A stretch of 64,000 nt of DNA from Thermobispora bispora DSM 43833 (lineage in GTDB: Bacteria > Actinomycetota > Actinomycetes > Streptosporangiales > Streptosporangiaceae), in the NCBI RefSeq assembly GCF_000092645.1, contig NC_014165.1:2480001-2544000 (forward strand), written 5' to 3'. The notes under the pieces are model-generated. The model was given only the letters and a program-made list of their open reading frames with translations, made no database searches and was not told the DNA's origin. Shown one piece after another: positions 1 to 64,000 of the stretch (positions are counted from its first letter, which is position 1; the number at the start of each line of letters is the position of its first letter). The translations under genes and the position numbers were made by a program.

Positions 1-336
1 GTTCCGCTCGGCCTGCCGTACGTAGAACCAGCCGACCGCGACGAAGGCAGGGTAGATCAGCACGGCGAGCACCGCCCACGGGAGCGGGATGCCGAGCAGC
101 CGCACCGAGGAGATCTGGGGCACGAGGAGGAAGAGCAGCGGCAGCCCGCCGACCACGAGGCCGAGCAGGCTGCACACGAACAACGCCAGGCGGAGCTGCG
201 TCCTGATCAAGGAGCGCATGTAGATCTCGCCCAGCTTCGTCTGCTCGTCGATCTCGCGGGTGAGCGGGTAGCGCGGCCGGCGCGCCGCCGACGTCCGTGG
301 GCTGGTGACGACCACCCGGCGCGGCTTGGCGTTCAC
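1..336 (-). CDS. DUF485-family small membrane protein (3' end outside window)
   Basis: The minus-strand frame opens at a GTG at 336, four bases after the stop of the upstream regulator gene, and is still open at base 1, so the C-terminus is missing. The visible 112 residues have a basic, Pro/Arg-rich N-terminus, the segment EIDEQTKLGEIYMRSLIRTQ (residues 28-47) and two hydrophobic spans at about 48-72 and 84-105. This size and topology fit DUF485 proteins, which usually sit directly upstream of an acetate/solute:sodium symporter gene of the ActP family. The next gene off the left edge is therefore probably such a symporter. Tight coupling to the two-component regulator suggests LytTR control. 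The family assignment is from pattern recognition. Confidence 0.72.
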   Translation of the reverse strand, partial: MNAKPRRVVVTSPRTSAARRPRYPLTREIDEQTKLGEIYMRSLIRTQLRLALFVCSLLGLVVGGLPLLFLLVPQISSVRLLGIPLPWAVLAVLIYPAFVAVGWFYVRQAERN

Positions 337-339
337 GGC

Positions 340-1086
340 TCAGCTGTCCCGCTTCCCTTTCCGCGCCCGCCGGACCAGGAGGTCGCGCAGCTCGCGGGTG
401 TGACGGCGGCTCACCGGGATCTCCGTGCCGCCCACCCGCACCGTGCACTTGCCGGAGTCGATGTGCATCTCGTCGATGTGCTTCACCGAGACCAGGTGAC
501 TGCGGTGCACCCGCATGAACCCGGCGGAGGCCCACCGCTGCTCGAGGGTGGCGAGGGGGATGCGGACGAGATGGCTGCCCGTCGCGGTGTGCAGGCGGGC
601 GTAGTCACCCTGGGCCTCGACGTACCTCACCTCCGAGCTCGCCACGAACTTGGTGACCCCGCCCAGCTCGACCGGGATCGTGTCGACCTGGGGCTCGGGC
701 TCGGCACGGCCTTCGCACACCCGCCGGACCGCCTCGGCGAGGCGCTCCGGCCGGACCGGCTTGAGCAGGTAGTCCTCGGCCTTCAGCTCGAAAGCGTCGA
801 CCGCGTGCTCCTCGTAGGCCGTCACGAACACCACCTTCGGCGGCCGGGAGAAGCGGGTGAGCAGCCGGCCGAGCACCACCCCGTCCAGACCGCGCATGCG
901 GATGTCGAGGAAGACCGCGTCGACGGGTCTCTTCTCCGCGATCGCCCGGTCCAGGAGCTTCAACGCGGCCGCTCCGTCACGCGCGGTGAGCACGTCCCCG
1001 ATTCGGGGGTCCGCCCGGAGCAGGTAGGCGAGATCCTCCAGGGCGGGCTGCTCGTCATCGACCGCGAGGACGCGCAGACCGGTCAC
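340..1086 (-). CDS. LytTR-family response regulator
   Basis: A 248-residue DNA-binding response regulator. The N-terminal receiver domain (about 4-125) shows the acidic pair D10-D11, the phospho-acceptor D61 in FLDIRM and the conserved K109 in LLKP. The C-terminal LytTR domain (about 150-245) contains EVRYVEAQGDYARLHT and the typical HRSHLVS segment. The frame extends upstream to 1149, but the GTG at 1086 is preceded by GAAAGGGG at good spacing and starts right at the receiver domain, so it is preferred. It lies 217 bp downstream of the histidine kinase, its likely partner, and four bases upstream of the DUF485 gene, so it probably regulates the adjoining transporter locus. A promoter-like TTGACT and a direct repeat lie just upstream. 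Confidence 0.93.
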   Translation of the reverse strand: MTGLRVLAVDDEQPALEDLAYLLRADPRIGDVLTARDGAAALKLLDRAIAEKRPVDAVFLDIRMRGLDGVVLGRLLTRFSRPPKVVFVTAYEEHAVDAFELKAEDYLLKPVRPERLAEAVRRVCEGRAEPEPQVDTIPVELGGVTKFVASSEVRYVEAQGDYARLHTATGSHLVRIPLATLEQRWASAGFMRVHRSHLVSVKHIDEMHIDSGKCTVRVGGTEIPVSRRHTRELRDLLVRRARKGKRDS

Positions 1087-1120
1087 CGAAACACCCCTTT
1101 CACCGGAAGAATCTTTTTGA

Positions 1121-1176
1121 GAGTGAAGAACGGGATGCCGGAAAGTCAACGGTTACGCCATCACGACCGGGTTACG
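1121..1176 (-). promoter_or_regulatory. Candidate promoter and LytTR-type direct repeat upstream of the response regulator
   Basis: Reading on the minus strand, TTGACT (1149-1144) is followed after 16 bases by TTCACT (1127-1122). This makes a recognisable -35 with a weak -10. Immediately upstream of the -35 are two copies of CGTAACC (1176-1170 and 1157-1151) with 12 bases between them. LytTR domains bind paired direct repeats, so these could be autoregulatory sites. The assignment rests on position and spacing only. Confidence 0.4.
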
Positions 1177-1303
1177 GTGCAGAAATAGATCAATCATCCG
1201 ATGATCGGTAGATCCGCTAAACGGATTTCCTCCGCTATCACCCGAAAAATCAGGATTTGCCCGGAGAGATGGCCTGGAACCCGGCCGTCACGCTCCGTGA
1301 CGA

Positions 1304-2488
1304 TCAGCTCGCCGAGACCCCCGGGTGGTACTTGGGCACCCGCACGGTGACCTTGGTGCCGGCGTCGGGCCCGGTCTCCACCACGAGGCCGTACTCGTCT
1401 CCATAGACCTGCCGGAGCCGTTCGTCCACGTTGGCGAGGCCGATCCCGCTCCCGCTCGAGTTCGAGGGGTGCTCGCCGGCGAGGATCCGGCGCAGCTGCT
1501 CGGGGTCCATGCCGACCCCGTCGTCCTCCACGGTGATCCGGCACTCGGACCCGGCGTCCTCGGCGATGATCGTGATCCGGCCGACCCCCGCCTTCGGCTC
1601 CAGGCCGTGCCGGAGCGCGTTCTCCACGAGCGGCTGCAGGCACAGGAACGGCACCGCGACCGGGAGCACCTCCGGGGCGATGCGCAGGGTCACCCGGAGC
1701 TGGTCGCCGAACCGCGCCCGCTCGATCGTGAGGTACCGGTCGATCGACCGGAGCTCCTCGGCGAGGGTGGTGAAGTCGCCGTGCCGCCGGAACGAGTACC
1801 GGGTGAAGTCGGCGAAGTCCAGCAGCAGCTCACGGGCCCGCTCCGGGTCGGTGCGGACGAAGGACGCGATCGTGGTGAGCGAGTTGTAGATGAAGTGCGG
1901 GGAGATCTGGGCCCGCAGGGCCCGCACCTCCGCCTCCATCAGCATGGTGCGGGATCGGTCCAGCTCGGCGAGCTCGAGCTGCGCGTCCACCCACCGGGCC
2001 ACCTCCTCGGTGGCCCGCACCAGGGCGGCCGAGGCGTGGTCGCCGTATGCGGCGAGCGTGCCGACCACCCGGTCCTCGGTGGTGAGGGGGACCACCACGG
2101 CGGATCTGATCGGGCACTCCGGCTCGTGGCAGTTGAGGGTGAGCACCTGGGTGCGGCCGTCTTTCAGGGTCCCGGCCGCGTGCTCGAAGGCCTCGCTCGC
2201 GTGGTGCTCTCCGGCACCGTCGTAGACGAGGAGCTCCTCGCTGTCGGTGATCGCGATGGCCGGCGAGCCCAGCAGCTTGCGCAGGTGCCGGGAGGCCTTC
2301 TCCGCGCCCGCTTTGGTGAGCCCGCTCCGCAGCGCCGGAGCGGCCAGCGACGCGGTGTGCAGGGTCTCGAAGGTCGCCCGCTCGGCCGGGCTTCCGCCGA
2401 GATCACGGCGATGGCGGAAGATCCGCCAGAGAACGGCGGGCACCCCGACGAGGGTCGCGGCGATCAATGCGGCGACGAGGCATTCCAC
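1304..2488 (-). CDS. LytS-type sensor histidine kinase (His_kinase / HATPase_c)
   Basis: A 394-residue kinase. Residues 1-22 form one membrane segment, followed by a GAF-like sensory region (about 60-165). The His_kinase box ISPHFIYNSL has the phospho-acceptor H198. A HATPase domain follows, with the N box PLVENALRHG and glycine boxes EDDGVGMD and GSGIGLANVDERL. The GTG at 2488 is chosen because it begins the hydrophobic segment; the longer frame to 2560 runs back through the HIT gene. It follows the HIT gene by 10 bp on the same strand. By family precedent it phosphorylates the LytTR regulator encoded next; the stimulus cannot be read from the sequence. Confidence 0.92.
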   Translation of the reverse strand: MECLVAALIAATLVGVPAVLWRIFRHRRDLGGSPAERATFETLHTASLAAPALRSGLTKAGAEKASRHLRKLLGSPAIAITDSEELLVYDGAGEHHASEAFEHAAGTLKDGRTQVLTLNCHEPECPIRSAVVVPLTTEDRVVGTLAAYGDHASAALVRATEEVARWVDAQLELAELDRSRTMLMEAEVRALRAQISPHFIYNSLTTIASFVRTDPERARELLLDFADFTRYSFRRHGDFTTLAEELRSIDRYLTIERARFGDQLRVTLRIAPEVLPVAVPFLCLQPLVENALRHGLEPKAGVGRITIIAEDAGSECRITVEDDGVGMDPEQLRRILAGEHPSNSSGSGIGLANVDERLRQVYGDEYGLVVETGPDAGTKVTVRVPKYHPGVSAS

Positions 2489-2498
2489 GTCGCGGAGC

Positions 2499-2945
2499 CT
2501 ACCGGGACATCGCCTCCCGGATACGGGCGGCATACGCCGACATTTCCTCCTTGTCGGCATATTTCGTGCGCGGCCAGAAGAAGCCGCGCAGCCCGTCCTT
2601 GCGGTTGCGCGGCACGACGTGGACGTGGAGGTGCGGCACGCTCTGGCTGATCCGGTTGTTCATCGCCACGAACGTGCCGGCCGCGCCGGTGCCCAGCTCG
2701 ACCGCGCGGGCGACCGACTGCACCCGGATGAAGAAGGGCCCCACCAGATCGGCGGGGAGATCGCCCAGGGTCTCGGCGTGGGCGCGCGGGACCACCAGGA
2801 CGTGGCCCTTGAAGACCGGCCGCCGGTCGAGGAAGGCCACGGCCACCTCGTCGGCGAGCACCACATGCCCGGGCCGCTCCCCGGTGGCGATCTCACAGAA
2901 CAGGCACTCCGGCCGGGCGGCCGCCCCGGCCTCCGCCGCCGTCAA
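2499..2945 (-). CDS. HIT-family nucleotide hydrolase/transferase
   Basis: A 148-residue histidine-triad protein. It shows an N-terminal CLFCEI motif, the nucleotide-binding core from GHVVLADEVAVAFLDRRPVFKGHVLVVPRAH, and the catalytic triad HLHVHV near residue 110. Such proteins hydrolyse or transfer nucleotidyl groups from dinucleotide or phosphoramidate substrates. The start is a TTG at 2945 whose last bases overlap the TGA of the upstream DUF3618 gene (TTGA). No strong ribosome binding site is visible, which suggests translational coupling. It is the third gene of a four-gene minus-strand run ending with the histidine kinase. The natural substrate is unknown. Confidence 0.92.
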   Translation of the reverse strand: MTAAEAGAAARPECLFCEIATGERPGHVVLADEVAVAFLDRRPVFKGHVLVVPRAHAETLGDLPADLVGPFFIRVQSVARAVELGTGAAGTFVAMNNRISQSVPHLHVHVVPRNRKDGLRGFFWPRTKYADKEEMSAYAARIREAMSR

Positions 2946-3436
2946 CGGCCGCGCCGGCGCCCCGTGGCCGGGCGCCTGCCGGCCCCCTGCGGTGCCGCGT
3001 GCAGCGTCCCCTGGAGCGCCGCCAGCGCCCCGGCCGCCGCCACCACGGCCCCGGCCCCGATGACCGCGAGCGCCGCGGGCCTCCCGCGCGCTTCCCGCGC
3101 GACCGCGGCCGCCGCCTCCCGGACCGGCCGGGCGGCGCCGGCGATCCGCTGCGCCGTACCGCTCCGGGCCTGCCGCAGGCCGCGCCGCACCCGCTCCTTG
3201 ATGTCCGCCTTGGCGGCGAGCGCCTGGAGCGTCTCGCCGAGCTCTTCGCGGGTCTGCTCGATGTCCCGGCGCAGCTCGGCGACGGCCAGCCGCCGGGGCG
3301 GCGGGCCCACGACCGGATCCTCCCTGCTGATCGGCACGGGGGCGTTCCGCGACTCCGGCTCGGTGAGCTCGGTGTCGGGGCCCTCCCGGTGCACCCCGAT
3401 GGGCGGGTGGACGTGCACGGGCTCGTACTCGGTCAT
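2942..3436 (-). CDS. DUF3618 domain-containing protein
   Basis: A 164-residue protein with a His/Pro-rich N-terminus, a helical segment containing VAELRRDIEQTREELGETLQ (about 53-72) typical of DUF3618, and a C-terminal stretch rich in Ala and Gly that could form one membrane segment (about 118-140) before an Arg-rich tail. DUF3618 proteins are found in actinobacteria next to holin-X membrane proteins, as here. The ATG at 3436 overlaps the stop of the upstream gene by four bases (ATGA), and its own stop overlaps the start of the HIT gene, so translation is probably coupled. Function is unknown; a membrane-associated role is inferred. Confidence 0.85.
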   Translation of the reverse strand: MTEYEPVHVHPPIGVHREGPDTELTEPESRNAPVPISREDPVVGPPPRRLAVAELRRDIEQTREELGETLQALAAKADIKERVRRGLRQARSGTAQRIAGAARPVREAAAAVAREARGRPAALAVIGAGAVVAAAGALAALQGTLHAAPQGAGRRPATGRRRGR

Positions 3437-3834
3437 CGCCGCGCCTTCTCCTTCATCAGCTCCACGTCGGTCCGCATGCCCCGGATCGCCTCCTCAGGGG
3501 TCGGCGGCACCGCGTGGGTCACCTGCACCTTCCCGAGCATGCCGAGCACGGCGGCCACCACCAGCAGCGCGCCGCCGATGATCAGGGCGCTCGCCCAGGC
3601 GGGCAGCACGAGCGCGAGCAGCATGATGAGGCCGGCCACGATCGCGGCCGCGCCGAGCAGGGCCACGAACCCGGCGCCGCCGAGCAGCCCGGCGCCGACC
3701 CCGGCCCGCTTGCCCTTCTCGGCGATCTCCAGCCGCGCCAGCCGCAGCTCGTCCCGGATCAGGCGGGAGACGTTCTCGGAGAGCCGCCGGACGAGCATGC
3801 CGGTGGACATCTCTTCCGTCTGGTTCGTCGTCAT
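3433..3834 (-). CDS. Actinobacterial holin-X-like (phage_holin_3_6 family) membrane protein
   Basis: A 133-residue protein with a polar, helical N-terminus (SENVSRLIRDELRLARLEI, about 19-37) and two long hydrophobic helices at about 50-75 and 80-105, ending in a charged tail. This arrangement matches the chromosomal holin superfamily III proteins paired with DUF3618 genes. Despite the family name nothing around it is phage-like, and a house-keeping membrane role is more likely than lysis. The ATG at 3834 is preceded by GAGGCGG. It is first in a four-gene overlapping run: holin-X, DUF3618, HIT, histidine kinase. Confidence 0.85.
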   Translation of the reverse strand: MTTNQTEEMSTGMLVRRLSENVSRLIRDELRLARLEIAEKGKRAGVGAGLLGGAGFVALLGAAAIVAGLIMLLALVLPAWASALIIGGALLVVAAVLGMLGKVQVTHAVPPTPEEAIRGMRTDVELMKEKARR

Positions 3835-4078
3835 GAGAGCCGCCTCCTCTCGCCAGACCGCCTACCCCGAGCCCGGGCTCCTAACCCCGGCGCGGGCCGG
3901 CCGGCCGGGCAGGCCGCGGCCGGAAGGGTCCGGAGCTGAAATTTTCACCGCCCGGCGGCTCCGCTCCGCCGGGCGGATCGCCGTGCCGTACCGGCGCAAT
4001 CGGGCGGGATCACCAGGCAGGAGCGGGGTGCGCGGCGGACGGCGCCCGCCGGAGCGGGACCGCGCTCGCGGATCATCG

Positions 4079-4107
4079 TTGACACGCCTCCCCCGCGCAC
4101 CTTCAAT
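4079..4107 (+). promoter_or_regulatory. Promoter of the GH48 cellulase gene
   Basis: A perfect -35 hexamer TTGACA (4079-4084) is followed after 17 bases by TTCAAT (4102-4107), which matches the -10 consensus at four of six positions. Transcription would start at about 4113-4116, at the edge of the adjacent CelR-type operator. The rest of the 391-bp gap (3835-4078 and 4129-4225) holds no convincing gene. Confidence 0.6.
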
Positions 4108-4114
4108 CTCGGGG

Positions 4115-4128
4115 TGGGAGCGCTCCCA
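4115..4128 (+). promoter_or_regulatory. CelR-type operator (TGGGAGCGCTCCCA)
   Basis: This is a perfect 14-bp palindrome, identical to the site bound by the LacI-family repressor CelR upstream of cellulase genes in Thermobifida. It lies at the predicted transcription start of cel48, where a bound repressor would block initiation. In the known system cellobiose releases the repressor. I saw no second copy near the xylanase gene, and the regulator gene is not in this window. Confidence 0.85.
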
Positions 4129-4225
4129 ATCCCCCGAGCATCGGCTGTAGAAGCCGCCGGAAACCTTCTCCTCCGATGCCTCTCCCCTTTCCCGTCCCCA
4201 AAGTGCCTCTGGAGATCCAGCGGAA

Positions 4226-6670
4226 ATGCGAATGAGAGCTCCTCGAGCACACGCGGTCCCGCGACCGCGGAAACGGCTCGCCCTGGCGGCAGCGGCGACC
4301 GTCGGCGCCGGGATGCTGAGCGCGATCCACTCCTTCCCCGCGTCCGCCGCCGTGGCCTGCGACGTCACCTACACCACCAACGACTGGTCCACCGGGTCCG
4401 GGCAAGGCGGCTTCACGGCCAACATCACCATCAAGAACCTCGGTGACCCGCTGAACGGCTGGACGCTCACCTTCACCTTCCCCGCCGGCCAGCAGATCAC
4501 CCAGGGGTGGTCGGCCGAGTGGAGCCAGTCCGGCGCCAACGTCACCGCGCGGAACATGCCGTGGAACGGCAACCTCGCCACGGGCGCCACCGCGGACATC
4601 GGCTTCAACGGCACCTGGACCGGGAGCAACCCCAAGCCCAGCGACTTCGCGGTCAACGGGGTGCCCTGCACCGGCGCCACCCCGCCGTCGCCGTCGCCGT
4701 CGACGGAGCCGCCGCAGTCCCCGTCTCCGTCCCCGTCGGAGAGCCCCACCGTCTCGCCGAGCCCGATCCCGACCACCGACAACGAGTACGTCCAGGCCTT
4801 CCTCGACCTGTACGAGAAGATCCACGACCCGGACAACGGGTACTTCTCGCCGGAGGGCGTGCCGTACCACGCGGTGGAGACGCTGCTCGTCGAGGCGCCG
4901 GACCACGGGCACGAGACCACCTCGGAGGCGCTGAGCTACTACCTGTGGCTCGAGGCGGTCTACGGCAAGGTCACCGGCGACTGGTCGAAGTTCAACAAGG
5001 CCTGGGAGGTGCTGGAGAAGTACGGCATCCCCTCCAACCAGGACCAGCCGACGAACGGCTTTTACGACCCGAACAAGCCGGCCACGTACGCCGCCGAGCA
5101 CGACGACCCCTCCCAGTACCCGAGCCAGCTCGACAGCGGGGTCAGCGTCGGCGCCGACCCGATCGCCAACGAGCTGCGGAGCACCTACGGCACCGCCGAC
5201 ATCTACGGCATGCACTGGCTGATCGACGTGGACAACGTCTACGGCTTCGGCCGGTGCGGCGACGGCACCACCAAGCCGAACTTCATCAACACCTTCCAGC
5301 GCGGGCCGGAGGAGTCGGTCTGGGAGACCGTCCCGCACCCGTCGTGTGAGACCTTCCAGCACGGCGGTCCCAACGGGTTCCTCGACCTGTTCACCAAGGA
5401 CAGCCAGTACGCCCAGCAGTGGCGGTACACCAACGCGCCGGACGCCGACGCCCGCGCCGTCCAGGTCGCCTACTGGGCGCTGACCTGGGCGAAGGAGCAG
5501 GGCCGCGAGTCGCAGATCTCCGCATCCGTGGCCAAGGCCGCGAAGATGGGCGACTACCTGCGCTACGCGATGTACGACAAGTACTTCAAGCAGCAGGGGT
5601 GCACCAGCCCGTCCTGCCCGCCCGGCAGCGGTAAGAACAGCGCGGCCTACCTGCTCTCCTGGTACTACGCCTGGGGCGGCGCGCTCAACAGCTCGGCCGG
5701 CTGGGCCTGGCGGATCGGCTCCAGCCACAACCACTCGGGTTACCAGAACCCGATGGCCGCCTGGGCCCTGTCGAACGTCAACGAGCTCAAGCCGAAGAGC
5801 CCGACCGCGGCGACCGACTGGTCGACCAGCCTCCGCCGGCAGCTGCAGTTCTACAAGTGGCTGCAGTCGGCCGAAGGGGCGATCGCCGGTGGCGCGACCA
5901 ACAGCTGGAAGGGCCGGTACGACAACCCGCCGTCGAACCTGCCGAAGTTCTACGGCATGGCCTACGACTGGCAGCCGGTCTACCACGACCCGCCGTCCAA
6001 CCAGTGGTTCGGCTTCCAGGCCTGGACCATGGAGCGGGTCGCCGAGTACTACTACGTGACCGGCGACAGCGACGCCAAGTCGATCCTCGACAAGTGGGTG
6101 GCCTGGGCGCTGTCCGAGACCACGATCAACTCCGACGGCACCTTCCAGTTCCCGTCGACGCTGCGGTGGAGCGGCGCGCCGGACGCCGACTTCAACGGCC
6201 AGACCCAGATGCCGCCGGACAACCAGAACCTGCACGTCGAGGTCGTCGACTACACCAACGACCTCGGTGTCGCCGGCGCCTACGCCAAGACCCTGATGTT
6301 CTACGCGGCCAAGGCCAACCACAGCCAGGCCAAGGCCACGGCCAAGGCGATCCTCGACGGCATCCTCAAGAACCACCAGGACGCCAAGGGCGTCTCGGTC
6401 CCCGAGACCCGCGAGGACTACGAGCGCTTCGACGACCCGGTCTACGTCCCGTCCGGGTGGACCGGCCGGATGCCGAACGGCGACGTGATCAACAGTAACT
6501 CGACCTTCATCTCCATCCGGTCGTTCTACCGGAACGACCCGGACTGGCCCAAGGTCCAGGCCTACCTGAACGGCGGCTCCGCGCCGACCTTCAGGTACCA
6601 CCGGTTCTGGGCCCAGGTCGACGTGGCCACCGCCCTGGCTCAGTACGGGGTCCTCTTCCCGCAGGGCTGA
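4226..6670 (+). CDS. GH48 cellobiohydrolase with N-terminal CBM2, secreted
   Basis: An 814-residue exoglucanase of the Cel48 type that releases cellobiose processively from cellulose chain ends. A signal peptide with Arg/Lys-rich start ends near ASA (39-41). A CBM2 cellulose-binding module (about 44-148) is bounded by two cysteines and carries surface tryptophans. A Pro/Ser-rich linker (about 150-183) joins it to the GH48 catalytic domain (about 186-814, full length). The motif GHETTSEA (228-235) contains the conserved glutamate used as proton donor in the family. The ATG at 4226 follows GGAG; an in-frame ATG at 4232 is an alternative. It is monocistronic, under a CelR-type operator and followed by a terminator hairpin. 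It would work with the xylanase downstream in plant cell wall degradation. Confidence 0.97.
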
Positions 6671-8377
<1,707 letters not shown>

Positions 8378-8494
8378 GCGACGCCTAGGTGACGCCGCGG
8401 TGCCGCCGCGACCACGGCGTCCGCACGGCGCGGGCCCGGCAGTGGGCGTTCCCTGGCGCCCGTGCCGGGCCGATCCCCATCCCGCGATTCCCCT

Positions 8495-8540
8495 GGCCGC
8501 CTTCGGAGTCCCCGGCCACCCTGGAACTCCGGAGGCGGCC
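8495..8540. terminator. Bidirectional terminator hairpin between convergent genes
   Basis: Arms 8495-8509 and 8526-8540 pair over 15 bases with one mismatch around a 16-base loop. The hairpin lies between the xylanase stop (8377, plus) and the stop of the small gene at 8548 (minus), so it can serve both. Confidence 0.6.
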
Positions 8541-8547
8541 CTTGCTC

Positions 8548-8811
8548 TCACCAGGCCTCGGGCGGAACGTTGACGTTCGCCACCGGGTCGTACAGCACCG
8601 TGTTGTCGGTCAGCCGTATCACCACGACCCGGCGGGCCAGCCCGATCCGCTCCAGCGCCCGCGCAGCCTCCATCGCGTTCTTCGCGAAGTGGTACCGGTC
8701 CCGGCTCTCCGGGAACGGGGCGATCCGCTCGCACAGGACCTCATAGCGGTCGGGCGGCCACGCATGGGTGAACCCGTCGCCGTAGTGGGTCTCGGCAACG
8801 GTCGCGGACAT
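8548..8811 (-). CDS. Hypothetical 87-residue protein
   Basis: I do not recognise this family. The product is soluble, slightly acidic, with an N-terminal HYGDGFTHAWPPDRYEVL region, a helix containing HFAKNAMEAARALERIG and a C-terminal beta-rich ARRVVVIRLTDNTVLYD. It has no signal peptide or membrane span. The ATG at 8811 has GAGAGGTG at correct spacing. It lies downstream of the lipid kinase gene on the same strand with a 121-bp gap and ends facing the xylanase terminator. Codon use is like the host genes. Confidence 0.65.
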   Translation of the reverse strand: MSATVAETHYGDGFTHAWPPDRYEVLCERIAPFPESRDRYHFAKNAMEAARALERIGLARRVVVIRLTDNTVLYDPVANVNVPPEAW

Positions 8812-8932
8812 ATCACACCTCTCTCAACGCGGGAGTCACTCCCGCAGCCTCACGTTGACTTCTTGCTCATCCGGTCGTGCATATGTTCCCATCCCAGAAT
8901 CTTGATCACGTCGCCGCCCTCCCAGCGGGCGT

Positions 8933-9868
8933 TCAGCTGTCCACGAAATCCCGCGGCACCATCACCCGGACGCCGTTGGGGATCACCTTGATGCGCAGCG
9001 GCGTGCGCAGCGCCACCTCCCCGTCGACGTCCGCCGCCATCGGCGGATCGGTCTCGAGCAGGATCTCCGAGGCGACGAGGAACGGCCCGCCGGCGAGGCT
9101 GCGCCACCGGCCGGTGGCCGCCCGCACGAGCGTCTCGGCCACCAGGCGCAGCCGCTTGCCCGAGCCGAGCTGGTAGGCGACGAAGAGCCGGTCGTCGATG
9201 CCGGCGTCCCTGGCGATCCGCCAGCCCCCGTGGAAGGCCCCGTTGGCGATGTTGAGCTGGTGGGTGAGCACCTCGTGCCGCTCGCCGTCCACGGTGAGGT
9301 AGGCGCGGAAGGGCCGGTGCCCGGGGAGGATGGTGAGCGCGGTCAGCGGGTACGCGGCCCGGCCGAGCAGCCGCTTGAGCCAGGGCCGCACCGTGGCGGC
9401 GACCTCGACCGAGACCCCGAAGCTCACCAGGTTGGCGAACGCCCGGTCGCCGCAGAGGCCCAGGTCGATGTCGGCCACCTTGCCCTCGGCGAGCACGCGG
9501 ACCGCGCCCTCGACCGAGAGCGGCACGCCGAGGCTGCGCGCGAAGTTGTTGGTGGTGCCGAGGGGTAAGACGCCGAGCGCGACGTCCGCCCCGGCGACGT
9601 GCTTGACGGAGCTGCTCAGCGTGCCGTCGCCCCCGCCGACGATCAGCAGGTCGGGGGCGGCGGAGAGCGCCCGGTCGAGGGTCTCGGCCAGCAGCGCGGG
9701 GTCGCGGACCGGGTGAACGCCGGTGAGCCGGAACCCGTGCGCCTGCAGGGCCTGCAGCACCTCGGGGAGCCGGCGGCCGCGGCGGGATCGGACGTTGACG
9801 ACGAGCGCGGCTTTCCGGTGCTCGCGGATGGCCGCCGTGTGCTCCGCCTTGCTCCGCATGATCGTCAT
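8933..9868 (-). CDS. Diacylglycerol/lipid kinase family protein (YegS/LCB5 type)
   Basis: A 311-residue protein with the DAGK catalytic domain at the N-terminal half: ALVVNVRSRRGRR near residue 22, the nucleotide-binding GGGDGTLSS at about 77-85 and LPLGTTNNFARSLG at about 101-114. The C-terminal half is the beta-rich YegS-like domain. It would phosphorylate a lipid such as diacylglycerol, in phospholipid recycling or glycolipid synthesis. The substrate cannot be told from sequence. The start is taken as the ATG at 9868; an ATG three codons later is possible, and neither has a clear ribosome binding site. The M6 protease gene lies upstream on the same strand, separated by terminator hairpins. 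Confidence 0.9.
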   Translation of the reverse strand: MTIMRSKAEHTAAIREHRKAALVVNVRSRRGRRLPEVLQALQAHGFRLTGVHPVRDPALLAETLDRALSAAPDLLIVGGGDGTLSSSVKHVAGADVALGVLPLGTTNNFARSLGVPLSVEGAVRVLAEGKVADIDLGLCGDRAFANLVSFGVSVEVAATVRPWLKRLLGRAAYPLTALTILPGHRPFRAYLTVDGERHEVLTHQLNIANGAFHGGWRIARDAGIDDRLFVAYQLGSGKRLRLVAETLVRAATGRWRSLAGGPFLVASEILLETDPPMAADVDGEVALRTPLRIKVIPNGVRVMVPRDFVDS

Positions 9869-9908
9869 GCTAAGCGGCCGGGGCCAAGGAGCGCGTGAGA
9901 CGAAGATC

Positions 9909-9975
9909 GGCCGGCCGGGCCGCGGCGGCGTGCCGGGGCCCGGCCGGCCAGGGGCGGCCGGACCGCTCCGGCCGC
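9909..9975 (-). terminator. Tandem terminator hairpins after the M6 protease gene
   Basis: Reading from the protease stop at 9980, the first hairpin has perfect 9-bp arms (9967-9975 and 9954-9962) with loop CCGC. The second has perfect 13-bp arms (9937-9949 and 9909-9921) around 15 bases. Together they separate the protease transcript from the lipid kinase gene. Confidence 0.65.
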
Positions 9976-9979
9976 TCCG

Positions 9980-12763
9980 TTACTTCTTCTTCGCCGGGGT
10001 GACCTGGACGACCGCCCCCACGTTCCCGGGCAGCGGGGTGAGCAGCCTGATCACCACGCCGAGCTGCTTGCCCTCATCGCCCGGGTTCCCGGTACCGAGG
10101 ACGCTGCCCCCGACGTCGACGCCGTACAGCTCCTTGGCCGGGGTGCCGTCCGGGTGGACGACGCGCGTCGTGTACGGCGCGTCGCCCTTGGACGGGATGA
10201 CCACGGAGGCGTCGCGGTGCCGGTAGTAGAGCGTGCCGTCCCGCACCTCGACGCCGGGGTACCAGCCCTTGGCGTCGGTGAACGTGGTCACCGCGGGCTG
10301 CTTGCCGAACGAGGTGCAGTACTCGGTGAACGGCTCGCCCTCCAGGCACTCCCGGAACGGGTAGGTGCCGAAGAAGTTGAACGCCGCGTTCGACGACTGC
10401 GGGCGCGACGGCAGGTTCTTCAGCGTGGTCGGGTCCTGCTGCGCCGCCTCACCGGTGCGGCGGAGCGGCTCGAAGTGCGAGTCCACGATGAGGAGCTGGC
10501 CCTTCGGCCCGATGGACGGCGGATCGAACAGGGCGTTCGCCACGTGGTTGGCGCTGCGGGCGGTGTCGCGGTACCAGACCAGCAGGCCCGGCGCGTTGTA
10601 CTTGATCCGCTCGACCTTCCAGGCGCCGTCCCGGCTGTAGGTCGTGTCATAGGTGTACTGCAGGCCGTTGTCGAAGCCGTCGAAGTTGCGCCACTCGGCG
10701 AGGTAGTAGTGGGCGGCCCGGTACTGGCCGGAGTGGATCACGAACCCCGCGCCCGTGGTGTCGGTGAAGGTGCCCGAGGTCGCGGTCCAGCCGTTCGGCC
10801 CGCTCTCCACGTCGTCGCTCCAGACGGTGGTGGCGCCGTCGGTGAGCTCGAAGTCGTCGTTGAACCAGCCCTCCTCGAGCGCCGCGGCGTCCGTCGCGTA
10901 CCTGAGGCGGAGCTGCACGGTCCGCCCGGCGAACGGCGTCAGGTCGACGTGGAGCCGGACCCAGCCGCCGCTGTCCCCGGTGAGGCCGTACTTCTTGCCG
11001 CCGTAGTCCCGCAGCCGGCCGTTGGGGTCGGGGTAGTCGTCGCCGGTGGAGGCGAGGGCGCCGTCGTCCCGGTAGATCTTCTGCTCGGCCCAGGTGGCGC
11101 CGCCGTCGGTGGAGACCTCGACGAACCCGAAGTCCCAGTCCTGCTCGATCTTCCAGTGGCTCCACCACCGGAACTTCACGTCGGACCCGGCCGGGACCTC
11201 GATGGTCCGGGTGAGCCTGGAGTCCGCCCAGTTCTGGTCGTTGCCGGACCACCACAGGTTCGCGCCGCTGTGCGGGGTGGTCATCACCACCTCCTTGTCC
11301 GGGAGGTTGATCCGGATCCCGTCCGCGGTGCCCGTGGGCGTGCGCGAGGTCTGGCCGACGCGCACGGTGCGCTTTCCGTTACCCGGCTCGATGACCACGG
11401 GGTCGGCCCAGCCGAGCACCCACTTGCCCCACAGGCCCATGTGGGTCGGGATCGCCTGGAAGACCGGCCCGGCGTGGGAGCCGCTCGCCATGAGGTCCCA
11501 GAAGTCTACGTCGGACTCGCCCAGCCCTGAGGTGTCGTACAGGTCGGGCAGGCCGAGGTCGTGGCCGTACTCGTGGGCGAAGACGCCGACCCCGGCGTCC
11601 TCCGGCTGGAGGATGTAGTTGTAGACCTTCAGGTTCGTCCCCGGGATCGTGTGGCCGCCGGGGACGGCACTGGAGTGCGCCCAGAGCGCGAACGTCCCCT
11701 CGGCGCCGCCGCCCGCGGACTTGTCGACGCCCGCGTGGATCAGCACGAGGTGGTCGATGACGCCGTCCGGCTCGTCGACGTTGCCGTCACCGTCGGCGTC
11801 GGCGGGGTCCTCACGGTCGTAGTCGGCCCAGGGGAAGGAGGGGTTCTGGGCGGCGAACGCGTTGACCGCGTCGATCGCGAGCTGCGCGGGGCCGAGCGGG
11901 TTGTCCGGGTGGCCCGCCATGTCCTGCGGGTAAGTGCCGCACCGGCCCGCGCCGTACCACGCCTCGGAGTGCGGGACCTTGATCCAGCCGACGACCTGCC
12001 CGGTGACGGTGTAGGCGCCCTTGGACAGCTCCTCGTACATGTTCTTCAGCGTGTAGCCGGAGATGTCGATCCCCGGCTTGCCGTCCCGGGGGTCCCGGAG
12101 GTCGGTGCGGACCCGCTGGGTGATCCCGGTGGAGCTGTAGAGCAGCGCGTGGTAGTGGGCCGGGCTGAAGTCCGGCACCCACATCGAGTTGTTGTCCTTG
12201 CCGCCGCCCGCGACGTGGGCCGGGTTGGGGATCTGGTTGTGCAGCGGGCCGTTGAGCTTGGTGCCCGGCGGCTCGGTCACGCAGTCATCGACGTCGTAGA
12301 TGGTCTTCGGGTGGGACCAGCCGGAGAAGTCGTCGTTTGCCTGATCGTTGAACTCGACCAGCAGGGTGAGAAGCTTGGCGGTCTTGGTGGTCTTCGCCCG
12401 CTTGTAGAGGAAGTCGGACGGGTTCCGCCCGGTGGCGACCGCCTGCCGTTCCCGCTCGGCGAGCGCCTTGGCGGCGAGGGGGTTGCCGCCGGAGAACTTG
12501 CGGTCGATCTGCCGGGTCAGCAGGGCGGTCCGCCGCATTCCCGGCGGGGAGACCTTCTCGTCGGTGAGGGAGACGTCGCTCTGCACGCGCGGTGGCGCGT
12601 AGTTGATGTAGTGCTCCTGCAGCGACGGCGTGCGGCCGCCGGCGGGGGCGGCCTGCGACGGCTGGACGGCGGCCGTGGGAGCCGCACCGGTCAGGGCGAG
12701 CCCGCCCACGGCCAGGGCTAACGCCGGCACGGTCGCGGCGATGCGCCGGAATCTCTTGGTCAC
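9980..12763 (-). CDS. Secreted M6-family (immune inhibitor A-like) metalloprotease
   Basis: A 927-residue exported protease. A basic start and hydrophobic stretch (about 5-40) form a signal peptide. A propeptide-like region follows to about residue 130. The zinc motif HEYGHDLGLPD (397-407) is the HExxHxxGxxD signature of peptidase M6. A calcium-loop-like DADGDGNVDEPDG lies at about 322-334. The C-terminal part includes MAM/jelly-roll-like and beta-sandwich regions, as in InhA proteins. It would degrade extracellular proteins. The ATG at 12763 follows GGGAAGG. The gene is monocistronic with strong terminators downstream and an AT-rich divergent promoter region upstream. Confidence 0.93.
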   Translation of the reverse strand: MTKRFRRIAATVPALALAVGGLALTGAAPTAAVQPSQAAPAGGRTPSLQEHYINYAPPRVQSDVSLTDEKVSPPGMRRTALLTRQIDRKFSGGNPLAAKALAERERQAVATGRNPSDFLYKRAKTTKTAKLLTLLVEFNDQANDDFSGWSHPKTIYDVDDCVTEPPGTKLNGPLHNQIPNPAHVAGGGKDNNSMWVPDFSPAHYHALLYSSTGITQRVRTDLRDPRDGKPGIDISGYTLKNMYEELSKGAYTVTGQVVGWIKVPHSEAWYGAGRCGTYPQDMAGHPDNPLGPAQLAIDAVNAFAAQNPSFPWADYDREDPADADGDGNVDEPDGVIDHLVLIHAGVDKSAGGGAEGTFALWAHSSAVPGGHTIPGTNLKVYNYILQPEDAGVGVFAHEYGHDLGLPDLYDTSGLGESDVDFWDLMASGSHAGPVFQAIPTHMGLWGKWVLGWADPVVIEPGNGKRTVRVGQTSRTPTGTADGIRINLPDKEVVMTTPHSGANLWWSGNDQNWADSRLTRTIEVPAGSDVKFRWWSHWKIEQDWDFGFVEVSTDGGATWAEQKIYRDDGALASTGDDYPDPNGRLRDYGGKKYGLTGDSGGWVRLHVDLTPFAGRTVQLRLRYATDAAALEEGWFNDDFELTDGATTVWSDDVESGPNGWTATSGTFTDTTGAGFVIHSGQYRAAHYYLAEWRNFDGFDNGLQYTYDTTYSRDGAWKVERIKYNAPGLLVWYRDTARSANHVANALFDPPSIGPKGQLLIVDSHFEPLRRTGEAAQQDPTTLKNLPSRPQSSNAAFNFFGTYPFRECLEGEPFTEYCTSFGKQPAVTTFTDAKGWYPGVEVRDGTLYYRHRDASVVIPSKGDAPYTTRVVHPDGTPAKELYGVDVGGSVLGTGNPGDEGKQLGVVIRLLTPLPGNVGAVVQVTPAKKK

Positions 12764-13012
12764 CCAGTTCCCTTCCCGTCCGGGGTCCCGGACGCTCGTG
12801 GCTCGACGTGGCGCGCCGGATGGCGCGCAATCGCAAGCTATGCCTTTTGGTAAAGGGGTAGTAAAGATGCGGAAGTTAGATATTCATCAAATCGTGATCT
12901 TTTCTGATATGGCTGGTGAATATGGGCTAATGAGGCTTGGCTGACATTCCAGACAGAAGGGCTGAGGTCAATGGCCGGAAACGGCCCGCCGGATATGCCG
13001 TAAAGTCCAGGT
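12764..13012. other. AT-rich divergent intergenic region
   Basis: This 249-bp gap between the M6 protease (minus) and the GlcD-like gene (plus) is much richer in A+T than its surroundings, especially 12838-12945. It must carry both promoters. A GGCCG-GAAA-CGGCC mini-hairpin lies at 12973-12986. TAAAGT (13001-13006) sits six bases before the GTG of the plus-strand gene, consistent with a leaderless transcript. I see no gene here. Confidence 0.5.
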
Positions 13013-14341
13013 GTGAAGGAACTCGCCGCAGCGCTGCCGCACGGGCGGCTGCTCACCGACCCCGACGTCACCGCCTCCTACGCCAGGGACCGCACGTTCG
13101 CCCGCCCGGGGATCCCGCGGGGCGTCGTCCTCGCCGAGTCGGTGGACGACGTGGTCGCCACCCTGCGCTGGGCGAGCGCGCACCGGGTGCCGGTCGTCCC
13201 CCGGGGAGCGGGGACCGGCCTCGCCGGCGGCGCCACCGCCGTCGACGGCTGCGTCGTGCTGTCGCTCGCCCGGATGACGCGGATCCGCGAGCTGTCTCCC
13301 GAGGACGAGATCGCCGTGGCCGAGGCGGGGGTCATCACCGCCGACCTCGACCGGGCGGCCCGCGAGCACGGGCTGATGTACGCCCCCGACCCCTCGTCCG
13401 CCGGCATCTCCACCATCGGCGGCAACCTCGCCACCAACGCGGGCGGGCTCCGCTGCGTCAAGTACGGCGTGACCCGGGACTCCGCCCTCGGGCTGGAGGT
13501 GGTGCTCGCCGACGGGCAGGTGCTCACCACCGGGCGCCGCACCGTCAAGGGCGTGACCGGCTACGACCTCACCGGCCTGTTCATCGGCTCGGAGGGCACC
13601 CTCGGGGTGATCACCGCGGCGACCCTGCGGCTGCAGCGGCTCCCCGGCCCGCTCTCGACCGTGGCGGCCGAGTTCGCCTCGCTCCGCGACGCGGCCGCCG
13701 CGGCCTCGGCGATCATCGCGGCCGGGTGCCGCCCCTCCCTGCTCGAGCTGATGGACCGCACCACCCTGCAGTCGATCGACGAGTGGAAGAACATCGGGCT
13801 CGAGCCCGGCACCCAGGCCATGCTCATCGCCCAGGCCGAGGGGCCGCCGGACGAGATGGCCGCGCTCTGCCGGGCCGCCACGTTCGTCGCCACCTCATCG
13901 AGCGAGCAGGAGGCGGCCGAGCTCATCGGCATCCGGCGGCTGGCCTACCCGGCGACCGAGCGCCTCGGCCAATGCCTGGTCGAGGACGTGTGCGTGCCCA
14001 GGTCCGTGCTGCCCGACATGATCTCCCGGATCGAGGAGGCGGCCGCACGGCACGGCGTGATGATCGCGACGATCGCGCACGCCGGGGACGGCAACCTCCA
14101 CCCGGTCTTCGTGTTCGAACGCGGCCTCGACGAGCCGCCCCCGGAGGTCTGGGCGGCCGCGGACGAGGTGTTCACGGCCGCGCTCGAGCTCGGCGGGACC
14201 CTCACCGGGGAGCACGGGGTGGGCCTGCTGAAGAAGCGCTGGCTGGAGCTGGAGACCGGCCCGGTGGTCACCGAGCTCCACCACGGCATCAAGCGGCTCT
14301 TCGACCCGTTGAACATCCTCAACCCCGGCAAGGCCATCTGA
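13013..14341 (+). CDS. FAD-binding oxidase (GlcD-type 2-hydroxyacid dehydrogenase)
   Basis: A 442-residue flavoprotein. The N-terminal FAD_binding_4 domain contains PRGAGTGLAGG (about 64-74) and the GGNLATNAGG loop. The C-terminal FAD-oxidase domain has HAGDGNLHP and GEHGVG, which contact FAD and the substrate carboxylate. It is the size of GlcD/D-lactate dehydrogenase and probably oxidises a D-2-hydroxyacid such as glycolate or D-lactate. No GlcE/GlcF partner is adjacent. The GTG at 13013 lacks a good ribosome binding site but lies six bases after a TAAAGT -10-like hexamer, so translation may be leaderless. The next gene starts 124 bp downstream on the same strand. Confidence 0.9.
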   Translation: MKELAAALPHGRLLTDPDVTASYARDRTFARPGIPRGVVLAESVDDVVATLRWASAHRVPVVPRGAGTGLAGGATAVDGCVVLSLARMTRIRELSPEDEIAVAEAGVITADLDRAAREHGLMYAPDPSSAGISTIGGNLATNAGGLRCVKYGVTRDSALGLEVVLADGQVLTTGRRTVKGVTGYDLTGLFIGSEGTLGVITAATLRLQRLPGPLSTVAAEFASLRDAAAAASAIIAAGCRPSLLELMDRTTLQSIDEWKNIGLEPGTQAMLIAQAEGPPDEMAALCRAATFVATSSSEQEAAELIGIRRLAYPATERLGQCLVEDVCVPRSVLPDMISRIEEAAARHGVMIATIAHAGDGNLHPVFVFERGLDEPPPEVWAAADEVFTAALELGGTLTGEHGVGLLKKRWLELETGPVVTELHHGIKRLFDPLNILNPGKAI

Positions 14342-14465
14342 CCGGGCCCCGGCGACCACCGGCCGCCCGGCCCCATCGAGCCCGCCGCCCGCGGCAGGGC
14401 TCGCGTTCGCCGCCCCGCCCCGGGCCGGGTAGGGTCCTGCGCGTCGAGAGGATCGAGGAGTGGTG

Positions 14466-15227
14466 ATGGAGCCGCTGGTCCACCGCACCGAGTCGTCCGG
14501 GGTCGCGACGATCACGCTGGACTCGCCGCACAACCGGAACGCGCTCTCATCGAGGCTGCTCGCGGAGCTCGGCGAGGCGATCTCCTGGGCGCTCGCCTCG
14601 CCGTCGGCGCGGGTGATCGTGCTGACCGCGACCGGGCACGTGTTCTGCTCGGGTGCCGATCTGAAGGAACAGGGCGGTGGGGCCGCACCGGTCACCGAGG
14701 CCCTTCCCGGGATCATGAAGGCGCTCTGGGAGAGCCCCAAGCCCGTCATCTGCCGGCTCAACGGCACCGCCCGGGCCGGCGGCCTCGGCCTGGTCGCGGC
14801 CTGCGACTTCGCCATCGCCCCGGAGAGCGCGTCGTTCGCCTTCACCGAGGTGCGGCTGGGCGTGGTGCCGGCGATGATCGCGGTGACCGTGCTGCGCCGG
14901 CTCGATCCGCGGGCGGCGGGCGAGTACCTCCTCACCGGCGAGACCTTCTCCGCCCGGCGGGCCGTGGAGATCGGGCTGCTCACCCGGGCCGTGCCGGAGG
15001 AGGAGCTCGACGCCGAGGTGGCGCGGTACACCGACATGCTGCTGCGCGGCGCGCCCGAGGCGCTCGCCATCACCAAGCGGCTCGTGCGCGAGGTGCCGCT
15101 GATGCCGTTCGACGAGGGCCTGCGCCGGATGGCCGAGCTGTCGGCCGAGCGGTTCGCCTCCGCGGAGGCGCGGGAGGGCATCAGCGCCTTCCGGGAGAAG
15201 CGCCCGGCCGCGTGGGTGCCCCGGTGA
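14466..15227 (+). CDS. Enoyl-CoA hydratase/isomerase family protein
   Basis: A 253-residue crotonase-fold enzyme. It shows the N-terminal ITLDSPHNRNALSSRLL segment, the oxyanion-hole motif CSGADLKE (about 63-70) and the second oxyanion glycine region NGTARAGGLGLVAACD (about 98-113). E in SASFAFTEVRLG is at the usual catalytic position for hydratases. It would hydrate or isomerise an acyl-CoA. GTG codons at 14460 and 14463 and the ATG at 14466 are in frame; GAGGAG at 14455-14460 is correctly spaced only for the ATG. It follows the GlcD-type gene without tight coupling, so the pathway is unclear. Confidence 0.9.
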   Translation: MEPLVHRTESSGVATITLDSPHNRNALSSRLLAELGEAISWALASPSARVIVLTATGHVFCSGADLKEQGGGAAPVTEALPGIMKALWESPKPVICRLNGTARAGGLGLVAACDFAIAPESASFAFTEVRLGVVPAMIAVTVLRRLDPRAAGEYLLTGETFSARRAVEIGLLTRAVPEEELDAEVARYTDMLLRGAPEALAITKRLVREVPLMPFDEGLRRMAELSAERFASAEAREGISAFREKRPAAWVPR

Positions 15228-15435
15228 GACCCGGCGCCGGCGGCCGGCGGACGGGCCCGGGGCGCCGGTTCCGGACGTGACCGCATGCCCGGGGCGGAGC
15301 CGTACCGTATTCCCGGGGTGATGATCATGAATTTCCGTGGGTCACGTACGATGACCAGCACGACCGTCGGCGCACTCGCTTGAATCCCGGGTGAGCCCCG
15401 TGCGATCCTTGGCGCTTGAGCGAGAGGGGGATTTT

Positions 15436-15732
15436 TTGGTCGATTCCGTGGCCGGCATCAACGAATTCGCCTCCGCTGCCAGCCGACACATCGACCTCTC
15501 CGTCCGGGTGCTCGGCAGCCTGCCGCCCCGGGTCCGGGTCCGCAACCGGTTCAGCGAGACCCTCTGCGAAACGGTGACCTGCACCGAGGAGGGCGTCTTC
15601 CTCACCTCGTGGGGCTACCGCCTCGGCACGGTGGAGAACGTCGAGGACGCCGCCGCCCGCCTCGCCTACCTGCTCGCCGCGCTCCCCTCCCCGCAGACCT
15701 CGGCACAGCCCGGCCGGCACCGGCACGCCTGA
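15436..15732 (+). CDS. Hypothetical ~98-residue protein
   Basis: I do not recognise a named family. The product has an N-terminal helix (VAGINEFASAASRHI), a central beta-rich stretch (VRVRNRFSETLCETVTCTEEGVFLTSWGYRLG) and a C-terminal helix with an Ala/Leu face, ending in a His/Arg tail. A compact soluble single domain is likely. The frame is open from a GTG at 15391, but GAGAGGGGG (15422-15430) is correctly spaced only for the TTG at 15436, which I choose. The downstream gap to the next, convergent gene is 213 bp and shows nothing clear. Confidence 0.6.
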   Translation: MVDSVAGINEFASAASRHIDLSVRVLGSLPPRVRVRNRFSETLCETVTCTEEGVFLTSWGYRLGTVENVEDAAARLAYLLAALPSPQTSAQPGRHRHA

Positions 15733-15945
15733 CGGCACGCGCGGCCGCGCGCCGGTCCGGGGCGCGGTGCCCGCAGGCCGGCGACCGTGGGCGGCCCGGC
15801 TCGCCGGCGGACCGCCCGGCGCCCGGATCCGGACCCGGCTCGGCAGACCAGGAGGCACGGGGCCCGAGATGCCCTTCACCAGCCGGGAGCACCGGCGCCC
15901 GGCACCGCTCGGCCGGTGCACGACGCCGGCGTGCGCTGCGCCCGG

Positions 15946-17463
15946 TCAGCCGAGGACCGCCATCGCGGCGTTGTGGCCGGGGATCCCGCTCACACCGCCG
16001 CCGCGCTTGGCGCCCGCCCCGCAGAGCAGGATGCGGGGGTGCTCGGTCTCCACACCCCACGGCCCCAGGTCGCCCGGCTCGGCGTACGGCCAGGCCAGGT
16101 CCTCGTGGAAGATGTGGCCGCCGGGCAGGCCCACCTCCTGCTCCAGGTCGGCCGGGGTCTTCGCCTCCAGGCACGGCTCGCCGTCCGGGGTGCGCAGCAG
16201 GCAGTCCTCGATCGGCTCGGCGAGCACGGAGTTCAGCGAGGCGATCGTCCGGCGCACCGCCTCCTCCTTCGCCTCCGGTCCGGTGAAGAGCCGCGCGGGC
16301 ATGTGCAGCCCGAACAGGGTCATGGTGTGCGCCCCGGAGGTGCGCAGCGACGGGCCGAGGATCGACGGGTCGCTGATCGAGTGGCAGTAGACCTCGGCCG
16401 GGGGCACCTCCGGGATCCGGCCCTCGGACGCCTGGGCGTGGGCCGCGGCGAGCCGGTCACGGCCCTCGTTGATGTGGAAGGTGCCGCTGAACGCCTCGGC
16501 GGGGTCGACCGCGGGGTCCTTGAGCCGCGGCAGCCGGGCCAGCACCATGTTGATCTTGATCTGGGACCCCTCCGGCGCCCGCCGCTCCTCGCCGAGCAGC
16601 CGGGCGAGCCGGGCGGGCGGCAGGTTGGCCAGGACCTTCTCCGCGGTGACGGTGTGCTCTGCCCCGTCCCGGAAGGTGACCTCCCCGGTGTCCGGGTCGA
16701 TGGCGACCACCTCGCGCCCGGTGCGGATCTCCGCGCCGGCGCGCCGGGCGGCGTCGGCGAGCGCGCCGGTGACCGCGCCCATGCCGCCGACGGGCACCTT
16801 CCACAGGCCGGTGCCGTCGCCGATCACGTGGTAGAGGAAGCACCGGTTGGCGCGCAGGTCGGTGGCCGGGTCGGCGAACGTGCCGATCAGCGCGTCGGTG
16901 AGCACCACCCCGCGCACGGTGTCGTCGCCGAACCGCTCGGCCACCTCCTCGCCGATCGGCCGCTCGAACAGGTCCCGCCAGGCCTCGTCGTCGCCGACCA
17001 CGGCGCGCAGCCCGGCCCGGTCCCGGAGCGGCTCCAGCAGGGTCGGCGCCACCCGGCGGGCGACCTCCGCGACCATGCCGTAGAACCGCTCCCAGGCCTC
17101 GAAGTCCCGATGCCCGCCGGTGACCGCGGCGAACGACGCGGCGGTACGGCCGGCGTCCGAGGTGTCGACGAGCAGGCCGGTGCCGCCCACCGGGGTGTAG
17201 GAGGCGAAGCGGCGGTGGCGCAGCTCGATCCCCAGGCCCAGGTCGTCGATGATCTTCCTGGGCAGGAGGCTGACCAGGTACGCGTAGCGGGAGAGCCGGA
17301 CGTCCACCCCAGGGAAGACCGGGGCGGAGATGGCGAGCCCGCCGACGTGGCCGAGGCGTTCGAGGACGAGCACCCGGCGCCCGGCCTTGGCGAGGTAGGC
17401 GGCGGCCACGAGCCCGTTGTGCCCGGCGCCGACGATGACGGCATCGAAGTGCGCCTGCTGCAT
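15946..17463 (-). CDS. Phytoene-dehydrogenase-like FAD-dependent oxidoreductase
   Basis: A 505-residue protein with the dinucleotide-binding motif VIVGAGHNGLVAAAYLAKAG at its N-terminus and an acidic residue closing the second strand (VLVLERLG). The C-terminal LLCGAGAKRGGGVSGIPGHNAA is the FAD-binding ending typical of the CrtI/phytoene desaturase superfamily (NAD(P)/FAD-dependent oxidoreductases). No carotenoid gene is nearby, so a carotenoid role is not implied. The ATG at 17463 is used because it starts the Rossmann fold. The frame continues upstream only through a tandem repeat. The gene is divergent from psuG. Confidence 0.88.
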   Translation of the reverse strand: MQQAHFDAVIVGAGHNGLVAAAYLAKAGRRVLVLERLGHVGGLAISAPVFPGVDVRLSRYAYLVSLLPRKIIDDLGLGIELRHRRFASYTPVGGTGLLVDTSDAGRTAASFAAVTGGHRDFEAWERFYGMVAEVARRVAPTLLEPLRDRAGLRAVVGDDEAWRDLFERPIGEEVAERFGDDTVRGVVLTDALIGTFADPATDLRANRCFLYHVIGDGTGLWKVPVGGMGAVTGALADAARRAGAEIRTGREVVAIDPDTGEVTFRDGAEHTVTAEKVLANLPPARLARLLGEERRAPEGSQIKINMVLARLPRLKDPAVDPAEAFSGTFHINEGRDRLAAAHAQASEGRIPEVPPAEVYCHSISDPSILGPSLRTSGAHTMTLFGLHMPARLFTGPEAKEEAVRRTIASLNSVLAEPIEDCLLRTPDGEPCLEAKTPADLEQEVGLPGGHIFHEDLAWPYAEPGDLGPWGVETEHPRILLCGAGAKRGGGVSGIPGHNAAMAVLG

Positions 17464-17476
17464 GGGATCACCCGGC

Positions 17477-17543
17477 GAGACGTGCGAAGAGTCTGGAGAG
17501 ATCGGGGATGAGACGTGCGGAGAGTCTGGGAGAGATCGGGGAA
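17477..17543. repeat. Two-unit imperfect tandem repeat (33/34 bp)
   Basis: Unit 1 (17477-17509) and unit 2 (17510-17543) start with GAGACGTGCG and end with AGAGATCGGGGA. They differ by a substitution and a one-base insertion. They lie in the divergent gap just upstream of the phytoene-dehydrogenase-like gene, in its 5' leader or promoter region. A recent tandem duplication, possibly doubling a regulatory site, is the simplest reading. Confidence 0.8.
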
Positions 17544-17721
17544 AGGAACGGCCTGAGATCAGGGGGAAAAAGGCCGGTGACGCAGGGCGCCGGGTCACAG
17601 GCCCGTGGGCCAGTGGGGCTCGGGCCGGGAGACCGCCCGCACCTCGGCTGCTGACATGTCCCGCACAATAGCCCGAGGCATCTACATTCCGTCAATATCC
17701 CAAATATCGGACAGGAGAGTC

Positions 17722-18627
17722 ATGCGCGTATCCGCTGAGGTCGCCGACGCGCTCGCCGCCGGCCGTCCGGTCGTGGCCCTCGAGTCCACGATCATCTCCC
17801 ACGGCCTCCCCCGGCCGCGCAACCTCGAGGTGGCCGTGGAGCTCGAGGACATCGTCAGGCAGGCCGGTGCCGTACCGGCGACGATCGCGGTGGTGGACGG
17901 CGTCCCCTCGGTGGGGCTCGACCGGGCGCACCTCGAGCGGATCGCCACCGAACCCGGCGTGCGCAAGCTGGGCTTCCGGGACCTCGCCCCGGCCGCGGCG
18001 CTCGGCGTGACCGGGGCCACCACGGTCTCCGCCACCGCGATCCTCGCCGCGCGGGCGGGCATCCGGGTGTTCGGCACCGGCGGGCTCGGCGGGGTGCACC
18101 GGGAGTGGACCGTGGCGCAGGACGAGTCGGCCGACCTCGACGCGCTCGGCCGGACCAGGATCACGGTGGTCTGCGCCGGGGTGAAGTCGATCCTCGACGT
18201 GCCGGCCACCCTGCAGCGCCTGGAGACCCGCCAGGTCACCGTGGTCGGGTACCGCACCGACCACTTCCCCGGCTTCTACCTGCACAGCTCCGGGGAGCCG
18301 ATCGAGTGGCGCATCGAGACCCCGGAGGACGCGGCGCGGATCATGCGCGCCCAGGACGCCCTGGGCGGCCCGGAGACCGCGCTGGTCGTGGCGAACCCGG
18401 TCCCGGTCGAGCAGCAGCTCGACCCCGAGCTGCACGACCGGGTGCTCGCCGAGGCGCTCCGCGCCGCCGCCGAGCAGGGCATCACCGGCCAGGCGGTCAC
18501 CCCCTTCCTCCTCGACTACCTGGTCAAGGGCACCGATGGCGCGTCGCTGGAGGCGAACCTCGCTGCGGTGCGCGGCAACGTCCGGCTCGCCGCGGAGATC
18601 GCGGCGGCCTGGGCCAGGGGCGCGTGA
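17722..18627 (+). CDS. psuG: Pseudouridine-5'-phosphate glycosidase
   Basis: A 301-residue enzyme of the IndA/PsuG family that reversibly cleaves the C-C bond of pseudouridine 5'-phosphate to uracil and ribose 5-phosphate. Characteristic stretches are ALESTIISHGLPRPRN near residues 20-34, PATIAVVDGVPSVGL, GATTVSATAILAARAGIRVF, FGTGGLGGVHR and VCAGVKSILD. The C-terminal TPFLLDYLV with ANLAAVRGNVRLA completes the usual length. The ATG at 17722 follows AGGAGA. Its TGA overlaps the ATG of the kinase gene (TGATG), so the two are translated together. The pair forms a complete pseudouridine salvage route. Confidence 0.96.
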   Translation: MRVSAEVADALAAGRPVVALESTIISHGLPRPRNLEVAVELEDIVRQAGAVPATIAVVDGVPSVGLDRAHLERIATEPGVRKLGFRDLAPAAALGVTGATTVSATAILAARAGIRVFGTGGLGGVHREWTVAQDESADLDALGRTRITVVCAGVKSILDVPATLQRLETRQVTVVGYRTDHFPGFYLHSSGEPIEWRIETPEDAARIMRAQDALGGPETALVVANPVPVEQQLDPELHDRVLAEALRAAAEQGITGQAVTPFLLDYLVKGTDGASLEANLAAVRGNVRLAAEIAAAWARGA

Positions 18628-19565
18628 TGGCCGGCCTGCTCGTCATCGGCGACGTGGTCACCGACATCGTGGCGATCTGCGCGGAGCCGATCGCCACCGG
18701 GACCGACACCCCCGCCGACATCGTGCTCCGGCCCGGCGGCTCGGGCGCGAACACCGCGTGCTGGGCCGCCCACCTCGGCGCGGACGTCCGGATCCTCGCC
18801 CGCGCCGGGTACGACACGGCCGACTGGCACATCGCGCAGCTCACCTCGGCCGGGGTCACACCGCACGTCCGGGTGGACCGGGAGCGGCCCACCGCGGTCG
18901 TGATCGCGATGGTGGACCCGAGCGGGGAGCGGACCATGCTCACCAACCGGGGCGCCGGCCGCCACCTCGGGGTGGCCGACTGGGCGGCCTCGCTCCTCGA
19001 CGGGGTGGCGCTGCTGCACGTCTCCGGGTACACGCTCTTCGCCGAGCCCGGGCTGGAGCTCGCCCGGCTCGCCATGCGGCAGGCCGCCGAGCGCGGCGTT
19101 CAGATCAGTGTGGATCCGTCGTCCACGCGCTTCCTCGGCGAGTTCGGCGTGGAGCGCTTCCTCGAGGAGACCGCCCCGGCCCGGATCGTCTTCCCCAATC
19201 TGGAGGAGGCGCTGCTGCTCACCGGGGCCGCCGATGCCACGGCCGCGGCCGAGGCGCTCAGCGCCCGGTACGGCACGGCGGTGGTGAAGCTCGGAGCCGG
19301 CGGGGCGCTGCTGGCCGAGGGCGGCCGGGTGGCCGCGCGGGCGCCCGCGCCCCCGGCCGAGGTGGTGGACTCCACCGGCGCGGGCGACGCGTTCGCGGCC
19401 GGATTCCTCGCCGCGCTGCTCGTCGGAGGGTCTCCGGAGACCGCGCTTCAGGCCGGTTGCGCGGCCGGTGCGGCGGCTGTTTCCCAGGTCGGCGGAAGGC
19501 CGACAAATAGCGGTTTTACCCTATTGACACCAATTGCTGAATTGGGGCGTAAGCTGCACCATTAG
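18627..19565 (+). CDS. psuK: PfkB-family carbohydrate kinase, probable pseudouridine kinase
   Basis: A 312-residue PfkB kinase. It has the N-terminal GDVVTDIVA strand, the substrate glycine motif RPGGSGANTACWAAHLGA (about 32-49) and the C-terminal signature DSTGAGDAFAAGF, where the aspartate is the catalytic base. Coupling to psuG (one-base overlap) makes pseudouridine the likely substrate, giving pseudouridine 5'-phosphate. The last 20 or so codons lie in DNA that is clearly more AT-rich than the gene and contain a TTGACA, so the promoter of the next gene is probably embedded in this 3' end. Confidence 0.92.
   Translation: MAGLLVIGDVVTDIVAICAEPIATGTDTPADIVLRPGGSGANTACWAAHLGADVRILARAGYDTADWHIAQLTSAGVTPHVRVDRERPTAVVIAMVDPSGERTMLTNRGAGRHLGVADWAASLLDGVALLHVSGYTLFAEPGLELARLAMRQAAERGVQISVDPSSTRFLGEFGVERFLEETAPARIVFPNLEEALLLTGAADATAAAEALSARYGTAVVKLGAGGALLAEGGRVAARAPAPPAEVVDSTGAGDAFAAGFLAALLVGGSPETALQAGCAAGAAAVSQVGGRPTNSGFTLLTPIAELGRKLHH
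19524..19555 (+). promoter_or_regulatory. Candidate promoter embedded in the 3' end of psuK
   Basis: TTGACA (19524-19529) is followed by the inverted repeat CCAATT-GCTG-AATTGG (19530-19545) and then TAAGCT (19550-19555). The -35 is perfect, but the spacing to TAAGCT is 20 bases, longer than usual. The inverted repeat between them could be an operator. The signal stands out in an unusually AT-rich stretch. Confidence 0.4.
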
Positions 19566-19602
19566 CAACATGCATCACTCGCGGGAGGGTGCGGTCGAAC
19601 CC

Positions 19603-21651
19603 ATGGACGCCGAGTCGACGATCTGCCTGAGCGACCTCGTACCGGCCCTTCGCTGGAGCCGTCCTCAGCAAGTGGCGGAGGTGTTGGCCGACCCTCGCCT
19701 GCCCGGTGGGTGGTGGTCGTCCGTCTCGCTCGAGCGGGCCGTCAAGACGACCGGGGTGGAGTGGCTCTGCGAGCGGCTCGCCCGGCTCGCGCTCGGCCGC
19801 CTCGACCACCTCCCGCTCACCGAGCTGCTGCCCGCGCTGCAGGTGCACACCCTCGACCCGGCGCTGCCCGGGTGGCCGGAGCCGGTCCGCTCGCTGGTCA
19901 ACGGGCTCGGCGGCTGGTACCGGCTGCGCCGCCTCACCCCGTGCGACCTGCAGGTGCCGTCGGCCCCCGTCTCCCCCGAGGCGCTGCTCATCACCGTCTT
20001 CCGCGAGATCTTCCACCACATCGCCCCGGCCGCGCCCGCGGAGACGGCACCCGCCGAGGCGCAGCCCGCCGCCGCGGAGCCGGCCGCCGGGCAGCAGGCG
20101 CCCGCCACCGGGCCGGTGCCGCCGGACGTCCCCGCGCCGGCCCCGGTCACCGGCGGTCCCGTGCAGGTGGCCGCCGCACCGGCCGTGGCCCCGCCGCAGC
20201 CCGTCACCGGGCCGCAGCCGGTTCCGGCCCAGCCCACCGGGCCGCACCCGATCCCCGCGGAGATCACCGGGCCTCAGCCGCTCGCGGCCCCGGTGGCCGC
20301 CCCCCAGCCGGCCACCGCCCAGCCGGCCGCCGCCCAGCCGGTGGCCGCCCCGGCCGCCGCGCCGCAGCCGGTTGCGGCGCAGCCCGCCGCACCACAGACC
20401 ACCGCACCGCAGCCCGCTCCGGCCCAGGCCCCGGGCGCGCCCGCCGAGGCGCAGCCCGCCGCCGCGGAGCCGGCCGCCGGGCAGCAGGCGCCCGCCGCCG
20501 GACCGGCCACTCCGCCGCCCGCCCCCGCGGCCGCGGCGCAAGCCCCGGAGGCGGCGCCGTCGGCTCCGGCCGACCACCCCATCGTGGCCCTGGTCGACTC
20601 CCTGTTCCGCGACTGGGACCCGCTGTCGAAGGCCGTGGCCGCCAAGCGGCTCTTCGCCGAGGAGCCGGTCAGCCTGCGCGCCCTCGCCCACCAGCTCAAC
20701 GTCGACCGGTCCATCCTCTCCCAGGCGCAGCGCGCCGCCGAGGAGCGGGTGCTCCAGTGGCTCCGCTCCCCTGACTCGGCGCCGCTCACCGGCCACCTGT
20801 TCGGCCTGTCCGAGTGGCTCGGCGCCGCCGCAACCGAGGAGCAGCTCATCGCGGCCGACCCGTCCCACCCGGTCGAGGTGCCCGCCCTGGGCGTGCCGCT
20901 CTGGCGGGTGCTCGTCGCGCTCATGCCCGATCGCCGGCTCCAGGACGGCTGGCTGGTCGTCGGCGACGTGGCCACCCTGCGGGAGCGGACCCGCCGGCTC
21001 CTCGCCGACCTGCCGGAGGGCGCAGACGTGGTCGAGTCCCTGGGCCAGCTCGGCATCCGGCCGCACTCCGCCCAGGCGTGGCTGGACTCGCTCGGGGACG
21101 CCCCGGCGGAGGCGCAGCCCGCCCGGCCGCGCGACGCTGCGGCCGCCCCGCAAACCGAGCCCGCCCCGCTCCCCCGCCGCACTCCTGGGGCGAACAGCCA
21201 CCATCGCGGGGGTGTCCCCGTGCCGTCGCAGGCGAACAACGGGCCCGATCCGGCCACCGCGCTCGCCACGCTCAACGCGCTCGCGAGCAACGGCGCGGCG
21301 CCCCGGCCGCACCTCGTCCCGCCCGAGCCGCGGCAGCAGTCCGCGCCCGCCCCGGCGCAGCGGCAGCGCCGCTGGCAGCGCATCGACGTGACCAGCGAGC
21401 ACCTGCGGGGCGAGCCCGTGGCCGTGCCCGAGCGGTACGCCGCCGAGCTCGGCATGCGGCCGGGCACCCTGCTCTCGGTCACCGGGCCCGGGGACAACGC
21501 GGTCGTCCTGGTATGGCGGGACGACCAGCCGGTCTTCGACTCCCTCCAGCCGGTCCTCATGCGGCTCAACGCCCGGCCGGGCGACTCGCTCTACGTCTCG
21601 GTCGACGGCTACCGGCTCGACGCGCAGCTCACCCCCGCGGGCGCGAGCTGA
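19603..21651 (+). CDS. Ala/Pro-rich protein with a sigma-like helix-turn-helix region
   Basis: A 682-residue protein without a recognised overall family. The N-terminal region (about 1-145) is globular. Residues about 150-330 are a low-complexity Ala/Pro/Gln linker containing an internal duplication. A helical region follows with RLFAEEPVSLRALAHQLNVDRSILSQAQ (about 350-377), which resembles a sigma region 4 or HTH DNA-reading motif. A second linker leads to a C-terminal basic beta-rich domain (QRRWQRIDVTSEHLRG to YVSVDGYRLDAQL). A regulatory or DNA-associated role is inferred from the HTH only. The start is uncertain: ATG 19603 (GGGAGG upstream but far) or ATG 19570. Confidence 0.75.
   Translation: MDAESTICLSDLVPALRWSRPQQVAEVLADPRLPGGWWSSVSLERAVKTTGVEWLCERLARLALGRLDHLPLTELLPALQVHTLDPALPGWPEPVRSLVNGLGGWYRLRRLTPCDLQVPSAPVSPEALLITVFREIFHHIAPAAPAETAPAEAQPAAAEPAAGQQAPATGPVPPDVPAPAPVTGGPVQVAAAPAVAPPQPVTGPQPVPAQPTGPHPIPAEITGPQPLAAPVAAPQPATAQPAAAQPVAAPAAAPQPVAAQPAAPQTTAPQPAPAQAPGAPAEAQPAAAEPAAGQQAPAAGPATPPPAPAAAAQAPEAAPSAPADHPIVALVDSLFRDWDPLSKAVAAKRLFAEEPVSLRALAHQLNVDRSILSQAQRAAEERVLQWLRSPDSAPLTGHLFGLSEWLGAAATEEQLIAADPSHPVEVPALGVPLWRVLVALMPDRRLQDGWLVVGDVATLRERTRRLLADLPEGADVVESLGQLGIRPHSAQAWLDSLGDAPAEAQPARPRDAAAAPQTEPAPLPRRTPGANSHHRGGVPVPSQANNGPDPATALATLNALASNGAAPRPHLVPPEPRQQSAPAPAQRQRRWQRIDVTSEHLRGEPVAVPERYAAELGMRPGTLLSVTGPGDNAVVLVWRDDQPVFDSLQPVLMRLNARPGDSLYVSVDGYRLDAQLTPAGAS
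20050..20496. repeat. Perfect 57-bp direct repeat inside the linker of the HTH protein
   Basis: Copies at 20050-20106 and 20440-20496 are identical, 390 bp apart, and in the same reading frame. They encode PAEAQPAAAEPAAGQQAPA twice. Identity at the DNA level, including third codon positions, points to a recent duplication or gene conversion. Confidence 0.85.
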
Positions 21652-21703
21652 GCCCACCGGCGGGCGGCCCGGCCCCGAGACCGCGGCGGCACCCGGCCCG
21701 CCC

Positions 21704-21913
21704 GGCCCGGCACGGTCGCATGCCCGGTGCCACGGCCTGACACGGTCACAGGAGATGCGGTCTGGCCCGGCACGATCGCATGCCCGGTGCCCCTACCCGA
21801 CGCGGTCACAGGAAAGGCGGTCTGGCCCGGCACGGTCGCAGAACCGATGGCATGGCCGGGCACGATCGCAAGCCCGGCGGCACGGCCCGGCGCCGTCACG
21901 GGCTCCGGCCGCC
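21704..21913. repeat. Seven-unit tandem repeat, 30 bp per unit
   Basis: Seven units of exactly 30 bp start at 21704, 21734, 21764, 21794, 21824, 21854 and 21884. Most begin GGCCCGGCACG(G/A)TCGCA. Units 1+2 and 3+4 are more alike as pairs, giving a 60-bp higher-order period. The array lies between convergent genes (HTH protein and GNAT) and has no unique spacers, so it is not CRISPR. Both strands stay open through it, but no start with a ribosome binding site is present. The rest of the 348-bp gap shows nothing else. Confidence 0.88.
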
Positions 21914-21999
21914 CGGGACGGGGCGCACAGGGCCGCGCGTTGTGCGGACCGTCGTCGCCACGGCGCGCCGCCCGGGCACGAGGCGCACCCGGGCGGCGG

Positions 22000-22434
22000 T
22001 CACTTGAGCAGCTTGCGGTAGTAGGTGCCCGACACCTCGTACCCGAGCGCGTGGAAGAACTCGGCCGCCCGGCGGGTGGCGATCGACACGTACCCCGCCC
22101 CGCGCGACCGCGCCCACGCCTCGAACTCCTCCAGCAGCCGCCGCCCGATGCCGTGCCGGCGGAAGCCGTGCTCGATGATGGCCTCTTCCACGTACGCCAC
22201 CGGCCCGTTCGCGAAGAGCGTGAGGTGGACGAAGCCGAGCAGGTAGCCACGGATCACGCCGTCCACCGTGGCCACCGTCAGGAACGCGTCCTCGTCCTCC
22301 AGCAGCCGCGGCAGCGCGGCGTCGAACGCCTCTCGCTCGGGCCGGAAGGTGATCCCGAACTCCCGGGCGAGCGCGAATATCTCGTTCGCATCCGACTTTT
22401 CGGCCCTCCGGAGCCGGAGGTCCCCAGACTTCAT
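22000..22434 (-). CDS. GNAT-family N-acetyltransferase
   Basis: A 144-residue single-domain acetyltransferase. The acetyl-CoA binding motif is VEEAIIEHGFRRHGIGRRLLEEFEAWARSRG (about 86-116), with the Q/RxxGxG/A signature as RRHGIG. The C-terminal FFHALGYEVSGTYYRKLL is the usual closing strand. The substrate is unknown. It lies 38 bp downstream of the acyl-CoA dehydrogenase gene on the same strand. A TAGAGT hexamer (22447-22442 on the minus strand) seven bases before the ATG suggests its own leaderless transcript, so it may not be part of the leucine pathway. Confidence 0.92.
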   Translation of the reverse strand: MKSGDLRLRRAEKSDANEIFALAREFGITFRPEREAFDAALPRLLEDEDAFLTVATVDGVIRGYLLGFVHLTLFANGPVAYVEEAIIEHGFRRHGIGRRLLEEFEAWARSRGAGYVSIATRRAAEFFHALGYEVSGTYYRKLLK

Positions 22435-22472
22435 GAAGTGGACTCTAGATTCGCTCGCGGCGATACGTCCAA

Positions 22473-23624
22473 TCAGCTCGGCAAGCCGAGCTCACGCGCG
22501 ATGAGCATCCGCTGGATCTCGCTGGTGCCCTCCCCGATCTCCAGGATCTTCGCGTCCCGGTAGAAGCGGCCGACCGGGTACTCGTTCATGAACCCGTAGC
22601 CGCCGAAGATCTGGGTGGCGTCCCGGGCGTTGTCCATGGCCGCGTTCGACGCGACCAGCTTGGCGATCGCTGCCTCCTTCTTGAACGGCTCGCCGGCGAG
22701 CATCCGCTCGGCCGCGTGGTAGTAGGCGAGCCGGGCGGTGTGCACCCGGGCCTCCATGTCCGCGATCTTGAACTGGATGGCCTGATGGCGGGCGAGCTCC
22801 CGGCCGAAGGCCGTCCGCTCCTTGGCGTACTTGATCGACTCGTCCACGCACCCCTGGGCGAGCCCCACGGAGAGCGCGGCGATCGCGATCCGCCCCTCGT
22901 CCAAGGTCTGCAGGAACTGGGCGTAGCCGCGCCCCCGGACGCCGAGGAGGTTCTCCTCCGGCACCCGGCAGTCGGTGAACGACAGCTCACGGGTGTCCGA
23001 GGCGGACCACCCGACCTTGGAGTACTTCTTCGACACGGTCAGGCCCGGGGTGCCGGCGGGCACCAGGATCGTGGAGATCTCGGGCCTGCCGTCCTCCCGG
23101 CGGCCGGTGACCGCCGCCACCGCGATCACCCCGGTGATGTCGGTCCCCGAGTTCGTGATGAACGCCTTGGTGCCGTTGATCACCCATTCGCCGTTCTCGA
23201 GGACGGCCGTGGTCCGCATGGCGCCGGGAACGTCGCTGCCGCCGCCCGGCTCGGTCAGGCCGAACGCGCCGAGGATCTCGCCCCGCGCCATCCCCGGCAG
23301 CCAGCGCCGCTTCTGCTCGGGCGTGCCGAACCGGAGGATCGGCATGGCACCGAGGGAGACCGCCGCCTCGAGGGTGATCGCCACCGACGAGTCGACCCGG
23401 GCCAGCTCCTCCAGGGCGAGGCAGAGCGCGAAGTAGTCCCCGCCCATGCCGCCGTACTCCTCCGGGATGGGCAGGCCGAACAGCCCCATCGCGCCCATCT
23501 TGGCGACGATCTCGTAGGGGAACTCGCACCGCTCGTAGTACTCCCCGATCACCGGGGCGACCACCTCGCGGGCGAACGCCGCCACGGTGTCGCGGAGCTG
23601 GCGGTGTTCCTCGCTGAGCCGCAT
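22473..23624 (-). CDS. acdH: Acyl-CoA dehydrogenase, probable isovaleryl-CoA dehydrogenase
   Basis: A 383-residue flavoprotein of full family length. Family signatures include FGLTEPGGGSDVPGAMRTTA (about 123-142), WVINGTKAFITNSG, and the C-terminal QIFGGYGFMNEYPVGRFYRDAKILEIGEGTSEIQ. It oxidises an acyl-CoA to the 2-enoyl-CoA with FAD, passing electrons to ETF. Its position as fourth gene of an operon with carboxylase alpha/beta and HMG-CoA lyase makes isovaleryl-CoA the likely substrate. The ATG at 23624 directly follows the TAA of the lyase gene (TAAATG). The same gene order is known in Streptomyces. Confidence 0.93.
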   Translation of the reverse strand: MRLSEEHRQLRDTVAAFAREVVAPVIGEYYERCEFPYEIVAKMGAMGLFGLPIPEEYGGMGGDYFALCLALEELARVDSSVAITLEAAVSLGAMPILRFGTPEQKRRWLPGMARGEILGAFGLTEPGGGSDVPGAMRTTAVLENGEWVINGTKAFITNSGTDITGVIAVAAVTGRREDGRPEISTILVPAGTPGLTVSKKYSKVGWSASDTRELSFTDCRVPEENLLGVRGRGYAQFLQTLDEGRIAIAALSVGLAQGCVDESIKYAKERTAFGRELARHQAIQFKIADMEARVHTARLAYYHAAERMLAGEPFKKEAAIAKLVASNAAMDNARDATQIFGGYGFMNEYPVGRFYRDAKILEIGEGTSEIQRMLIARELGLPS

Positions 23625-24521
23625 TTACCTCATCTCCTTCGCGAGAGCCTGAACGACCCGGGACGGGCTCGGGCGGCCGAGCCGCTCCGCGAGCCAGAGG
23701 CTGGTGGCGACGAGCGCCTTGAGGTCCACCCCGGTCTCGACGCCCATGCCGTGGAGCATCCACACCAGGTCCTCGGTGGCGAGGTTGCCCGTGGCGCTCT
23801 TGGCGTACGGGCAGCCGCCGATGCCGCCGGCCGAGGCGTCCACCACGGTCACCCCGCGGCGGAGCGCGGTGAGCGTGTTGGCGAGCGCCTGCCCGTAGGT
23901 GTCGTGGAAGTGCACGGCGAGCCGGTCCATGCCGACCCCGGCCTCGGCGAACGCGTCGAGCAGCCGCTCCACGTGGCCGGGCGTGCCGACCCCGATCGTG
24001 TCGCCGAGCGACAGCTCGTAGCAGCCGAGGTCGAGCAGCCGCCGCCCGATCCGCACCACCTGCTCCGGCGGGGTCGGCCCCTCCCACGGGTCGGCGAAGA
24101 CCATCGACAGGTACGCCCGGACGCGCAGGCCGTGGGCGAGCGCCCGCTCGACGACCGGGGCGAACATGTCGAACTGGGAGTCCAGGGTGCGGTTGAGGTT
24201 GCGCCGGGCGAACGACTCCGTGGCGCTGCCGAAGATCGCGATGTCGGTGACCCCGCGGGCGAGCGCCCGGTCCAGGCCGCGCTCGTTCGGCACGAGCACC
24301 GGGTAGCGGACCCCGGGCCGGCGGGGCAGGTCCGCGAGGAGCTCGTCGGCGTCCGCGAGCTGGGGCACCCACTTCGGGTGGACGAAGCTGGTGGCCTCGA
24401 TCGTGGTGAGCCCGGCGTCGGCGAGCCGCCGGATGAACTCCCGCTTCACCTCGACGGGGATGGTCACCGGCTCGTTCTGCAGGCCGTCCCGCGGGCCGAC
24501 CTCGTAGATCGTCACTCGCAT
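23625..24521 (-). CDS. hmgL: Hydroxymethylglutaryl-CoA lyase
   Basis: A 298-residue TIM-barrel enzyme that splits HMG-CoA to acetoacetate and acetyl-CoA, the last step of leucine catabolism. Signatures are [12 protein letters not shown] at the N-terminus (metal and substrate binding), [12 protein letters not shown] (the metal-binding HxH) and the cysteine loop [20 protein letters not shown] near residues 223-242. The ATG at 24521 overlaps the end of the biotin carboxylase gene by 10 bases, showing translational coupling. Transcribed with the carboxylase genes upstream and the dehydrogenase downstream. Confidence 0.95.
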
Positions 24522-26443
24522 GGCGCCACCCTCGCCAGCACCGCGTCGAGCGCCACGGCCTGCCCGGGGCGCGCCCGGAGCTCGGCCACCACGCCGTCGA
24601 TCGGCGCGACCAGCGTGTGCTCCATCTTCATCGCCTCCAGCACCAGCAACGGCTGACCGGCGTGCACCCGGTCGCCCTCCGCCGCCTTGACCACGAGCAC
24701 GGTGCCCGGCATGGGGCTGCGCACCACCCCGTCCCCGCCGTGGCCCGCCGCGTCGCGCTCCGCGCCCGCCGCCACCGGGGTGAACGGCCACGCCCGGCCG
24801 CCGGCGCCGAGCCAGAGCCGGTCGCCCTCCCAGGCGACCGCGTAGCGCCGGGTGATGCCGCCGATCGTGACCAGCGCCTCGCCGTCGCCCGGCACTACCC
24901 GCGCCCGCCCGAGTGAACGGCCGTTAACCTCGACCTCGGCGTCCCCGGCCGGGCCCCGCACCCGCACCTGGGCGCCGGCGAACCGGTAGACCGTCCACGC
25001 GTGCCCGCCGATCCGCCAGCCGTCGGCGATGTCCCACGGGTCGCCGGTCTCCCGGGTCGCCGCGGCGTGGCGGACGAGCCCGGCCGCGGCGTACGCCTCC
25101 TCCGGCACCTCGTCCCCGGTGAGCTCCGCGGCGTGCCGCTCGACCAGCCCGGTGTCGAGCCGGCCCGCGGCGACCTCCGGGTGGGCGATGAGCCGCCGCA
25201 GGAAGCCGACGTTGGTGGTGACGCCGAGGATCACGGTCTCCGCGAGGGCGCGGTCGAGCGCGGCGAGCGCCCCGGCCCGGTCCGGGGCCCAGGCGATCAC
25301 CTTCGCCAGCATCGGGTCGTAGTCGCCGCCGATCACCGCCCCCTCGGCGAGCCCGGAGTCGACCCGCACCCCGGACGGTTCCCGCAGCCGGAGCACCCGG
25401 CCGCCGGACGGCAGGAAGCCCCGGGCCGGGTCCTCCGCGTAGATCCGGGCCTCGACCGCGTGGCCGCGGAGCCGTACCTCGTCCTGGCCGAACGGGAGCC
25501 GCTCCCCCGCGGCGATCCGGAGCTGCAGCTCCACCAGGTCGAGCCCGGTCACCAGCTCGGTCACCGGATGCTCCACCTGGAGCCGGGTGTTCATCTCCAT
25601 GAAGGCGAAGTCGAGCGGCCCCTCCCGGCCGGACACGATGAACTCGACCGTCCCGGCCCCGGCGTACCCGACCGCCCGCGCCACCTCCACGGCGGCCGCC
25701 CCGATCCGCTCCCGGGCCTCCGCGTCGAGCAGCGGGGACGGCGCCTCCTCGATGATCTTCTGGTGGCGCCGCTGCAGGCTGCACTCGCGCTCGCCGAGGT
25801 GCACCACGTTGCCGTGGCGGTCGGCGAGGATCTGCACCTCGATGTGCCTGGGGCTCGGCACGAACCGCTCGACCATGAGCGTGCCGTCCCCGAAGGCGGC
25901 GATGGCGGTGCGCCGGGCCGACTCGAGCGCCGCGGGCAGCTCGGCCGCGGAGCGGACCAGCACCATGCCCTTGCCGCCGCCACCGGCCGACGGTTTGACC
26001 AGCACGGGGAAGCCGATCCGGTCCGCCACCTCGGTGAGGTCGTCGCCGGGCTCGGCGCCGCCGGGGACCACCGGCACCCCGGCCCGGGCCACGGTCGCCT
26101 TCGCGCGGATCTTGTCCCCCATGGCCTCGATCGCCTCCGGCGGCGGGCCGACGAAGACCAGGCCCGCCGCGGCGCAGGCCCGGGCGAACTCCGCGTTCTC
26201 GGCGAGGAACCCGTACCCGGGGTGGATCGCCTCCGCCCCGGTGGCGCGGGCGGCCTCGATGATCCCCTCGATGTCCAGGTAGCCGCGCGGCAGCCGTACC
26301 GCGGCGTCGGCCTCGCGCACGTGGCGGGCGTCCCGGTCGGCGTCGCTGAACACGGCCACCGAGCCCACGCCCATGGCCCGCAGCGTCCGGATGATCCGGA
26401 CCGCGATCTCTCCCCGGTTGGCGATCAGAACTCTCGCGAACAT
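24512..26443 (-). CDS. Acyl-CoA (methylcrotonyl-CoA) carboxylase alpha subunit, biotin carboxylase + BCCP
   Basis: A 643-residue fusion. The biotin carboxylase part (1 to about 445) has [13 protein letters not shown], the ATP-grasp glycine loop [11 protein letters not shown] and the catalytic [17 protein letters not shown] linker domain follows. The C-terminal biotinyl domain carries LEAMKMEH, with the lysine as biotinylation site. With the beta subunit upstream it carboxylates 3-methylcrotonyl-CoA in leucine breakdown. The substrate is inferred from the HMG-CoA lyase and acyl-CoA dehydrogenase neighbours; propionyl/acetyl-CoA is less likely. It starts 7 bp after the beta-subunit stop. Confidence 0.95.
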
Positions 26444-26450
26444 GGCTCGC

Positions 26451-28040
26451 TCACATCCGGAAGACGCCGTAGCCGACGGGCCCGAGCGGGGCGTTCGCCG
26501 CCGCGCTCAGCGCCAGGCCGAGCACGGTCCTGGTGTCGACCGGGTCGATCACCCCGTCGTCCCAGAGCCGGGCCGTCGAGTAGTACGGGTTGCCCTGCTC
26601 CTCGTACTGCGCCCGGATCCGCTCCGCCTCGGCGGCGCGCCGCTCCGGGTCGCCGACCATGGACAGCACGGTGGCCGCCTGCTCCCCGCCCATGACCGAG
26701 ATCCGGGCGTTCGGCCACATCCACAGGAACCGCGGGGAGTACGCCCGGCCGGCCATGGCGTAGTTCCCGGCGCCGAACGAGCCGCCGATGATCACCGTGA
26801 ACTTCGGCACCCGGGCGCAGGCCACGGCGGTGACCATCTTCGCGCCGTGCTTGGCGATCCCCCCGTGCTCGTAGGCCTTGCCGACCATGAACCCGCTGAT
26901 GTTCTGCAGGAACACCAGGGGGATCCCGCGGCGGTCGCACAGCTCGATGAAGTGGGCGCCCTTCAGGGCCGACTCGCTGAACAGGATGCCGTTGTTGGCG
27001 AGGATCCCGACCGGGTGCCCGTGGATGTGGGCGTACCCGGTGACGAGGGTGGGGCCGTACTCGGCCTTGAACTCCAGGAAGCGGCTCCCGTCGACGATCC
27101 GGGCGATCACCTCGCGCACGTCGTACGGTGTGCGGTTGTCCGGCGGCACGATGCCGTACAGCTCCCGCGGGTCGTAGGCGGGCGGCTCCGGCGGCACGGT
27201 CTCCCACGGCCGCGGCGGGGGCGGGCCGAGGGTGGCGACGATGTCCCGCACGATCCGCAGGGCGTGCGCGTCGTCCTCGGCGAGATGGTCGGTGACCCCG
27301 CTGATCCGGGCGTGGACCTCCCCGCCGCCGAGCTCCTCGGCGGTGACGGTCTCCCCGGTCGCCGCCTTCACCAGGGGCGGCCCGCCCAGGAAGATCGTGC
27401 CCTGGTTCCGGACGATGACCGCCTCGTCGGCCATCGCAGGGACGTAGGCGCCGCCGGCCGTGCACGACCCGAGCACCGCGGCGATCTGCGGGATGCCGCG
27501 GGCCGACATGGTGGCCTGGTTGTAGAAGATCCGGCCGAAGTGGTCCCGGTCCGGGAAGACCTCGTCCTGCATCGGCAGGAAGGCCCCGCCGGAGTCGACC
27601 AGGTAGATGCAGGGCAGGTTGTTGTGGAGCGCGACCTCCTGGGCGCGCAGGTGCTTCTTCACGGTCATCGGGAAGTAGGTCCCGCCCTTGACCGTGGCGT
27701 CATTGGCGATGACCACGCACTCCCGGCCGGAGACCCGCCCGATGCCGGTGATGATCCCGGCCGCCGGCGCCTCGTCGTCGTAGAGGCCGTTGGCGGCGAG
27801 CGGGGAGAGCTCCAGGAAGCGGGAGCCGGGGTCGAGCAGCGTGTCCACCCGGTCCCGGGGCAGAAGTTTGCCGCGATTCACATGGCGCTGGCGCGCCCGC
27901 TCCGGACCGCCCTGGGCCGCGGCGGCGAGCCGCTCACGCAGCTCGGCGGCGAGCCGCTCGTTGACCTCGGCATTGCGCTTGAACTGCTCGGTGTGCGGAT
28001 CACACCGGCTCTGCAGTGCCGGCCAGCCACTCGTGGTCAT
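26451..28040 (-). CDS. Acyl-CoA (methylcrotonyl-CoA) carboxylase beta subunit, carboxyltransferase
   Basis: A 529-residue carboxyltransferase of the crotonase-like AccD/MccB type. The N-terminal half includes [37 protein letters not shown] and the acyl-CoA site [25 protein letters not shown]. The C-terminal half has the carboxybiotin-binding [34 protein letters not shown], which is typical of methylcrotonyl-CoA carboxylase. It is the first gene of the operon; its ATG at 28040 faces the TetR gene across a 46-bp gap containing a palindromic operator. Confidence 0.95.
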
Positions 28041-28048
28041 GCTTGGAT

Positions 28049-28064
28049 GTTAATCACGATTAAC
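28049..28064. promoter_or_regulatory. Palindromic operator in the leucine-operon/tetR divergent promoter
   Basis: GTTAATC and GATTAAC form perfect 7-base arms separated by AC. The site occupies the middle of a 46-bp gap between the start codons of the carboxylase beta gene and the TetR gene. It is the only AT-rich palindrome there, so it is the probable binding site of the adjacent TetR protein, controlling both directions. Confidence 0.75.
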
Positions 28065-28086
28065 TCAGTCCGTCTACCATGGGGAC

Positions 28087-28674
28087 ATGTCCGTTGTGAG
28101 GCCTCCTACCCGCAACCGGCGCGCCGAGATCCTGCAGGCGGCCGCGGTCCTCTTCGCCGAGCGCGGGTTCCACAAGGTGTCGATCGAGGACATCGGCGCC
28201 GCCGTGGGCGTGTCCGGGCCCGCCCTCTACCGGCACTTCAGCGGCAAGGAGGCGCTGCTCGCCGAGATGCTGCTCGACATCAGCGAGCGGCTGCGCGCCC
28301 AGGGAGAGCGCCTCGCGGCCAACGCGAACCCGGAGGCCGCGCTGGACGCGCTGCTCGACGGGCACATCGACTTCGCGCTGCGCCACCCGGAGCTCATCCG
28401 GGTTCACGAGCGGGAGCTCGACAACGTGCCCGAGCCGTCCCGGCGGGCGATCCGGCGGCTCCAGCGGCTCTACGTCGAGGAGTGGGTGACCGTGCTCGCC
28501 GAGCTGTACCCGGGCTGCCCCTCCGCCCGGCTGCGCGCGGCCACCCACGCGGTCTTCGGGCTGCTCAACTCCACGCCCCGCACGCTCGGGGAGCTCGCGC
28601 CCGAGGCCATGAAGGAGTTGCTCCACGGGATGGCCAAGGCCGCCTTCGCCTCCCTGGGGGACGCGAAGCCCTGA
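28087..28674 (+). CDS. TetR-family transcriptional regulator
   Basis: A 195-residue repressor. The N-terminal helix-turn-helix (about 12-58) reads RAEILQAAAVLFAERGFHKVSIEDIGAAVGVSGPALYRHFSGKEALL, a classic TetR domain. The C-terminal ligand domain has no identified family. It is divergent from the leucine/isovalerate operon and separated from it by a palindrome, so it very likely controls that operon in response to a pathway acyl-CoA or acid; the ligand is inferred. The following 242 bp to the next, convergent gene show no gene or clear terminator. Confidence 0.93.
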   Translation: MSVVRPPTRNRRAEILQAAAVLFAERGFHKVSIEDIGAAVGVSGPALYRHFSGKEALLAEMLLDISERLRAQGERLAANANPEAALDALLDGHIDFALRHPELIRVHERELDNVPEPSRRAIRRLQRLYVEEWVTVLAELYPGCPSARLRAATHAVFGLLNSTPRTLGELAPEAMKELLHGMAKAAFASLGDAKP

Positions 28675-28916
28675 GGGCCCGCGTCACCCGCCCGCCCCGA
28701 GGTCCGCGCCCTGGGCCGCCGGAGCGGCCCGCAGGCCGCCCTCCCCCGCCCGGCCCGCATAGACGGCGCGGACGCCGGTGAGCTCGGCGTTCCCCTCGTC
28801 CCGGCCATATGGGGCGGGCCCCGTCCCGGCCCGCGTGCGGCCTGGTCCCGGTCCGCCGAGGTCCGCGCACGACGCCCGCGCCCGGGCCCGCGCGGGGCGA
28901 CCCGGGCCCGCGGCCG

Positions 28917-31133
28917 CTAGCCCGCGAGGAGGCGCCGCGCCGCCTGTTCGATGTCGTCCTCGGAGAGCAGCACGGCGTACGCGGCGTCGCCGAGCGGGAC
29001 GAAGCTGTCGCAGGAGGCGACCCGGGCGATCCGGCCGGAGAACCCGTTGTCGATCAGCGCCGTGATCACGCCCTCGGAGACGCCGCCGGTCCGGCGGGTC
29101 TCATCGGCGATCAGCACCCGTCCGGTGAGCTCGGCGGACTCCAGCAGGTCCTCCACGGGCAGCGGGGAGAGCCAGCGCAGGTCGAGCACCCGGCAGCCCA
29201 CGCCCTCCGCGGCCAGCCGGGCCGCCACGCGCAGGCTCATCCGCACGCCGTTGGCGAAGGTGACGATGGTCAGGTCCCGGCCGTCGCCGTACGTGCGGGC
29301 GCGGCCGATCGGCACATGGGTCTCCGCCCAGCGCTCCGGCGGCGCGTACGGGGCGAGCCAGCCGCCGTCGCCCTCCTCGAGCAGGTCACGGGTGTGGTAG
29401 AGGGCGATCGGCTCGAGGAACACGCACACCGAGCCGTCGGCGCGGGCCGCGGCGAGGCAGGTGCGGAGCATGGCGGCCGCGTCGTCCGGGCGCGCGGGCG
29501 AGGCGATCACCACGCCGGGGATGTCGCGGAGCGCGGCCACCGAGTTGTCGTTGTGGAAGTGCCCGCCGAAGCCCTTCTGGTACGCGTAGCCCGCCACCCG
29601 CACCACCATCGGGTTGCGGTACGCGCCGGTGGAGAAGAACCCCAGGGTGGAGGCCTCGCCCCGGATCTGGTCGAGGGCGTTGTGGATGTAGGCGAGGTAC
29701 TGGATCTCCGGCACCGGGAGCAGCCCGGAGACCCCGGCGCCGAGCGCCAGCCCGAGGATCGCCTGCTCGTCGAGGAGCGTGTCGAAGACCCGCTCGGCCC
29801 CGAACTTGCGGAGCAGGCCGCGGGTCACCCCGTACACGCCGCCCTTGCGGGCCACGTCCTCCCCGAACACGAGGATGCCCGGGTCGTGCGCCATGGCGTC
29901 GGCGAGGGCCCGGTTCACCGCCTGGGCGAGGGTGAGCCCGCCCTCCCGCTCGGGGAGCGTGCCGAACACCCGCTCCCGCACGTCGTCCGGGGCCGAGCGC
30001 GCCGCCACCGCGGCCACCCGGTCGGGGTGGCGGGGGGCGAGCGGCGCCATCACCTCCTCCGCCGTGGTGAGCCGCGGCCGGCGGGCGCACTCCATGGCGA
30101 GCGCGAGCACGTGCTCCCGCTCGGCCTCGTAGCGCTTGACCAGCTCGTCGGGCTGGGCGAGCCCGGCCGCCACGAGCAGCCGCGCCGTGCCGACCAGCGG
30201 GTCGCGCTCCAGGTCGGCGGCGATCTCCTTGCGGGTCCGGTAGGCGATCTCCACGTCCGAGCCGGCGTGGCCCATCAGGCGGACCGTGCGCAGGTGCAGG
30301 AAGGCCGGGGCGCGGGTGGACCGGACGTACTCGGCGGCCCGGCACGCCGCGTCGTAGGCCTCGGCCAGGTCGCAGCCGTCGGCGGCGAAGTACTCGAGCC
30401 CGCGGTGCCGGGCCTGCTCCACCCAGCCGGGCGGGGTCTTCACGCTGATCCCGATGCCGTTGTCCTCGCAGACGAACAGCACGGGCAGGCGCAGCCCGCG
30501 GAAGCGCGTGTAGGCGGCGGTGTTGAACCCGGTCAGCGCCGAGGCGTGGTTGACCGAGGCGTCGCCGAAGCTGCACACCACGATCGCGTCCTCCGGCCAC
30601 CGGGTGGACAGGCCGAGCGCCCGCGCCCGCTCGATCGCGAAGGCGACCCCGACGGCCCGCGGCAGGTGGCTGGCGATCGTGGAGGTCTGCGGGATCACTG
30701 CGAGGCCGGGGTGGCCGAACACCTTGTGGCGGCCCCCGGCGATCGGCTCCTCCGCCGAGGCGCAGAGCCCGAGGAGCACGTCCCGCAGCCCCTCCTCGGG
30801 CGCCCGCCCGGCCTGGGCCGAGCGCGCCAGGTAGAACGCGCCCGACCGGTAGTGGAGCAGGGCCGGGTCGGTCGGGCGGAGCGCCGCGGCGACCGCCGCG
30901 TTGCCCTCGTGCCCGGACGATCCGATCGTGTAGAAGCCCTGGCCCTTCTCCCGCAGCACGCGGGCGGCGATGTCGAGCAGCCGGCTGCCGAGCTGGGCCG
31001 CGAAGAGCTCCCGGCAGAGCGCGCCGGTCAGCGTCGTGCCCGGCCGTACCGGGCGATCCGGGTCGCCCGGGGCGCCCGGCGCGAGGGAACCGACGACCTC
31101 GGCGAAATTCGTTTCAACAGCGTCCCGCACCAC
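28917..31133 (-). CDS. Fused E1 alpha/beta subunit of a 2-oxoacid (branched-chain type) dehydrogenase
   Basis: A 738-residue thiamine-diphosphate enzyme in which the alpha and beta E1 subunits are one polypeptide. The alpha half has GQGFYTIGSSGHEGNAAVA, and the ThDP motif starts with GDASVNHASALTGFN and ends with CEDNGIG. The beta half begins at TLAQAVNRALADAMAHDP and carries FGEDVARKGGVYGVT, with the C-terminal transketolase domain LSPLPVEDLLESAE. It would decarboxylate a branched-chain 2-oxoacid. No E2 or E3 gene is adjacent. Tandem GTG codons at 31133 and 31130 are the only sensible starts; there is no ribosome binding site, but TAGACT lies eight bases upstream, consistent with a leaderless message. 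Confidence 0.92.
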   Translation of the reverse strand: MVRDAVETNFAEVVGSLAPGAPGDPDRPVRPGTTLTGALCRELFAAQLGSRLLDIAARVLREKGQGFYTIGSSGHEGNAAVAAALRPTDPALLHYRSGAFYLARSAQAGRAPEEGLRDVLLGLCASAEEPIAGGRHKVFGHPGLAVIPQTSTIASHLPRAVGVAFAIERARALGLSTRWPEDAIVVCSFGDASVNHASALTGFNTAAYTRFRGLRLPVLFVCEDNGIGISVKTPPGWVEQARHRGLEYFAADGCDLAEAYDAACRAAEYVRSTRAPAFLHLRTVRLMGHAGSDVEIAYRTRKEIAADLERDPLVGTARLLVAAGLAQPDELVKRYEAEREHVLALAMECARRPRLTTAEEVMAPLAPRHPDRVAAVAARSAPDDVRERVFGTLPEREGGLTLAQAVNRALADAMAHDPGILVFGEDVARKGGVYGVTRGLLRKFGAERVFDTLLDEQAILGLALGAGVSGLLPVPEIQYLAYIHNALDQIRGEASTLGFFSTGAYRNPMVVRVAGYAYQKGFGGHFHNDNSVAALRDIPGVVIASPARPDDAAAMLRTCLAAARADGSVCVFLEPIALYHTRDLLEEGDGGWLAPYAPPERWAETHVPIGRARTYGDGRDLTIVTFANGVRMSLRVAARLAAEGVGCRVLDLRWLSPLPVEDLLESAELTGRVLIADETRRTGGVSEGVITALIDNGFSGRIARVASCDSFVPLGDAAYAVLLSEDDIEQAARRLLAG

Positions 31134-31220
31134 AAGGCCGCAGTCTAAGCCCAGCGGCCCGCGCCCCTCGGGGCGCGGGCGGGCGGCAGGGGCGGCCGGT
31201 CTCGCCCACCGGGGCGGCCC

Positions 31221-31432
31221 CATGCCCTCGCGCGCGTCGCGGGCGGGGACCCCGGACCCTGACCGGCGTCCCCGGGGCGTCCGCCGCATCGCGCGCGTCG
31301 CGGGCGGGGCCCCGGGGTGCTCCCAGGTGCGAACCCGGTGCCCATGCCCGCGGCGCGCGAGCGGGCGGGTCCGCGCCGAGCGCCTTGAACGAGGCCCGGG
31401 AGTCATGCCCGCGGCGCGCGAGCGGGCGGGTC
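31221..31432. repeat. Dispersed GC-rich repeats in the gap upstream of the E1 gene
   Basis: Copies at 31343-31371 and 31404-31432 are identical over 29 bp and begin CATGCCCGCGGCGCGCGAGC. Two relatives sharing an identical 21-bp core occur at 31228-31248 and 31289-31309. The last copy runs two bases into the stop codon of the ABC permease gene. The 297-bp gap (31134-31430) otherwise holds the E1 promoter and no gene. Confidence 0.75.
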
Positions 31433-32285
31433 ACTCGGTCTTGCGGAACTGGGCCACCGCGCCGGCGAGCATGGCCAGGCCGATCAGCGCGACCATGGCG
31501 ACCTCCAGCCCCACGGGGAGCTGCCAGCCGAACCAGGTCACGCCCGGGTTGAGCACCGCGTTCACCTGCGGGGGCACGTCGAGGTGGGCGAACACCGCCT
31601 GGCGCATCGGGTCGACCGTGTAGGTCAGCGGGTTGATCGTGGTCAGCCAGTGCAGCCACGACGGCAGGTTCGACAGCGGGAACATCGCGCCGGACAGGAA
31701 CATCATCGGCATGATCGCCATCTGCATCAGGCCGAAGAAGGACTGCATGTTCCGCATCCGCGCGGCGAAGAGCAGGCCGAACGCCGTGATGGTGAACGCG
31801 GCGATGAACATCTCGGCCAGCAGGGTGAGCATGAGCGGCGGCGAGTACGGCACGCCGACGAACCCGGCGAGGGCGAGGATGATCACGCCCTGCGCGCAGG
31901 CGACCGCGGCCCCGCCGAGGCACTTGCCGATCACGATCGCCCCGCGGCTCACGGGCGCGACCAGCATCTCCCGGAGGAAGCCGAACTCGCGGTCCCACAC
32001 GATCGACCCGGCGGAGAACATCGCGGTCATGATGACCGTCATCGAGATCATCCCCGGGAACATGAACGTGCGGAAGTCGACCCCGGGGATCGAGTCGCGC
32101 ACGAGCGTCCCGAACCCGGTGCCCATGATGAACAGCCACAGCACGGGCTGGACCAGCATCGAGACCATCCGCGGCCGATCGTTGACGAACCGCAGCATCT
32201 CACGGTGGAGCACCACCTTGATCGCGCGCAGATCGTGGCGCCCGCCCCGTGGCGCCACGCCCACCCGGGCCACCTCGGCCGTCAT
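31431..32285 (-). CDS. ABC-2 type transporter permease (DrrB-like)
   Basis: A 284-residue integral membrane protein with six predicted spans, typical of drug/lipid exporters of the DrrAB kind. Recognisable are the FGFLREMLVAPVSRGAIVIGKCLGG region, the central ABC2_membrane signature, and a C-terminal span ending in Lys-Thr-Glu. A GTG at 32291 is in frame, but GGAGG is correctly spaced for the ATG at 32285. It overlaps or abuts the end of the ATPase gene, so both subunits are made together. The substrate is unknown. Confidence 0.93.
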   Translation of the reverse strand: MTAEVARVGVAPRGGRHDLRAIKVVLHREMLRFVNDRPRMVSMLVQPVLWLFIMGTGFGTLVRDSIPGVDFRTFMFPGMISMTVIMTAMFSAGSIVWDREFGFLREMLVAPVSRGAIVIGKCLGGAAVACAQGVIILALAGFVGVPYSPPLMLTLLAEMFIAAFTITAFGLLFAARMRNMQSFFGLMQMAIMPMMFLSGAMFPLSNLPSWLHWLTTINPLTYTVDPMRQAVFAHLDVPPQVNAVLNPGVTWFGWQLPVGLEVAMVALIGLAMLAGAVAQFRKTE

Positions 32286-32287
32286 CG

Positions 32288-33265
<978 letters not shown>

Positions 33266-33575
33266 CGATCCTCCGCGAGATTCCGGAACATCGCCTGCCG
33301 CGTGCTCGTGGGCGGGTCCTCTCCCCGGCGATCCGCCGGTACGTCCGCCGCGCGGAGCACGTGCCATCCGGCTCGCCGGGCCGGCCCCACGGCCCGGCGC
33401 GGCCACGCCGTTCCCCGGGCGGGCCGTGCGCCGTACCCGTCCAGGGCTCGGGCCGCGGGAAAGCCGGTCAACGATATATCTAGACAGTCAGGATGCCAAG
33501 CAAATTTCCTCACTCTCCACGGCAAGGCCGTACGATTCCGGCCGAGGTGACCTTTCATCGAGCCGAGGTGACCCC
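33266..33575. other. Divergent intergenic region, ABC exporter / M50 protease
   Basis: This 310-bp gap is mostly very GC-rich, but 33470-33510 is AT-rich and contains the palindrome GATATATC (33473-33480). A 12-bp direct repeat, GCCGAGGTGACC, occurs at 33541-33552 and 33562-33573; the second copy supplies the ribosome binding site of the protease gene. No gene is visible. Confidence 0.5.
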
Positions 33576-34316
33576 CTGAACGAGCTCTGGAACGAGCTGA
33601 CCGCTCCGCTGCCCGCGCCCCAGCCGTGGCTGGTCGCCCTCACCGGGGTGGCCGCGTTCCTCTTCGTCGCCCACCCGGTCCCGTGGCGGTCGGCCCGGGC
33701 GCTCATCACCATCGCCCACGAGGGCGGGCACGCCCTCACCGCCCTGCTGACCCGGCGCACGTTGAAGGGCATCCGCCTCCACTCGGACACCTCGGGGATC
33801 ACCCTCACCAAGGGCCGCCCCACCGGACCGGGCATGGTGGCGACCGCCGCGGCCGGCTACCTCGCCCCCTCGCTGCTCGGGCTGGGCGCCGCCTGGCTCG
33901 TCTCGTCCGGGTACGTCGCCCTGCTGTTATGGGCGATGCTCGCCCTGCTGACCGGCATGCTGCTCATGGTCCGGAACCTGTTCGGCCTGGTGGCGCTCTT
34001 CGCGGTGGCGATGGCGGTGTTCGCCCTCTCCTGGTTCGCCGACGCCGGGGTGCAGGTGTTCTTCGCCCACCTGGCGGCCTGGTTCCTGCTCTTCGGCGGG
34101 GTGCGGCCGATCATCGAGCTGTGGTCGAAGCGGCGGCGCGGCCGGGCCCCGTACTCCGACGCCGACCAGCTCGCCCGGATCACCCCGCTGCCCGCCGGAT
34201 TCTGGCTGCTGCTCTTCCTCGCCGTGTCCGTGGCCGCCGTGCTCGGCGGCGGCTACCTCCTCACCAGCCGCTGGCTGCCCCTTCCTTCCTGTACAGCGGG
34301 GCGGGCGGTCCGGTAG
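33576..34316 (+). CDS. M50-type zinc membrane protease, apparent CTG start
   Basis: About 246 residues with five or six membrane spans. The zinc motif HEGGH lies in the second hydrophobic segment (ALITIAHEGGHALTALL, about residues 43-59), as in M50/site-2-protease relatives; the D/N of the third ligand is less clear. The frame has no ATG, GTG or TTG near its N-terminus before the zinc motif. GAGGTGA lies at ideal distance from CTG 33576, which starts a sensible N-terminus (NELWNELTAPLP). Upstream codons would run antisense into the ABC gene. A housekeeping regulated-proteolysis or uncharacterised role is possible. Confidence 0.8.
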   Translation: MNELWNELTAPLPAPQPWLVALTGVAAFLFVAHPVPWRSARALITIAHEGGHALTALLTRRTLKGIRLHSDTSGITLTKGRPTGPGMVATAAAGYLAPSLLGLGAAWLVSSGYVALLLWAMLALLTGMLLMVRNLFGLVALFAVAMAVFALSWFADAGVQVFFAHLAAWFLLFGGVRPIIELWSKRRRGRAPYSDADQLARITPLPAGFWLLLFLAVSVAAVLGGGYLLTSRWLPLPSCTAGRAVR

Positions 34317-34679
34317 CTCAGGGGCCGGTCTGTCAGCGGTCGCGGCGCAAGAACACGGGAATTGGCACCTTTCCGCCGTTGCAGGAGACGGGTGTTCTGG
34401 CGGGATTGACTCATTGCCGGTGCCATCAAACTGGATTCGGACATTCGGGGTCGCAGGGTCGGTGGAGTATCGGTAGAGAAAAAGCATGCCCGGATGCGAC
34501 AGTAGATGTACAGTATGTACATTCGTACATAAGGACGGAAATATGGCATTACAGCCAACCTCAAGCATCGAACGTCCAAGGCGTCTCGGAATTAGGTCAA
34601 TCATGATCATCTAGCCAGAGCATGATCCATGAATCATCATGGTCGAGGCTGGTTCATTCCAGTATGATCGGAGCCCTTC
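34317..34679. other. AT-richer intergenic region upstream of the orphan membrane protein
   Basis: From about 34,360 the base composition drops well below the surrounding genes, and the change continues into the N-terminal half of the next gene. The region holds three ATGTAC-type boxes (34506-34530) and a cluster of TGATCAT/ATCATGAT words (34599-34640). TATGAT at 34663-34668 resembles a -10 but is too close to the ribosome binding site. No RNA gene or reading frame is convincing. Confidence 0.5.
34506..34530. promoter_or_regulatory. Triple ATGTAC box, candidate operator
   Basis: ATGTAC occurs at 34506-34511 and 34515-34520, and its reverse complement GTACAT at 34525-34530. The last two form a perfect inverted repeat around ATTC. 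The array stands in an AT-rich gap 150 bp before the orphan membrane protein gene. It looks like a multi-site operator for an unlinked regulator. Confidence 0.45.
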
Positions 34680-35726
34680 ATGGACGACAGGACCCCCACC
34701 CGCTCTGATCCCCCCGGCGATTCCAACCGGTCCGCTCAGCAGAAGACCTGGTCGACGGCGTTCACCACACTCTGTTCTATCATCGGGCTCCTTTCGTGGT
34801 TCCTGCCGGATATCAGCCTCGATCGCAAGATACTTCTCACAATCGTCCTCTTGGCCGCCATCGTGGCGGTGGAATCCCGTATGGCGTTCATCAGGGAGCG
34901 GGGGAAACAAGTCATCAAGAAAATCTGGGACCGTAGATATCTCCGTGTTGGTGTCATCGGATTCGCCGTCACAGCCATCGTGGCCATCGCGCTCATATTC
35001 CAATTGACGGCCACGCCCGGTGGACCGAGATCACTCTCTCCATCCGGGCCGCGCAAGGCGGCCCCGAACGTGACCTACGCCTGGAACGCCTTCTGCGCCC
35101 ACCGTTACCTGTCCCGGCCGGCCGACCTGGTCGATCCCAAGGAGGTGGCGGAGACCGATCCGGCCGTGGACGACCCGGTCCTCGCTGACGACGTCTGGCT
35201 GGACATCTCGGTCCGGCGGGAGTCCGAGGCCGAGCTCGAGCTCACCGGGATCCGCATCGAGGAGGTCGGCCGGAACGCCACACCGCAGACGGGCGTGCTG
35301 GTCCGCCCGGCCACCGGAGGATGCGCGGAGGGAACCGCGCAGTACGCCTGGAGAGTGGAGCTGGACGAACACCCGCCGGCGTTCTCACCCGTGGACCTCA
35401 ACACCCGTCCGGGCGAGCCGGTGACCCGGATCCTGCTCCCCTACACCATCAAAGCTGAGCACGAGACCTTCCGGCTGTACTTCAGCAGCCATGGCTGCGC
35501 GTGCCGGTTCCGCGTCGTGCTCACCTGGCGTCACGGTGGGCAGGAGACCGTGCCGACCGCGCTGCCGGAGGACGGGAGGCGGTTCTTCGTCGTCCCGCGC
35601 GGGAGTCTCCCCGCGTACCGGGTGGAGCAGCCATCGGACGGGCGCTACTCCATGATTCAGGAGACCTCCACCCCCTCTCCTCCCTCCGGTCCGGCGCGGG
35701 ATGCCGCTCCCGATCGAGCGAGGTGA
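34680..35726 (+). CDS. Hypothetical membrane-anchored protein
   Basis: A 348-residue protein I do not recognise. A polar N-terminus (1-25) is followed by two close hydrophobic helices (about 26-44 and 50-64), a basic loop (RERGKQVIKKIWDRRYLR) and a third helix (about 91-111). Residues 115-348 are a beta-rich domain with several cysteines (AFCAHRY, GGCAEG, HGCACR), probably extracytoplasmic. A disordered Pro/Ser tail ends it. The ATG at 34680 has GGAG six bases upstream. The first third is clearly AT-richer than neighbours, suggesting a transferred or fast-evolving gene. It is monocistronic. Confidence 0.75.
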   Translation: MDDRTPTRSDPPGDSNRSAQQKTWSTAFTTLCSIIGLLSWFLPDISLDRKILLTIVLLAAIVAVESRMAFIRERGKQVIKKIWDRRYLRVGVIGFAVTAIVAIALIFQLTATPGGPRSLSPSGPRKAAPNVTYAWNAFCAHRYLSRPADLVDPKEVAETDPAVDDPVLADDVWLDISVRRESEAELELTGIRIEEVGRNATPQTGVLVRPATGGCAEGTAQYAWRVELDEHPPAFSPVDLNTRPGEPVTRILLPYTIKAEHETFRLYFSSHGCACRFRVVLTWRHGGQETVPTALPEDGRRFFVVPRGSLPAYRVEQPSDGRYSMIQETSTPSPPSGPARDAAPDRAR

Positions 35727-35896
35727 ACCGCTCATGACCGGCCGGATGTCGCGGGAGGGCCGGCCGCTTGATCCGCCTGCCAGGCTCCCCGGTTGACCGG
35801 CGATCCGGCGTCGACGTCCGCCGGCCCGGCCATGCGCCGTACCGGCCCGCGCCCATCCGGCCCCGTACGCCATGGGCCGGCCGGACAGCGAGACCG

Positions 35897-36610
35897 TCAG
35901 ATGCCCTCGGCGTCGCGGATCAGCTCGAGGGCGTCCTCGTCGGCGGTGCGCCCGTTATCCGCGGCGGCCTGGATGACGAGCAGCTCCCCGGTGTGGGTGA
36001 CGTGCACGCGCATCGCCTCGGCGGCCGCGCCCGGGTCCCGGGCCTCGATCGCGGCGAGGATCGGCTCGTGCTCGGCGGCGATGTCGGCGAGCGAGCGGGA
36101 CCGGTCCACGGTGGAGGCGCCGAGCATGATCGTGGAGTCCCGGAGCCGGCCGACCGTGTCGACGAGCTTCCGGTTGCCTCCGGCGGCGAGCAGGATCTCG
36201 TGGAACGCGCGGTCATGCCGCATGAAGAGCGGCTCGTCGTGCGCCTCGGCCGCGGCGCGCATCGCGGCCAGCTCCTCCTTGAGCCGGATGATCAGCGCTT
36301 CGTCGGCGTGCCGGGCGGCCCGCCGGGTCGCGGGCACCTCGAGCAGCAGCCGGAGCTGGAAGATCTCGGCGATCTCCCGGGGGTCGCGGCGGAGCACGCG
36401 GAAGCCCTTGCTGCGCTCGAACCGGACCATGCCGGCCTCGGCGAGCCGGAGCATCGCCTCCCGGACCGGGGTCCGGGACACGTTGAGCTGCGCGGCGAGC
36501 TGGTACACCGAGTACAGCTCCCCCGCCTTGAGCTCACCGGAGTGAATGGCCTCACGGACCGACTCGAGCACCTGCTCGGTGAGGCTGGACGTACCGTCGA
36601 CCGCTCGCAC
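35897..36610 (-). CDS. GntR-family (FCD) transcriptional regulator
   Basis: A 237-residue regulator. The winged-helix domain (about 8-72) includes SLTEQVLESVREAIHSGELKAGELYSVYQLAAQLNVSRTPVREAMLRLAEAGMV. The FCD ligand domain (about 85-225) has the metal-binding pattern with D and H in HDRAFHEILLAAGGN and HVTHTGEL. The frame is open to 36706, but the GTG at 36610 gives the usual family length and keeps the operator outside the gene. It is divergent from the lactonase/transhydrogenase operon, whose promoter carries a palindrome, so it probably represses that operon with a carboxylic-acid ligand. Confidence 0.92.
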   Translation of the reverse strand: MRAVDGTSSLTEQVLESVREAIHSGELKAGELYSVYQLAAQLNVSRTPVREAMLRLAEAGMVRFERSKGFRVLRRDPREIAEIFQLRLLLEVPATRRAARHADEALIIRLKEELAAMRAAAEAHDEPLFMRHDRAFHEILLAAGGNRKLVDTVGRLRDSTIMLGASTVDRSRSLADIAAEHEPILAAIEARDPGAAAEAMRVHVTHTGELLVIQAAADNGRTADEDALELIRDAEGI

Positions 36611-36680
36611 CGCCAGACGACCTCTCGGATCTTCGTTTGCCGTTGTGGTGGAGCCTAGCGAGGAAATTCTCCCCGGGATA

Positions 36681-36709
36681 TTGACACGTAGCATGCTACA
36701 TGCCACATT
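36681..36709 (+). promoter_or_regulatory. Promoter with palindromic operator for the MBL/transhydrogenase operon
   Basis: TTGACA (36681-36686) and CACATT (36704-36709) are 17 bases apart. The perfect 12-bp palindrome GTAGCATGCTAC (36688-36699) fills the spacer. A protein bound there would block RNA polymerase. The divergent GntR-FCD regulator is the obvious candidate. Confidence 0.7.
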
Positions 36710-36750
36710 CCAGTCACCTACCGGTTAGCCCAACCACCAGGGGAGCGGCG

Positions 36751-37551
36751 ATGAAACTGCACGTGCTCGACTGCGGGGCGATGAGCTGTGACCTCACCTG
36801 GCTGCTGCTCAAGCCAGGCCGCACCATCCGGCCCCGCTCGGAGCGGGACAAGCCGGTCGAGTGGTACCCCTGCACCACCCACGCCGTCCTCGTAGAGACG
36901 GGCGAGGGCACCCTCCTGTGGGACACGAGCTGCCCGCGTGACTGGGAGACCCGGTGGGAGCCGACCGGGCTGCAGGAGTACTTCCCCTACGACCAGGTCA
37001 CCGAGGAGCAGTACCTCGACGCCCAGCTCGGCCGGCTCGGCTTCGCCCCGGAGAACATCGACTACGTGGTCCTCTCCCACCTGCACTTCGACCACGCCGG
37101 CAACGTGCGGCTGTTCGCCAACACCGGGGCCAAGCTGATCTGCCACCAGAAGGAGAAGGAGTTCGCCTTCGGCTTCGAGGGCCCGTTCACCGGGGCGCAC
37201 CTCAAGGCCGACTACGAGGGCCTCGAGTTCGAGACCGTCTCCGGCGACACCGAGATCCTCCCCGGGGTGACGCTGATCGAGGCGCCCGGCCACACCCCCG
37301 GCACCATGGCGATGCGCGTCGACCTCCCCGAGACCGGCACCATGATCTTCACGTCCGACGCCGTCTACATGGGCGACTCGTACGGCCCGCCGGCCGTGCC
37401 CGCGGCGATCGTCAACGACCTGAGCGCCTGGTACGCCTCGGTGGAGAAGATCCGCTCGATCGCCGAGCAGAGCAACGCCATGGTCGTCTTCGGGCACGAC
37501 GCCGAGCAGCTCCGCTCCATGCGCACCGCCCCCCACGGCTACTACAGCTGA
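36751..37551 (+). CDS. MBL-fold metallohydrolase, lactonase (AttM/BlcC/AiiA) type
   Basis: A 266-residue di-zinc hydrolase. The metal motif is SHLHFDHAGN (about 109-118), followed by GHTPG, the bridging aspartate in FTSDAVYMG and a late FGHD. The tyrosine in SDAVY corresponds to the catalytic tyrosine of AHL/gamma-butyrolactone lactonases. GGGGAGCGG precedes the ATG at 36751. It is first in a four-gene operon with an iron-dependent transhydrogenase 9 bp downstream. By analogy with the Agrobacterium blc operon it may open gamma-butyrolactone or a related lactone. An acyl-homoserine-lactone substrate is possible but fits the neighbours less well. Confidence 0.88.
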   Translation: MKLHVLDCGAMSCDLTWLLLKPGRTIRPRSERDKPVEWYPCTTHAVLVETGEGTLLWDTSCPRDWETRWEPTGLQEYFPYDQVTEEQYLDAQLGRLGFAPENIDYVVLSHLHFDHAGNVRLFANTGAKLICHQKEKEFAFGFEGPFTGAHLKADYEGLEFETVSGDTEILPGVTLIEAPGHTPGTMAMRVDLPETGTMIFTSDAVYMGDSYGPPAVPAAIVNDLSAWYASVEKIRSIAEQSNAMVVFGHDAEQLRSMRTAPHGYYS

Positions 37552-37560
37552 GAGGCCGAC

Positions 37561-38844
37561 GTGTACGCGCCCAGCAATCCTGAGTCGATCTTCACCTACG
37601 GCGCGCCGGCGCTGAAGTTCGGTCCCGGCGCCTCCGCCGAGATCGGGTTCGATCTCAGCCAGTCCGGCGTACGCCGCGTGCTCGTCATCACCGACCCCGG
37701 TGTGGCGGCGACCGGCGCCCCGCAGCGGATCGCCGAGCAGATCGGCAAGTACGGCATCGCCGCGGAGGTCTACGACGGGGTCCACGTCGAGCCCACCGAC
37801 GAGAGCCTGCTCGCCGCGATCGAGCACGCCCGCGCCACCGGGCCGTGGGACGCCTACGTCGCGGTCGGCGGCGGGTCGAGCATCGACACGGCGAAGGCCG
37901 TCAACCTGCTCACCACCAACCCGGGCGAGCTGATGGACTACGTCAACGCCCCGGTGGGCGGGGGCCGCGCCCCGTCCGAGCCGCTCAAGCCGCTGATCGC
38001 GGTGCCCACCACCACGGGGACCGGGTCGGAGAGCACCACGATCTGCGTGCTCGACGTGCTCGCCCTGAAGGTGAAGACCGGGATCAGCCATCCGCGGCTC
38101 CGCCCGGTGCTCGCCGTGGTCGACCCGGACCTGACCCTCACCCAGCCGGCCGGGGTGACCGCCTCGGCGGGGATGGACATCCTCTGCCACGCGCTGGAGA
38201 GCTACACCGCCCGGCCGTACACCTCCTACGAGCACAAGCGGCCCGAGGAGCGCGTGCCGTACTGCGGCGCGAACCCGATCTCCGACATGTGGTCCGAGCA
38301 GGCGATGCGCCTCCTCGCCGAGTCGTTCCGTGCCGCGGTGCGCGACGGGAACGACACCGAGGCGCGGGCGAAGATGGCCCTCGCCGCGACCTTCGCCGGG
38401 CTCGGGTTCGGCAACGCCGGCGTGCACATCCCGCACGCCAACGCCTACCCGATCGCCGGCCGGGTGAAGGACTTCCACCCCGACGGCTACCCGGACGCCG
38501 AGCCGCTGGTGCCGCACGGCATGGCCGTGGCGCTCACCGCGCCCGAGGCGTTCCGGTTCACCTTCGAGGCGAACCCGGAGCGGCACCTGCGCGCCGCCGA
38601 GCTGCTCGACCCGGGGGCGGAGCGGCCGGACGACCCGGCGGAGTTCCTGCCCCGGGTGCTGCTCCGGCTCATGCAGGACATCGGCATGCCGAACGGCATC
38701 GGCGGTGTCGGCTACGACAGCGGTGACGTCCCCGCCCTGGTCGAGGGGGCGATGAAGCAGCAGCGGCTGCTCGCCACCGCGCCCAAGCCGGTGACCGAGG
38801 AGGACCTCGCCGGCATCCTGACCCGCTCCATTACGCTGTGGTGA
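37561..38844 (+). CDS. Iron-containing alcohol dehydrogenase, hydroxyacid-oxoacid transhydrogenase type
   Basis: A 427-residue enzyme of the ADHFE1/HOT branch of Fe-ADHs. The NAD-binding VAVGGGSSIDTAKAVNLL lies at about 99-116, and TTTGTGSE at about 150-157. The Fe ligands fall in AGMDILCHALES (about 204-215), GNAGVHIPHANAYPIAG (about 284-300) and VPHGMA; the second motif is characteristic of HOT rather than simple alcohol dehydrogenases. HOT oxidises 4-hydroxybutyrate to succinic semialdehyde while reducing 2-oxoglutarate to D-2-hydroxyglutarate. The GTG start follows GAGAGG. It is flanked by a lactonase-like and a 2-hydroxyacid dehydrogenase gene, which fits that reaction. Confidence 0.88.
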   Translation: MYAPSNPESIFTYGAPALKFGPGASAEIGFDLSQSGVRRVLVITDPGVAATGAPQRIAEQIGKYGIAAEVYDGVHVEPTDESLLAAIEHARATGPWDAYVAVGGGSSIDTAKAVNLLTTNPGELMDYVNAPVGGGRAPSEPLKPLIAVPTTTGTGSESTTICVLDVLALKVKTGISHPRLRPVLAVVDPDLTLTQPAGVTASAGMDILCHALESYTARPYTSYEHKRPEERVPYCGANPISDMWSEQAMRLLAESFRAAVRDGNDTEARAKMALAATFAGLGFGNAGVHIPHANAYPIAGRVKDFHPDGYPDAEPLVPHGMAVALTAPEAFRFTFEANPERHLRAAELLDPGAERPDDPAEFLPRVLLRLMQDIGMPNGIGGVGYDSGDVPALVEGAMKQQRLLATAPKPVTEEDLAGILTRSITLW

Positions 38845-38848
38845 CGCC

Positions 38849-39325
38849 ATGCCGATCTACGACCTGCGCTGCGGTGAGGGACACCGGTTCGAGGTGATCC
38901 AGTCCTTCACCGCACCGCTCCCGGACTGCCCCTACTGCGGCGCGGCCACGACCAAGGTCCCCAGCCGGGTCGCGGTGACCGGCCTGGCGAGCGCCCCGCC
39001 GCCGCCCGAGCGGATGCCGCAGACCTGGCGCGGCACCTACGGGGCGAACCGGGAGTACGTCGCCGAGCTGCGCAGGACCGCCGACGCCCGGCGCAGGCTC
39101 GAGGAGAAGTACCCCGAGCTCGCCGGGGACCGGCGGCCCATCCTCGCGCACGAAGGCCGGTTCGAGCGCGCCCCGCTGCGCGCCGGGGACCCGCTGCCGG
39201 GCGCCGCCCCGAGCCATGCCCACGCCCACGGGCACGGGCATGGTCACGGGCACGGCCACGGGCATGGGCATGGCCACGGGCGGGCCACCGGCGAGCGGAG
39301 CCGACCCTCGGAGGTCGCGCCCTGA
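38849..39325 (+). CDS. FmdB-family zinc ribbon protein with His-rich tail
   Basis: A 158-residue protein. The N-terminal zinc ribbon (MPIYDLRCGEGHRFEVIQSF to CPYCG, residues 1-32) is FmdB-like, with the first knuckle as CxxxH and the second as CPYC. A central helical region follows. The C-terminal tail (about 124-145) is a run of alternating His and Gly or Ala, suited to metal binding. It lies 4 bp after the transhydrogenase gene and overlaps the start of the next. A role in metal delivery to the iron-dependent transhydrogenase or Fe-S flavoprotein is a reasonable guess, not shown. The tail is encoded by a near-perfect hexanucleotide repeat at 39221-39282. Confidence 0.82.
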   Translation: MPIYDLRCGEGHRFEVIQSFTAPLPDCPYCGAATTKVPSRVAVTGLASAPPPPERMPQTWRGTYGANREYVAELRRTADARRRLEEKYPELAGDRRPILAHEGRFERAPLRAGDPLPGAAPSHAHAHGHGHGHGHGHGHGHGHGRATGERSRPSEVAP

Positions 39326-42180
39326 AGCCGTCCCAGCTCGCCGAGGTGCTGCGCAAGGCCGGGGTGCGCGACGTCGACGCGTCGTCACGCCGCCGGGCGG
39401 AGTACTCTTCCGACGCCTCCCTCTACCGGGTGCTCCCGTCGGTCGTGGTCTTCCCCCGCGACGCCGATGACGTCGCCGCCGCGCTCTCGGTCTGCCGCGC
39501 CGAAGGGGTGCCCATCACCGCGCGCGGTGCCGGCACCTCGATCGCGGGCAACGCCGTCGGCCCCGGGGTGATCCTCGACTTCAGCCGCCACATGCGGCGG
39601 GTGAGGTCCCTCGACCCGGAGTCCCGCACCGCCGTGGTCGAGCCCGGGGCCGTACTCGGCACCCTGCAACGCCTGGCCGCGCCGTACGGCCTGCGGTTCG
39701 GGCCGGACCCGTCGACGCACAGCCGGTGCACGATCGGCGGCATGATCGGCAACAACGCGTGCGGGTCGCGGGCGCTCGCCTACGGCCGCACCGCCGACAA
39801 CGTGCTCGCCCTCGACGTGCTGACCGGGGGCGGGGAACGGCTCTCCACCAGGTCGGAGATCTCCCCCACGCTCACCACGCTCCGCCGGGTGGTCCGGGAC
39901 CACCTCGCGGTGATCCGCACCGAGCTCGGCCGGTTCCCCCGGCAGATCTCCGGCTACTCCCTCGAGCACCTCCTGCCCGAACGCGGGTTCGACGTGGCCA
40001 AGGCCATGGTCGGCTCCGAGGGCACCTGGGCGCTGGTGCTCGAGGCCGAGCTCAGGCTGGTGGCCACGCCCGCCCGGACCGTGCTCGTCGTGCTCGGGTA
40101 CCCGGACATGGCGGCGGCCGCCGACGCGGTGCCCGCGCTCCTGCCGCACCGGCCGGTCGCCCTGGAGGGCTTCGACGCGCGCCTCATCGACCTGGTGCGC
40201 GACCGGCGGGGCCCGTCCCGGGTGCCGCCGCTCCCCGGCGGGCGGGGCTGGCTCCTCGTCGAGCTCGGCGGCGAGCACGAGGCCGAGCTGCGCGCCGCGG
40301 CCCGCGCGCTCATCGCCGACGCGGGCGCGGCCGACAGCATGGTGATCGAGGACACGGGGCACGCGGCGGCGGTCTGGCGGATCCGGGAGGACGGCGCCGG
40401 GCTCGCCGCGCGCACCCCCGCCGGCGCGCCGGCGCACGCCGGGTGGGAGGACGCCGCCGTGCCGCCGGAGCGGCTCGGCGCGTACCTGCGGGACTTCGAG
40501 GAGCTGCTCGCCGCGCACGGGCTCACCGGCCTGCCGTACGGCCACTTCGGCGACGGCTGCGTGCACGTGCGGATCGACTTCCCGTTCCACCGCCCCGACG
40601 GCGCCGCCGCGTTCCGGGCGTTCCTGCTCGACGCCGCCCGCCTGGTCGCCGGGTACGGCGGCTCGATGTCCGGGGAGCACGGCGACGGCCGGGCCCGCAG
40701 CGAGCTGCTGCCGCTCATGTACTCCCCCGCCGCGCTCGCCGCGTTCGCCGCGGTGAAGGACGTCTTCGACCCCGGCGGCGTGCTCAACCCGGGGGTGATC
40801 GTCCGGCCGGCCCGGGCCGACGCGGACCTCCGGCTCCAGCCGCCACCCCCGCCGGTGCGCGGCACCGTGTTCCGCTACCCGCACGACCGCGGGGACCTGG
40901 CCACCGCGGTGCACCGGTGCACCGGGGTCGGCCGGTGCCGGGCCGAGACGGTGACCGGGGACACGGTGATGTGCCCGTCCTACCAGGCCACCCGGGACGA
41001 GAAGGACTCCACCCGGGGCCGGGCCCGGGTGCTGCAGGAGGCGGTGAGCGGCGCCCTCCCCGGCGGGCTGCGCGCGCCCGAGGTCCGCGAGGTGCTCGAC
41101 CTGTGCCTCGCCTGCAAGGGCTGCCTGTCGGACTGCCCGACCGGGGTGGACATGGCCACCTACAAGGCCGAGGCGCTGCACGCCGCCTACCGGCGCCGGC
41201 TGCGCCCCGCCTCGCACTACACCCTGGGGTGGCTGCCGCGCTGGGCCGCGCTCGCCGGCCTCGCCCCCGGGGCGGCCAACGCGCTGCTCCACGCCGGTCC
41301 GCTCACCGGGCTGATCAAACGGCTCGGCGGGATCGACCCCCGGCGGGAGCTGCCGTACTTCGCTCCGAAGCGGTTCCGGCGGCACCGGCCGCCGCGATCG
41401 GAATCCCGGCCCGGACGTCCCGGCGAAGGCCCGGGGCGGACCGCGCCCGGCCGCACCGCGCTGCTGTGGGTGGACACGTTCACCGACCATTTCGCCCCGG
41501 AGATCGCGCTCGCCGCGATCGAGGTGCTGGGCCGGGCCGGCGTGGCCGTGGCCGTGCCCCGGGCCTCGCTCTGCTGCGGCCTCACCTGGATCTCCACCGG
41601 GCAGCTCACCACCGCCCGCCGCAGGCTCCGCCGTACCGTCGACGCCCTGGCCCGGCACGCGCGGGCGGGGATGCCGATCATCGCGCTCGAGCCGTCCTGC
41701 GCCGCGGTGCTGCGGTCGGACGCGCTCGACCTGCTCGGCCCGGACGACCCGGCCGCGCGGGCCGTCTCCGGGTCGGTGCGCACCCTCGCCGAGTTCCTGA
41801 GCGGCCTGCCGGGCTGGACCCCGCCCGACCTGACCGGGGTGGAGATCCTCGCCCAGCCGCACTGCCACCACCACGCCGTGCTGGGCTGGGACACCGACCG
41901 GGAGCTGCTCTCGCGCGCGGGCGCCTCGGTCACCTCGGTCGGCGGGTGCTGCGGGCTCGCCGGCAACTTCGGCGCCGAGCGCGGCCACTTCGAGATCTCG
42001 GTCGCGGTGGCGGAGACCCGGCTGCTCCCCGCGGTACGGCAGGCCGCGGAGGGCACGATCCTGCTCGCCGACGGGTTCTCCTGCCGCACGCAGCTCGCCC
42101 AGCTCGCCGGCGCCCGGGCCTACCACCTCGCCGAGCTGCTCGCCGGGCGGGCCGCCCCCTCAGGCGTGCACCAGCCGTGA
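39322..42180 (+). CDS. FAD-binding and 4Fe-4S fused 2-hydroxyacid dehydrogenase (YdiJ/D-2-hydroxyglutarate dehydrogenase type)
   Basis: About 952 residues. The N-terminal FAD_binding_4 domain has ARGAGTSIAGNAVG, GPDPSTHSRCTIGGMIGNNACG; the FAD-oxidase domain has GHFGDGCVHVRIDF and SGEHGDGRARSELL. Iron-sulphur motifs CTGVGRC (about 533) and CLACKGCLSDCP (about 594) follow, then two CCG-type motifs (CCGLTW, CCGLAGN). This is the YdiJ architecture, active on D-2-hydroxyglutarate in E. coli; D-lactate is an alternative. GGAGG (39310-39314) is ideally spaced for CTG 39322, which overlaps the preceding TGA as CTGA. GTG 39346 lacks a ribosome binding site. In this operon it would regenerate 2-oxoglutarate for the transhydrogenase. 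Confidence 0.9.
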   Translation: MKPSQLAEVLRKAGVRDVDASSRRRAEYSSDASLYRVLPSVVVFPRDADDVAAALSVCRAEGVPITARGAGTSIAGNAVGPGVILDFSRHMRRVRSLDPESRTAVVEPGAVLGTLQRLAAPYGLRFGPDPSTHSRCTIGGMIGNNACGSRALAYGRTADNVLALDVLTGGGERLSTRSEISPTLTTLRRVVRDHLAVIRTELGRFPRQISGYSLEHLLPERGFDVAKAMVGSEGTWALVLEAELRLVATPARTVLVVLGYPDMAAAADAVPALLPHRPVALEGFDARLIDLVRDRRGPSRVPPLPGGRGWLLVELGGEHEAELRAAARALIADAGAADSMVIEDTGHAAAVWRIREDGAGLAARTPAGAPAHAGWEDAAVPPERLGAYLRDFEELLAAHGLTGLPYGHFGDGCVHVRIDFPFHRPDGAAAFRAFLLDAARLVAGYGGSMSGEHGDGRARSELLPLMYSPAALAAFAAVKDVFDPGGVLNPGVIVRPARADADLRLQPPPPPVRGTVFRYPHDRGDLATAVHRCTGVGRCRAETVTGDTVMCPSYQATRDEKDSTRGRARVLQEAVSGALPGGLRAPEVREVLDLCLACKGCLSDCPTGVDMATYKAEALHAAYRRRLRPASHYTLGWLPRWAALAGLAPGAANALLHAGPLTGLIKRLGGIDPRRELPYFAPKRFRRHRPPRSESRPGRPGEGPGRTAPGRTALLWVDTFTDHFAPEIALAAIEVLGRAGVAVAVPRASLCCGLTWISTGQLTTARRRLRRTVDALARHARAGMPIIALEPSCAAVLRSDALDLLGPDDPAARAVSGSVRTLAEFLSGLPGWTPPDLTGVEILAQPHCHHHAVLGWDTDRELLSRAGASVTSVGGCCGLAGNFGAERGHFEISVAVAETRLLPAVRQAAEGTILLADGFSCRTQLAQLAGARAYHLAELLAGRAAPSGVHQP

Positions 42181-45100
42181 GCCCGACCGGCCCTTGACCA
42201 CCTGGAGCCGCGCCGGGATCCGCAGGCGCAGCTCGGCGACGTGGCTGACGATCCCCACGGTCCGGCCGCCCTCCCGCAGGCCGTCGAGGATGTCGAGCAC
42301 GTCGTCGAGGGTCTCCTCGTCGAGCGTGCCGAACCCCTCGTCCACGAAGAGCGTGCCGATCTCGGGCCCGCCCGCCTCGGCGGCGACCACGTCGGCGAGG
42401 CCGAGCGCCAGGGCGAGCGAGGCAATGAAGCTCTCCCCGCCGGAGAGGGTCGCCGGGTCGCGCGCGGCCCCGGTCCAGCCGTCGAGCACGCGGAGCGCCA
42501 GACCCCCGCCGGACCGTCCCCGGTCCCCCGCGACCCGGCCCAGGTCGTGCTCGAGCAGGTAGCGGCCGCCCGACATGCGGTCGAGCCGGTCGTTGGCCGC
42601 GTCGACCACCTGGCGGAGCCGCTCGCCGAGCACGTAGGAGGAGAGCCGCATGTGGTAGCGGTTGTCCGGCGAGGTGCCGCCGGTGAGCTCGGCCATCCGC
42701 CTGGCGAGGCGGTGCCGTTCCGCGGCGGGCAGGTAGCGCCGGTGGGCGGCCTCCAGCTCGGCGGCGAGGTCGGTGAGCTGGTCGAGCCGGCTCCGCGCCC
42801 GGTCCCGGGCGGAGACCCGCTCCGCGTGCTCGCGCTCGGCCCGCTCGTGCTCCTGCTCGAGCGCGGCCAGGTCCGGGGCCGGGCCGGCCGCGGCCGCGGC
42901 GAGCTCGGGGTCGGCCAGCTCGGCCTCGATCGCGGCCTGCTCGGCGTCGAACCGCCGCAGGCGTTCGGCCATCTCCTCGCGTTCCGCTTCGGTGCGGATC
43001 GCGGCCTTGGCGTCGGCCACCCCGCGGAAGCCCGCCTCGGCTGCCGCCGCCTCCGCCTCGGCGGCCGCGCGCTCCCGCTCCTGCTCGGCGAGGCGCGCCC
43101 GCTCCACCGCCTCCGCGGCGTCGCGGAGCAGCGCCGTCTCCGCGGTGATCCGCTCCAGCCGTGCGGCGAGCGAGGGGTCCTCGCCGCGGTGCTCGTCGAG
43201 GAGCCCGGTGAGCCGCGCCTCCTCCTCGGTGAGCCGCTCCAGGCGGGTGCGGGTCTCTGCCGTCTCGATCGCCAGCCGCCTGGCCCGCTCCTCCACGGTG
43301 GCGAGCTCCTCGGCGAGCCGCCGCCGCTCCTCGGCGAGCGCGGACTCCTCGGCCGCGAGCGTGTTCGCGGACTCGAGCGCCTTGTCGGCCTCCTCCAGGG
43401 CCCGGCGGGCGGCCTCCTCCTCGGCGCCCTCCGGCACCGCGGCGCGCGCCTGCCGGTAGGCCTCTTCCGCGGCGCGCGCGGCGGCGACCGCGTCCGCGGC
43501 GGCGGTGAGCAGCCCGAGCTCCCGCTCGAGCCGCTCCCTCCTCGCCCGCACGTCCCGGTCCTCGCCGAGCGCCTCGGCGAGGCGGGCGGCGAGGCGGGCG
43601 TGCTCGGCCGCCAGGTCGCGCTCCTGGGCGCGGTGCTCCGCGAGCCGGCGGCCGAGCACCTCGGCCGTGGCGCGGAGCCGGTCGAGCCGGGCGGCCAGCT
43701 CGGTGGCCTCGGCGGCCAGCTCCGGCTCGGCGGCCGCCGCCTCCCGTTCGGCGGCCATCGCCTCCTCGGCGGCGGCGAGCAGCGCGGCCGCCTCGGCGGT
43801 GCCGCGTCCCTCCGCGCGCCGGGTCACCTCGTCGAGCCGGGCCCGCATGCTCGCGACCCGCCGCTCGGCCTCCTCTCGGGCCCGCCGGGCCGCCTCGAAC
43901 TCGTCCTGGGCGCGCTGCTCGTCCTCGGCCGTCGGCGCGGCGTCCGCCGGGGCGGCCGGCGCCGGGTGGTCGGGCGACCCGCACACCGGGCAGGGCTCCC
44001 CGGGGGTGAGCTCCCTGGCGAGCTCGCCCGCCATGCCCTCGATCCGGGCCTGCCGGATCTCCTGGAACCGGTCCCGCGCCTCCTGGGCCCGGTCCACGGC
44101 CGCCTGGCGGGCCCGCTCCGCCTCGGCGAGCTCGGCGGCCAGCCGGTCCCGGTCCTGCGCGGCGGCGAGCCGTTCGGCGGCCCGCCGGCACTCCGCCTCC
44201 AGGCCGGGGAGCCGGGCGGCGGCCGCGCGGGCCCGGGCGAGCCGCTCCTCGGCCCGTTTCAGCTCGTCCGGCAGGCCGGTGAGGTCGGCGCGGACCGCGG
44301 CCTCCTCCTCGGCGGCCTCCGCGATCTCCCGGCGGAGCCCGGCCAGCCGTGCGGTGATCTCCGCGAGCCGCGCCTCCTCGGCGGCCCGCTCCTCGAGCTT
44401 GACCAGCTCGTCCCGGCGGGCCCGCTCCAGCTCGGCCAGGGACCGCCCGGGGTCCGGCCCCGCAGGCTCGGGCAGCGCGGCGAGCGCGTCCGCCTCGGCA
44501 CGGCGCGCCTCGGCGAGCGCGGCGGCGAGCTCGTCCCGGCGGCGGACCGCGGCGAGCGCGGCGGCCGCGGCGTCCCGGTTCGCGGCGAGGCCCGGGATCC
44601 GGGCCGCGGCGAGCCGGGATTCGGCGAGCCGTTCCTCGGCCCGCGCCAGCTCATCAGGCAGCTCGGCACGGCGCTCGGCGAGCCGGGCCTCCTCGGCGGC
44701 GAGCTCGGTGAGGCGCTCGCGCGCCGCGGCGAGGTCGCCGCGCACCGCGGTCAGGCGCGCCTCCTCGGGGAGGAGCTGCTCCAGCCGGGCCGCCTCGGCG
44801 CGGCGCTCCCGCTCCAGCCGCTCCAGGTCGGCCGCGCCGGCCGCCGGGCCGATGAGAGGGCCGGCCCGGCCGATCGCGTCGCCGGCGAGCTGCCGCGCCT
44901 TCGCCGCCGCCTCCGCCCGCTGCTCGGCCAGCCGGATCAGCGGGCTCACCCGGTCGGCCCGGGCCGCCTCGTCGAGCATCGACTCCAGGTCGGACCGCTC
45001 CTCGGCCGCCAGGGCGAGCTCGTCCCGGCGGGCGAGGGCCGCCTCGTACCGGCGCCGCCGCTCGGCCACCTCCCGGCCCGCCTCCAGCGCGGCGCGCGCG

Positions 45101-45909
45101 GACGCCAGGGCGTCCGCGCTCCGCTGCTCCTCCGCGCCGGTGGCCGCGACCGCCTCGGCCGCCGCGGCGAGCAGCGCGGCCGACCAGCCGAGCGGGTCCC
45201 CCGCCGGGTCGGCGGTCTCGGGGAGGGCGGCGAGGAGCTCGGGACCGGCCGCCCCGCGCATCCGGTCGATGACCGACTCGACCTCGCGCCACGCCTCCTG
45301 CTGCTCGCGCCCGGTCTCGGTCCGCCTTTCCGCGAGCCACCGCTCCACCTCGGTGTAGATCCGCACCGAGAAGAGCCGCTCGAGCAGCCTCCGCCGTTCC
45401 TCGCCGTCGGCGCGGAGGAACCGCGCGAACTCGCCCTGGGGCAGCATCGCGACCTGGCAGAACTGGTCGGCGTTCATGCCGAGCAGCTCACCGATCAGGT
45501 GGCCGGCCTCGTCGCTGCGGGTGGTGCGGGCGGTCCACCCCGCCGGGGTGAGCTCCTCGACGCGGGTCTTGGCCTTCTCCTCGACCAGGCCGGTGCCGCG
45601 CTGCTTCGGCCGCAGCCAGGCGGGCGACCGGGTGATCCGGAACCGGCGGTCCCGGATCGTGACCTCCAGCTCGACCACCGGTCCCCGGCCGGGCGGCGCG
45701 TGGTCGCAGCGGAGGCTCCGCGCCTTGTCCCGCTGCCCGGGCACCCGGCCGTACAGGGCGAAGCAGACCGCGTCGAGCACCGTGGTCTTGCCCGCCCCCG
45801 TCGGCCCGTGGATGAGGAACAGGCCCGCCTCGCTGAGCGCGTCGAAGTCGACCTCCTCGGTCCCGGGGAAGGAGCCGAACGCGGTCAACCGGAGCAGGTG
45901 CAGCCTCAT
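42160..45909 (-). CDS. sbcC: Exonuclease SbcC (SMC-like ATPase)
   Basis: A 1249-residue Rad50-like ATPase. Walker A is GPTGAGKTT (35-43) after an N-terminal MRLHLLRLTAFGSF strand. Long Glu/Ala/Arg-rich coiled coils surround a central zinc hook GEPCPVCGSPDHP. The C-terminal part carries the ABC signature LSGGESF and Walker B with TLFVDEGFGTLDEE. With SbcD it forms the SbcCD (Mre11-Rad50-like) nuclease that opens DNA hairpins and blocked ends. The ATG at 45909 overlaps the sbcD stop (ATGA). Its 3' end overlaps the convergent flavoprotein gene by 21 bp. Confidence 0.96.
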   Translation of the reverse strand: MRLHLLRLTAFGSFPGTEEVDFDALSEAGLFLIHGPTGAGKTTVLDAVCFALYGRVPGQRDKARSLRCDHAPPGRGPVVELEVTIRDRRFRITRSPAWLRPKQRGTGLVEEKAKTRVEELTPAGWTARTTRSDEAGHLIGELLGMNADQFCQVAMLPQGEFARFLRADGEERRRLLERLFSVRIYTEVERWLAERRTETGREQQEAWREVESVIDRMRGAAGPELLAALPETADPAGDPLGWSAALLAAAAEAVAATGAEEQRSADALASARAALEAGREVAERRRRYEAALARRDELALAAEERSDLESMLDEAARADRVSPLIRLAEQRAEAAAKARQLAGDAIGRAGPLIGPAAGAADLERLERERRAEAARLEQLLPEEARLTAVRGDLAAARERLTELAAEEARLAERRAELPDELARAEERLAESRLAAARIPGLAANRDAAAAALAAVRRRDELAAALAEARRAEADALAALPEPAGPDPGRSLAELERARRDELVKLEERAAEEARLAEITARLAGLRREIAEAAEEEAAVRADLTGLPDELKRAEERLARARAAAARLPGLEAECRRAAERLAAAQDRDRLAAELAEAERARQAAVDRAQEARDRFQEIRQARIEGMAGELARELTPGEPCPVCGSPDHPAPAAPADAAPTAEDEQRAQDEFEAARRAREEAERRVASMRARLDEVTRRAEGRGTAEAAALLAAAEEAMAAEREAAAAEPELAAEATELAARLDRLRATAEVLGRRLAEHRAQERDLAAEHARLAARLAEALGEDRDVRARRERLERELGLLTAAADAVAAARAAEEAYRQARAAVPEGAEEEAARRALEEADKALESANTLAAEESALAEERRRLAEELATVEERARRLAIETAETRTRLERLTEEEARLTGLLDEHRGEDPSLAARLERITAETALLRDAAEAVERARLAEQERERAAAEAEAAAAEAGFRGVADAKAAIRTEAEREEMAERLRRFDAEQAAIEAELADPELAAAAAGPAPDLAALEQEHERAEREHAERVSARDRARSRLDQLTDLAAELEAAHRRYLPAAERHRLARRMAELTGGTSPDNRYHMRLSSYVLGERLRQVVDAANDRLDRMSGGRYLLEHDLGRVAGDRGRSGGGLALRVLDGWTGAARDPATLSGGESFIASLALALGLADVVAAEAGGPEIGTLFVDEGFGTLDEETLDDVLDILDGLREGGRTVGIVSHVAELRLRIPARLQVVKGRSGSRLVHA

Positions 45910-47006
45910 CGGGCCTCCTCCAGGCGGCACGCCTCCACGGCCTGGGCGGCCAGCCGCGCCTCCGCCTCGTCGGCCGGCTCCCCGCGGACCTCGCGGACGA
46001 AGTCGAGCACCACGTCGATCTCGGCCCGCCCGGCGATCCGCGGCCGGTGGGCCTGCGCCCGGCCGCCGCCCTCGGGGTCGAAGTTGAGCACGAGGGTGTG
46101 CGGGAAACGGCGGCGGAGCCGCTCCATCGCCTCCTTCGGCCGGACCGGGTCGGTCAGCGTCACCTGAAGCCAGTGGTCCTCGTAGCCGGCGTACCGCGGG
46201 TCGGTGAGCAGGTCGTCGAGGCGGCCGCGGAGCACGCCGACCGGCCGGGGCACCGGCGCCGGGACGAACTCCACGCTCCCGGCGTCGAGGTCGACCAGCC
46301 AGGACCCCTTCACCTGGCCCGCCTCGGAGAAGGAGTACGCGATCGGGGAACCGCTGTAGCGGACGGTCTCGCTCATCACCTGCCGCCCGTGCAGGTGGCC
46401 GAGGGCGACGTAGTCGACCCCGTCGAACACGCTCAGCGGCACGTGGGCGACGCCGCCGACGCTGATGTCCCGCTCGCTGTCGCTCGCCCGCCCACCGGTG
46501 ACGAAGGCGTGGGCGAGCACGACCTTCCGCTCCGCCGGGTGGGCGCGGATCCGGTCCATCACATAGGAGAGCGCGGCGGTGTGGCTGCGCTCGGCCAGCT
46601 CCCACCGGGCCTTCACCAGGTCGGGCTCGAGGTAGGGGATGCCGAAGAAGGCGACCCCGCCGATCATCACGGGCTCCCAGGCCCGGTCCGGGACGGTGCG
46701 CAGGTGCACCCGCTCCATCAGGTCGGCCCCGAAGCCCAGCCGCACGGCCGAGTCGTGGTTGCCGCTGATCACCACGGTGTCGACGCCGAGCGCCTTCAGC
46801 CGGGCCAGGGCCTCGTCGAACAGCGCCACCGCGTCGACCGGCGGCAGCGCCCGGTCGTAGACATCGCCCGAGACCAGCACGACGTCCACCCGCGCGTCCC
46901 GCACGGTCTCCACGAGGTGATCGATGAACGCGGCCTGGGCGCCGAGCAGGCTCTCCCGGTGGAAGGACCTGCCCAAGTGCCAGTCGGAGCTGTGCAAGAC
47001 CCGCAT
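45906..47006 (-). CDS. sbcD: Exonuclease subunit SbcD (Mre11-like phosphoesterase)
   Basis: A 366-residue metallophosphoesterase. Motifs in order are HSSDWHLG (about 5-12), VSGDVYDR (about 45-52), SGNHDS (about 81-86), HAF and ALGHLHG, all metal ligands or catalytic histidines of the Mre11/SbcD family. The C-terminal region is the SbcD_C domain. The ATG at 47006 is chosen because it opens directly into the first motif; the frame continues upstream without a start that has a ribosome binding site. Translation is coupled to sbcC by an ATGA overlap. The upstream gap holds a 14-bp palindrome. Confidence 0.96.
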   Translation of the reverse strand: MRVLHSSDWHLGRSFHRESLLGAQAAFIDHLVETVRDARVDVVLVSGDVYDRALPPVDAVALFDEALARLKALGVDTVVISGNHDSAVRLGFGADLMERVHLRTVPDRAWEPVMIGGVAFFGIPYLEPDLVKARWELAERSHTAALSYVMDRIRAHPAERKVVLAHAFVTGGRASDSERDISVGGVAHVPLSVFDGVDYVALGHLHGRQVMSETVRYSGSPIAYSFSEAGQVKGSWLVDLDAGSVEFVPAPVPRPVGVLRGRLDDLLTDPRYAGYEDHWLQVTLTDPVRPKEAMERLRRRFPHTLVLNFDPEGGGRAQAHRPRIAGRAEIDVVLDFVREVRGEPADEAEARLAAQAVEACRLEEAR

Positions 47007-47051
47007 GTCGCAGGAAGCTAACAGGTCACGGCGACAAGCGCCGCCCAATCC

Positions 47052-47065
47052 GTCACATATGTGAC
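47052..47065. promoter_or_regulatory. Perfect 14-bp palindrome between sbcD and the hydrolase gene
   Basis: GTCACATATGTGAC is a perfect palindrome 46 bp upstream of the sbcD start and 132 bp before the divergent hydrolase start. It lies in the expected promoter region of sbcD. It does not match the LexA/SOS box of either common type, so the cognate regulator is unknown. Confidence 0.6.
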
Positions 47066-47197
47066 CTGCGCCCCGCCGGTCCGCGCCGGTCTCGGCACAC
47101 GCCCGGACGCCCTGATGGACGCCGTGATCTGGCGGCCCGCGCCTAGATCGACTAATGACGTAGCCTGGAGTCGGCATCGAGGTCGGTAGGGAGCCGT

Positions 47198-48694
47198 ATG
47201 ACCGTCGGCCGCCGTACGCTGGCGTTGCTCACGGGACTGCTGATCGTCGTGCTGGCCGTCATCGGCCATCTGCTCTCACCGCCGGCCTTCGACCCCCCGC
47301 TGCTCGCCGCCTCCCCGGAGTTCCGGTCCGTACCGCCGCAGCCCGCCAAGGAGCTGCAGGAGGTGGCGGCCACCGCCCCGATCCGGACGGAGACCGTGCG
47401 CGTCCCGGTGCGGAACGAGACGCTGCGGGCCACCATCCGCAGCCCGCTCACCCCGGGGCGGCACCCCGCGATGGTCTTCGTCCAGGGGTCCGGGTCCGGC
47501 GAGGCGTCGGAGTTCGAGGAGCAGGCCGAGTGGCTGGCACGGGCCGGGATCGTCACCCTCGCCTACAACAAGCGCACGGTCGGGTACTCCTTCCGGGAGC
47601 GGGACTTCTCCCTGCTCGCCGAGGACGCCCGGCGGATGATCCAGGTGCTGCGCCAGCGGACCGACGTCGACCCGGACCGGGTCGGGCTGTGGGGGGTGAG
47701 CGAGGGGAGCTGGGTGGTGCCGATCGCCGCCGCCCAGGACCCGGACATCCGCTTCGTGGTCCTGGTCTCCGCCCCGAACGTCTCCCCGCTCCGGCAGGTC
47801 GCCTGGGCGCTCAACGAGCAGCTCCTGCGGCTCCACGCGCCGACCGGGGTGCGCGACCTCCTCACCCGGGCGATGGGCGGCGTCGGCTTCGACTTCCTCC
47901 GCCACGACGGCACGCCGTGGCTGCGCCGGGTGAAACAGCCGGTCCTCGCGCTGTACGGCACGGACGACCCGTCCATCCCGTTCGTGGAGAGCACCCAGAC
48001 ACTGGTCAAGGCCCTGAACGAGGGGGGCAACACCGCCTACACGATCCGCTTCCTCGCCAAGGCCGACCACGGGATGCGGGTCCGCGGCGGCCCGTACGCG
48101 CCCACGTACCTGCCCACCCTCGCCAACTGGATCAAGGGCCTGCCGGAGACGGCCCGCCCGAAGGTGCCGATCGCCGGGGCCACCCCGGTGCAGCGGTTCG
48201 CCGCGGCGGACGTGCCGGCCGCCCCGTGGTACGGCGAGGGCACGGTGCTGTGGCTCACCCTCACCCTGGCCGCGGTCGGGTACGTCGCCGCCCCGGTCAC
48301 CGAGATGGTGGTGGTGCGGCTGCGGGGCCGGGACCCCCGGCTGCAGGATCAGGCCACCCAGTGGCCGGCGATCCGGCGCCGGCTCCACCAGATGGCGTGG
48401 ACCGGGCTCGGCGAGCTCGCGGCCGTGGCGGCGTTCATCACGCTGATCGTGCTGTTCTCGGTGAACCAGGCCGGGGCGTGGCCGGCCGTACTGGCGGGCT
48501 GGCTGCTCGTCCGGCTGCTCGCCATCGTGCTGCTCGTGCAGGAGGTGATCGCGGTGATCACCGTGATGCGCGGCCTGCGGGACGGCTGGGAGCCCACCCT
48601 CTGGCAGCGCATCGCCCTCGCCTGCGTGCTCGGGGGCACGGCGATCCTGCTGCTCATCGGCGCGTACTTCGGCCTGTTCACGTTCCCCTGGTGA
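47198..48694 (+). CDS. Alpha/beta hydrolase with N-terminal anchor and C-terminal membrane domain
   Basis: A 498-residue protein. Residues 5-27 form a signal anchor. The alpha/beta-hydrolase domain (about 60-320) has oxyanion region VFVQGSGSG, nucleophile elbow GVSEGS (serine at about residue 170), acid in YGTDDPSIPF and histidine in KADHGM. After about residue 345 there are four hydrophobic helices with short basic loops. The enzyme domain would face outside the membrane. The substrate is unknown; the family is related to dienelactone/peptidase-S9-like hydrolases. AGGGAG precedes the ATG at 47198. Confidence 0.88.
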   Translation: MTVGRRTLALLTGLLIVVLAVIGHLLSPPAFDPPLLAASPEFRSVPPQPAKELQEVAATAPIRTETVRVPVRNETLRATIRSPLTPGRHPAMVFVQGSGSGEASEFEEQAEWLARAGIVTLAYNKRTVGYSFRERDFSLLAEDARRMIQVLRQRTDVDPDRVGLWGVSEGSWVVPIAAAQDPDIRFVVLVSAPNVSPLRQVAWALNEQLLRLHAPTGVRDLLTRAMGGVGFDFLRHDGTPWLRRVKQPVLALYGTDDPSIPFVESTQTLVKALNEGGNTAYTIRFLAKADHGMRVRGGPYAPTYLPTLANWIKGLPETARPKVPIAGATPVQRFAAADVPAAPWYGEGTVLWLTLTLAAVGYVAAPVTEMVVVRLRGRDPRLQDQATQWPAIRRRLHQMAWTGLGELAAVAAFITLIVLFSVNQAGAWPAVLAGWLLVRLLAIVLLVQEVIAVITVMRGLRDGWEPTLWQRIALACVLGGTAILLLIGAYFGLFTFPW

Positions 48695-48875
48695 CCCGCC
48701 GGCGGTCCGCGCGCCGCCGGCCACGCCGCCCCTCGGGCGCGGCGGTGTGGGCGCCGGGCCCGCCACCTGGGCGGGCGGCCCTCGTGATCCGCAGGTGCGT
48801 CAATCCCCGGTCAAATGGCGGCCAACGACGGCCGGGATCCGGGGCATCTCCCCGCGGTCCGTGCACTGTTGGCGT

Positions 48876-50375
48876 GTGGGTTCGTCCAGTACGCCGAAGC
48901 GGGAGGCCACCACCGGAGCACGGGCGAGGCAGGCCGCCGCCGGAGCACGGGCGCAGGGGGCGGCCGCCGGATCGCCGCGGCGGGAGGCCGCCGCGCTGCT
49001 CGGCTGGGTGGCGCTCTCCGCGGTGCTGCCCGGGGTGGCTCACCTGAAGGCGGGGTGGCGGCGGACCGGGCTGACCCTGCTCTGCTGCCACCTGGCGGCC
49101 GTCACCTGCCTCATCTGGACGGCGGTGGGCGCCGACGTCGGGCTGCTGGGGTGGGCGGTGGTCCGGCTCAGCCAGGTCACCGTGGTGACCGGGGCCGCCG
49201 CCGTGGCCTGGTTCTGCCTGGTGATCCACTCGTACGCGGTGCTCGGGCCCGGGCGGCTGCCGCCGGCCGACCGGGTGGTGACCGCGCTGATCGCCGGAGC
49301 GCTCGCGGTGGCGGTCACCGTCCCCTTCACCCTCGCCGCCCGGTACGCGGCGGTGAGCGAGCGGATGCTCGGGGAGGTCTTCACCGGCCGGGCCGAGGAC
49401 CGGCCGGCCCGCGGCGACCCGTGGGCGGGCCGGGACCGGATCAACGTGCTGCTGCTCGGCGGCGACTGGGGCCCGGGGCGCATCGGCATGCGGACCGACA
49501 GCATCAACGTGGCGAGCGTGGACGTCCGCACCGGCGACACCGTGCTGATCGGCCTGCCGCGGAACCTCGAGCGGGTGCCGTTCCCGCCGGGGAGCCCGAT
49601 GGCCGCCCGGTTCCCGTTCGGCTTCGACCTGCCGGAGAGCAGGCCCGGGTGGCGGGAGGACCTGCTGTACTCGGTGTGGCAGTACGCGGACGACCACCCG
49701 GAGCTGTTCGGCGGGCGCCAGGGCATGGGGGCCGAGGTGATGAAGGAGACCGTCGGCCACATCCTCGGCCTGCGGATCGACTGGTACGCGCTCGTCAACC
49801 TCCGGGGGTTCGCCGAGCTGATCGACCGGCTCGGCGGGCTCGTCCTCACGGTCGACCACGACATCGTGTACGGCCGGCACGACGAGGGCGTGCTACCGGC
49901 GGGCACCCGGCGCCTCAGCGGCGCGGAGACGCTGTGGTACGCGCGCTCCCGCACCTACAGCGACGACTACCAGCGGATGCGCCGGCAGCGGTGCGTGTTC
50001 GGGGCGCTGCTCGCCCAGGCCGACCCGGCGGCCGTGCTCCGCCGGTTCACCGAGATCGCCGAGACCGCGTCGCAGATCGTGCGCACCGACATCCCCCGGC
50101 CCATGCTCGAGCACCTCGTGCCGCTGGCGTGGAAGGTCAAGCGCGCCCGGGTGACGATGGTGCAGTTCATCCCGCCGCTGATCAGCCCGGCGAACCCGGA
50201 CTGGGACCTGATCCGCCGGCTCACCGCCGAGGCCGTGCGCGGCTCCCGCGCGCCCGCCGCGGCCGCGGCACCGTCCCGGAGCGGCGCCGCCCCCGGCCCG
50301 CAGGGGGAGGCCGCGGGGCCGCACCCCACCGGGACGCCACCGGTCGCACCGCTCGCCGAGGGCTGCGGCCGCTAG
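48876..50375 (+). CDS. LytR-CpsA-Psr (LCP) family protein
   Basis: About 499 residues. The N-terminal part has a basic, Ala-rich start and four hydrophobic helices (to about residue 165). The LCP catalytic domain follows (about 190-440), with NVLLLGGDWGPGRIGMRTDSINVASVD, GLPRNLERVPFPPGSPM, and YARSRTYSDDYQRMRRQR. The conserved Asp/Arg residues bind the pyrophosphate lipid. LCP proteins attach teichoic acids, arabinogalactan or other glycans to peptidoglycan. The N-terminal boundary is uncertain: the GTG at 48876 is the most likely start, and the frame is open to 48747. Its stop overlaps the convergent next gene by four bases. Confidence 0.88.
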   Translation: MGSSSTPKREATTGARARQAAAGARAQGAAAGSPRREAAALLGWVALSAVLPGVAHLKAGWRRTGLTLLCCHLAAVTCLIWTAVGADVGLLGWAVVRLSQVTVVTGAAAVAWFCLVIHSYAVLGPGRLPPADRVVTALIAGALAVAVTVPFTLAARYAAVSERMLGEVFTGRAEDRPARGDPWAGRDRINVLLLGGDWGPGRIGMRTDSINVASVDVRTGDTVLIGLPRNLERVPFPPGSPMAARFPFGFDLPESRPGWREDLLYSVWQYADDHPELFGGRQGMGAEVMKETVGHILGLRIDWYALVNLRGFAELIDRLGGLVLTVDHDIVYGRHDEGVLPAGTRRLSGAETLWYARSRTYSDDYQRMRRQRCVFGALLAQADPAAVLRRFTEIAETASQIVRTDIPRPMLEHLVPLAWKVKRARVTMVQFIPPLISPANPDWDLIRRLTAEAVRGSRAPAAAAAPSRSGAAPGPQGEAAGPHPTGTPPVAPLAEGCGR

Positions 50376-51367
50376 GCGCGGAAGGACTCGTGGGCGAGCC
50401 GCCGGACCCGCTCCTCGTCCACGGTGTGCCCGAGGCCGGGCTGGGTGAGCGGCACGGCGACGACCCCGCCGGTGGCGCCGACGGGCGGGAGCACCACCTG
50501 GGCGCTGCGCGGGGGCGCGGCGACGTCGCTCGGCAGAGTGCATCCGGGGAGGCTCGCGACCGCGACGGTGGCCGCCCGGGCGAGCCCGGCGCCGAGCCCT
50601 CCGGCGCAGAGGATGTCCCAGCCGGCGGCCACGGCGCGGTCGTGCGCCCGCCGTACCTCGGCGAGCGAGGCGAACCGGGCCGGGCGGAGCATGAGGGCCC
50701 GGCCGGCCTTGAGCCGCACCGCCTCGTCGAGCTCCTCCACCGAGCCCACCTCGACCGCCACGGCCGCGGAGACCCGGTCCTGCAGGTCGGCGCTGGTGAG
50801 CAGGTCCTTGAACGGCCGCTCGATGGTCGCCACGCCGTAGGCGTCGAGGGCCTCGAGCTGGGTGGTGTCCGTGTAGGAGTGCCGGGCGTCGACGGCGATG
50901 GCGAGCCCCGGGTAGGCGGCCCGGACCGCGCGGAGCGGCTCGATGTCCCACCCCGGCTGGATGTCGATGGTCACGTGGGAGTAGCCGGCGCACACGTGCC
51001 GGTTCACCCGCGCGATCAGGCTGTCCAGCGAGCGGTCGGAGCCCAGCCGCACGGTCGCGATCAGGGAGGTACGGTTGCCGCCGAGGGCGTGGGCGAGCGG
51101 CACGCCGTTCATCCGCCCCCACAGGTCCCAGCAGGCCATGTCACCGGCCGTGCCGCCGGGGATCTCCCCCAGCTCCGAGGGGTGCTCCCAGTCGACGCCG
51201 ATGAGCTTCGGCAGGGAGCGTTCCAGCGGTTCGCCGGTGACCGGTTCGACGGCCTCGCCCCACCCGACCATGCCGCCGTAATCCGTGAGCTTGACGAGCA
51301 CGGTCTCCGGGCGCCTGCCGTACGGCAGCGCGATCCGGAAGATCTCCAGTTCACGGATGCGCGGCAT
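50372..51367 (-). CDS. Enolase-superfamily protein (o-succinylbenzoate synthase-like) lacking catalytic lysines
   Basis: A 331-residue muconate-cycloisomerase-type barrel closest in pattern to MenC/N-succinylamino-acid racemase. Metal ligands are present: D160 (AVDARHSYT), E183 (TIERPF) and E206 (VEVG). The two-lysine catalytic KxK motif, expected before IxPGWD, reads T133-I-D135. The third lysine, usual in NIKPGR, is R228 (LMLRPAR). Acid/base catalysis as in OSBS is therefore unlikely. The ATG at 51367 has AAGGGG correctly spaced; a GTG at 51385 is also in frame. No menaquinone gene is adjacent. It may be a pseudoenzyme or have a different chemistry. Confidence 0.85.
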   Translation of the reverse strand: MPRIRELEIFRIALPYGRRPETVLVKLTDYGGMVGWGEAVEPVTGEPLERSLPKLIGVDWEHPSELGEIPGGTAGDMACWDLWGRMNGVPLAHALGGNRTSLIATVRLGSDRSLDSLIARVNRHVCAGYSHVTIDIQPGWDIEPLRAVRAAYPGLAIAVDARHSYTDTTQLEALDAYGVATIERPFKDLLTSADLQDRVSAAVAVEVGSVEELDEAVRLKAGRALMLRPARFASLAEVRRAHDRAVAAGWDILCAGGLGAGLARAATVAVASLPGCTLPSDVAAPPRSAQVVLPPVGATGGVVAVPLTQPGLGHTVDEERVRRLAHESFRA

Positions 51368-51850
51368 GTGAACCCCTTCCGTCACTTCCCATCGTGCCCG
51401 CTCAGCGCCGGTCCGCCAAACGCCGGTGGGCGGGGCGCGACCGCGGCCGCCACCCGGCGGCGGCCGGCCCGGACGGGTCGCGGGCCCGCGGTGCGGCGCC
51501 CGGGCGGAAAGAGCACGAGAAGGCCGTCCCGCGGCCGGACATCGATGGTAGGGGCATCGGCGGGGTGGCCCGGGAGCGCGTCAGCGGGGCCATCCCCACG
51601 TCGGCGCGCCAGATCAGGCACCGCGGCCAGGGATGCGAGCGCGCCGGTGGCCCAGGCCAGGCACACCGGCGGGGAGTCCGGCACGCCAGGGACCGGTTGA
51701 CGGCGTGGCGCGGATTGGCGGGCGGTTCCCGGGGATCCGGTCGTGCCAGGAGGCCGGGGCCGGGCACCCCGGCGGGCGATCCGCCTGTGTCGGCGGGCCG
51801 GGTCAGGCGCCCCAAGGGGGCGATCAGAGCGCGCCGGTGGGCCCGGCGGG
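51368..51850. other. Noncoding region between enolase-like and VWA genes
   Basis: This 483-bp stretch holds no supportable gene. Open frames exist on both strands but have Arg/Pro/Gly-rich, non-globular translations and no ribosome binding sites. The unshifted VWA frame continues through it to a stop at 51382. It must contain the promoter of the enolase-like gene near its lower end. Confidence 0.55.
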
Positions 51851-53040
51851 TCAGCGGGCCGGTCCGGGCGCCCGGTGCGGGCCCGCGGCCAGGACGCCGT
51901 CGAGCGGCCGGCGCTCGATCGCCGCCGCCATGAGGTCGGGGAACACGTCCGGGGTGCAGGCGAAGCCGGGACGCCCAGCGCGGCGAGCGCCGCGGCGTTC
52001 TCCCGGTCGTACTGGGGCGCCCCCTCGTCGGAGAGGGCGAGCAGCGCGATCACCTGCACCCCCGAGGAGGTGAGGGAGGCCACCTGGCGCAGCATCTCCT
52101 CCCGCGGCCCGCCCTCGTACAGGTCGCTGATGAGCACGAGGACGGTGTCGTTCGGGCGGGTGATCAGCCGCCGGCAGTAGGCGAGGGCGCGGCCGATGTC
52201 GGTGCCCCCGCCGAGCTGGGTGCCGAACAGCAGGTCCACGGGGTCGTGCAGGTGCTCGGTGAGGTCGGCGACCGAGGTGTCGAACACCACCATCGAGGTC
52301 CGCAGCGAGCGGATGGAGGCGAGGACCGCGCCGAACACGCCCGCGTAGACCACCGAGGCCGCCATCGACCCGCTCTGGTCGACGCAGAGCACGATGTCCC
52401 GGTGCACGGCCCGCTGCCGGCGCGCGTACCCCACCAGCCGGGACGGGATCACGGTCCGCCGCTCGGGCAGGTAGTGGCGGAGGTTGGCCCGGATGGTCCG
52501 GTCCCAGTCGATGTCCGCGGCCCGCCGCGGCCGGTGGGTCCGCGCCGACCGGTCGAGCGCGCCGGTCACCGCGGTCACGGTGCGCCGGGCGAGCCGCTTC
52601 TCCAGTTCGGCGACCACCTTGCCGACGACCATCCGGGCCGTCTGCCGGGTCCGCTCCGGCATGACCCGGTTGAGGGAGAGCAGGGTGCCGACGAGGTGGA
52701 CGTCCGGTTCGGTGGCCGCGAGGGTCTCCGGCTCCAGCAGCAGCCGGGTCAGGCCGAGCCGGTCGATCGCGTCCCGCTGCATGAGCCGCACCACGGTCGA
52801 GGGGAAGTACTCCCGGATGTCCCCGAGCCACCGCGCCACCCGCGGGGCCGAGGCGCCCAGGCCGCCGCGCCGCTCGCCGCCGTCGTCGTCCCGGTCGTAC
52901 AGCACGGCGAGCGCGGCGTCCATCCGGGCGTCGGCGCCGGTCAGCGTCCCCCCGGCGGCGCCGCCGAGCACCAGCCGCCACCGGCGGGCCCGCTCGGCCG
53001 CCGCGGCGTCCGTCGCGTCGTTCTCCAGCAACTCCGTCAT
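51851..53040 (-). CDS. VWA-domain protein of the MoxR cluster, with apparent -1 frameshift near 51965
   Basis: About 396 residues after correction. The N-terminal helical region (1 to about 205) is followed by a VWA domain with the MIDAS motif DQSGSM (221-226), GGGTDIG and LISDLYEGG. It is the metal-dependent partner of MoxR ATPases. In the starting frame the protein reads through ALAALGVPA (residue 359, at about 51964) and then becomes Pro/Arg-rich to a stop at 51382. One missing base at CCGGCTTCGCC restores the expected ending, FACTPDVFPDLMAAAIERRPL, in another frame that stops at 51851. This is a true mutation or a sequencing error. The ATG overlaps the DUF5682 stop (TGATG). Confidence 0.82.
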
Positions 53041-55172
53041 CACGCCCTCGCCAGGATCTCGAGCACCGTCCGCACCGCCGGGGCCGCCAGCTCGTCGTCG
53101 ATGGCGGCGTCCTCCGCCGCCCGCCGGAGCCCTCCGGTGAGCACCCGCTCCCCGATCAGCCGCCGCTCGGCCGCGGGGAAGGCCCCGAACGCGCGCCGGA
53201 GCACCGGCAGCACGTCCACGAACGCCTCGGGGGTGAGCCCGGTGAGCCAGCCGTGCAGGGCGACCAGCAGGCGGGGATCGTGGACGAGCAGCATGCCGCC
53301 GCCGGAGAGCAACCCCTCCAGCCACCCGGCCGACCAGGCCGGCGGGTTGCCCGGGGACATCGCCCGCGCCAGGCGATCGGCGATGTCCTCGCCGAGCATC
53401 CCGGCGTCGAAGAGGATCCGGACGACCCGCCCTTCGATCACGCCGGGCAGGCCGCTGCGCCGCGCGAGATCGGCGAGCGCGGCGAGCCACCGGTCGCCGC
53501 CGAGCAGCCCGGCGGCGGCGTGGACCCGGTCGATCAGCGCGGCCATCTCCCGGGCCGCGTCGTCGTCGAGGCCGACCACCGCGGGTGCCAGCCCGGCGCA
53601 GATCCGGGTGAGCAGGGAGTCGGTAAGGGCCGGCAGCCCTTCGGTGCCGCGCACGTCGCCGTACCGCCGGGCCCGGGCGAGCGCGGGCAGGGCCTCCATG
53701 AGGTGCCGCACGTCCGCGTCGCGGGCCGCCCGGTCCCGGATCGCCCCGAGCACGTCCGGCAGCGCGTCCGGCAGGTGGGCGAGCAGGCACCGCTCGGCGA
53801 GCTCGGTGAGGTCGGCGAGCCGGGGGGCCGTGGCGAGCTCCCGGGCCCGCGCGGTGGCCGCCTCCTCGACGGTGAGCCCCCACGCCCCGGCCTCGATCAG
53901 GGCGAGGTCGAACTCGGGACGCCACTGCACCGTCCACGGCTCCTTGAACGTCCCCTTGCCGCGCGCGGGCCGGCGGGTGCCCCAGGCCACGCCGAGCAGG
54001 CCGAGCCGGTGGAGCAGGCGGCTGCGGGCCAGGTCGGTGGGCTTGCGCAGGTCGAGGTCGAGGTCGCGCGGCTCGGCCGTGGGCGTGAGCCGGAGCCGCC
54101 GCTGCTGGGCGCGCAGGTCGCGCTGGAGCGGGACCATGGGCGTGGCGTCGGGCACGCGGCCGAGCCGCTCCCCCACCACCATCCGGCTCTGGATCAGGGC
54201 GAGCGGGGCCTCGGCCCCCTCGCACAGCACGGCCCGCACGGCCTCGGTCGCCTCGGCGAGCCCGGGGACCGGCCTGCCCCGGAGCACGGCGAGGGCGTCC
54301 GCCAGCCGCGCCGCCTCGATGACGTGGGCGGACGAGACCGGCAGGTCCTCCTCGCGGAGGATCGCGGCGGCCCGGGCGAGCCACCGCTCGACCGGGCGGT
54401 CGGGGGCGGTGAACAGGTGGTCGTACCAGCCGGGCGAGGCCACCCCGGCGCGGTAGCCGCCCGCGGTGGCGAGCCGGCCGTACGTCCACGGCACCCAGGT
54501 CATCTCGATCTTGATCTTCGGCAGCCCGGTGAGCAGGCGGTCGTCGTCGGCGGCCGGGCGCGGCTCGCGGAGCGCGGGCAGGTGCCACGCCCCGCAGACC
54601 ACGGCGATCACGCGGAACCCCTTCCGCACGGCCCGCCGGACGGCCGCGCGCATGTGGGCCTCGCGCACCGCCTCGAGGCCCTGCGGCACGTGCCCCTCCC
54701 GGATGGCGATCATGGCCTCGGCGACCGCCCGCAGCGTGCCGGCCTCGCCGCGGTGCTCGACCATGTCCTCCCACCAGGCCTCGGGGTCGTCGTGGCCGGC
54801 CGCGGCGGCGAGCTCGGCGATCGGGTCGCGGTCCTCCGCACCGGTGTCGCCGAGGGCGAGCAGGTGGGCGGCCGGCAGGTCGCAGAACCGGACCTCGGCG
54901 CCGGCGCCGAGCGCGTACCGGATCGCCTGCCACTCGGGGGAGAACGCGGCGAACGGCCAGAACGCGGCCTTGCCCGACCCGTGCGCGAGCAGCGCGACCG
55001 GCGGCTCCATGGCGGGGTCGGCGGCGAGCGGCAGCAGCGCGTCGGCCTCGGGCGGGCCTTCGACGAGCACGAGGTCGGGCTCGAGCCGCTCCAGCTCGGC
55101 CCGTACGGCCCGGGCCGACCCCGGCCCGTGGTGCCGGATGCCGAGGACCTCGATCACGGGGTCAGCAGACAT
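53040..55172 (-). CDS. DUF5682 family protein
   Basis: A 710-residue protein of unknown function. The N-terminal domain (1 to about 200) has a first GxxH (GIRH, 11-14), the acidic VEGPPE (37-42), FWPFAAFSPEWQAI, an Arg/Met-containing helix REAHMRAAVRR (170-180) and a second GxxH (CGAWH, 193-197). Two GxxH motifs with E and R between them resemble the TraB/TIKI/EreA superfamily; this link is my inference. The remainder is mostly helical and Leu/Ala-rich. The ATG at 55172 overlaps the moxR stop by 11 bases; another possible start is 55196. Third-to-fifth genes of the cluster are all overlapping, so a complex is likely. Confidence 0.88.
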   Translation of the reverse strand: MSADPVIEVLGIRHHGPGSARAVRAELERLEPDLVLVEGPPEADALLPLAADPAMEPPVALLAHGSGKAAFWPFAAFSPEWQAIRYALGAGAEVRFCDLPAAHLLALGDTGAEDRDPIAELAAAAGHDDPEAWWEDMVEHRGEAGTLRAVAEAMIAIREGHVPQGLEAVREAHMRAAVRRAVRKGFRVIAVVCGAWHLPALREPRPAADDDRLLTGLPKIKIEMTWVPWTYGRLATAGGYRAGVASPGWYDHLFTAPDRPVERWLARAAAILREEDLPVSSAHVIEAARLADALAVLRGRPVPGLAEATEAVRAVLCEGAEAPLALIQSRMVVGERLGRVPDATPMVPLQRDLRAQQRRLRLTPTAEPRDLDLDLRKPTDLARSRLLHRLGLLGVAWGTRRPARGKGTFKEPWTVQWRPEFDLALIEAGAWGLTVEEAATARARELATAPRLADLTELAERCLLAHLPDALPDVLGAIRDRAARDADVRHLMEALPALARARRYGDVRGTEGLPALTDSLLTRICAGLAPAVVGLDDDAAREMAALIDRVHAAAGLLGGDRWLAALADLARRSGLPGVIEGRVVRILFDAGMLGEDIADRLARAMSPGNPPAWSAGWLEGLLSGGGMLLVHDPRLLVALHGWLTGLTPEAFVDVLPVLRRAFGAFPAAERRLIGERVLTGGLRRAAEDAAIDDELAAPAVRTVLEILARA

Positions 55173-56247
55173 CGCGGCACGCCCGGTAGAAGTCACGCCA
55201 GTCCGCGCGGTCGCGCACCACGGTCTCCAGGTACTCCTGCCAGACCACCCGGTCGGAGACCGGGTCCTGGATCACCGCGCCGACGATGCCGCCGGCGACG
55301 TCGGCCGGGCGGAGCACCCCGTCCCCGAAGTGGGCGGCGAGCGCGAGCCCGTTGGTCACCACCGAGATCGCCTCCGCGGTGCTGAGCGTGCCGCTCGGCG
55401 ATTTGATCTTGGTCCGGCCGTCCGCGGTGACCCCGGAGCGCAGCTCCCGGAAGACCGTCACCACCCGGCGGATCTCCTCCAGGCCGGTGGAGACCTCGGG
55501 CAGCTCCAGCGCCCGGCCGAGCTGGGCGACCCGCCGGGCGACGATCTCGACCTCCTCCTCGACGGTCGCCGGGACCGGGAGCACCACGGTGTTGAACCGC
55601 CGGCGCAGCGCGCTCGACAGGTCGTTGACCCCGCGGTCGCGATCGTTGGCCGTGGCGATGATGTTGAAGCCCTTGGCGGCCCGCACCTCCTCGCCGAGCT
55701 CGGGGATGGGCAGGGTCTTCTCGGAGAGGATGGTGATCAGCGCGTCCTGCACGTCCGAGGGCATGCGGGTGAGCTCCTCCACCCGGGCCAGCCGCCCCTC
55801 GGCCATCGCGCGCAGCACCGGGCTGGGCACGAGCGCCTCCCGGGACGGGCCCTCGGCGATGAGCCGGGCGTAGTTCCAGCCGTACCGGATCGCCTCCTCC
55901 GTGGTGCCGGCGGTGCCCTGGACGAGCAGGGTGGAGTCGCCGCTGATCGCGGCGGCGAGGTGCTCCGAGAGCCACGTCTTGGCGGTGCCGGGCACCCCGA
56001 GCAGGAGCAGCGCCCGGTCGGTGGCGAGCGTCGCCACGGCGACCTCGACGATCCGCCGCGGGCCGATGTACTTGGGGGTGATCCGGTCGCCGTCCCCCAG
56101 CAGGTAGGTGGTGACCGCCCAGGGCGACAGCCGCCACCCCGGCGGGCGGGGCCGGTCGTCCGTCTCGGCGAGGTACGCCAGCTCCTCCGCGTACTGCTCC
56201 TCCGCGCGGGGGCGCAGCACGGAGGCGGTGGGGATGGTGGTGGTCAC
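55162..56247 (-). CDS. MoxR-family AAA+ ATPase
   Basis: A 361-residue AAA+ protein. Walker A is GVPGTAKT (84-91), a MoxR-type variant. A Walker B-like ARVEELTRMP (154-163), sensor 1 in IIATANDRDRG (196-206) and the arginine finger region SALRRRFN follow. The lid domain makes up the C-terminal third. MoxR ATPases work with VWA proteins as chaperones or activators of enzymes. The GTG at 56247 overlaps the DUF5691 stop as GTGA. It is the central gene of a five-gene overlapping run. Confidence 0.94.
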   Translation of the reverse strand: MTTTIPTASVLRPRAEEQYAEELAYLAETDDRPRPPGWRLSPWAVTTYLLGDGDRITPKYIGPRRIVEVAVATLATDRALLLLGVPGTAKTWLSEHLAAAISGDSTLLVQGTAGTTEEAIRYGWNYARLIAEGPSREALVPSPVLRAMAEGRLARVEELTRMPSDVQDALITILSEKTLPIPELGEEVRAAKGFNIIATANDRDRGVNDLSSALRRRFNTVVLPVPATVEEEVEIVARRVAQLGRALELPEVSTGLEEIRRVVTVFRELRSGVTADGRTKIKSPSGTLSTAEAISVVTNGLALAAHFGDGVLRPADVAGGIVGAVIQDPVSDRVVWQEYLETVVRDRADWRDFYRACRDVC

Positions 56248-57596
56248 GACAGCTCCTTCGCCATCTCGAAGCGGAATCGCAGGGCGTCGGCGAGCTCGGG
56301 GATGTCCGTGACGCCCGGGTGCAGTGCGGGGTCGATCCGCTCGCCCGCCAGGTTGATCAGCTCGGTGACGCTCCACGGCAGCCGGTCGGCGTCGCCGCGG
56401 ATCCGGTCGAGCACGGCCTCGGTGAGGCGGGGCCCCCACGGGCCGGCCACACCGCCGAGCATCATGATCATTTGGCCGTCCACGGGCCGGCCGCGGATCA
56501 GCTCGGCCGCCAGGTCGGACCGCTCCTCCGGGGGGAGCACCGCGAGCAGATCGGTGAGGGGGTCGGCCTGGAACAGGGCGCGGGCCCACGCGGCGTCCCG
56601 CTGGAGGATCGCCGCCCGGACCCAGCCCATGCGGACCTCGCGCTCCCAGCCGTCGATCCGGGCCCGGACGATCTCTTCCGGGGTCAGGCCGAGGTGGGCG
56701 GGCCAGAAGGAGAGCGGGGTGTGCGCGATCACCTGCTGCAGCCACCAGCCCTGCGGGTCCGTGCCGGACGGCGGCCTCCGCCGCACGCCGTCCCGGGCCA
56801 TGGCGGCGTCGCACTCCGGCGGCGGCTCCGCCCGCAGGCCGGTGCCGTCCCGGGCCAGGCAGCGGGACGCGCGCTCGGCCATGCGCACGCCCAGCCGCGA
56901 CCCGGGCAGCCGGGCGAGCAGGCCGGCGGCGGCCTGCCGTACCTCGCGGCGCGGATCGTCCAGGGCGGCCTCGAGGAACGGCTCGTCGTCCATGCCGAGG
57001 CCGTCGGCGAGCATCGCCACGAACGCCGCCCGGTCCTCGGGCGTCTCCGCGCGCCACCCGCGCTCGAGCAGCTCCCTGGCCTGGGCCGGGTGCCGGGCGC
57101 GCAGCGCGGCGAAGTACGCCCTGCGCTCGCCCGGCGTGCCCGTCTCCCAGGCGTCCTCGCCGGGCGGCCCGCCCGCCTCGGCGAGCAGGTAGGACCAGGC
57201 GGGGTTGAGCTCGGCGAGCCAGCGGCCCCGGGCGCCGGCGACCACCCCCAGGTGCGGGCGGATCGAGCGGTCCTTGACCCCCAGGTCGAGCAGCTCGGGC
57301 AGGAGCCGGGCGGGGGCCCGGAGCCGCCGGGCCGCCGCGAGCGCCAGCCACTCGGGCAGGAACCTGGACCGCGGGCCGGCGAGCATGCGGGCGAGCCGGT
57401 CGGCCGCGGCCCGGGGCACCGGGGGAAGGGTCTCGGGGGGTGCGGCGGCCGGCGGGCGGGCCTTGCCCGGGTGCCGCCCGGCCCGCGCCCGCACCAGCTC
57501 CACGGCCGCCTCCTCGAGCAGCCCGGCCGGGTCCACCGCCCGGCGCTCGGCGCCGACGAGCGCGGTGGCGACCAGCTCCTCCCAGGCGCGCGTCAC
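56244..57596 (-). CDS. DUF5691 family protein
   Basis: A 450-residue, almost entirely helical protein, rich in Leu, Ala and Arg, with HEAT-like stretches such as DDPRREVRQAAAGLLARLPGSRLG (about 224-247). No catalytic motif is visible. The N-terminal TRAWEELVATALVGAERR is typical of this family, which is regularly found between SWIM and MoxR genes in actinobacteria. It could be a scaffold or adaptor. The GTG at 57596 overlaps the SWIM stop (GTGA). Confidence 0.88.
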   Translation of the reverse strand: MTRAWEELVATALVGAERRAVDPAGLLEEAAVELVRARAGRHPGKARPPAAAPPETLPPVPRAAADRLARMLAGPRSRFLPEWLALAAARRLRAPARLLPELLDLGVKDRSIRPHLGVVAGARGRWLAELNPAWSYLLAEAGGPPGEDAWETGTPGERRAYFAALRARHPAQARELLERGWRAETPEDRAAFVAMLADGLGMDDEPFLEAALDDPRREVRQAAAGLLARLPGSRLGVRMAERASRCLARDGTGLRAEPPPECDAAMARDGVRRRPPSGTDPQGWWLQQVIAHTPLSFWPAHLGLTPEEIVRARIDGWEREVRMGWVRAAILQRDAAWARALFQADPLTDLLAVLPPEERSDLAAELIRGRPVDGQMIMMLGGVAGPWGPRLTEAVLDRIRGDADRLPWSVTELINLAGERIDPALHPGVTDIPELADALRFRFEMAKELS

Positions 57597-58870
57597 AGCT
57601 GCACCACCGTCCCCTCCTCGTCCCAGGCGGTGAGCGGGCGCAGCCCGTCCGGGGTCCACTCGGCGGCGACCGTCACCGGGCGGCCGCCGGAGACGGCGAG
57701 CAGCCGCCAGGGCACGCCGGCCGACGGGTGGAGCGGCAGGGCGTTGCCCTCCTCATCCAGCAGGAGGCCGTCGGCCGCCGGGACGACCCCGGCGAGCACC
57801 ACCGGCCAGGAGTCGGTCCACGGGTCCGCGGCGAGCACCTCCGCGATCAGCCCGGGGAGCCGGGTGAGCCCGATCCCCGGCGGCGGGCCGGCCGCGGCGA
57901 GGCCGTACCGCTCGGCCACCAGGGCCCGCAGCGGGGCGGAGCCCGGGTAGAAGGCGAGGTCGGCGTCGATCGTCGTTCCGGTGACCAGCGACCCGTCCGG
58001 GGACCGGCCCGCCGGGGCGTGGGAGAGCACGAGCGCGGGGCGGCCGCTCTCCCGGCCCATCAGCCAGACCCGCCGGGTGATCAGGCGGTCCCGCTCCTCG
58101 TCCCGGCACCCGATCACGTCCCAGCGGTCCCGCACCGGGGTGGTGGCGAGCACGCTCTCCCGGGGGACCGGGAATCCGATCCGCGCCCGCACCGTCGCCA
58201 CCAGGTCCGCGGGGAGCCCGGACGAGCGCCGGTACACGGCGGCGAGCAGGTAGAGCAGCGCGTACTCGCCGAGCAGCCGGTCCGGCCAGTCCGGGTGGCC
58301 CAGCGCGCGGGCGAGCAGGCCGGCCCGGTCGGCGAGCCCGGGCGCCTGGGCGTCCACCAGCCGCCGGGCGAGCTCCGTCCACTCGGCCGGCCCGTCCGTG
58401 CGCGCCTGGGCGATGCCCTGCGCCACCCGGTCGGTGAGCCACAGCTCCAGCTCGGCGAGGCCGGCGGCCACCCGGCTCTCCCGCCGGGCCGCGGTGCCCG
58501 TGCCGGGCCGCCCGGCCGCGGCGGCCTTCGCGGGCCGCTCCGCGGCCCTGGCGCGGCGCCGCTCCAGCCACTCGGCCACCCAGCCGGGCGGCTCCGCGGC
58601 CGGCGCCACCTCGCCCGACGACCAGAGGAGCAGCAGGCCGAGGACGTGCTTGCAGGGGATCTTCCGGCTCGGGCAGTCGCACCGGTACGCGGGCGCCGAT
58701 ACGTCCACGCAGGACCGGTACCGCTTCCCTCCGCTCCCCGCGCACTCCCCCCATACCGCGTCGTGGGCCGCCCCGGTGCCCGACCACTTCGCGGGCGCGC
58801 CCACCTTGTCAGCGGCCTTCCGCGACGCGGCGTCCGGTGCGAGCGCGAGGACCTGATCTCGGGTCCACAT
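57593..58870 (-). CDS. SWIM zinc-finger domain protein
   Basis: A 425-residue protein. The SWIM motif is CDCPSRKIPCKHVLGL (64-79), a CxC-x6-CxH zinc finger that binds DNA or proteins. The N-terminal YRSCVDVSAPAYR strand precedes it. The rest is helical, then beta-rich toward the C-terminus (VTVAAEWTPDGLRPLTAWDEEG). It is the first gene of the MoxR cluster and may recognise the target. The ATG at 58870 has no ribosome binding site but lies shortly after a TACCGT, so a leaderless message is possible. It is divergent from the aldehyde dehydrogenase gene. Confidence 0.9.
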   Translation of the reverse strand: MWTRDQVLALAPDAASRKAADKVGAPAKWSGTGAAHDAVWGECAGSGGKRYRSCVDVSAPAYRCDCPSRKIPCKHVLGLLLLWSSGEVAPAAEPPGWVAEWLERRRARAAERPAKAAAAGRPGTGTAARRESRVAAGLAELELWLTDRVAQGIAQARTDGPAEWTELARRLVDAQAPGLADRAGLLARALGHPDWPDRLLGEYALLYLLAAVYRRSSGLPADLVATVRARIGFPVPRESVLATTPVRDRWDVIGCRDEERDRLITRRVWLMGRESGRPALVLSHAPAGRSPDGSLVTGTTIDADLAFYPGSAPLRALVAERYGLAAAGPPPGIGLTRLPGLIAEVLAADPWTDSWPVVLAGVVPAADGLLLDEEGNALPLHPSAGVPWRLLAVSGGRPVTVAAEWTPDGLRPLTAWDEEGTVVQL

Positions 58871-59037
58871 CACGCGCGGCACGGTAGCCACCGCCGCCGA
58901 CAAAACCGGCGTACCGCCGTAAGCGAGGCGTGCGCCGCCGGGGAAGGAACCGGTGCGGCGATACCGGGGCCGGCACGGTTTCGCCGGAAATACTGTGTAA
59001 TCAGAACATCAGACGACAAAGACTTCCGGAGGTCAGG

Positions 59038-60543
59038 GTGGCCCGGCAAATCGTTTCCGTCATCGGGGGGAAGGAGCTCCCGTCCGGCACGCCGTACGCG
59101 TCGATCAACCCGGCGCGGCCCAGCGAGACCGTCGCCACCGTGCTGCTCGCCGGGGCGGACACCTTCGCCGAGGCCTGCCGCACCGCCGCGGCGGCGCAGC
59201 GGGAGTGGGCCCAGATACCGGCCCCGGTGCGCGGGCGGGTGATCGCGTCGATCGGGCGCCTGGTCGAGGCGAACGCCGAGGAGCTCGCCCGGCTGGTCAC
59301 CCGCGAGGTGGGCAAGCCGTACCGCGAGGCGCTCGGCGAGGTACGGGAGATCATCGACACCTGCGACTTCTTCCTCGGTGAGGGCCGCCGGCTCTACGGG
59401 CAGACCGTGCCGTCGGAGATGCCGGACAAGCAGCTCTTCACCTTCCGGGTCCCCGTGGGCGTCGCCGCGGTGATCACCGCGGGGAACTTCCCGGTCGCCG
59501 TCCCCTCCTGGTACCTCGTGCCGGCGCTGCTCTGCGGCAACGCGGTGGTGTGGAAGCCCGCCGAGTACGCGGCCGCCTCGGCCCACGCGCTCTACCGGAT
59601 CTTCGCGGCGGCCGGCCTGCCCGACGGCGTGCTCAACGTGGTCTTCGCCGACGGGCCGGAGACCTACGCCGGGCTGGAGCGCGCGCTCGGCGAGGGCACC
59701 GTGCACAAGGTCGGCTTCACCGGCTCCACCGCGGTCGGCCGGGCAATCGGCGAGCTGTGCGGGCGGCACCTCCAGTCGCCCTGCCTGGAGCTCGGCGGCA
59801 AGAACCCGATGGTGATCATGCCGGACGCCGACCTCGACCTCGCCGTTGAGGGCGCGCTCTTCTCCGGGTTCGGCACGGCCGGCCAGCGGTGCACCTCGCT
59901 CGGCACCGCGATCGTGCACGAGGACGTCCACGACGAGTTCCTCGACCGGTTCGTCACCGCGGTGCGCAACGCCAAGATCGGCGACCCGAACGGCGACGTG
60001 CTGTACGGCCCGCTGCTCGACCACAAGTTCGCCGAGCGGTTCGAGGAGTACCTCACCTGGATCCAGCCGCACCACACCGTGCTGCCCGGCCCGATCGGCC
60101 GGATGGAGGGCGAGGGCCTCTACTACCACCCGGTGATCGTGGACGGGGTCCGCCCCGACGACCGGCTCTTCCTGGAGGAGACCTTCGGCCCGATCGTGGG
60201 CGTCACCACCTTCTCGACCCTGGACGAGGCGATCGAGCTCGCCAACAAGCCCGGGTACGGCCTGTCGTCGTCGATCTACACCACCGACCCGAAGGCGGCC
60301 TTCCGGTTCCGCGCCGGTGTCTCGGCGGGCATGGTGAGCGTGAACAACTCGACCTCGGGCGCCGAGGCCCACCTGCCGTTCGGCGGGAACGGCAAGTCCG
60401 GCAACGGCAGCCGGCAGAGCGGCATGTGGGTGCTCGACCAGTTCACCCGGTGGCAGGCGATGAACTGGGACTACTCCGGCCGGCTGCAGAAGGCCCAGAT
60501 GGACGTGGCGGAGATCACCCCGGACCTGGGCTTCCGGCTCTGA
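59038..60543 (+). CDS. NAD(P)-dependent aldehyde dehydrogenase
   Basis: A 501-residue ALDH-superfamily enzyme. The NAD-binding VITAGNFPVAVPSW and GFTGSTAVGR, the general-base glutamate in LELGGKNP, and the catalytic cysteine in GQRCTSLG (about residue 287) are all present. The C-terminal ETFGPIVGVTTF and PFGGNGKSGNG are standard. It oxidises an aldehyde to the acid; succinic semialdehyde is one candidate in view of the butyrolactone-like operon elsewhere in the window, but nothing in the sequence fixes this. The GTG at 59038 has GGAGG five bases upstream. It is monocistronic and is the last host gene before the phage segment. Confidence 0.94.
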   Translation: MARQIVSVIGGKELPSGTPYASINPARPSETVATVLLAGADTFAEACRTAAAAQREWAQIPAPVRGRVIASIGRLVEANAEELARLVTREVGKPYREALGEVREIIDTCDFFLGEGRRLYGQTVPSEMPDKQLFTFRVPVGVAAVITAGNFPVAVPSWYLVPALLCGNAVVWKPAEYAAASAHALYRIFAAAGLPDGVLNVVFADGPETYAGLERALGEGTVHKVGFTGSTAVGRAIGELCGRHLQSPCLELGGKNPMVIMPDADLDLAVEGALFSGFGTAGQRCTSLGTAIVHEDVHDEFLDRFVTAVRNAKIGDPNGDVLYGPLLDHKFAERFEEYLTWIQPHHTVLPGPIGRMEGEGLYYHPVIVDGVRPDDRLFLEETFGPIVGVTTFSTLDEAIELANKPGYGLSSSIYTTDPKAAFRFRAGVSAGMVSVNNSTSGAEAHLPFGGNGKSGNGSRQSGMWVLDQFTRWQAMNWDYSGRLQKAQMDVAEITPDLGFRL

Positions 60544-60972
60544 GCGTCACCCGCGAGGGCCGTGCCGGGGGCGGCGTGCCGCGCGGAACGTCGCCCGCCC
60601 GGCGCGGCCCCGCTGCGTTCTCACCGCCTGGCGGCCCGCTCGCCGGGCATCGGGCGGCGGACGGCCGGGCGCCGTCCCGCGCGGCATCCGGAACGTGGTT
60701 TCGGCGCTGGGCGCCGGCCCTGATCGTGGTGCGCGGCGCGCGCCGGGCGAACCACCGGTGGGCCGGTGGCCCGCGAGCACCGTCACGGAATCCGCCTATT
60801 TGCGGATTTCATTCCGCCACCGTGGCACCCGCTCCCATCGGCCGGCCGCCATGCGGCGTGGCGATTTCAGACGTGTTTTCGGCGGAATTACGGACGACTG
60901 CATTACGAGGCGCGCCGCACCGCTCTGGTCTCCGTCAGCAGGGTCAGCAGCCGATCGCACCCGGTTTTGAAG
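60544..60972. other. Host-phage junction region
   Basis: From the dehydrogenase stop to about 60,780 the DNA is host-like and GC-rich with no gene. A hairpin with perfect 7-bp arms AATCCGC/GCGGATT (60789-60795 and 60802-60808) marks the start of a lower-GC stretch. On the minus strand, 60903 to about 61050 translates into a plausible C-terminus (SLGWVNLLLNAMYTFKTG, ending at TAA 60905-60903), perhaps a remnant of another gene. No attachment site, integrase or tRNA is visible. Confidence 0.45.
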
Positions 60973-62835
60973 GTGTACATCGCGTTCAGCAGCAGATTGA
61001 CCCAGCCGAGCGATCTATGTGTCGCGATTCTGACATTGAAGGACCGTGTCAACGCCCTGTCGACGGCGTTCGACGCTTACTTCAATCCGGCCATGGCCGT
61101 CTTCCAGGCGACCAACCAGCTCAAGAGCGCGGTAGCGAATTCCGATACCGTCCTCAAGAACTCGAAGGCCACGACTCAGGATCGTCAGCGTGCCCTTGAA
61201 GGCCAGCTATCGGCTTTGGCTCAGTTGGCTTCGGCCGAATTTCGGCAGACGAAGAACGTTAAGGATTCTTCGGCTGCCATGCTCGCCCAGGTCCCGACGC
61301 TGCTCAAGCTTGCGGGCAACAGCCGTACGGGTAAGGCTGCGATTGATGGCCTGATCACTTCTATGGGTGGGTCGATCGCGCGCACGAAGAACGCGATCAC
61401 GGTAACCGACCAGTTCGGGAACAAGATTAAGATCCTGCCGTCCGGCAAGGTCGTTAAGATCAAGGCCGATACGAAATCGGCTGAGACGAACCTGAGTAAC
61501 ACCAAGGGCAAGGTCGATTCCCTCAAGGGCAAGACCATCCGGATTGGTGCCGATACTTCGGCGGCTACCGGTGCTCTCGGCTCGCTTCTGTCCAGGATCA
61601 ACAGCTCGTCTGCCAGCGTGAAGGTTGGCGTGATGGGCGGTAGCTCGATCCCTGGCATGAAGCGTGCAGGCGGTGGCTTCGTTTCCGACCCAGGTACGTC
61701 AACGTCGGATTCCATCCCCGCTTGGCTGTCTGATGGTGAGTACGTCGTCAACGCTAAGGCCACCTCGCAGCATCGTGAGCTTCTGGAAGCGATCAACGCT
61801 CGGAAGTTCAAGAAGGGTGGCTACGTCGGGCCGACCGACCTTAGGGCGAGTGGCGGCAAGGCGGTAATCCGAAACCTGTCCGGTGACCTGACGTCGATCA
61901 AGTCCGCGTCCAAGCTGCTGACGAAGGCCGTCATGGATGCCGCTAAGGTGCATCGAATTTCGGCTAAGTCGATGAAGTCGCTCATCAGGCGCATCGACTC
62001 GACTACGGACAAGTTGAACGGCCTGTATAAGCAGAGCGATTCTCTGTCCAAGAAGATCGCCGATGCTAAGCAGTTCCAATCGAGCACGCGGGACAACGCC
62101 CGACAGTTCGCCGGTATCGCCGGCTTCGATTACGGGGACCGTGGACCGACCGCAGGGAAGGTTCGTACCGGACTCCAGTCGAAGCTACAGGTCATCAAGA
62201 ATTTCGCCTCCGTCATCAAGGCTCTCGCCAAGCGAGGAATCAGCAAGAGTCTGCTCCGTCAGGTCATCGAAGCTGGTCCCGAGCAAGGCTACGAACTCGG
62301 CAGGGCGATTCTGTCGGCCGATTCCGGCACGTTCAAGTCCATCAATGCCGCTCAGGCTGAGATCGATAAGACGACGTCGGCTCTCGGCACCAGTGCTGCG
62401 GACCTTCTGTATGACTCTGGGAAGATGGCCGGTAAGGGATTCCTTGCGGGACTTCTGGCCCAGAAGAAGGACATCGACAAGGCGATGGACGACATCGCTA
62501 AGTCGCTGGTTACTCGGGTCCGTAAGTCGCTCAAGATCAAGAGTCCGTCTCAGGTGATGTATGAAGCCGGTGACATGACCGGTCAGGGCTTCATCAATGG
62601 TGTCTTGTCCTCGCTTGGTGGCGTCGCTGCTGCTGGTAACCAGCTTGCATCTTCGGTGATGGGCGTTCGGCCCAGCGTTTCCGTTCCTGGTGCTACTGCT
62701 GCCGCATCGGCCGGTGGTGGAGAGGTTCGCGTGGTGTTCGACACTACGGGCGCTGACGCTGACTTCCTGCGAATGATCCGAAAGATGGTCCGTGTCGAGG
62801 GTCGTGGCAATGTCCAAACCGCTTTCGGGAGGTAG
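60973..62835 (+). pseudogene. Phage tail tape measure protein, truncated at the N-terminus
   Basis: The product (about 620 residues) is the C-terminal part of a tape measure protein. It contains LKDRVNALSTAFDAYFNP, Ala/Lys-rich coiled segments, GGGFVSDPGTSTSDSIPAWLSDGEYVVNA (a common tape-measure motif), KKGGYVGP and the C-terminal SLKIKSPSQVMYEAGDMTGQGFINGV. Recognisable phage sequence starts at about 61,040. Before that the frame continues into unrelated, partly host-like DNA as far as a GTG at 60766; GTG 60973 is a working start without a ribosome binding site. Most of the usual N-terminal half is missing. Third positions use A and T far more than the host genes. It abuts the minor tail gene, whose ribosome binding site it contains. 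Confidence 0.82.
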
Positions 62836-62837
62836 TC

Positions 62838-64000
62838 GTGGCTTTCCCGATCGATCCTCTTGATGTCGCGGTCGAGCTGCTGATAGACGGTGCATGGGTC
62901 GATATCACGACGGACGTCCTCGTTCGCGACGGCATCACGATTAATCGCGGTCGTCGTGACGAGGGCGTTCAGACCGACCCGTCGAAGTGTTCGCTGAGCA
63001 TCAACAACGTCAGCGGGAAGTATTCGCCACGTAACCCGAACTCTCCCTACTTCCAGAAAATCGGCCGGAACACTCAGATTCGTATCAAGGTCGATGGGGT
63101 CGTTCGGTTCCATGGAGAGGTCTCCAGTTGGCCGCCGAAGTGGGACGTGTCCGGCAACGATGTGTGGACTCCCATAGAACCGTCCGGCATCCTGCGTCGG
63201 CTCGGTCAGGGTGCGACGGTTCTCCGCTCGACCTTGTACCGCGGACTGACCTATCCGGAAGCTACTGATCCTCCCGTCGCCTACTGGCCGTGCGAGGACG
63301 CCAAGGGCTCAACGTCGCTTGCGTCCGCTGCCGGCGGTCAACCGATGCGTATCAAGGGTGATCCGACCCTTGCCGAATTTTCGGATTTCATCGCGTCCGG
63401 ACCTATCCCGCTGCTGAGCGACAGTGAGTGGACCGGAACCGTTCCTACCTACTCGATGACCAGCCAGACGCAGGTTCGGTTCCTGCTTCATGTCCCGAGC
63501 ACAGGTTCGGCCAACGGGCAGACCATCTGCCGGATTCGTACGACCGGCACGGCGAAGCTCTGGCATCTGAACTACGGATCAGGTGGCGCGCTACAGCTCC
63601 AGGCGTTCGCCGGTGACGGTGGCGGTGGGGTCATGGACACGGGCATGGTCACGTTCAACGTTGACGGCAAGCTCTTGCGCGTCTCCATCGAACTGGAGCA
63701 GAACGGCGCCAACATCGATTGCGCCGTAGCCACGCTCGAAGCCGGGAAGAACACGGGTCTGGTCTACCTGAGTTCGGTATCCGGCCAGACCGTTGGACAG
63801 GTAACGCAGCTCATCATCTCGCCCGAGGGCGGCATCGGTGACGTGGCGATCGGTCACCTGTCGGTACAGAACGCGATCACAGATCTGTTCGACCTGTCGG
63901 GACAGCTCACCGGTTGGGTTGGCGAGACGGCCGGACGGCGGATCGAGCGGTTGTGCCGAGAGGAAGGTATTCCCTTCACATCAGCCGGCGACTTGGACGA
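62838..64000 (+). CDS. Phage minor tail protein (3' end outside window)
   Basis: The frame opens at GTG 62838, two bases after the tape measure stop, with GGGAGG just upstream, and is open to the window end (387 codons). The N-terminus (AFPIDPLDVAVELLIDGAWV, DITTDVLVRDGITINRGRRDEG, CSLSINNVSGKYSPRNPNSPYF) is typical of minor tail proteins of actinobacteriophages. A LamG-like stretch begins at YWPCEDAKGSTSL (about 154), suggesting a glycan-binding jelly-roll. Base composition is phage-like. The order tape measure, minor tail protein is normal for siphovirus tails, so more tail genes should follow to the right. Confidence 0.88.
   Translation, partial: MAFPIDPLDVAVELLIDGAWVDITTDVLVRDGITINRGRRDEGVQTDPSKCSLSINNVSGKYSPRNPNSPYFQKIGRNTQIRIKVDGVVRFHGEVSSWPPKWDVSGNDVWTPIEPSGILRRLGQGATVLRSTLYRGLTYPEATDPPVAYWPCEDAKGSTSLASAAGGQPMRIKGDPTLAEFSDFIASGPIPLLSDSEWTGTVPTYSMTSQTQVRFLLHVPSTGSANGQTICRIRTTGTAKLWHLNYGSGGALQLQAFAGDGGGGVMDTGMVTFNVDGKLLRVSIELEQNGANIDCAVATLEAGKNTGLVYLSSVSGQTVGQVTQLIISPEGGIGDVAIGHLSVQNAITDLFDLSGQLTGWVGETAGRRIERLCREEGIPFTSAGDLD

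Follow-up and report, generated by a model that had tools for sequence, protein, structure and literature searches.

The closest described system is the blcABC (attKLM) operon of Agrobacterium, in which a lactonase opens gamma-butyrolactone, and gamma-hydroxybutyrate is converted to succinic semialdehyde and then to succinate, under a local repressor, as set out in the available part of PMC3907764. A second relevant system comes from animals. Human ADHFE1, a hydroxyacid-oxoacid transhydrogenase (HOT), has two inserts of 19 and 13 residues that are absent from other iron-containing alcohol dehydrogenases (Fe-ADHs), and animal HOT carries a tightly bound cofactor (PMC5125639). In C. elegans, the HOT HPHD-1 oxidises its hydroxyacid with formation of D-2-hydroxyglutarate, which is recycled by DHGD-1 (PMC10096224, in the portion accessible). 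In E. coli, the accessible portion of the source has YdiJ clearing D-2-hydroxyglutarate attributed to SerA. Catabolism of tetrahydrofuran (THF) leads through gamma-butyrolactone or an aldehyde to gamma-hydroxybutyrate (available part of PMC7758286).

Here we describe a locus in a window of 64,000 nt from Thermobispora bispora DSM 43833 (NC_014165.1); all coordinates are window positions. We favor, with a probability of about 0.58, a GntR-repressed lactone-catabolic operon with a D-2-hydroxyglutarate shuttle.

Results

The locus consists of four genes, encoding an MBL-fold lactonase-like hydrolase, HOT, an FmdB-family protein and an FAD/Fe-S dehydrogenase, and a divergent gene for a GntR regulator. 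All are open frames at the positions assigned by the first-pass annotation, and Pfam recognises every product. MBL and HOT are separated by 9 bp, HOT and FmdB by 4 bp, and FmdB and FAD by 20 bp, taking the GTG at 39346 as the FAD start.

The second gene (37561-38844, plus strand) encodes a 427-aa protein of the iron-containing alcohol dehydrogenase family (Pfam Fe-ADH, 1e-43, and ADH_Fe_C) with 74.7%, 73.8% and 62.9% identity to proteins named HOT by PGAP. Aligned with a non-HOT Fe-ADH, it carries two additional segments of 17 and 13 residues, corresponding to both HOT-specific inserts, so that it shows the two inserts and the close relation to named HOTs expected of the cd08190 HOT subfamily. 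In the three haloarchaeal HOTs aligned, the first insert is present and the second is missing. On these sequence grounds, the 74.7% identity and both inserts, the ADHFE1/HOT-type assignment appears sound. The protein passes no curated NCBIfam equivalog cutoff listed; its top Fe-ADH scores are to SarD, ErcA and lactaldehyde reductase, all far below cutoff, with the 4-hydroxybutyrate dehydrogenase model behind them (186.3 bits against a cutoff of 500). Among Fe-ADHs of solved structure, the closest are a methanol and a propanediol dehydrogenase type. HOT has no other match in its own genome at E<=1e-3.

The fourth gene (39346-42180, plus strand) encodes a 944-aa FAD/4Fe-4S/CCG dehydrogenase (Pfam FAD_binding_4, FAD-oxidase_C, Fer4_8 and CCG), the proposed D-2-hydroxyglutarate dehydrogenase. 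It had been called YdiJ-like, which stands as a superfamily resemblance but not as an equivalog: the protein scores 413.9 bits against the 1350-bit YdiJ cutoff and is 28% identical to E. coli YdiJ, and we did not file it under that name. It passes none of the curated NCBIfam equivalog cutoffs listed. Identity is 57% to the M. dioxanotrophicus plasmid protein and 50% to that of R. ruber, and the nearest solved relative is mitochondrial D-lactate dehydrogenase. In an alignment to 6lpn, human D2HGDH His434, His441, Glu475 and His476 are kept. An Arg, matched to human Arg386 by motif counting, is present in 34 of 34 aligned rows, of which one repeats the window protein and another is YdiJ. The metal and C1/C2 site of D2HGDH is thus present, but it does not discriminate because D-lactate dehydrogenases have the same site. 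The C5-carboxylate site of human D2HGDH comprises Thr390, Lys401, Tyr432 and Asn443. At the position of human D2HGDH Asn443 and mouse LDHD Ile407, all 32 HOT-linked sequences aligned there have Arg, as does E. coli YdiJ; Tyr432 is likewise retained in 32/32 HOT-linked sequences that aligned over that stretch. Lys401, essential in human D2HGDH, and Thr390 are kept neither in this enzyme nor in YdiJ, as judged by motif counting. The family, matched by its C-terminal half, occurs in 169 of 200 genomes of the order, and because it is nearly universal there its function need not depend on HOT.

The first gene (36751-37551, plus strand) encodes a 266-aa protein (Pfam Lactamase_B, 9.4e-27) whose best PDB relative is the GcL lactonase (4.2e-45). 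The sequence contains HxHxDH, the His, Asp and His ligands that follow it, and a Tyr at the third position after that Asp (Asp-x-x-Tyr), which is the ligand set of AiiA/GcL-type dinuclear MBL lactonases at the superfamily level. In dinuclear MBL lactonases this Tyr has a catalytic role. The motifs HLHFDH, GHTPG, SDAVY and GHD align with GcL and with haloarchaeal and Deinococcus lactonases. None of the listed curated NCBIfam lactonase equivalog cutoffs is reached (AhlS, 160.7 of 475 bits; AttM, 114.7 of 390 bits). The earlier label of BlcC-type therefore describes superfamily resemblance and not an equivalog, and the protein was not filed as a BlcC/AttM gamma-butyrolactonase.

The third gene (38849-39325, plus strand) encodes a 158-aa FmdB-family zinc-ribbon protein (Pfam Zn_ribbon_8, 4.6e-11; TIGR02605, 39.9 bits, above the 31.3 cutoff) with a His-rich tail that differs in length and His content among loci. 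FmdB is found in 14 of 15 HOT loci with MBL versus 1 of 65 without.

The divergent gene (35897-36610, minus strand) encodes a GntR/FCD (FadR-type) regulator (Pfam GntR, 3.9e-16; FCD, 3.7e-27). Judged by eye, the GTG at 36608-36610 is the more likely start over the open reading frame limit at 36706. The palindrome GTAGCATGCTAC at 36688-36699 forms the core of a strand-neutral 18-bp putative operator, CACGTAGCATGCTACATG, at 36685-36702, with the consensus CATGYAGCATGCTRCATG across loci. Allowing up to three mismatches, this site occurs once in the 4.19-Mb genome of T. bispora, and the reversed site used as a control has no match there. Among 80 named HOT loci searched with up to two mismatches, the site was present in all 12 with a divergent GntR, in neither of the two with GntR downstream and in none of the 66 without a GntR match. 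It adjoins MBL with no mismatches in seven of eight relatives' genomes; beside MBL in relative G181 it is absent, and the locus there (L082) has no GntR match. The reversed control, at up to two mismatches, hit one place in three of these eight genomes. The palindrome described previously is thus where it was placed, single in the genome and kept at every divergent-GntR locus.

The promoter region (36681-36709, plus strand) has a perfect and mostly conserved -35 element, TTGACA (36681-36686), a 17-bp spacer with the operator, and CACATT (36704-36709) as the -10 element. TTGAC directly precedes the site in most GntR-bearing orthologs, L016 being the exception. A consensus scan called no promoter upstream of the MBL gene because the -10 element is weak, and the strong promoter proposed earlier is not confirmed. 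In Microbispora (L009-L011), GntR and the operator precede HOT with no lactonase nearby. GntR is predicted to bind the 18-bp palindrome and to control the operon. The lactone is a less likely inducer than the hydroxyacid, the semialdehyde or D-2-hydroxyglutarate, since GntR and the same site precede HOT where the lactonase is not nearby.

Partner genes were sought within 6 kb of the 80 named HOT loci. The four-gene unit is seen in Streptosporangiaceae only; elsewhere it splits into lactonase-HOT-FmdB and HOT-FAD. HOT and FAD lie together in 30/80 loci (one, L007, has a 6% fragment), while 41/80 have none of the partners (two of these end at a contig edge). Six of 15 lactonase-HOT loci have no FAD gene within 6 kb, including L068, which ends at a contig edge, and two lactonase-HOT loci have a broken lactonase. 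MBL adjoins HOT in all 16 genomes of the order in which a search with a 60% identity minimum found MBL. In Mycobacterium dioxanotrophicus and Rhodococcus ruber YYL, FAD directly follows HOT on a plasmid. Conservation as a unit across the order thus fails for the four genes, since the HOT-FAD and lactonase-HOT-FmdB sets are also found apart. Homologous loci consistently lacking one oxidative enzyme, which the first-pass annotation had counted against its pathway, are seen only in part because many loci retain the HOT-FAD pair.

Outside the order, HOT is adjacent to a related lactonase on four of nine haloarchaeal plasmids bearing that lactonase; within 3 kb of the other five lactonases of the family, HOT is missing. 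Of ten haloarchaeal plasmid HOTs examined, six lack a neighboring lactonase (L100 is cut on one side by the record end). One of three Deinococcus HOTs, from D. wulumuqiensis, adjoins a true AttM-family lactonase (461.6 bits, cutoff 390); the other two have no adjoining lactonase.

Neighboring genes were considered as a guide to substrate. On plasmid pYYL1.1 of R. ruber YYL, a strain that degrades THF, GntR, HOT and FAD lie near annotated multicomponent monooxygenase and aldehyde dehydrogenase genes. A THF gene cluster of strain YYL is named in the title of a paper, and we infer that the monooxygenase-region genes are this cluster. The plasmid GntR is 51% identical over 158 aa to that of T. bispora, and about 400 bp upstream of its gene is the sole operator-like site with three mismatches in 1.77 Mb of scanned sequence. 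The THF link comes from this one plasmid. In M. dioxanotrophicus and R. pseudokoreensis, a succinate-semialdehyde dehydrogenase (SSADH) gene is found on the opposite strand, no more than about 4 kb from HOT. In Halobacterium hubeiense, SSADH directly follows lactonase-HOT, the sole adjacent case among the annotated lactonase-HOT loci read. SSADH is absent from the T. bispora operon, which therefore does not hold the three enzymes of a blc-type operon; the genome encodes one elsewhere (G000:C1:680720-682075; 783 bits, cutoff 521). Together, the THF plasmid and SSADH neighbors make 4-hydroxybutyrate the likely substrate of HOT.

Discussion

We propose that the MBL enzyme would hydrolyse a small lactone to an omega-hydroxyacid, with gamma-butyrolactone or a close relative as the likeliest substrate. 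HOT would move the hydride of this acid, most likely 4-hydroxybutyrate, via tightly bound NAD onto 2-oxoglutarate, giving a semialdehyde and D-2-hydroxyglutarate. The FAD/Fe-S enzyme would reoxidise the latter to 2-oxoglutarate, with electrons predicted to flow to the respiratory chain, probably to quinone. Hydroxyacid oxidation would thereby be coupled to respiration and bypass the free NAD+ pool, and this coupling would drive the unfavourable primary-alcohol oxidation forward. The semialdehyde would exit through the SSADH encoded outside the operon, and GntR, as the presumed repressor, would bind the palindrome within the promoter spacer. Of the pathway first suggested, we retain, by association, the HOT assignment, the HOT-FAD linkage, the lactonase-HOT linkage (in Actinomycetota, Deinococcota and haloarchaea), 4-hydroxybutyrate as the likely substrate, and GntR control; the unit, the signals and the strong promoter are not retained, and the term cofactor-free is better replaced by "no free NAD(P)", because the cofactor of animal HOT is tightly bound.

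The same shuttle may instead serve another hydroxyacid, such as 3-hydroxypropionate, 3-hydroxyisobutyrate, 5-hydroxyvalerate or 6-hydroxyhexanoate, with MBL opening the matching lactone or ester, a reading that we consider improbable but deserving of attention. HOT possibly serves other hydroxyacids because some loci adjoin acyl-CoA ligases or tryptophan-degradation genes. In Blastococcus and Actinomadura, the neighbors of HOT include acyl-CoA ligase, acyl-CoA dehydrogenase and mutase-like genes (names read from sequence), AMP-binding or CoA-ligase genes are near the lactonase in several haloarchaea, and HPHD-1, an ADHFE1 ortholog, oxidises 3-hydroxypropionate (PMC10096224, accessible portion). 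However, the SSADH and THF-plasmid neighbors favour a C4 acid, and by general chemistry 3-hydroxypropionate gives only a strained beta-lactone. We give still less weight to a loose operon, in which an ordinary NAD(P) alcohol dehydrogenase and a D-lactate or glycolate FAD dehydrogenase belong to a general organic-acid programme with no shuttle. The solved relatives of the two enzymes and the top-scoring, though far sub-cutoff, Fe-ADH models would fit it, but the two HOT inserts and the 75% identity to a protein that PGAP names HOT argue otherwise, as does the recurrence of the HOT-FAD pairing across families. Arg in place of LDHD Ile407 also disfavours a hydrophobic D-lactate-type pocket, in a comparison without a characterised Fe-S-type D-lactate dehydrogenase.

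Degradation of actinobacterial signals is unlikely, and an operon that clears gamma-butyrolactone autoregulators or acyl-homoserine lactones, in which HOT would do the clean-up, very much so. Although the best matches of MBL are acyl-homoserine lactonases, GcL in the PDB and AhlS in NCBIfam, the lactonase-HOT pair also occurs in haloarchaea and in Deinococcus, in one case followed by SSADH, which leaves the earlier idea of butyrolactone-signal degradation without support. The THF-plasmid context and the lactonase-free Microbispora loci point the same way, and BlcC supports growth on gamma-butyrolactone and not on an acyl-homoserine lactone (available part of PMC3907764).

Returning to the lactone-catabolic operon with its shuttle, the locus and its relatives offer a concrete, testable answer on the role of HOT in prokaryotes, namely oxidation of a 4-hydroxybutyrate-type acid with 2-oxoglutarate as acceptor. 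HOT becomes a candidate for the step of THF degradation in which 4-hydroxybutyrate is oxidised, and D-2-hydroxyglutarate, a human oncometabolite, would be a normal working intermediate in such bacteria. More speculatively, and doubtful at this point, prokaryotic HOTs could form the core of a widespread respiratory hydroxyacid module with D-2-hydroxyglutarate as an obligate intermediate instead of a by-product, a lactonase added before HOT where the substrate comes as a lactone (Actinomycetota, Deinococcota and haloarchaea), a dedicated FAD/Fe-S dehydrogenase behind, GntR sensing the hydroxyacid or D-2-hydroxyglutarate, and FmdB metallating the lactonase that it accompanies.

Like blcABC, the T. 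bispora operon is proposed to combine a lactonase, subsequent hydroxyacid oxidation and a local repressor. The second enzyme of the blc operon is an iron-type alcohol dehydrogenase, and BlcR is an IclR-type regulator. T. bispora differs in having HOT, for which 2-oxoglutarate is the proposed acceptor, an FAD/Fe-S enzyme for recycling, a GntR/FCD regulator, a lactonase of a different subfamily by its AttM score, and no SSADH in the operon. C. elegans DHGD-1, orthologous to human D2HGDH, is a short FAD protein that lacks the Fe-S half. The proposed coupling of HOT to D-2-hydroxyglutarate recycling resembles HPHD-1/DHGD-1, but the nematode shuttle handles 3-hydroxypropionate in the propionate shunt, and the accessible portion of PMC10096224 mentions no lactonase.

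Plasmid pYYL1.1 shares the related GntR upstream and HOT (63%) directly followed by the FAD/Fe-S enzyme (50%). It differs in its co-directional GntR, an IS1380 element between GntR and HOT, the monooxygenase and aldehyde dehydrogenase genes nearby, and no annotated lactonase or FmdB. Achromobacter DhdR-D2HGDH likewise has a GntR gene beside a D-2-hydroxyglutarate dehydrogenase gene, and the regulator binds a short palindrome, but there the regulator is co-transcribed with its target, the operator is GTTATCAGATAAC, and no hydroxyacid gene neighbors it, according to the available part of PMC8651671. E. coli YdiJ shares the FAD, Fe-S and CCG/GlpC-like architecture and the Arg at the Asn443 position, whereas ydiJ is flanked by menI and ydiK and not by HOT. 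If its substrates are as predicted, the T. bispora operon would be a variant of the blc-type operons, distinguished by HOT and the FAD/Fe-S enzyme.

Organization of the operon

The T. bispora genome is a single contig of 4,189,976 bp. Between 35.9 and 42.2 kb of the window, the sequence and Pfam matches place first a GntR/FCD regulator (35897-36610, minus strand), divergent from a run of four co-directional genes that forms the operon (36681-42180, plus strand). The run opens with an MBL-fold hydrolase of 266 aa (MBL, 36751-37551), followed after 9 bp by an iron-type alcohol dehydrogenase of 427 aa (37561-38844), by its sequence a hydroxyacid-oxoacid transhydrogenase (HOT). An FmdB zinc-ribbon protein of 158 aa (38849-39325) lies 4 bp further on, and after 20 bp comes an FAD/4Fe-4S/CCG dehydrogenase of 944 aa (39346-42180). 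The last 21 bp of the operon, up to 42180, are shared with the end of a convergent frame, named by eye as SbcC. A terminator scan at both operon ends returned no terminator-like site.

The gene set consists of two separable modules

Across the order Streptosporangiales, matches were counted by hand from match lists that scored only part of the candidates in each genome, and the counts may therefore be too low. MBL with at least 60% identity is present in at least 16 of 200 genomes, T. bispora included, and adjoins HOT in all 16. HOT itself, at the same identity over at least 150 residues and with interrupted copies counted, is present in at least 45 of the 200. In one genome of the order (G110 C1:7008891-7014477), the HOT match is split in two, with about 3.6 kb between the halves, and the lactonase match is limited to residues 1-186.

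A locus survey covered the best 80 of 299 confirmed HOT matches, with partners accepted at identities of at least 45-55% within 6 kb. Among these 80 loci, MBL occurs in 15 (broken in L005 and L013), FmdB in 15, MBL and FmdB together in 14, GntR in 14, and the FAD gene in 30, of which L007 carries a 6% fragment only. Because of these partner counts we distinguish two separable modules, MBL-HOT-FmdB and HOT-FAD. Conservation of the gene set as a unit, raised in the first-pass annotation, therefore stands in part: all four partners are found in 8 of the 80 loci, L007 and its fragment included, but the set splits along the two modules and 41 loci have no partner at all, two of them cut by contig ends. 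By record titles, the complete set in this sample is confined to Sphaerisporangium, Thermocatellispora, Planotetraspora and Nonomuraea, which we take to be members of the Streptosporangiaceae.

FmdB orthologs (L002-L076) are found at 14 of the 15 MBL loci versus 1 of the 65 others in the same sample of the best 80 of 299. FmdB thus accompanies the lactonase, not the FAD enzyme, and our guess would be that it supplies metal to the lactonase. Its His-rich tail was considered as a conserved feature and rejected: some orthologs carry a long, His-rich tail, others none.

Several loci differ in other ways. The lactonases of Streptosporangium subroseum (L005:8525-8951) and Streptomyces niphimycinicus (L013:6770-7050) are apparently broken, each leaving two matching pieces in different frames with the middle part gone, and the HOT alongside matches at full length. 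With names read from sequence, partnerless HOT adjoins acyl-CoA ligase and cyclase genes in Blastococcus (e.g. L020, L022, L073), and tryptophan dioxygenase, kynurenine monooxygenase and mutase-like genes in Actinomadura (e.g. L035, L052, L054).

A probable operator is conserved beside the divergent regulator

The first-pass annotation had described a palindrome within a strong promoter. The palindrome is present: GTAGCATGCTAC at 36688-36699 forms the centre of an 18-bp palindrome (36685-36702), and a block close to TTGACATGCAGCATGCTACATGCC occurs in most orthologs with GntR. The strong promoter did not hold up. The 18-bp palindrome occupies the spacer behind a perfect TTGACA, the -10 element at 17 bp is a poor CACATT, and a sigma-70 consensus scan of both operon ends found no promoter, so that reading was dropped.

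Within the best 80 of 299 HOT loci, and allowing up to two mismatches, the site is conserved at 12 of 12 loci where GntR is divergent from MBL or HOT, and absent at both loci with a downstream GntR and at all 66 without a GntR match. In the T. bispora genome, this operator is the single site at up to three mismatches, and the control, a reversed pattern, gave 0 matches; there is therefore no wider regulon from which to read the substrate. Seven of eight relatives' genomes have one site each, with 0 mismatches and adjoining MBL. The eighth (G181) has a tandem repeat elsewhere only, and its HOT locus (L082) is without a GntR match. The control found one place in three of the eight genomes at up to two mismatches. 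We infer that GntR binds at the palindrome and represses the operon. In three Microbispora loci (L009-L011), HOT is immediately preceded by the site and by a GntR 71-72% identical to that of the window, and the lactonase is absent from the locus; because of this arrangement, the signal sensed by GntR probably belongs to the HOT step.

Family assignment of the enzymes

HOT shares 74.7% identity with a plasmid protein of Mycobacterium dioxanotrophicus and 62.9% with one on pYYL1.1 of Rhodococcus ruber YYL, both named hydroxyacid-oxoacid transhydrogenase by PGAP. A survey of the family (PMC5125639, section 3.8.1) describes two inserts in all HOT proteins, of 19 and 13 residues in human ADHFE1, a tightly bound cofactor in ADHFE1, and HOT activity outside animals as unknown. 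At these two places, the HOT of the window carries an additional 17 and 13 residues. It falls below every NCBIfam equivalog cutoff, and the 4-hydroxybutyrate dehydrogenase model (186.3 of 500 bits) scores it lower than the SarD, ErcA and lactaldehyde reductase models. The T. bispora genome holds no second match to HOT. Three aligned haloarchaeal HOT-named proteins (L095, L098, L102) lack the 13-residue second insert that the survey ascribes to every HOT protein.

MBL aligns with the dinuclear-site ligands present and a Tyr three residues past the Asp, and its closest solved relative is the GcL lactonase (4.2e-45). Its top NCBIfam model is AhlS (160.7 of 475 bits). By sequence, we class it as lactonase-like, in a subfamily for which NCBIfam has no model. 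A beta-lactamase assignment was rejected, the listed models lying far below cutoff. The FAD enzyme has the domain order of YdiJ and is 28% identical to the E. coli protein. As statements of family membership, the labels BlcC-type and YdiJ-like had to be given up: by the tests made, MBL (AttM, 114.7 of 390 bits) and the FAD enzyme (YdiJ, 413.9 of 1350 bits) lie outside these equivalog families.

The substrate of the FAD enzyme was considered by comparison with YdiJ, human D-2-hydroxyglutarate dehydrogenase (D2HGDH) and LDHD. The metal and C1/C2-binding residues of D2HGDH are kept, as they are in D-lactate dehydrogenases. At the far end of the pocket, Tyr432 is kept and Asn443 is replaced by Arg in all 32 HOT-linked sequences aligned over the stretch (34 aligned rows at E<=1e-60, minus the window duplicate and YdiJ); YdiJ, which is strict for D-2-hydroxyglutarate, has Arg there also, and LDHD a hydrophobic Ile. 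E. coli MG1655 lacking ydiJ accumulates D-2-hydroxyglutarate (PMC9504171). Mutation of Lys401 abolishes activity in human D2HGDH; the FAD enzyme does not keep this residue, nor does YdiJ. Within this comparison set, the pocket residues favour an acidic 2-hydroxyacid, which falls short of proof for D-2-hydroxyglutarate.

Of the 200 Streptosporangiales genomes, 169 carry a relative of the FAD enzyme at E<=1e-60, with or without HOT, mostly at 50-60% identity over the C-terminal half among the matches listed. These relatives are possibly a housekeeping D-2-hydroxyglutarate dehydrogenase. The enzyme was rejected as a marker of HOT genomes; the family is near-universal in the order, and therefore adjacency to HOT alone is informative.

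Plasmid relatives and possible substrates

Plasmid pYYL1.1 (L091) carries GntR, HOT and the FAD/Fe-S enzyme in the vicinity of annotated multicomponent monooxygenase and aldehyde dehydrogenase genes. From a reference title, we infer these monooxygenase genes to be the published THF cluster of strain YYL. THF breakdown, in the part of PMC7758286 cited here, runs through 2-hydroxy-THF and gamma-butyrolactone or an aldehyde to gamma-hydroxybutyrate and succinate. The plasmid GntR is 51% identical to that of the window over 158 aa and co-directional, with an IS1380 element between it and HOT. An operator-like site with three mismatches (L091:11883-11900) precedes the GntR gene by about 400 bp and is the sole such weak match in 1.77 Mb scanned. 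A search of the plasmid collection with the monooxygenase subunit gave no close relative (best other 41%); no further THF plasmid was found, and the THF link therefore depends on one plasmid.

On the M. dioxanotrophicus and R. pseudokoreensis plasmids, an MFS transporter directly precedes HOT and a succinate-semialdehyde dehydrogenase (SSADH) lies within about 4 kb on the opposite strand. The FAD enzyme follows HOT in the former; none is annotated there in the latter.

Among haloarchaea, lactonase and HOT are direct neighbours in Haladaptatus caseinilyticus, H. halobius, Natronococcus occultus and Halobacterium hubeiense. The two genes overlap at their ends in N. occultus and Hb. hubeiense, and in the latter SSADH follows the pair. 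No HOT lies within 3 kb of the lactonase on the other five of nine haloarchaeal plasmids carrying a related lactonase, and no lactonase lies beside six of the ten haloarchaeal plasmid HOTs examined (L100 viewed on one side only). The lactonases of those five plasmids (L112-L116), of the same family, have acyl-CoA dehydrogenases, CoA ligases or an L-lactate permease as neighbours in place of HOT. Of three HOTs on Deinococcus plasmids, only that of D. wulumuqiensis has a lactonase behind it, one that passes the AttM cutoff (461.6 versus 390 bits). Compared with the window MBL, the lactonases of both groups, haloarchaea and Deinococcus, reach only about 30% identity.

Proposed pathway and comparison with known systems

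MBL would open a lactone to a hydroxyacid, which HOT would convert with 2-oxoglutarate to a semialdehyde and D-2-hydroxyglutarate. The FAD/Fe-S enzyme may then return D-2-hydroxyglutarate to 2-oxoglutarate, presumably passing electrons to the respiratory chain, and a candidate inducer for GntR would come from this route. SSADH is encoded elsewhere in the genome, over its family cutoff (783 versus 521 bits).

Among the titles and abstract openings listed from open-licence literature, none described a prokaryotic lactonase-HOT or HOT-D2HGDH operon, a weak negative. Coupling of HOT to D2HGDH has an animal precedent in C. elegans HPHD-1/DHGD-1, with 3-hydroxypropionate as substrate (PMC10096224, in the part cited). 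The T. bispora operon would work like the Agrobacterium blc route as set out in the cited part of PMC3907764, with a transhydrogenase and a recycling flavoprotein in place of the hydroxyacid step.
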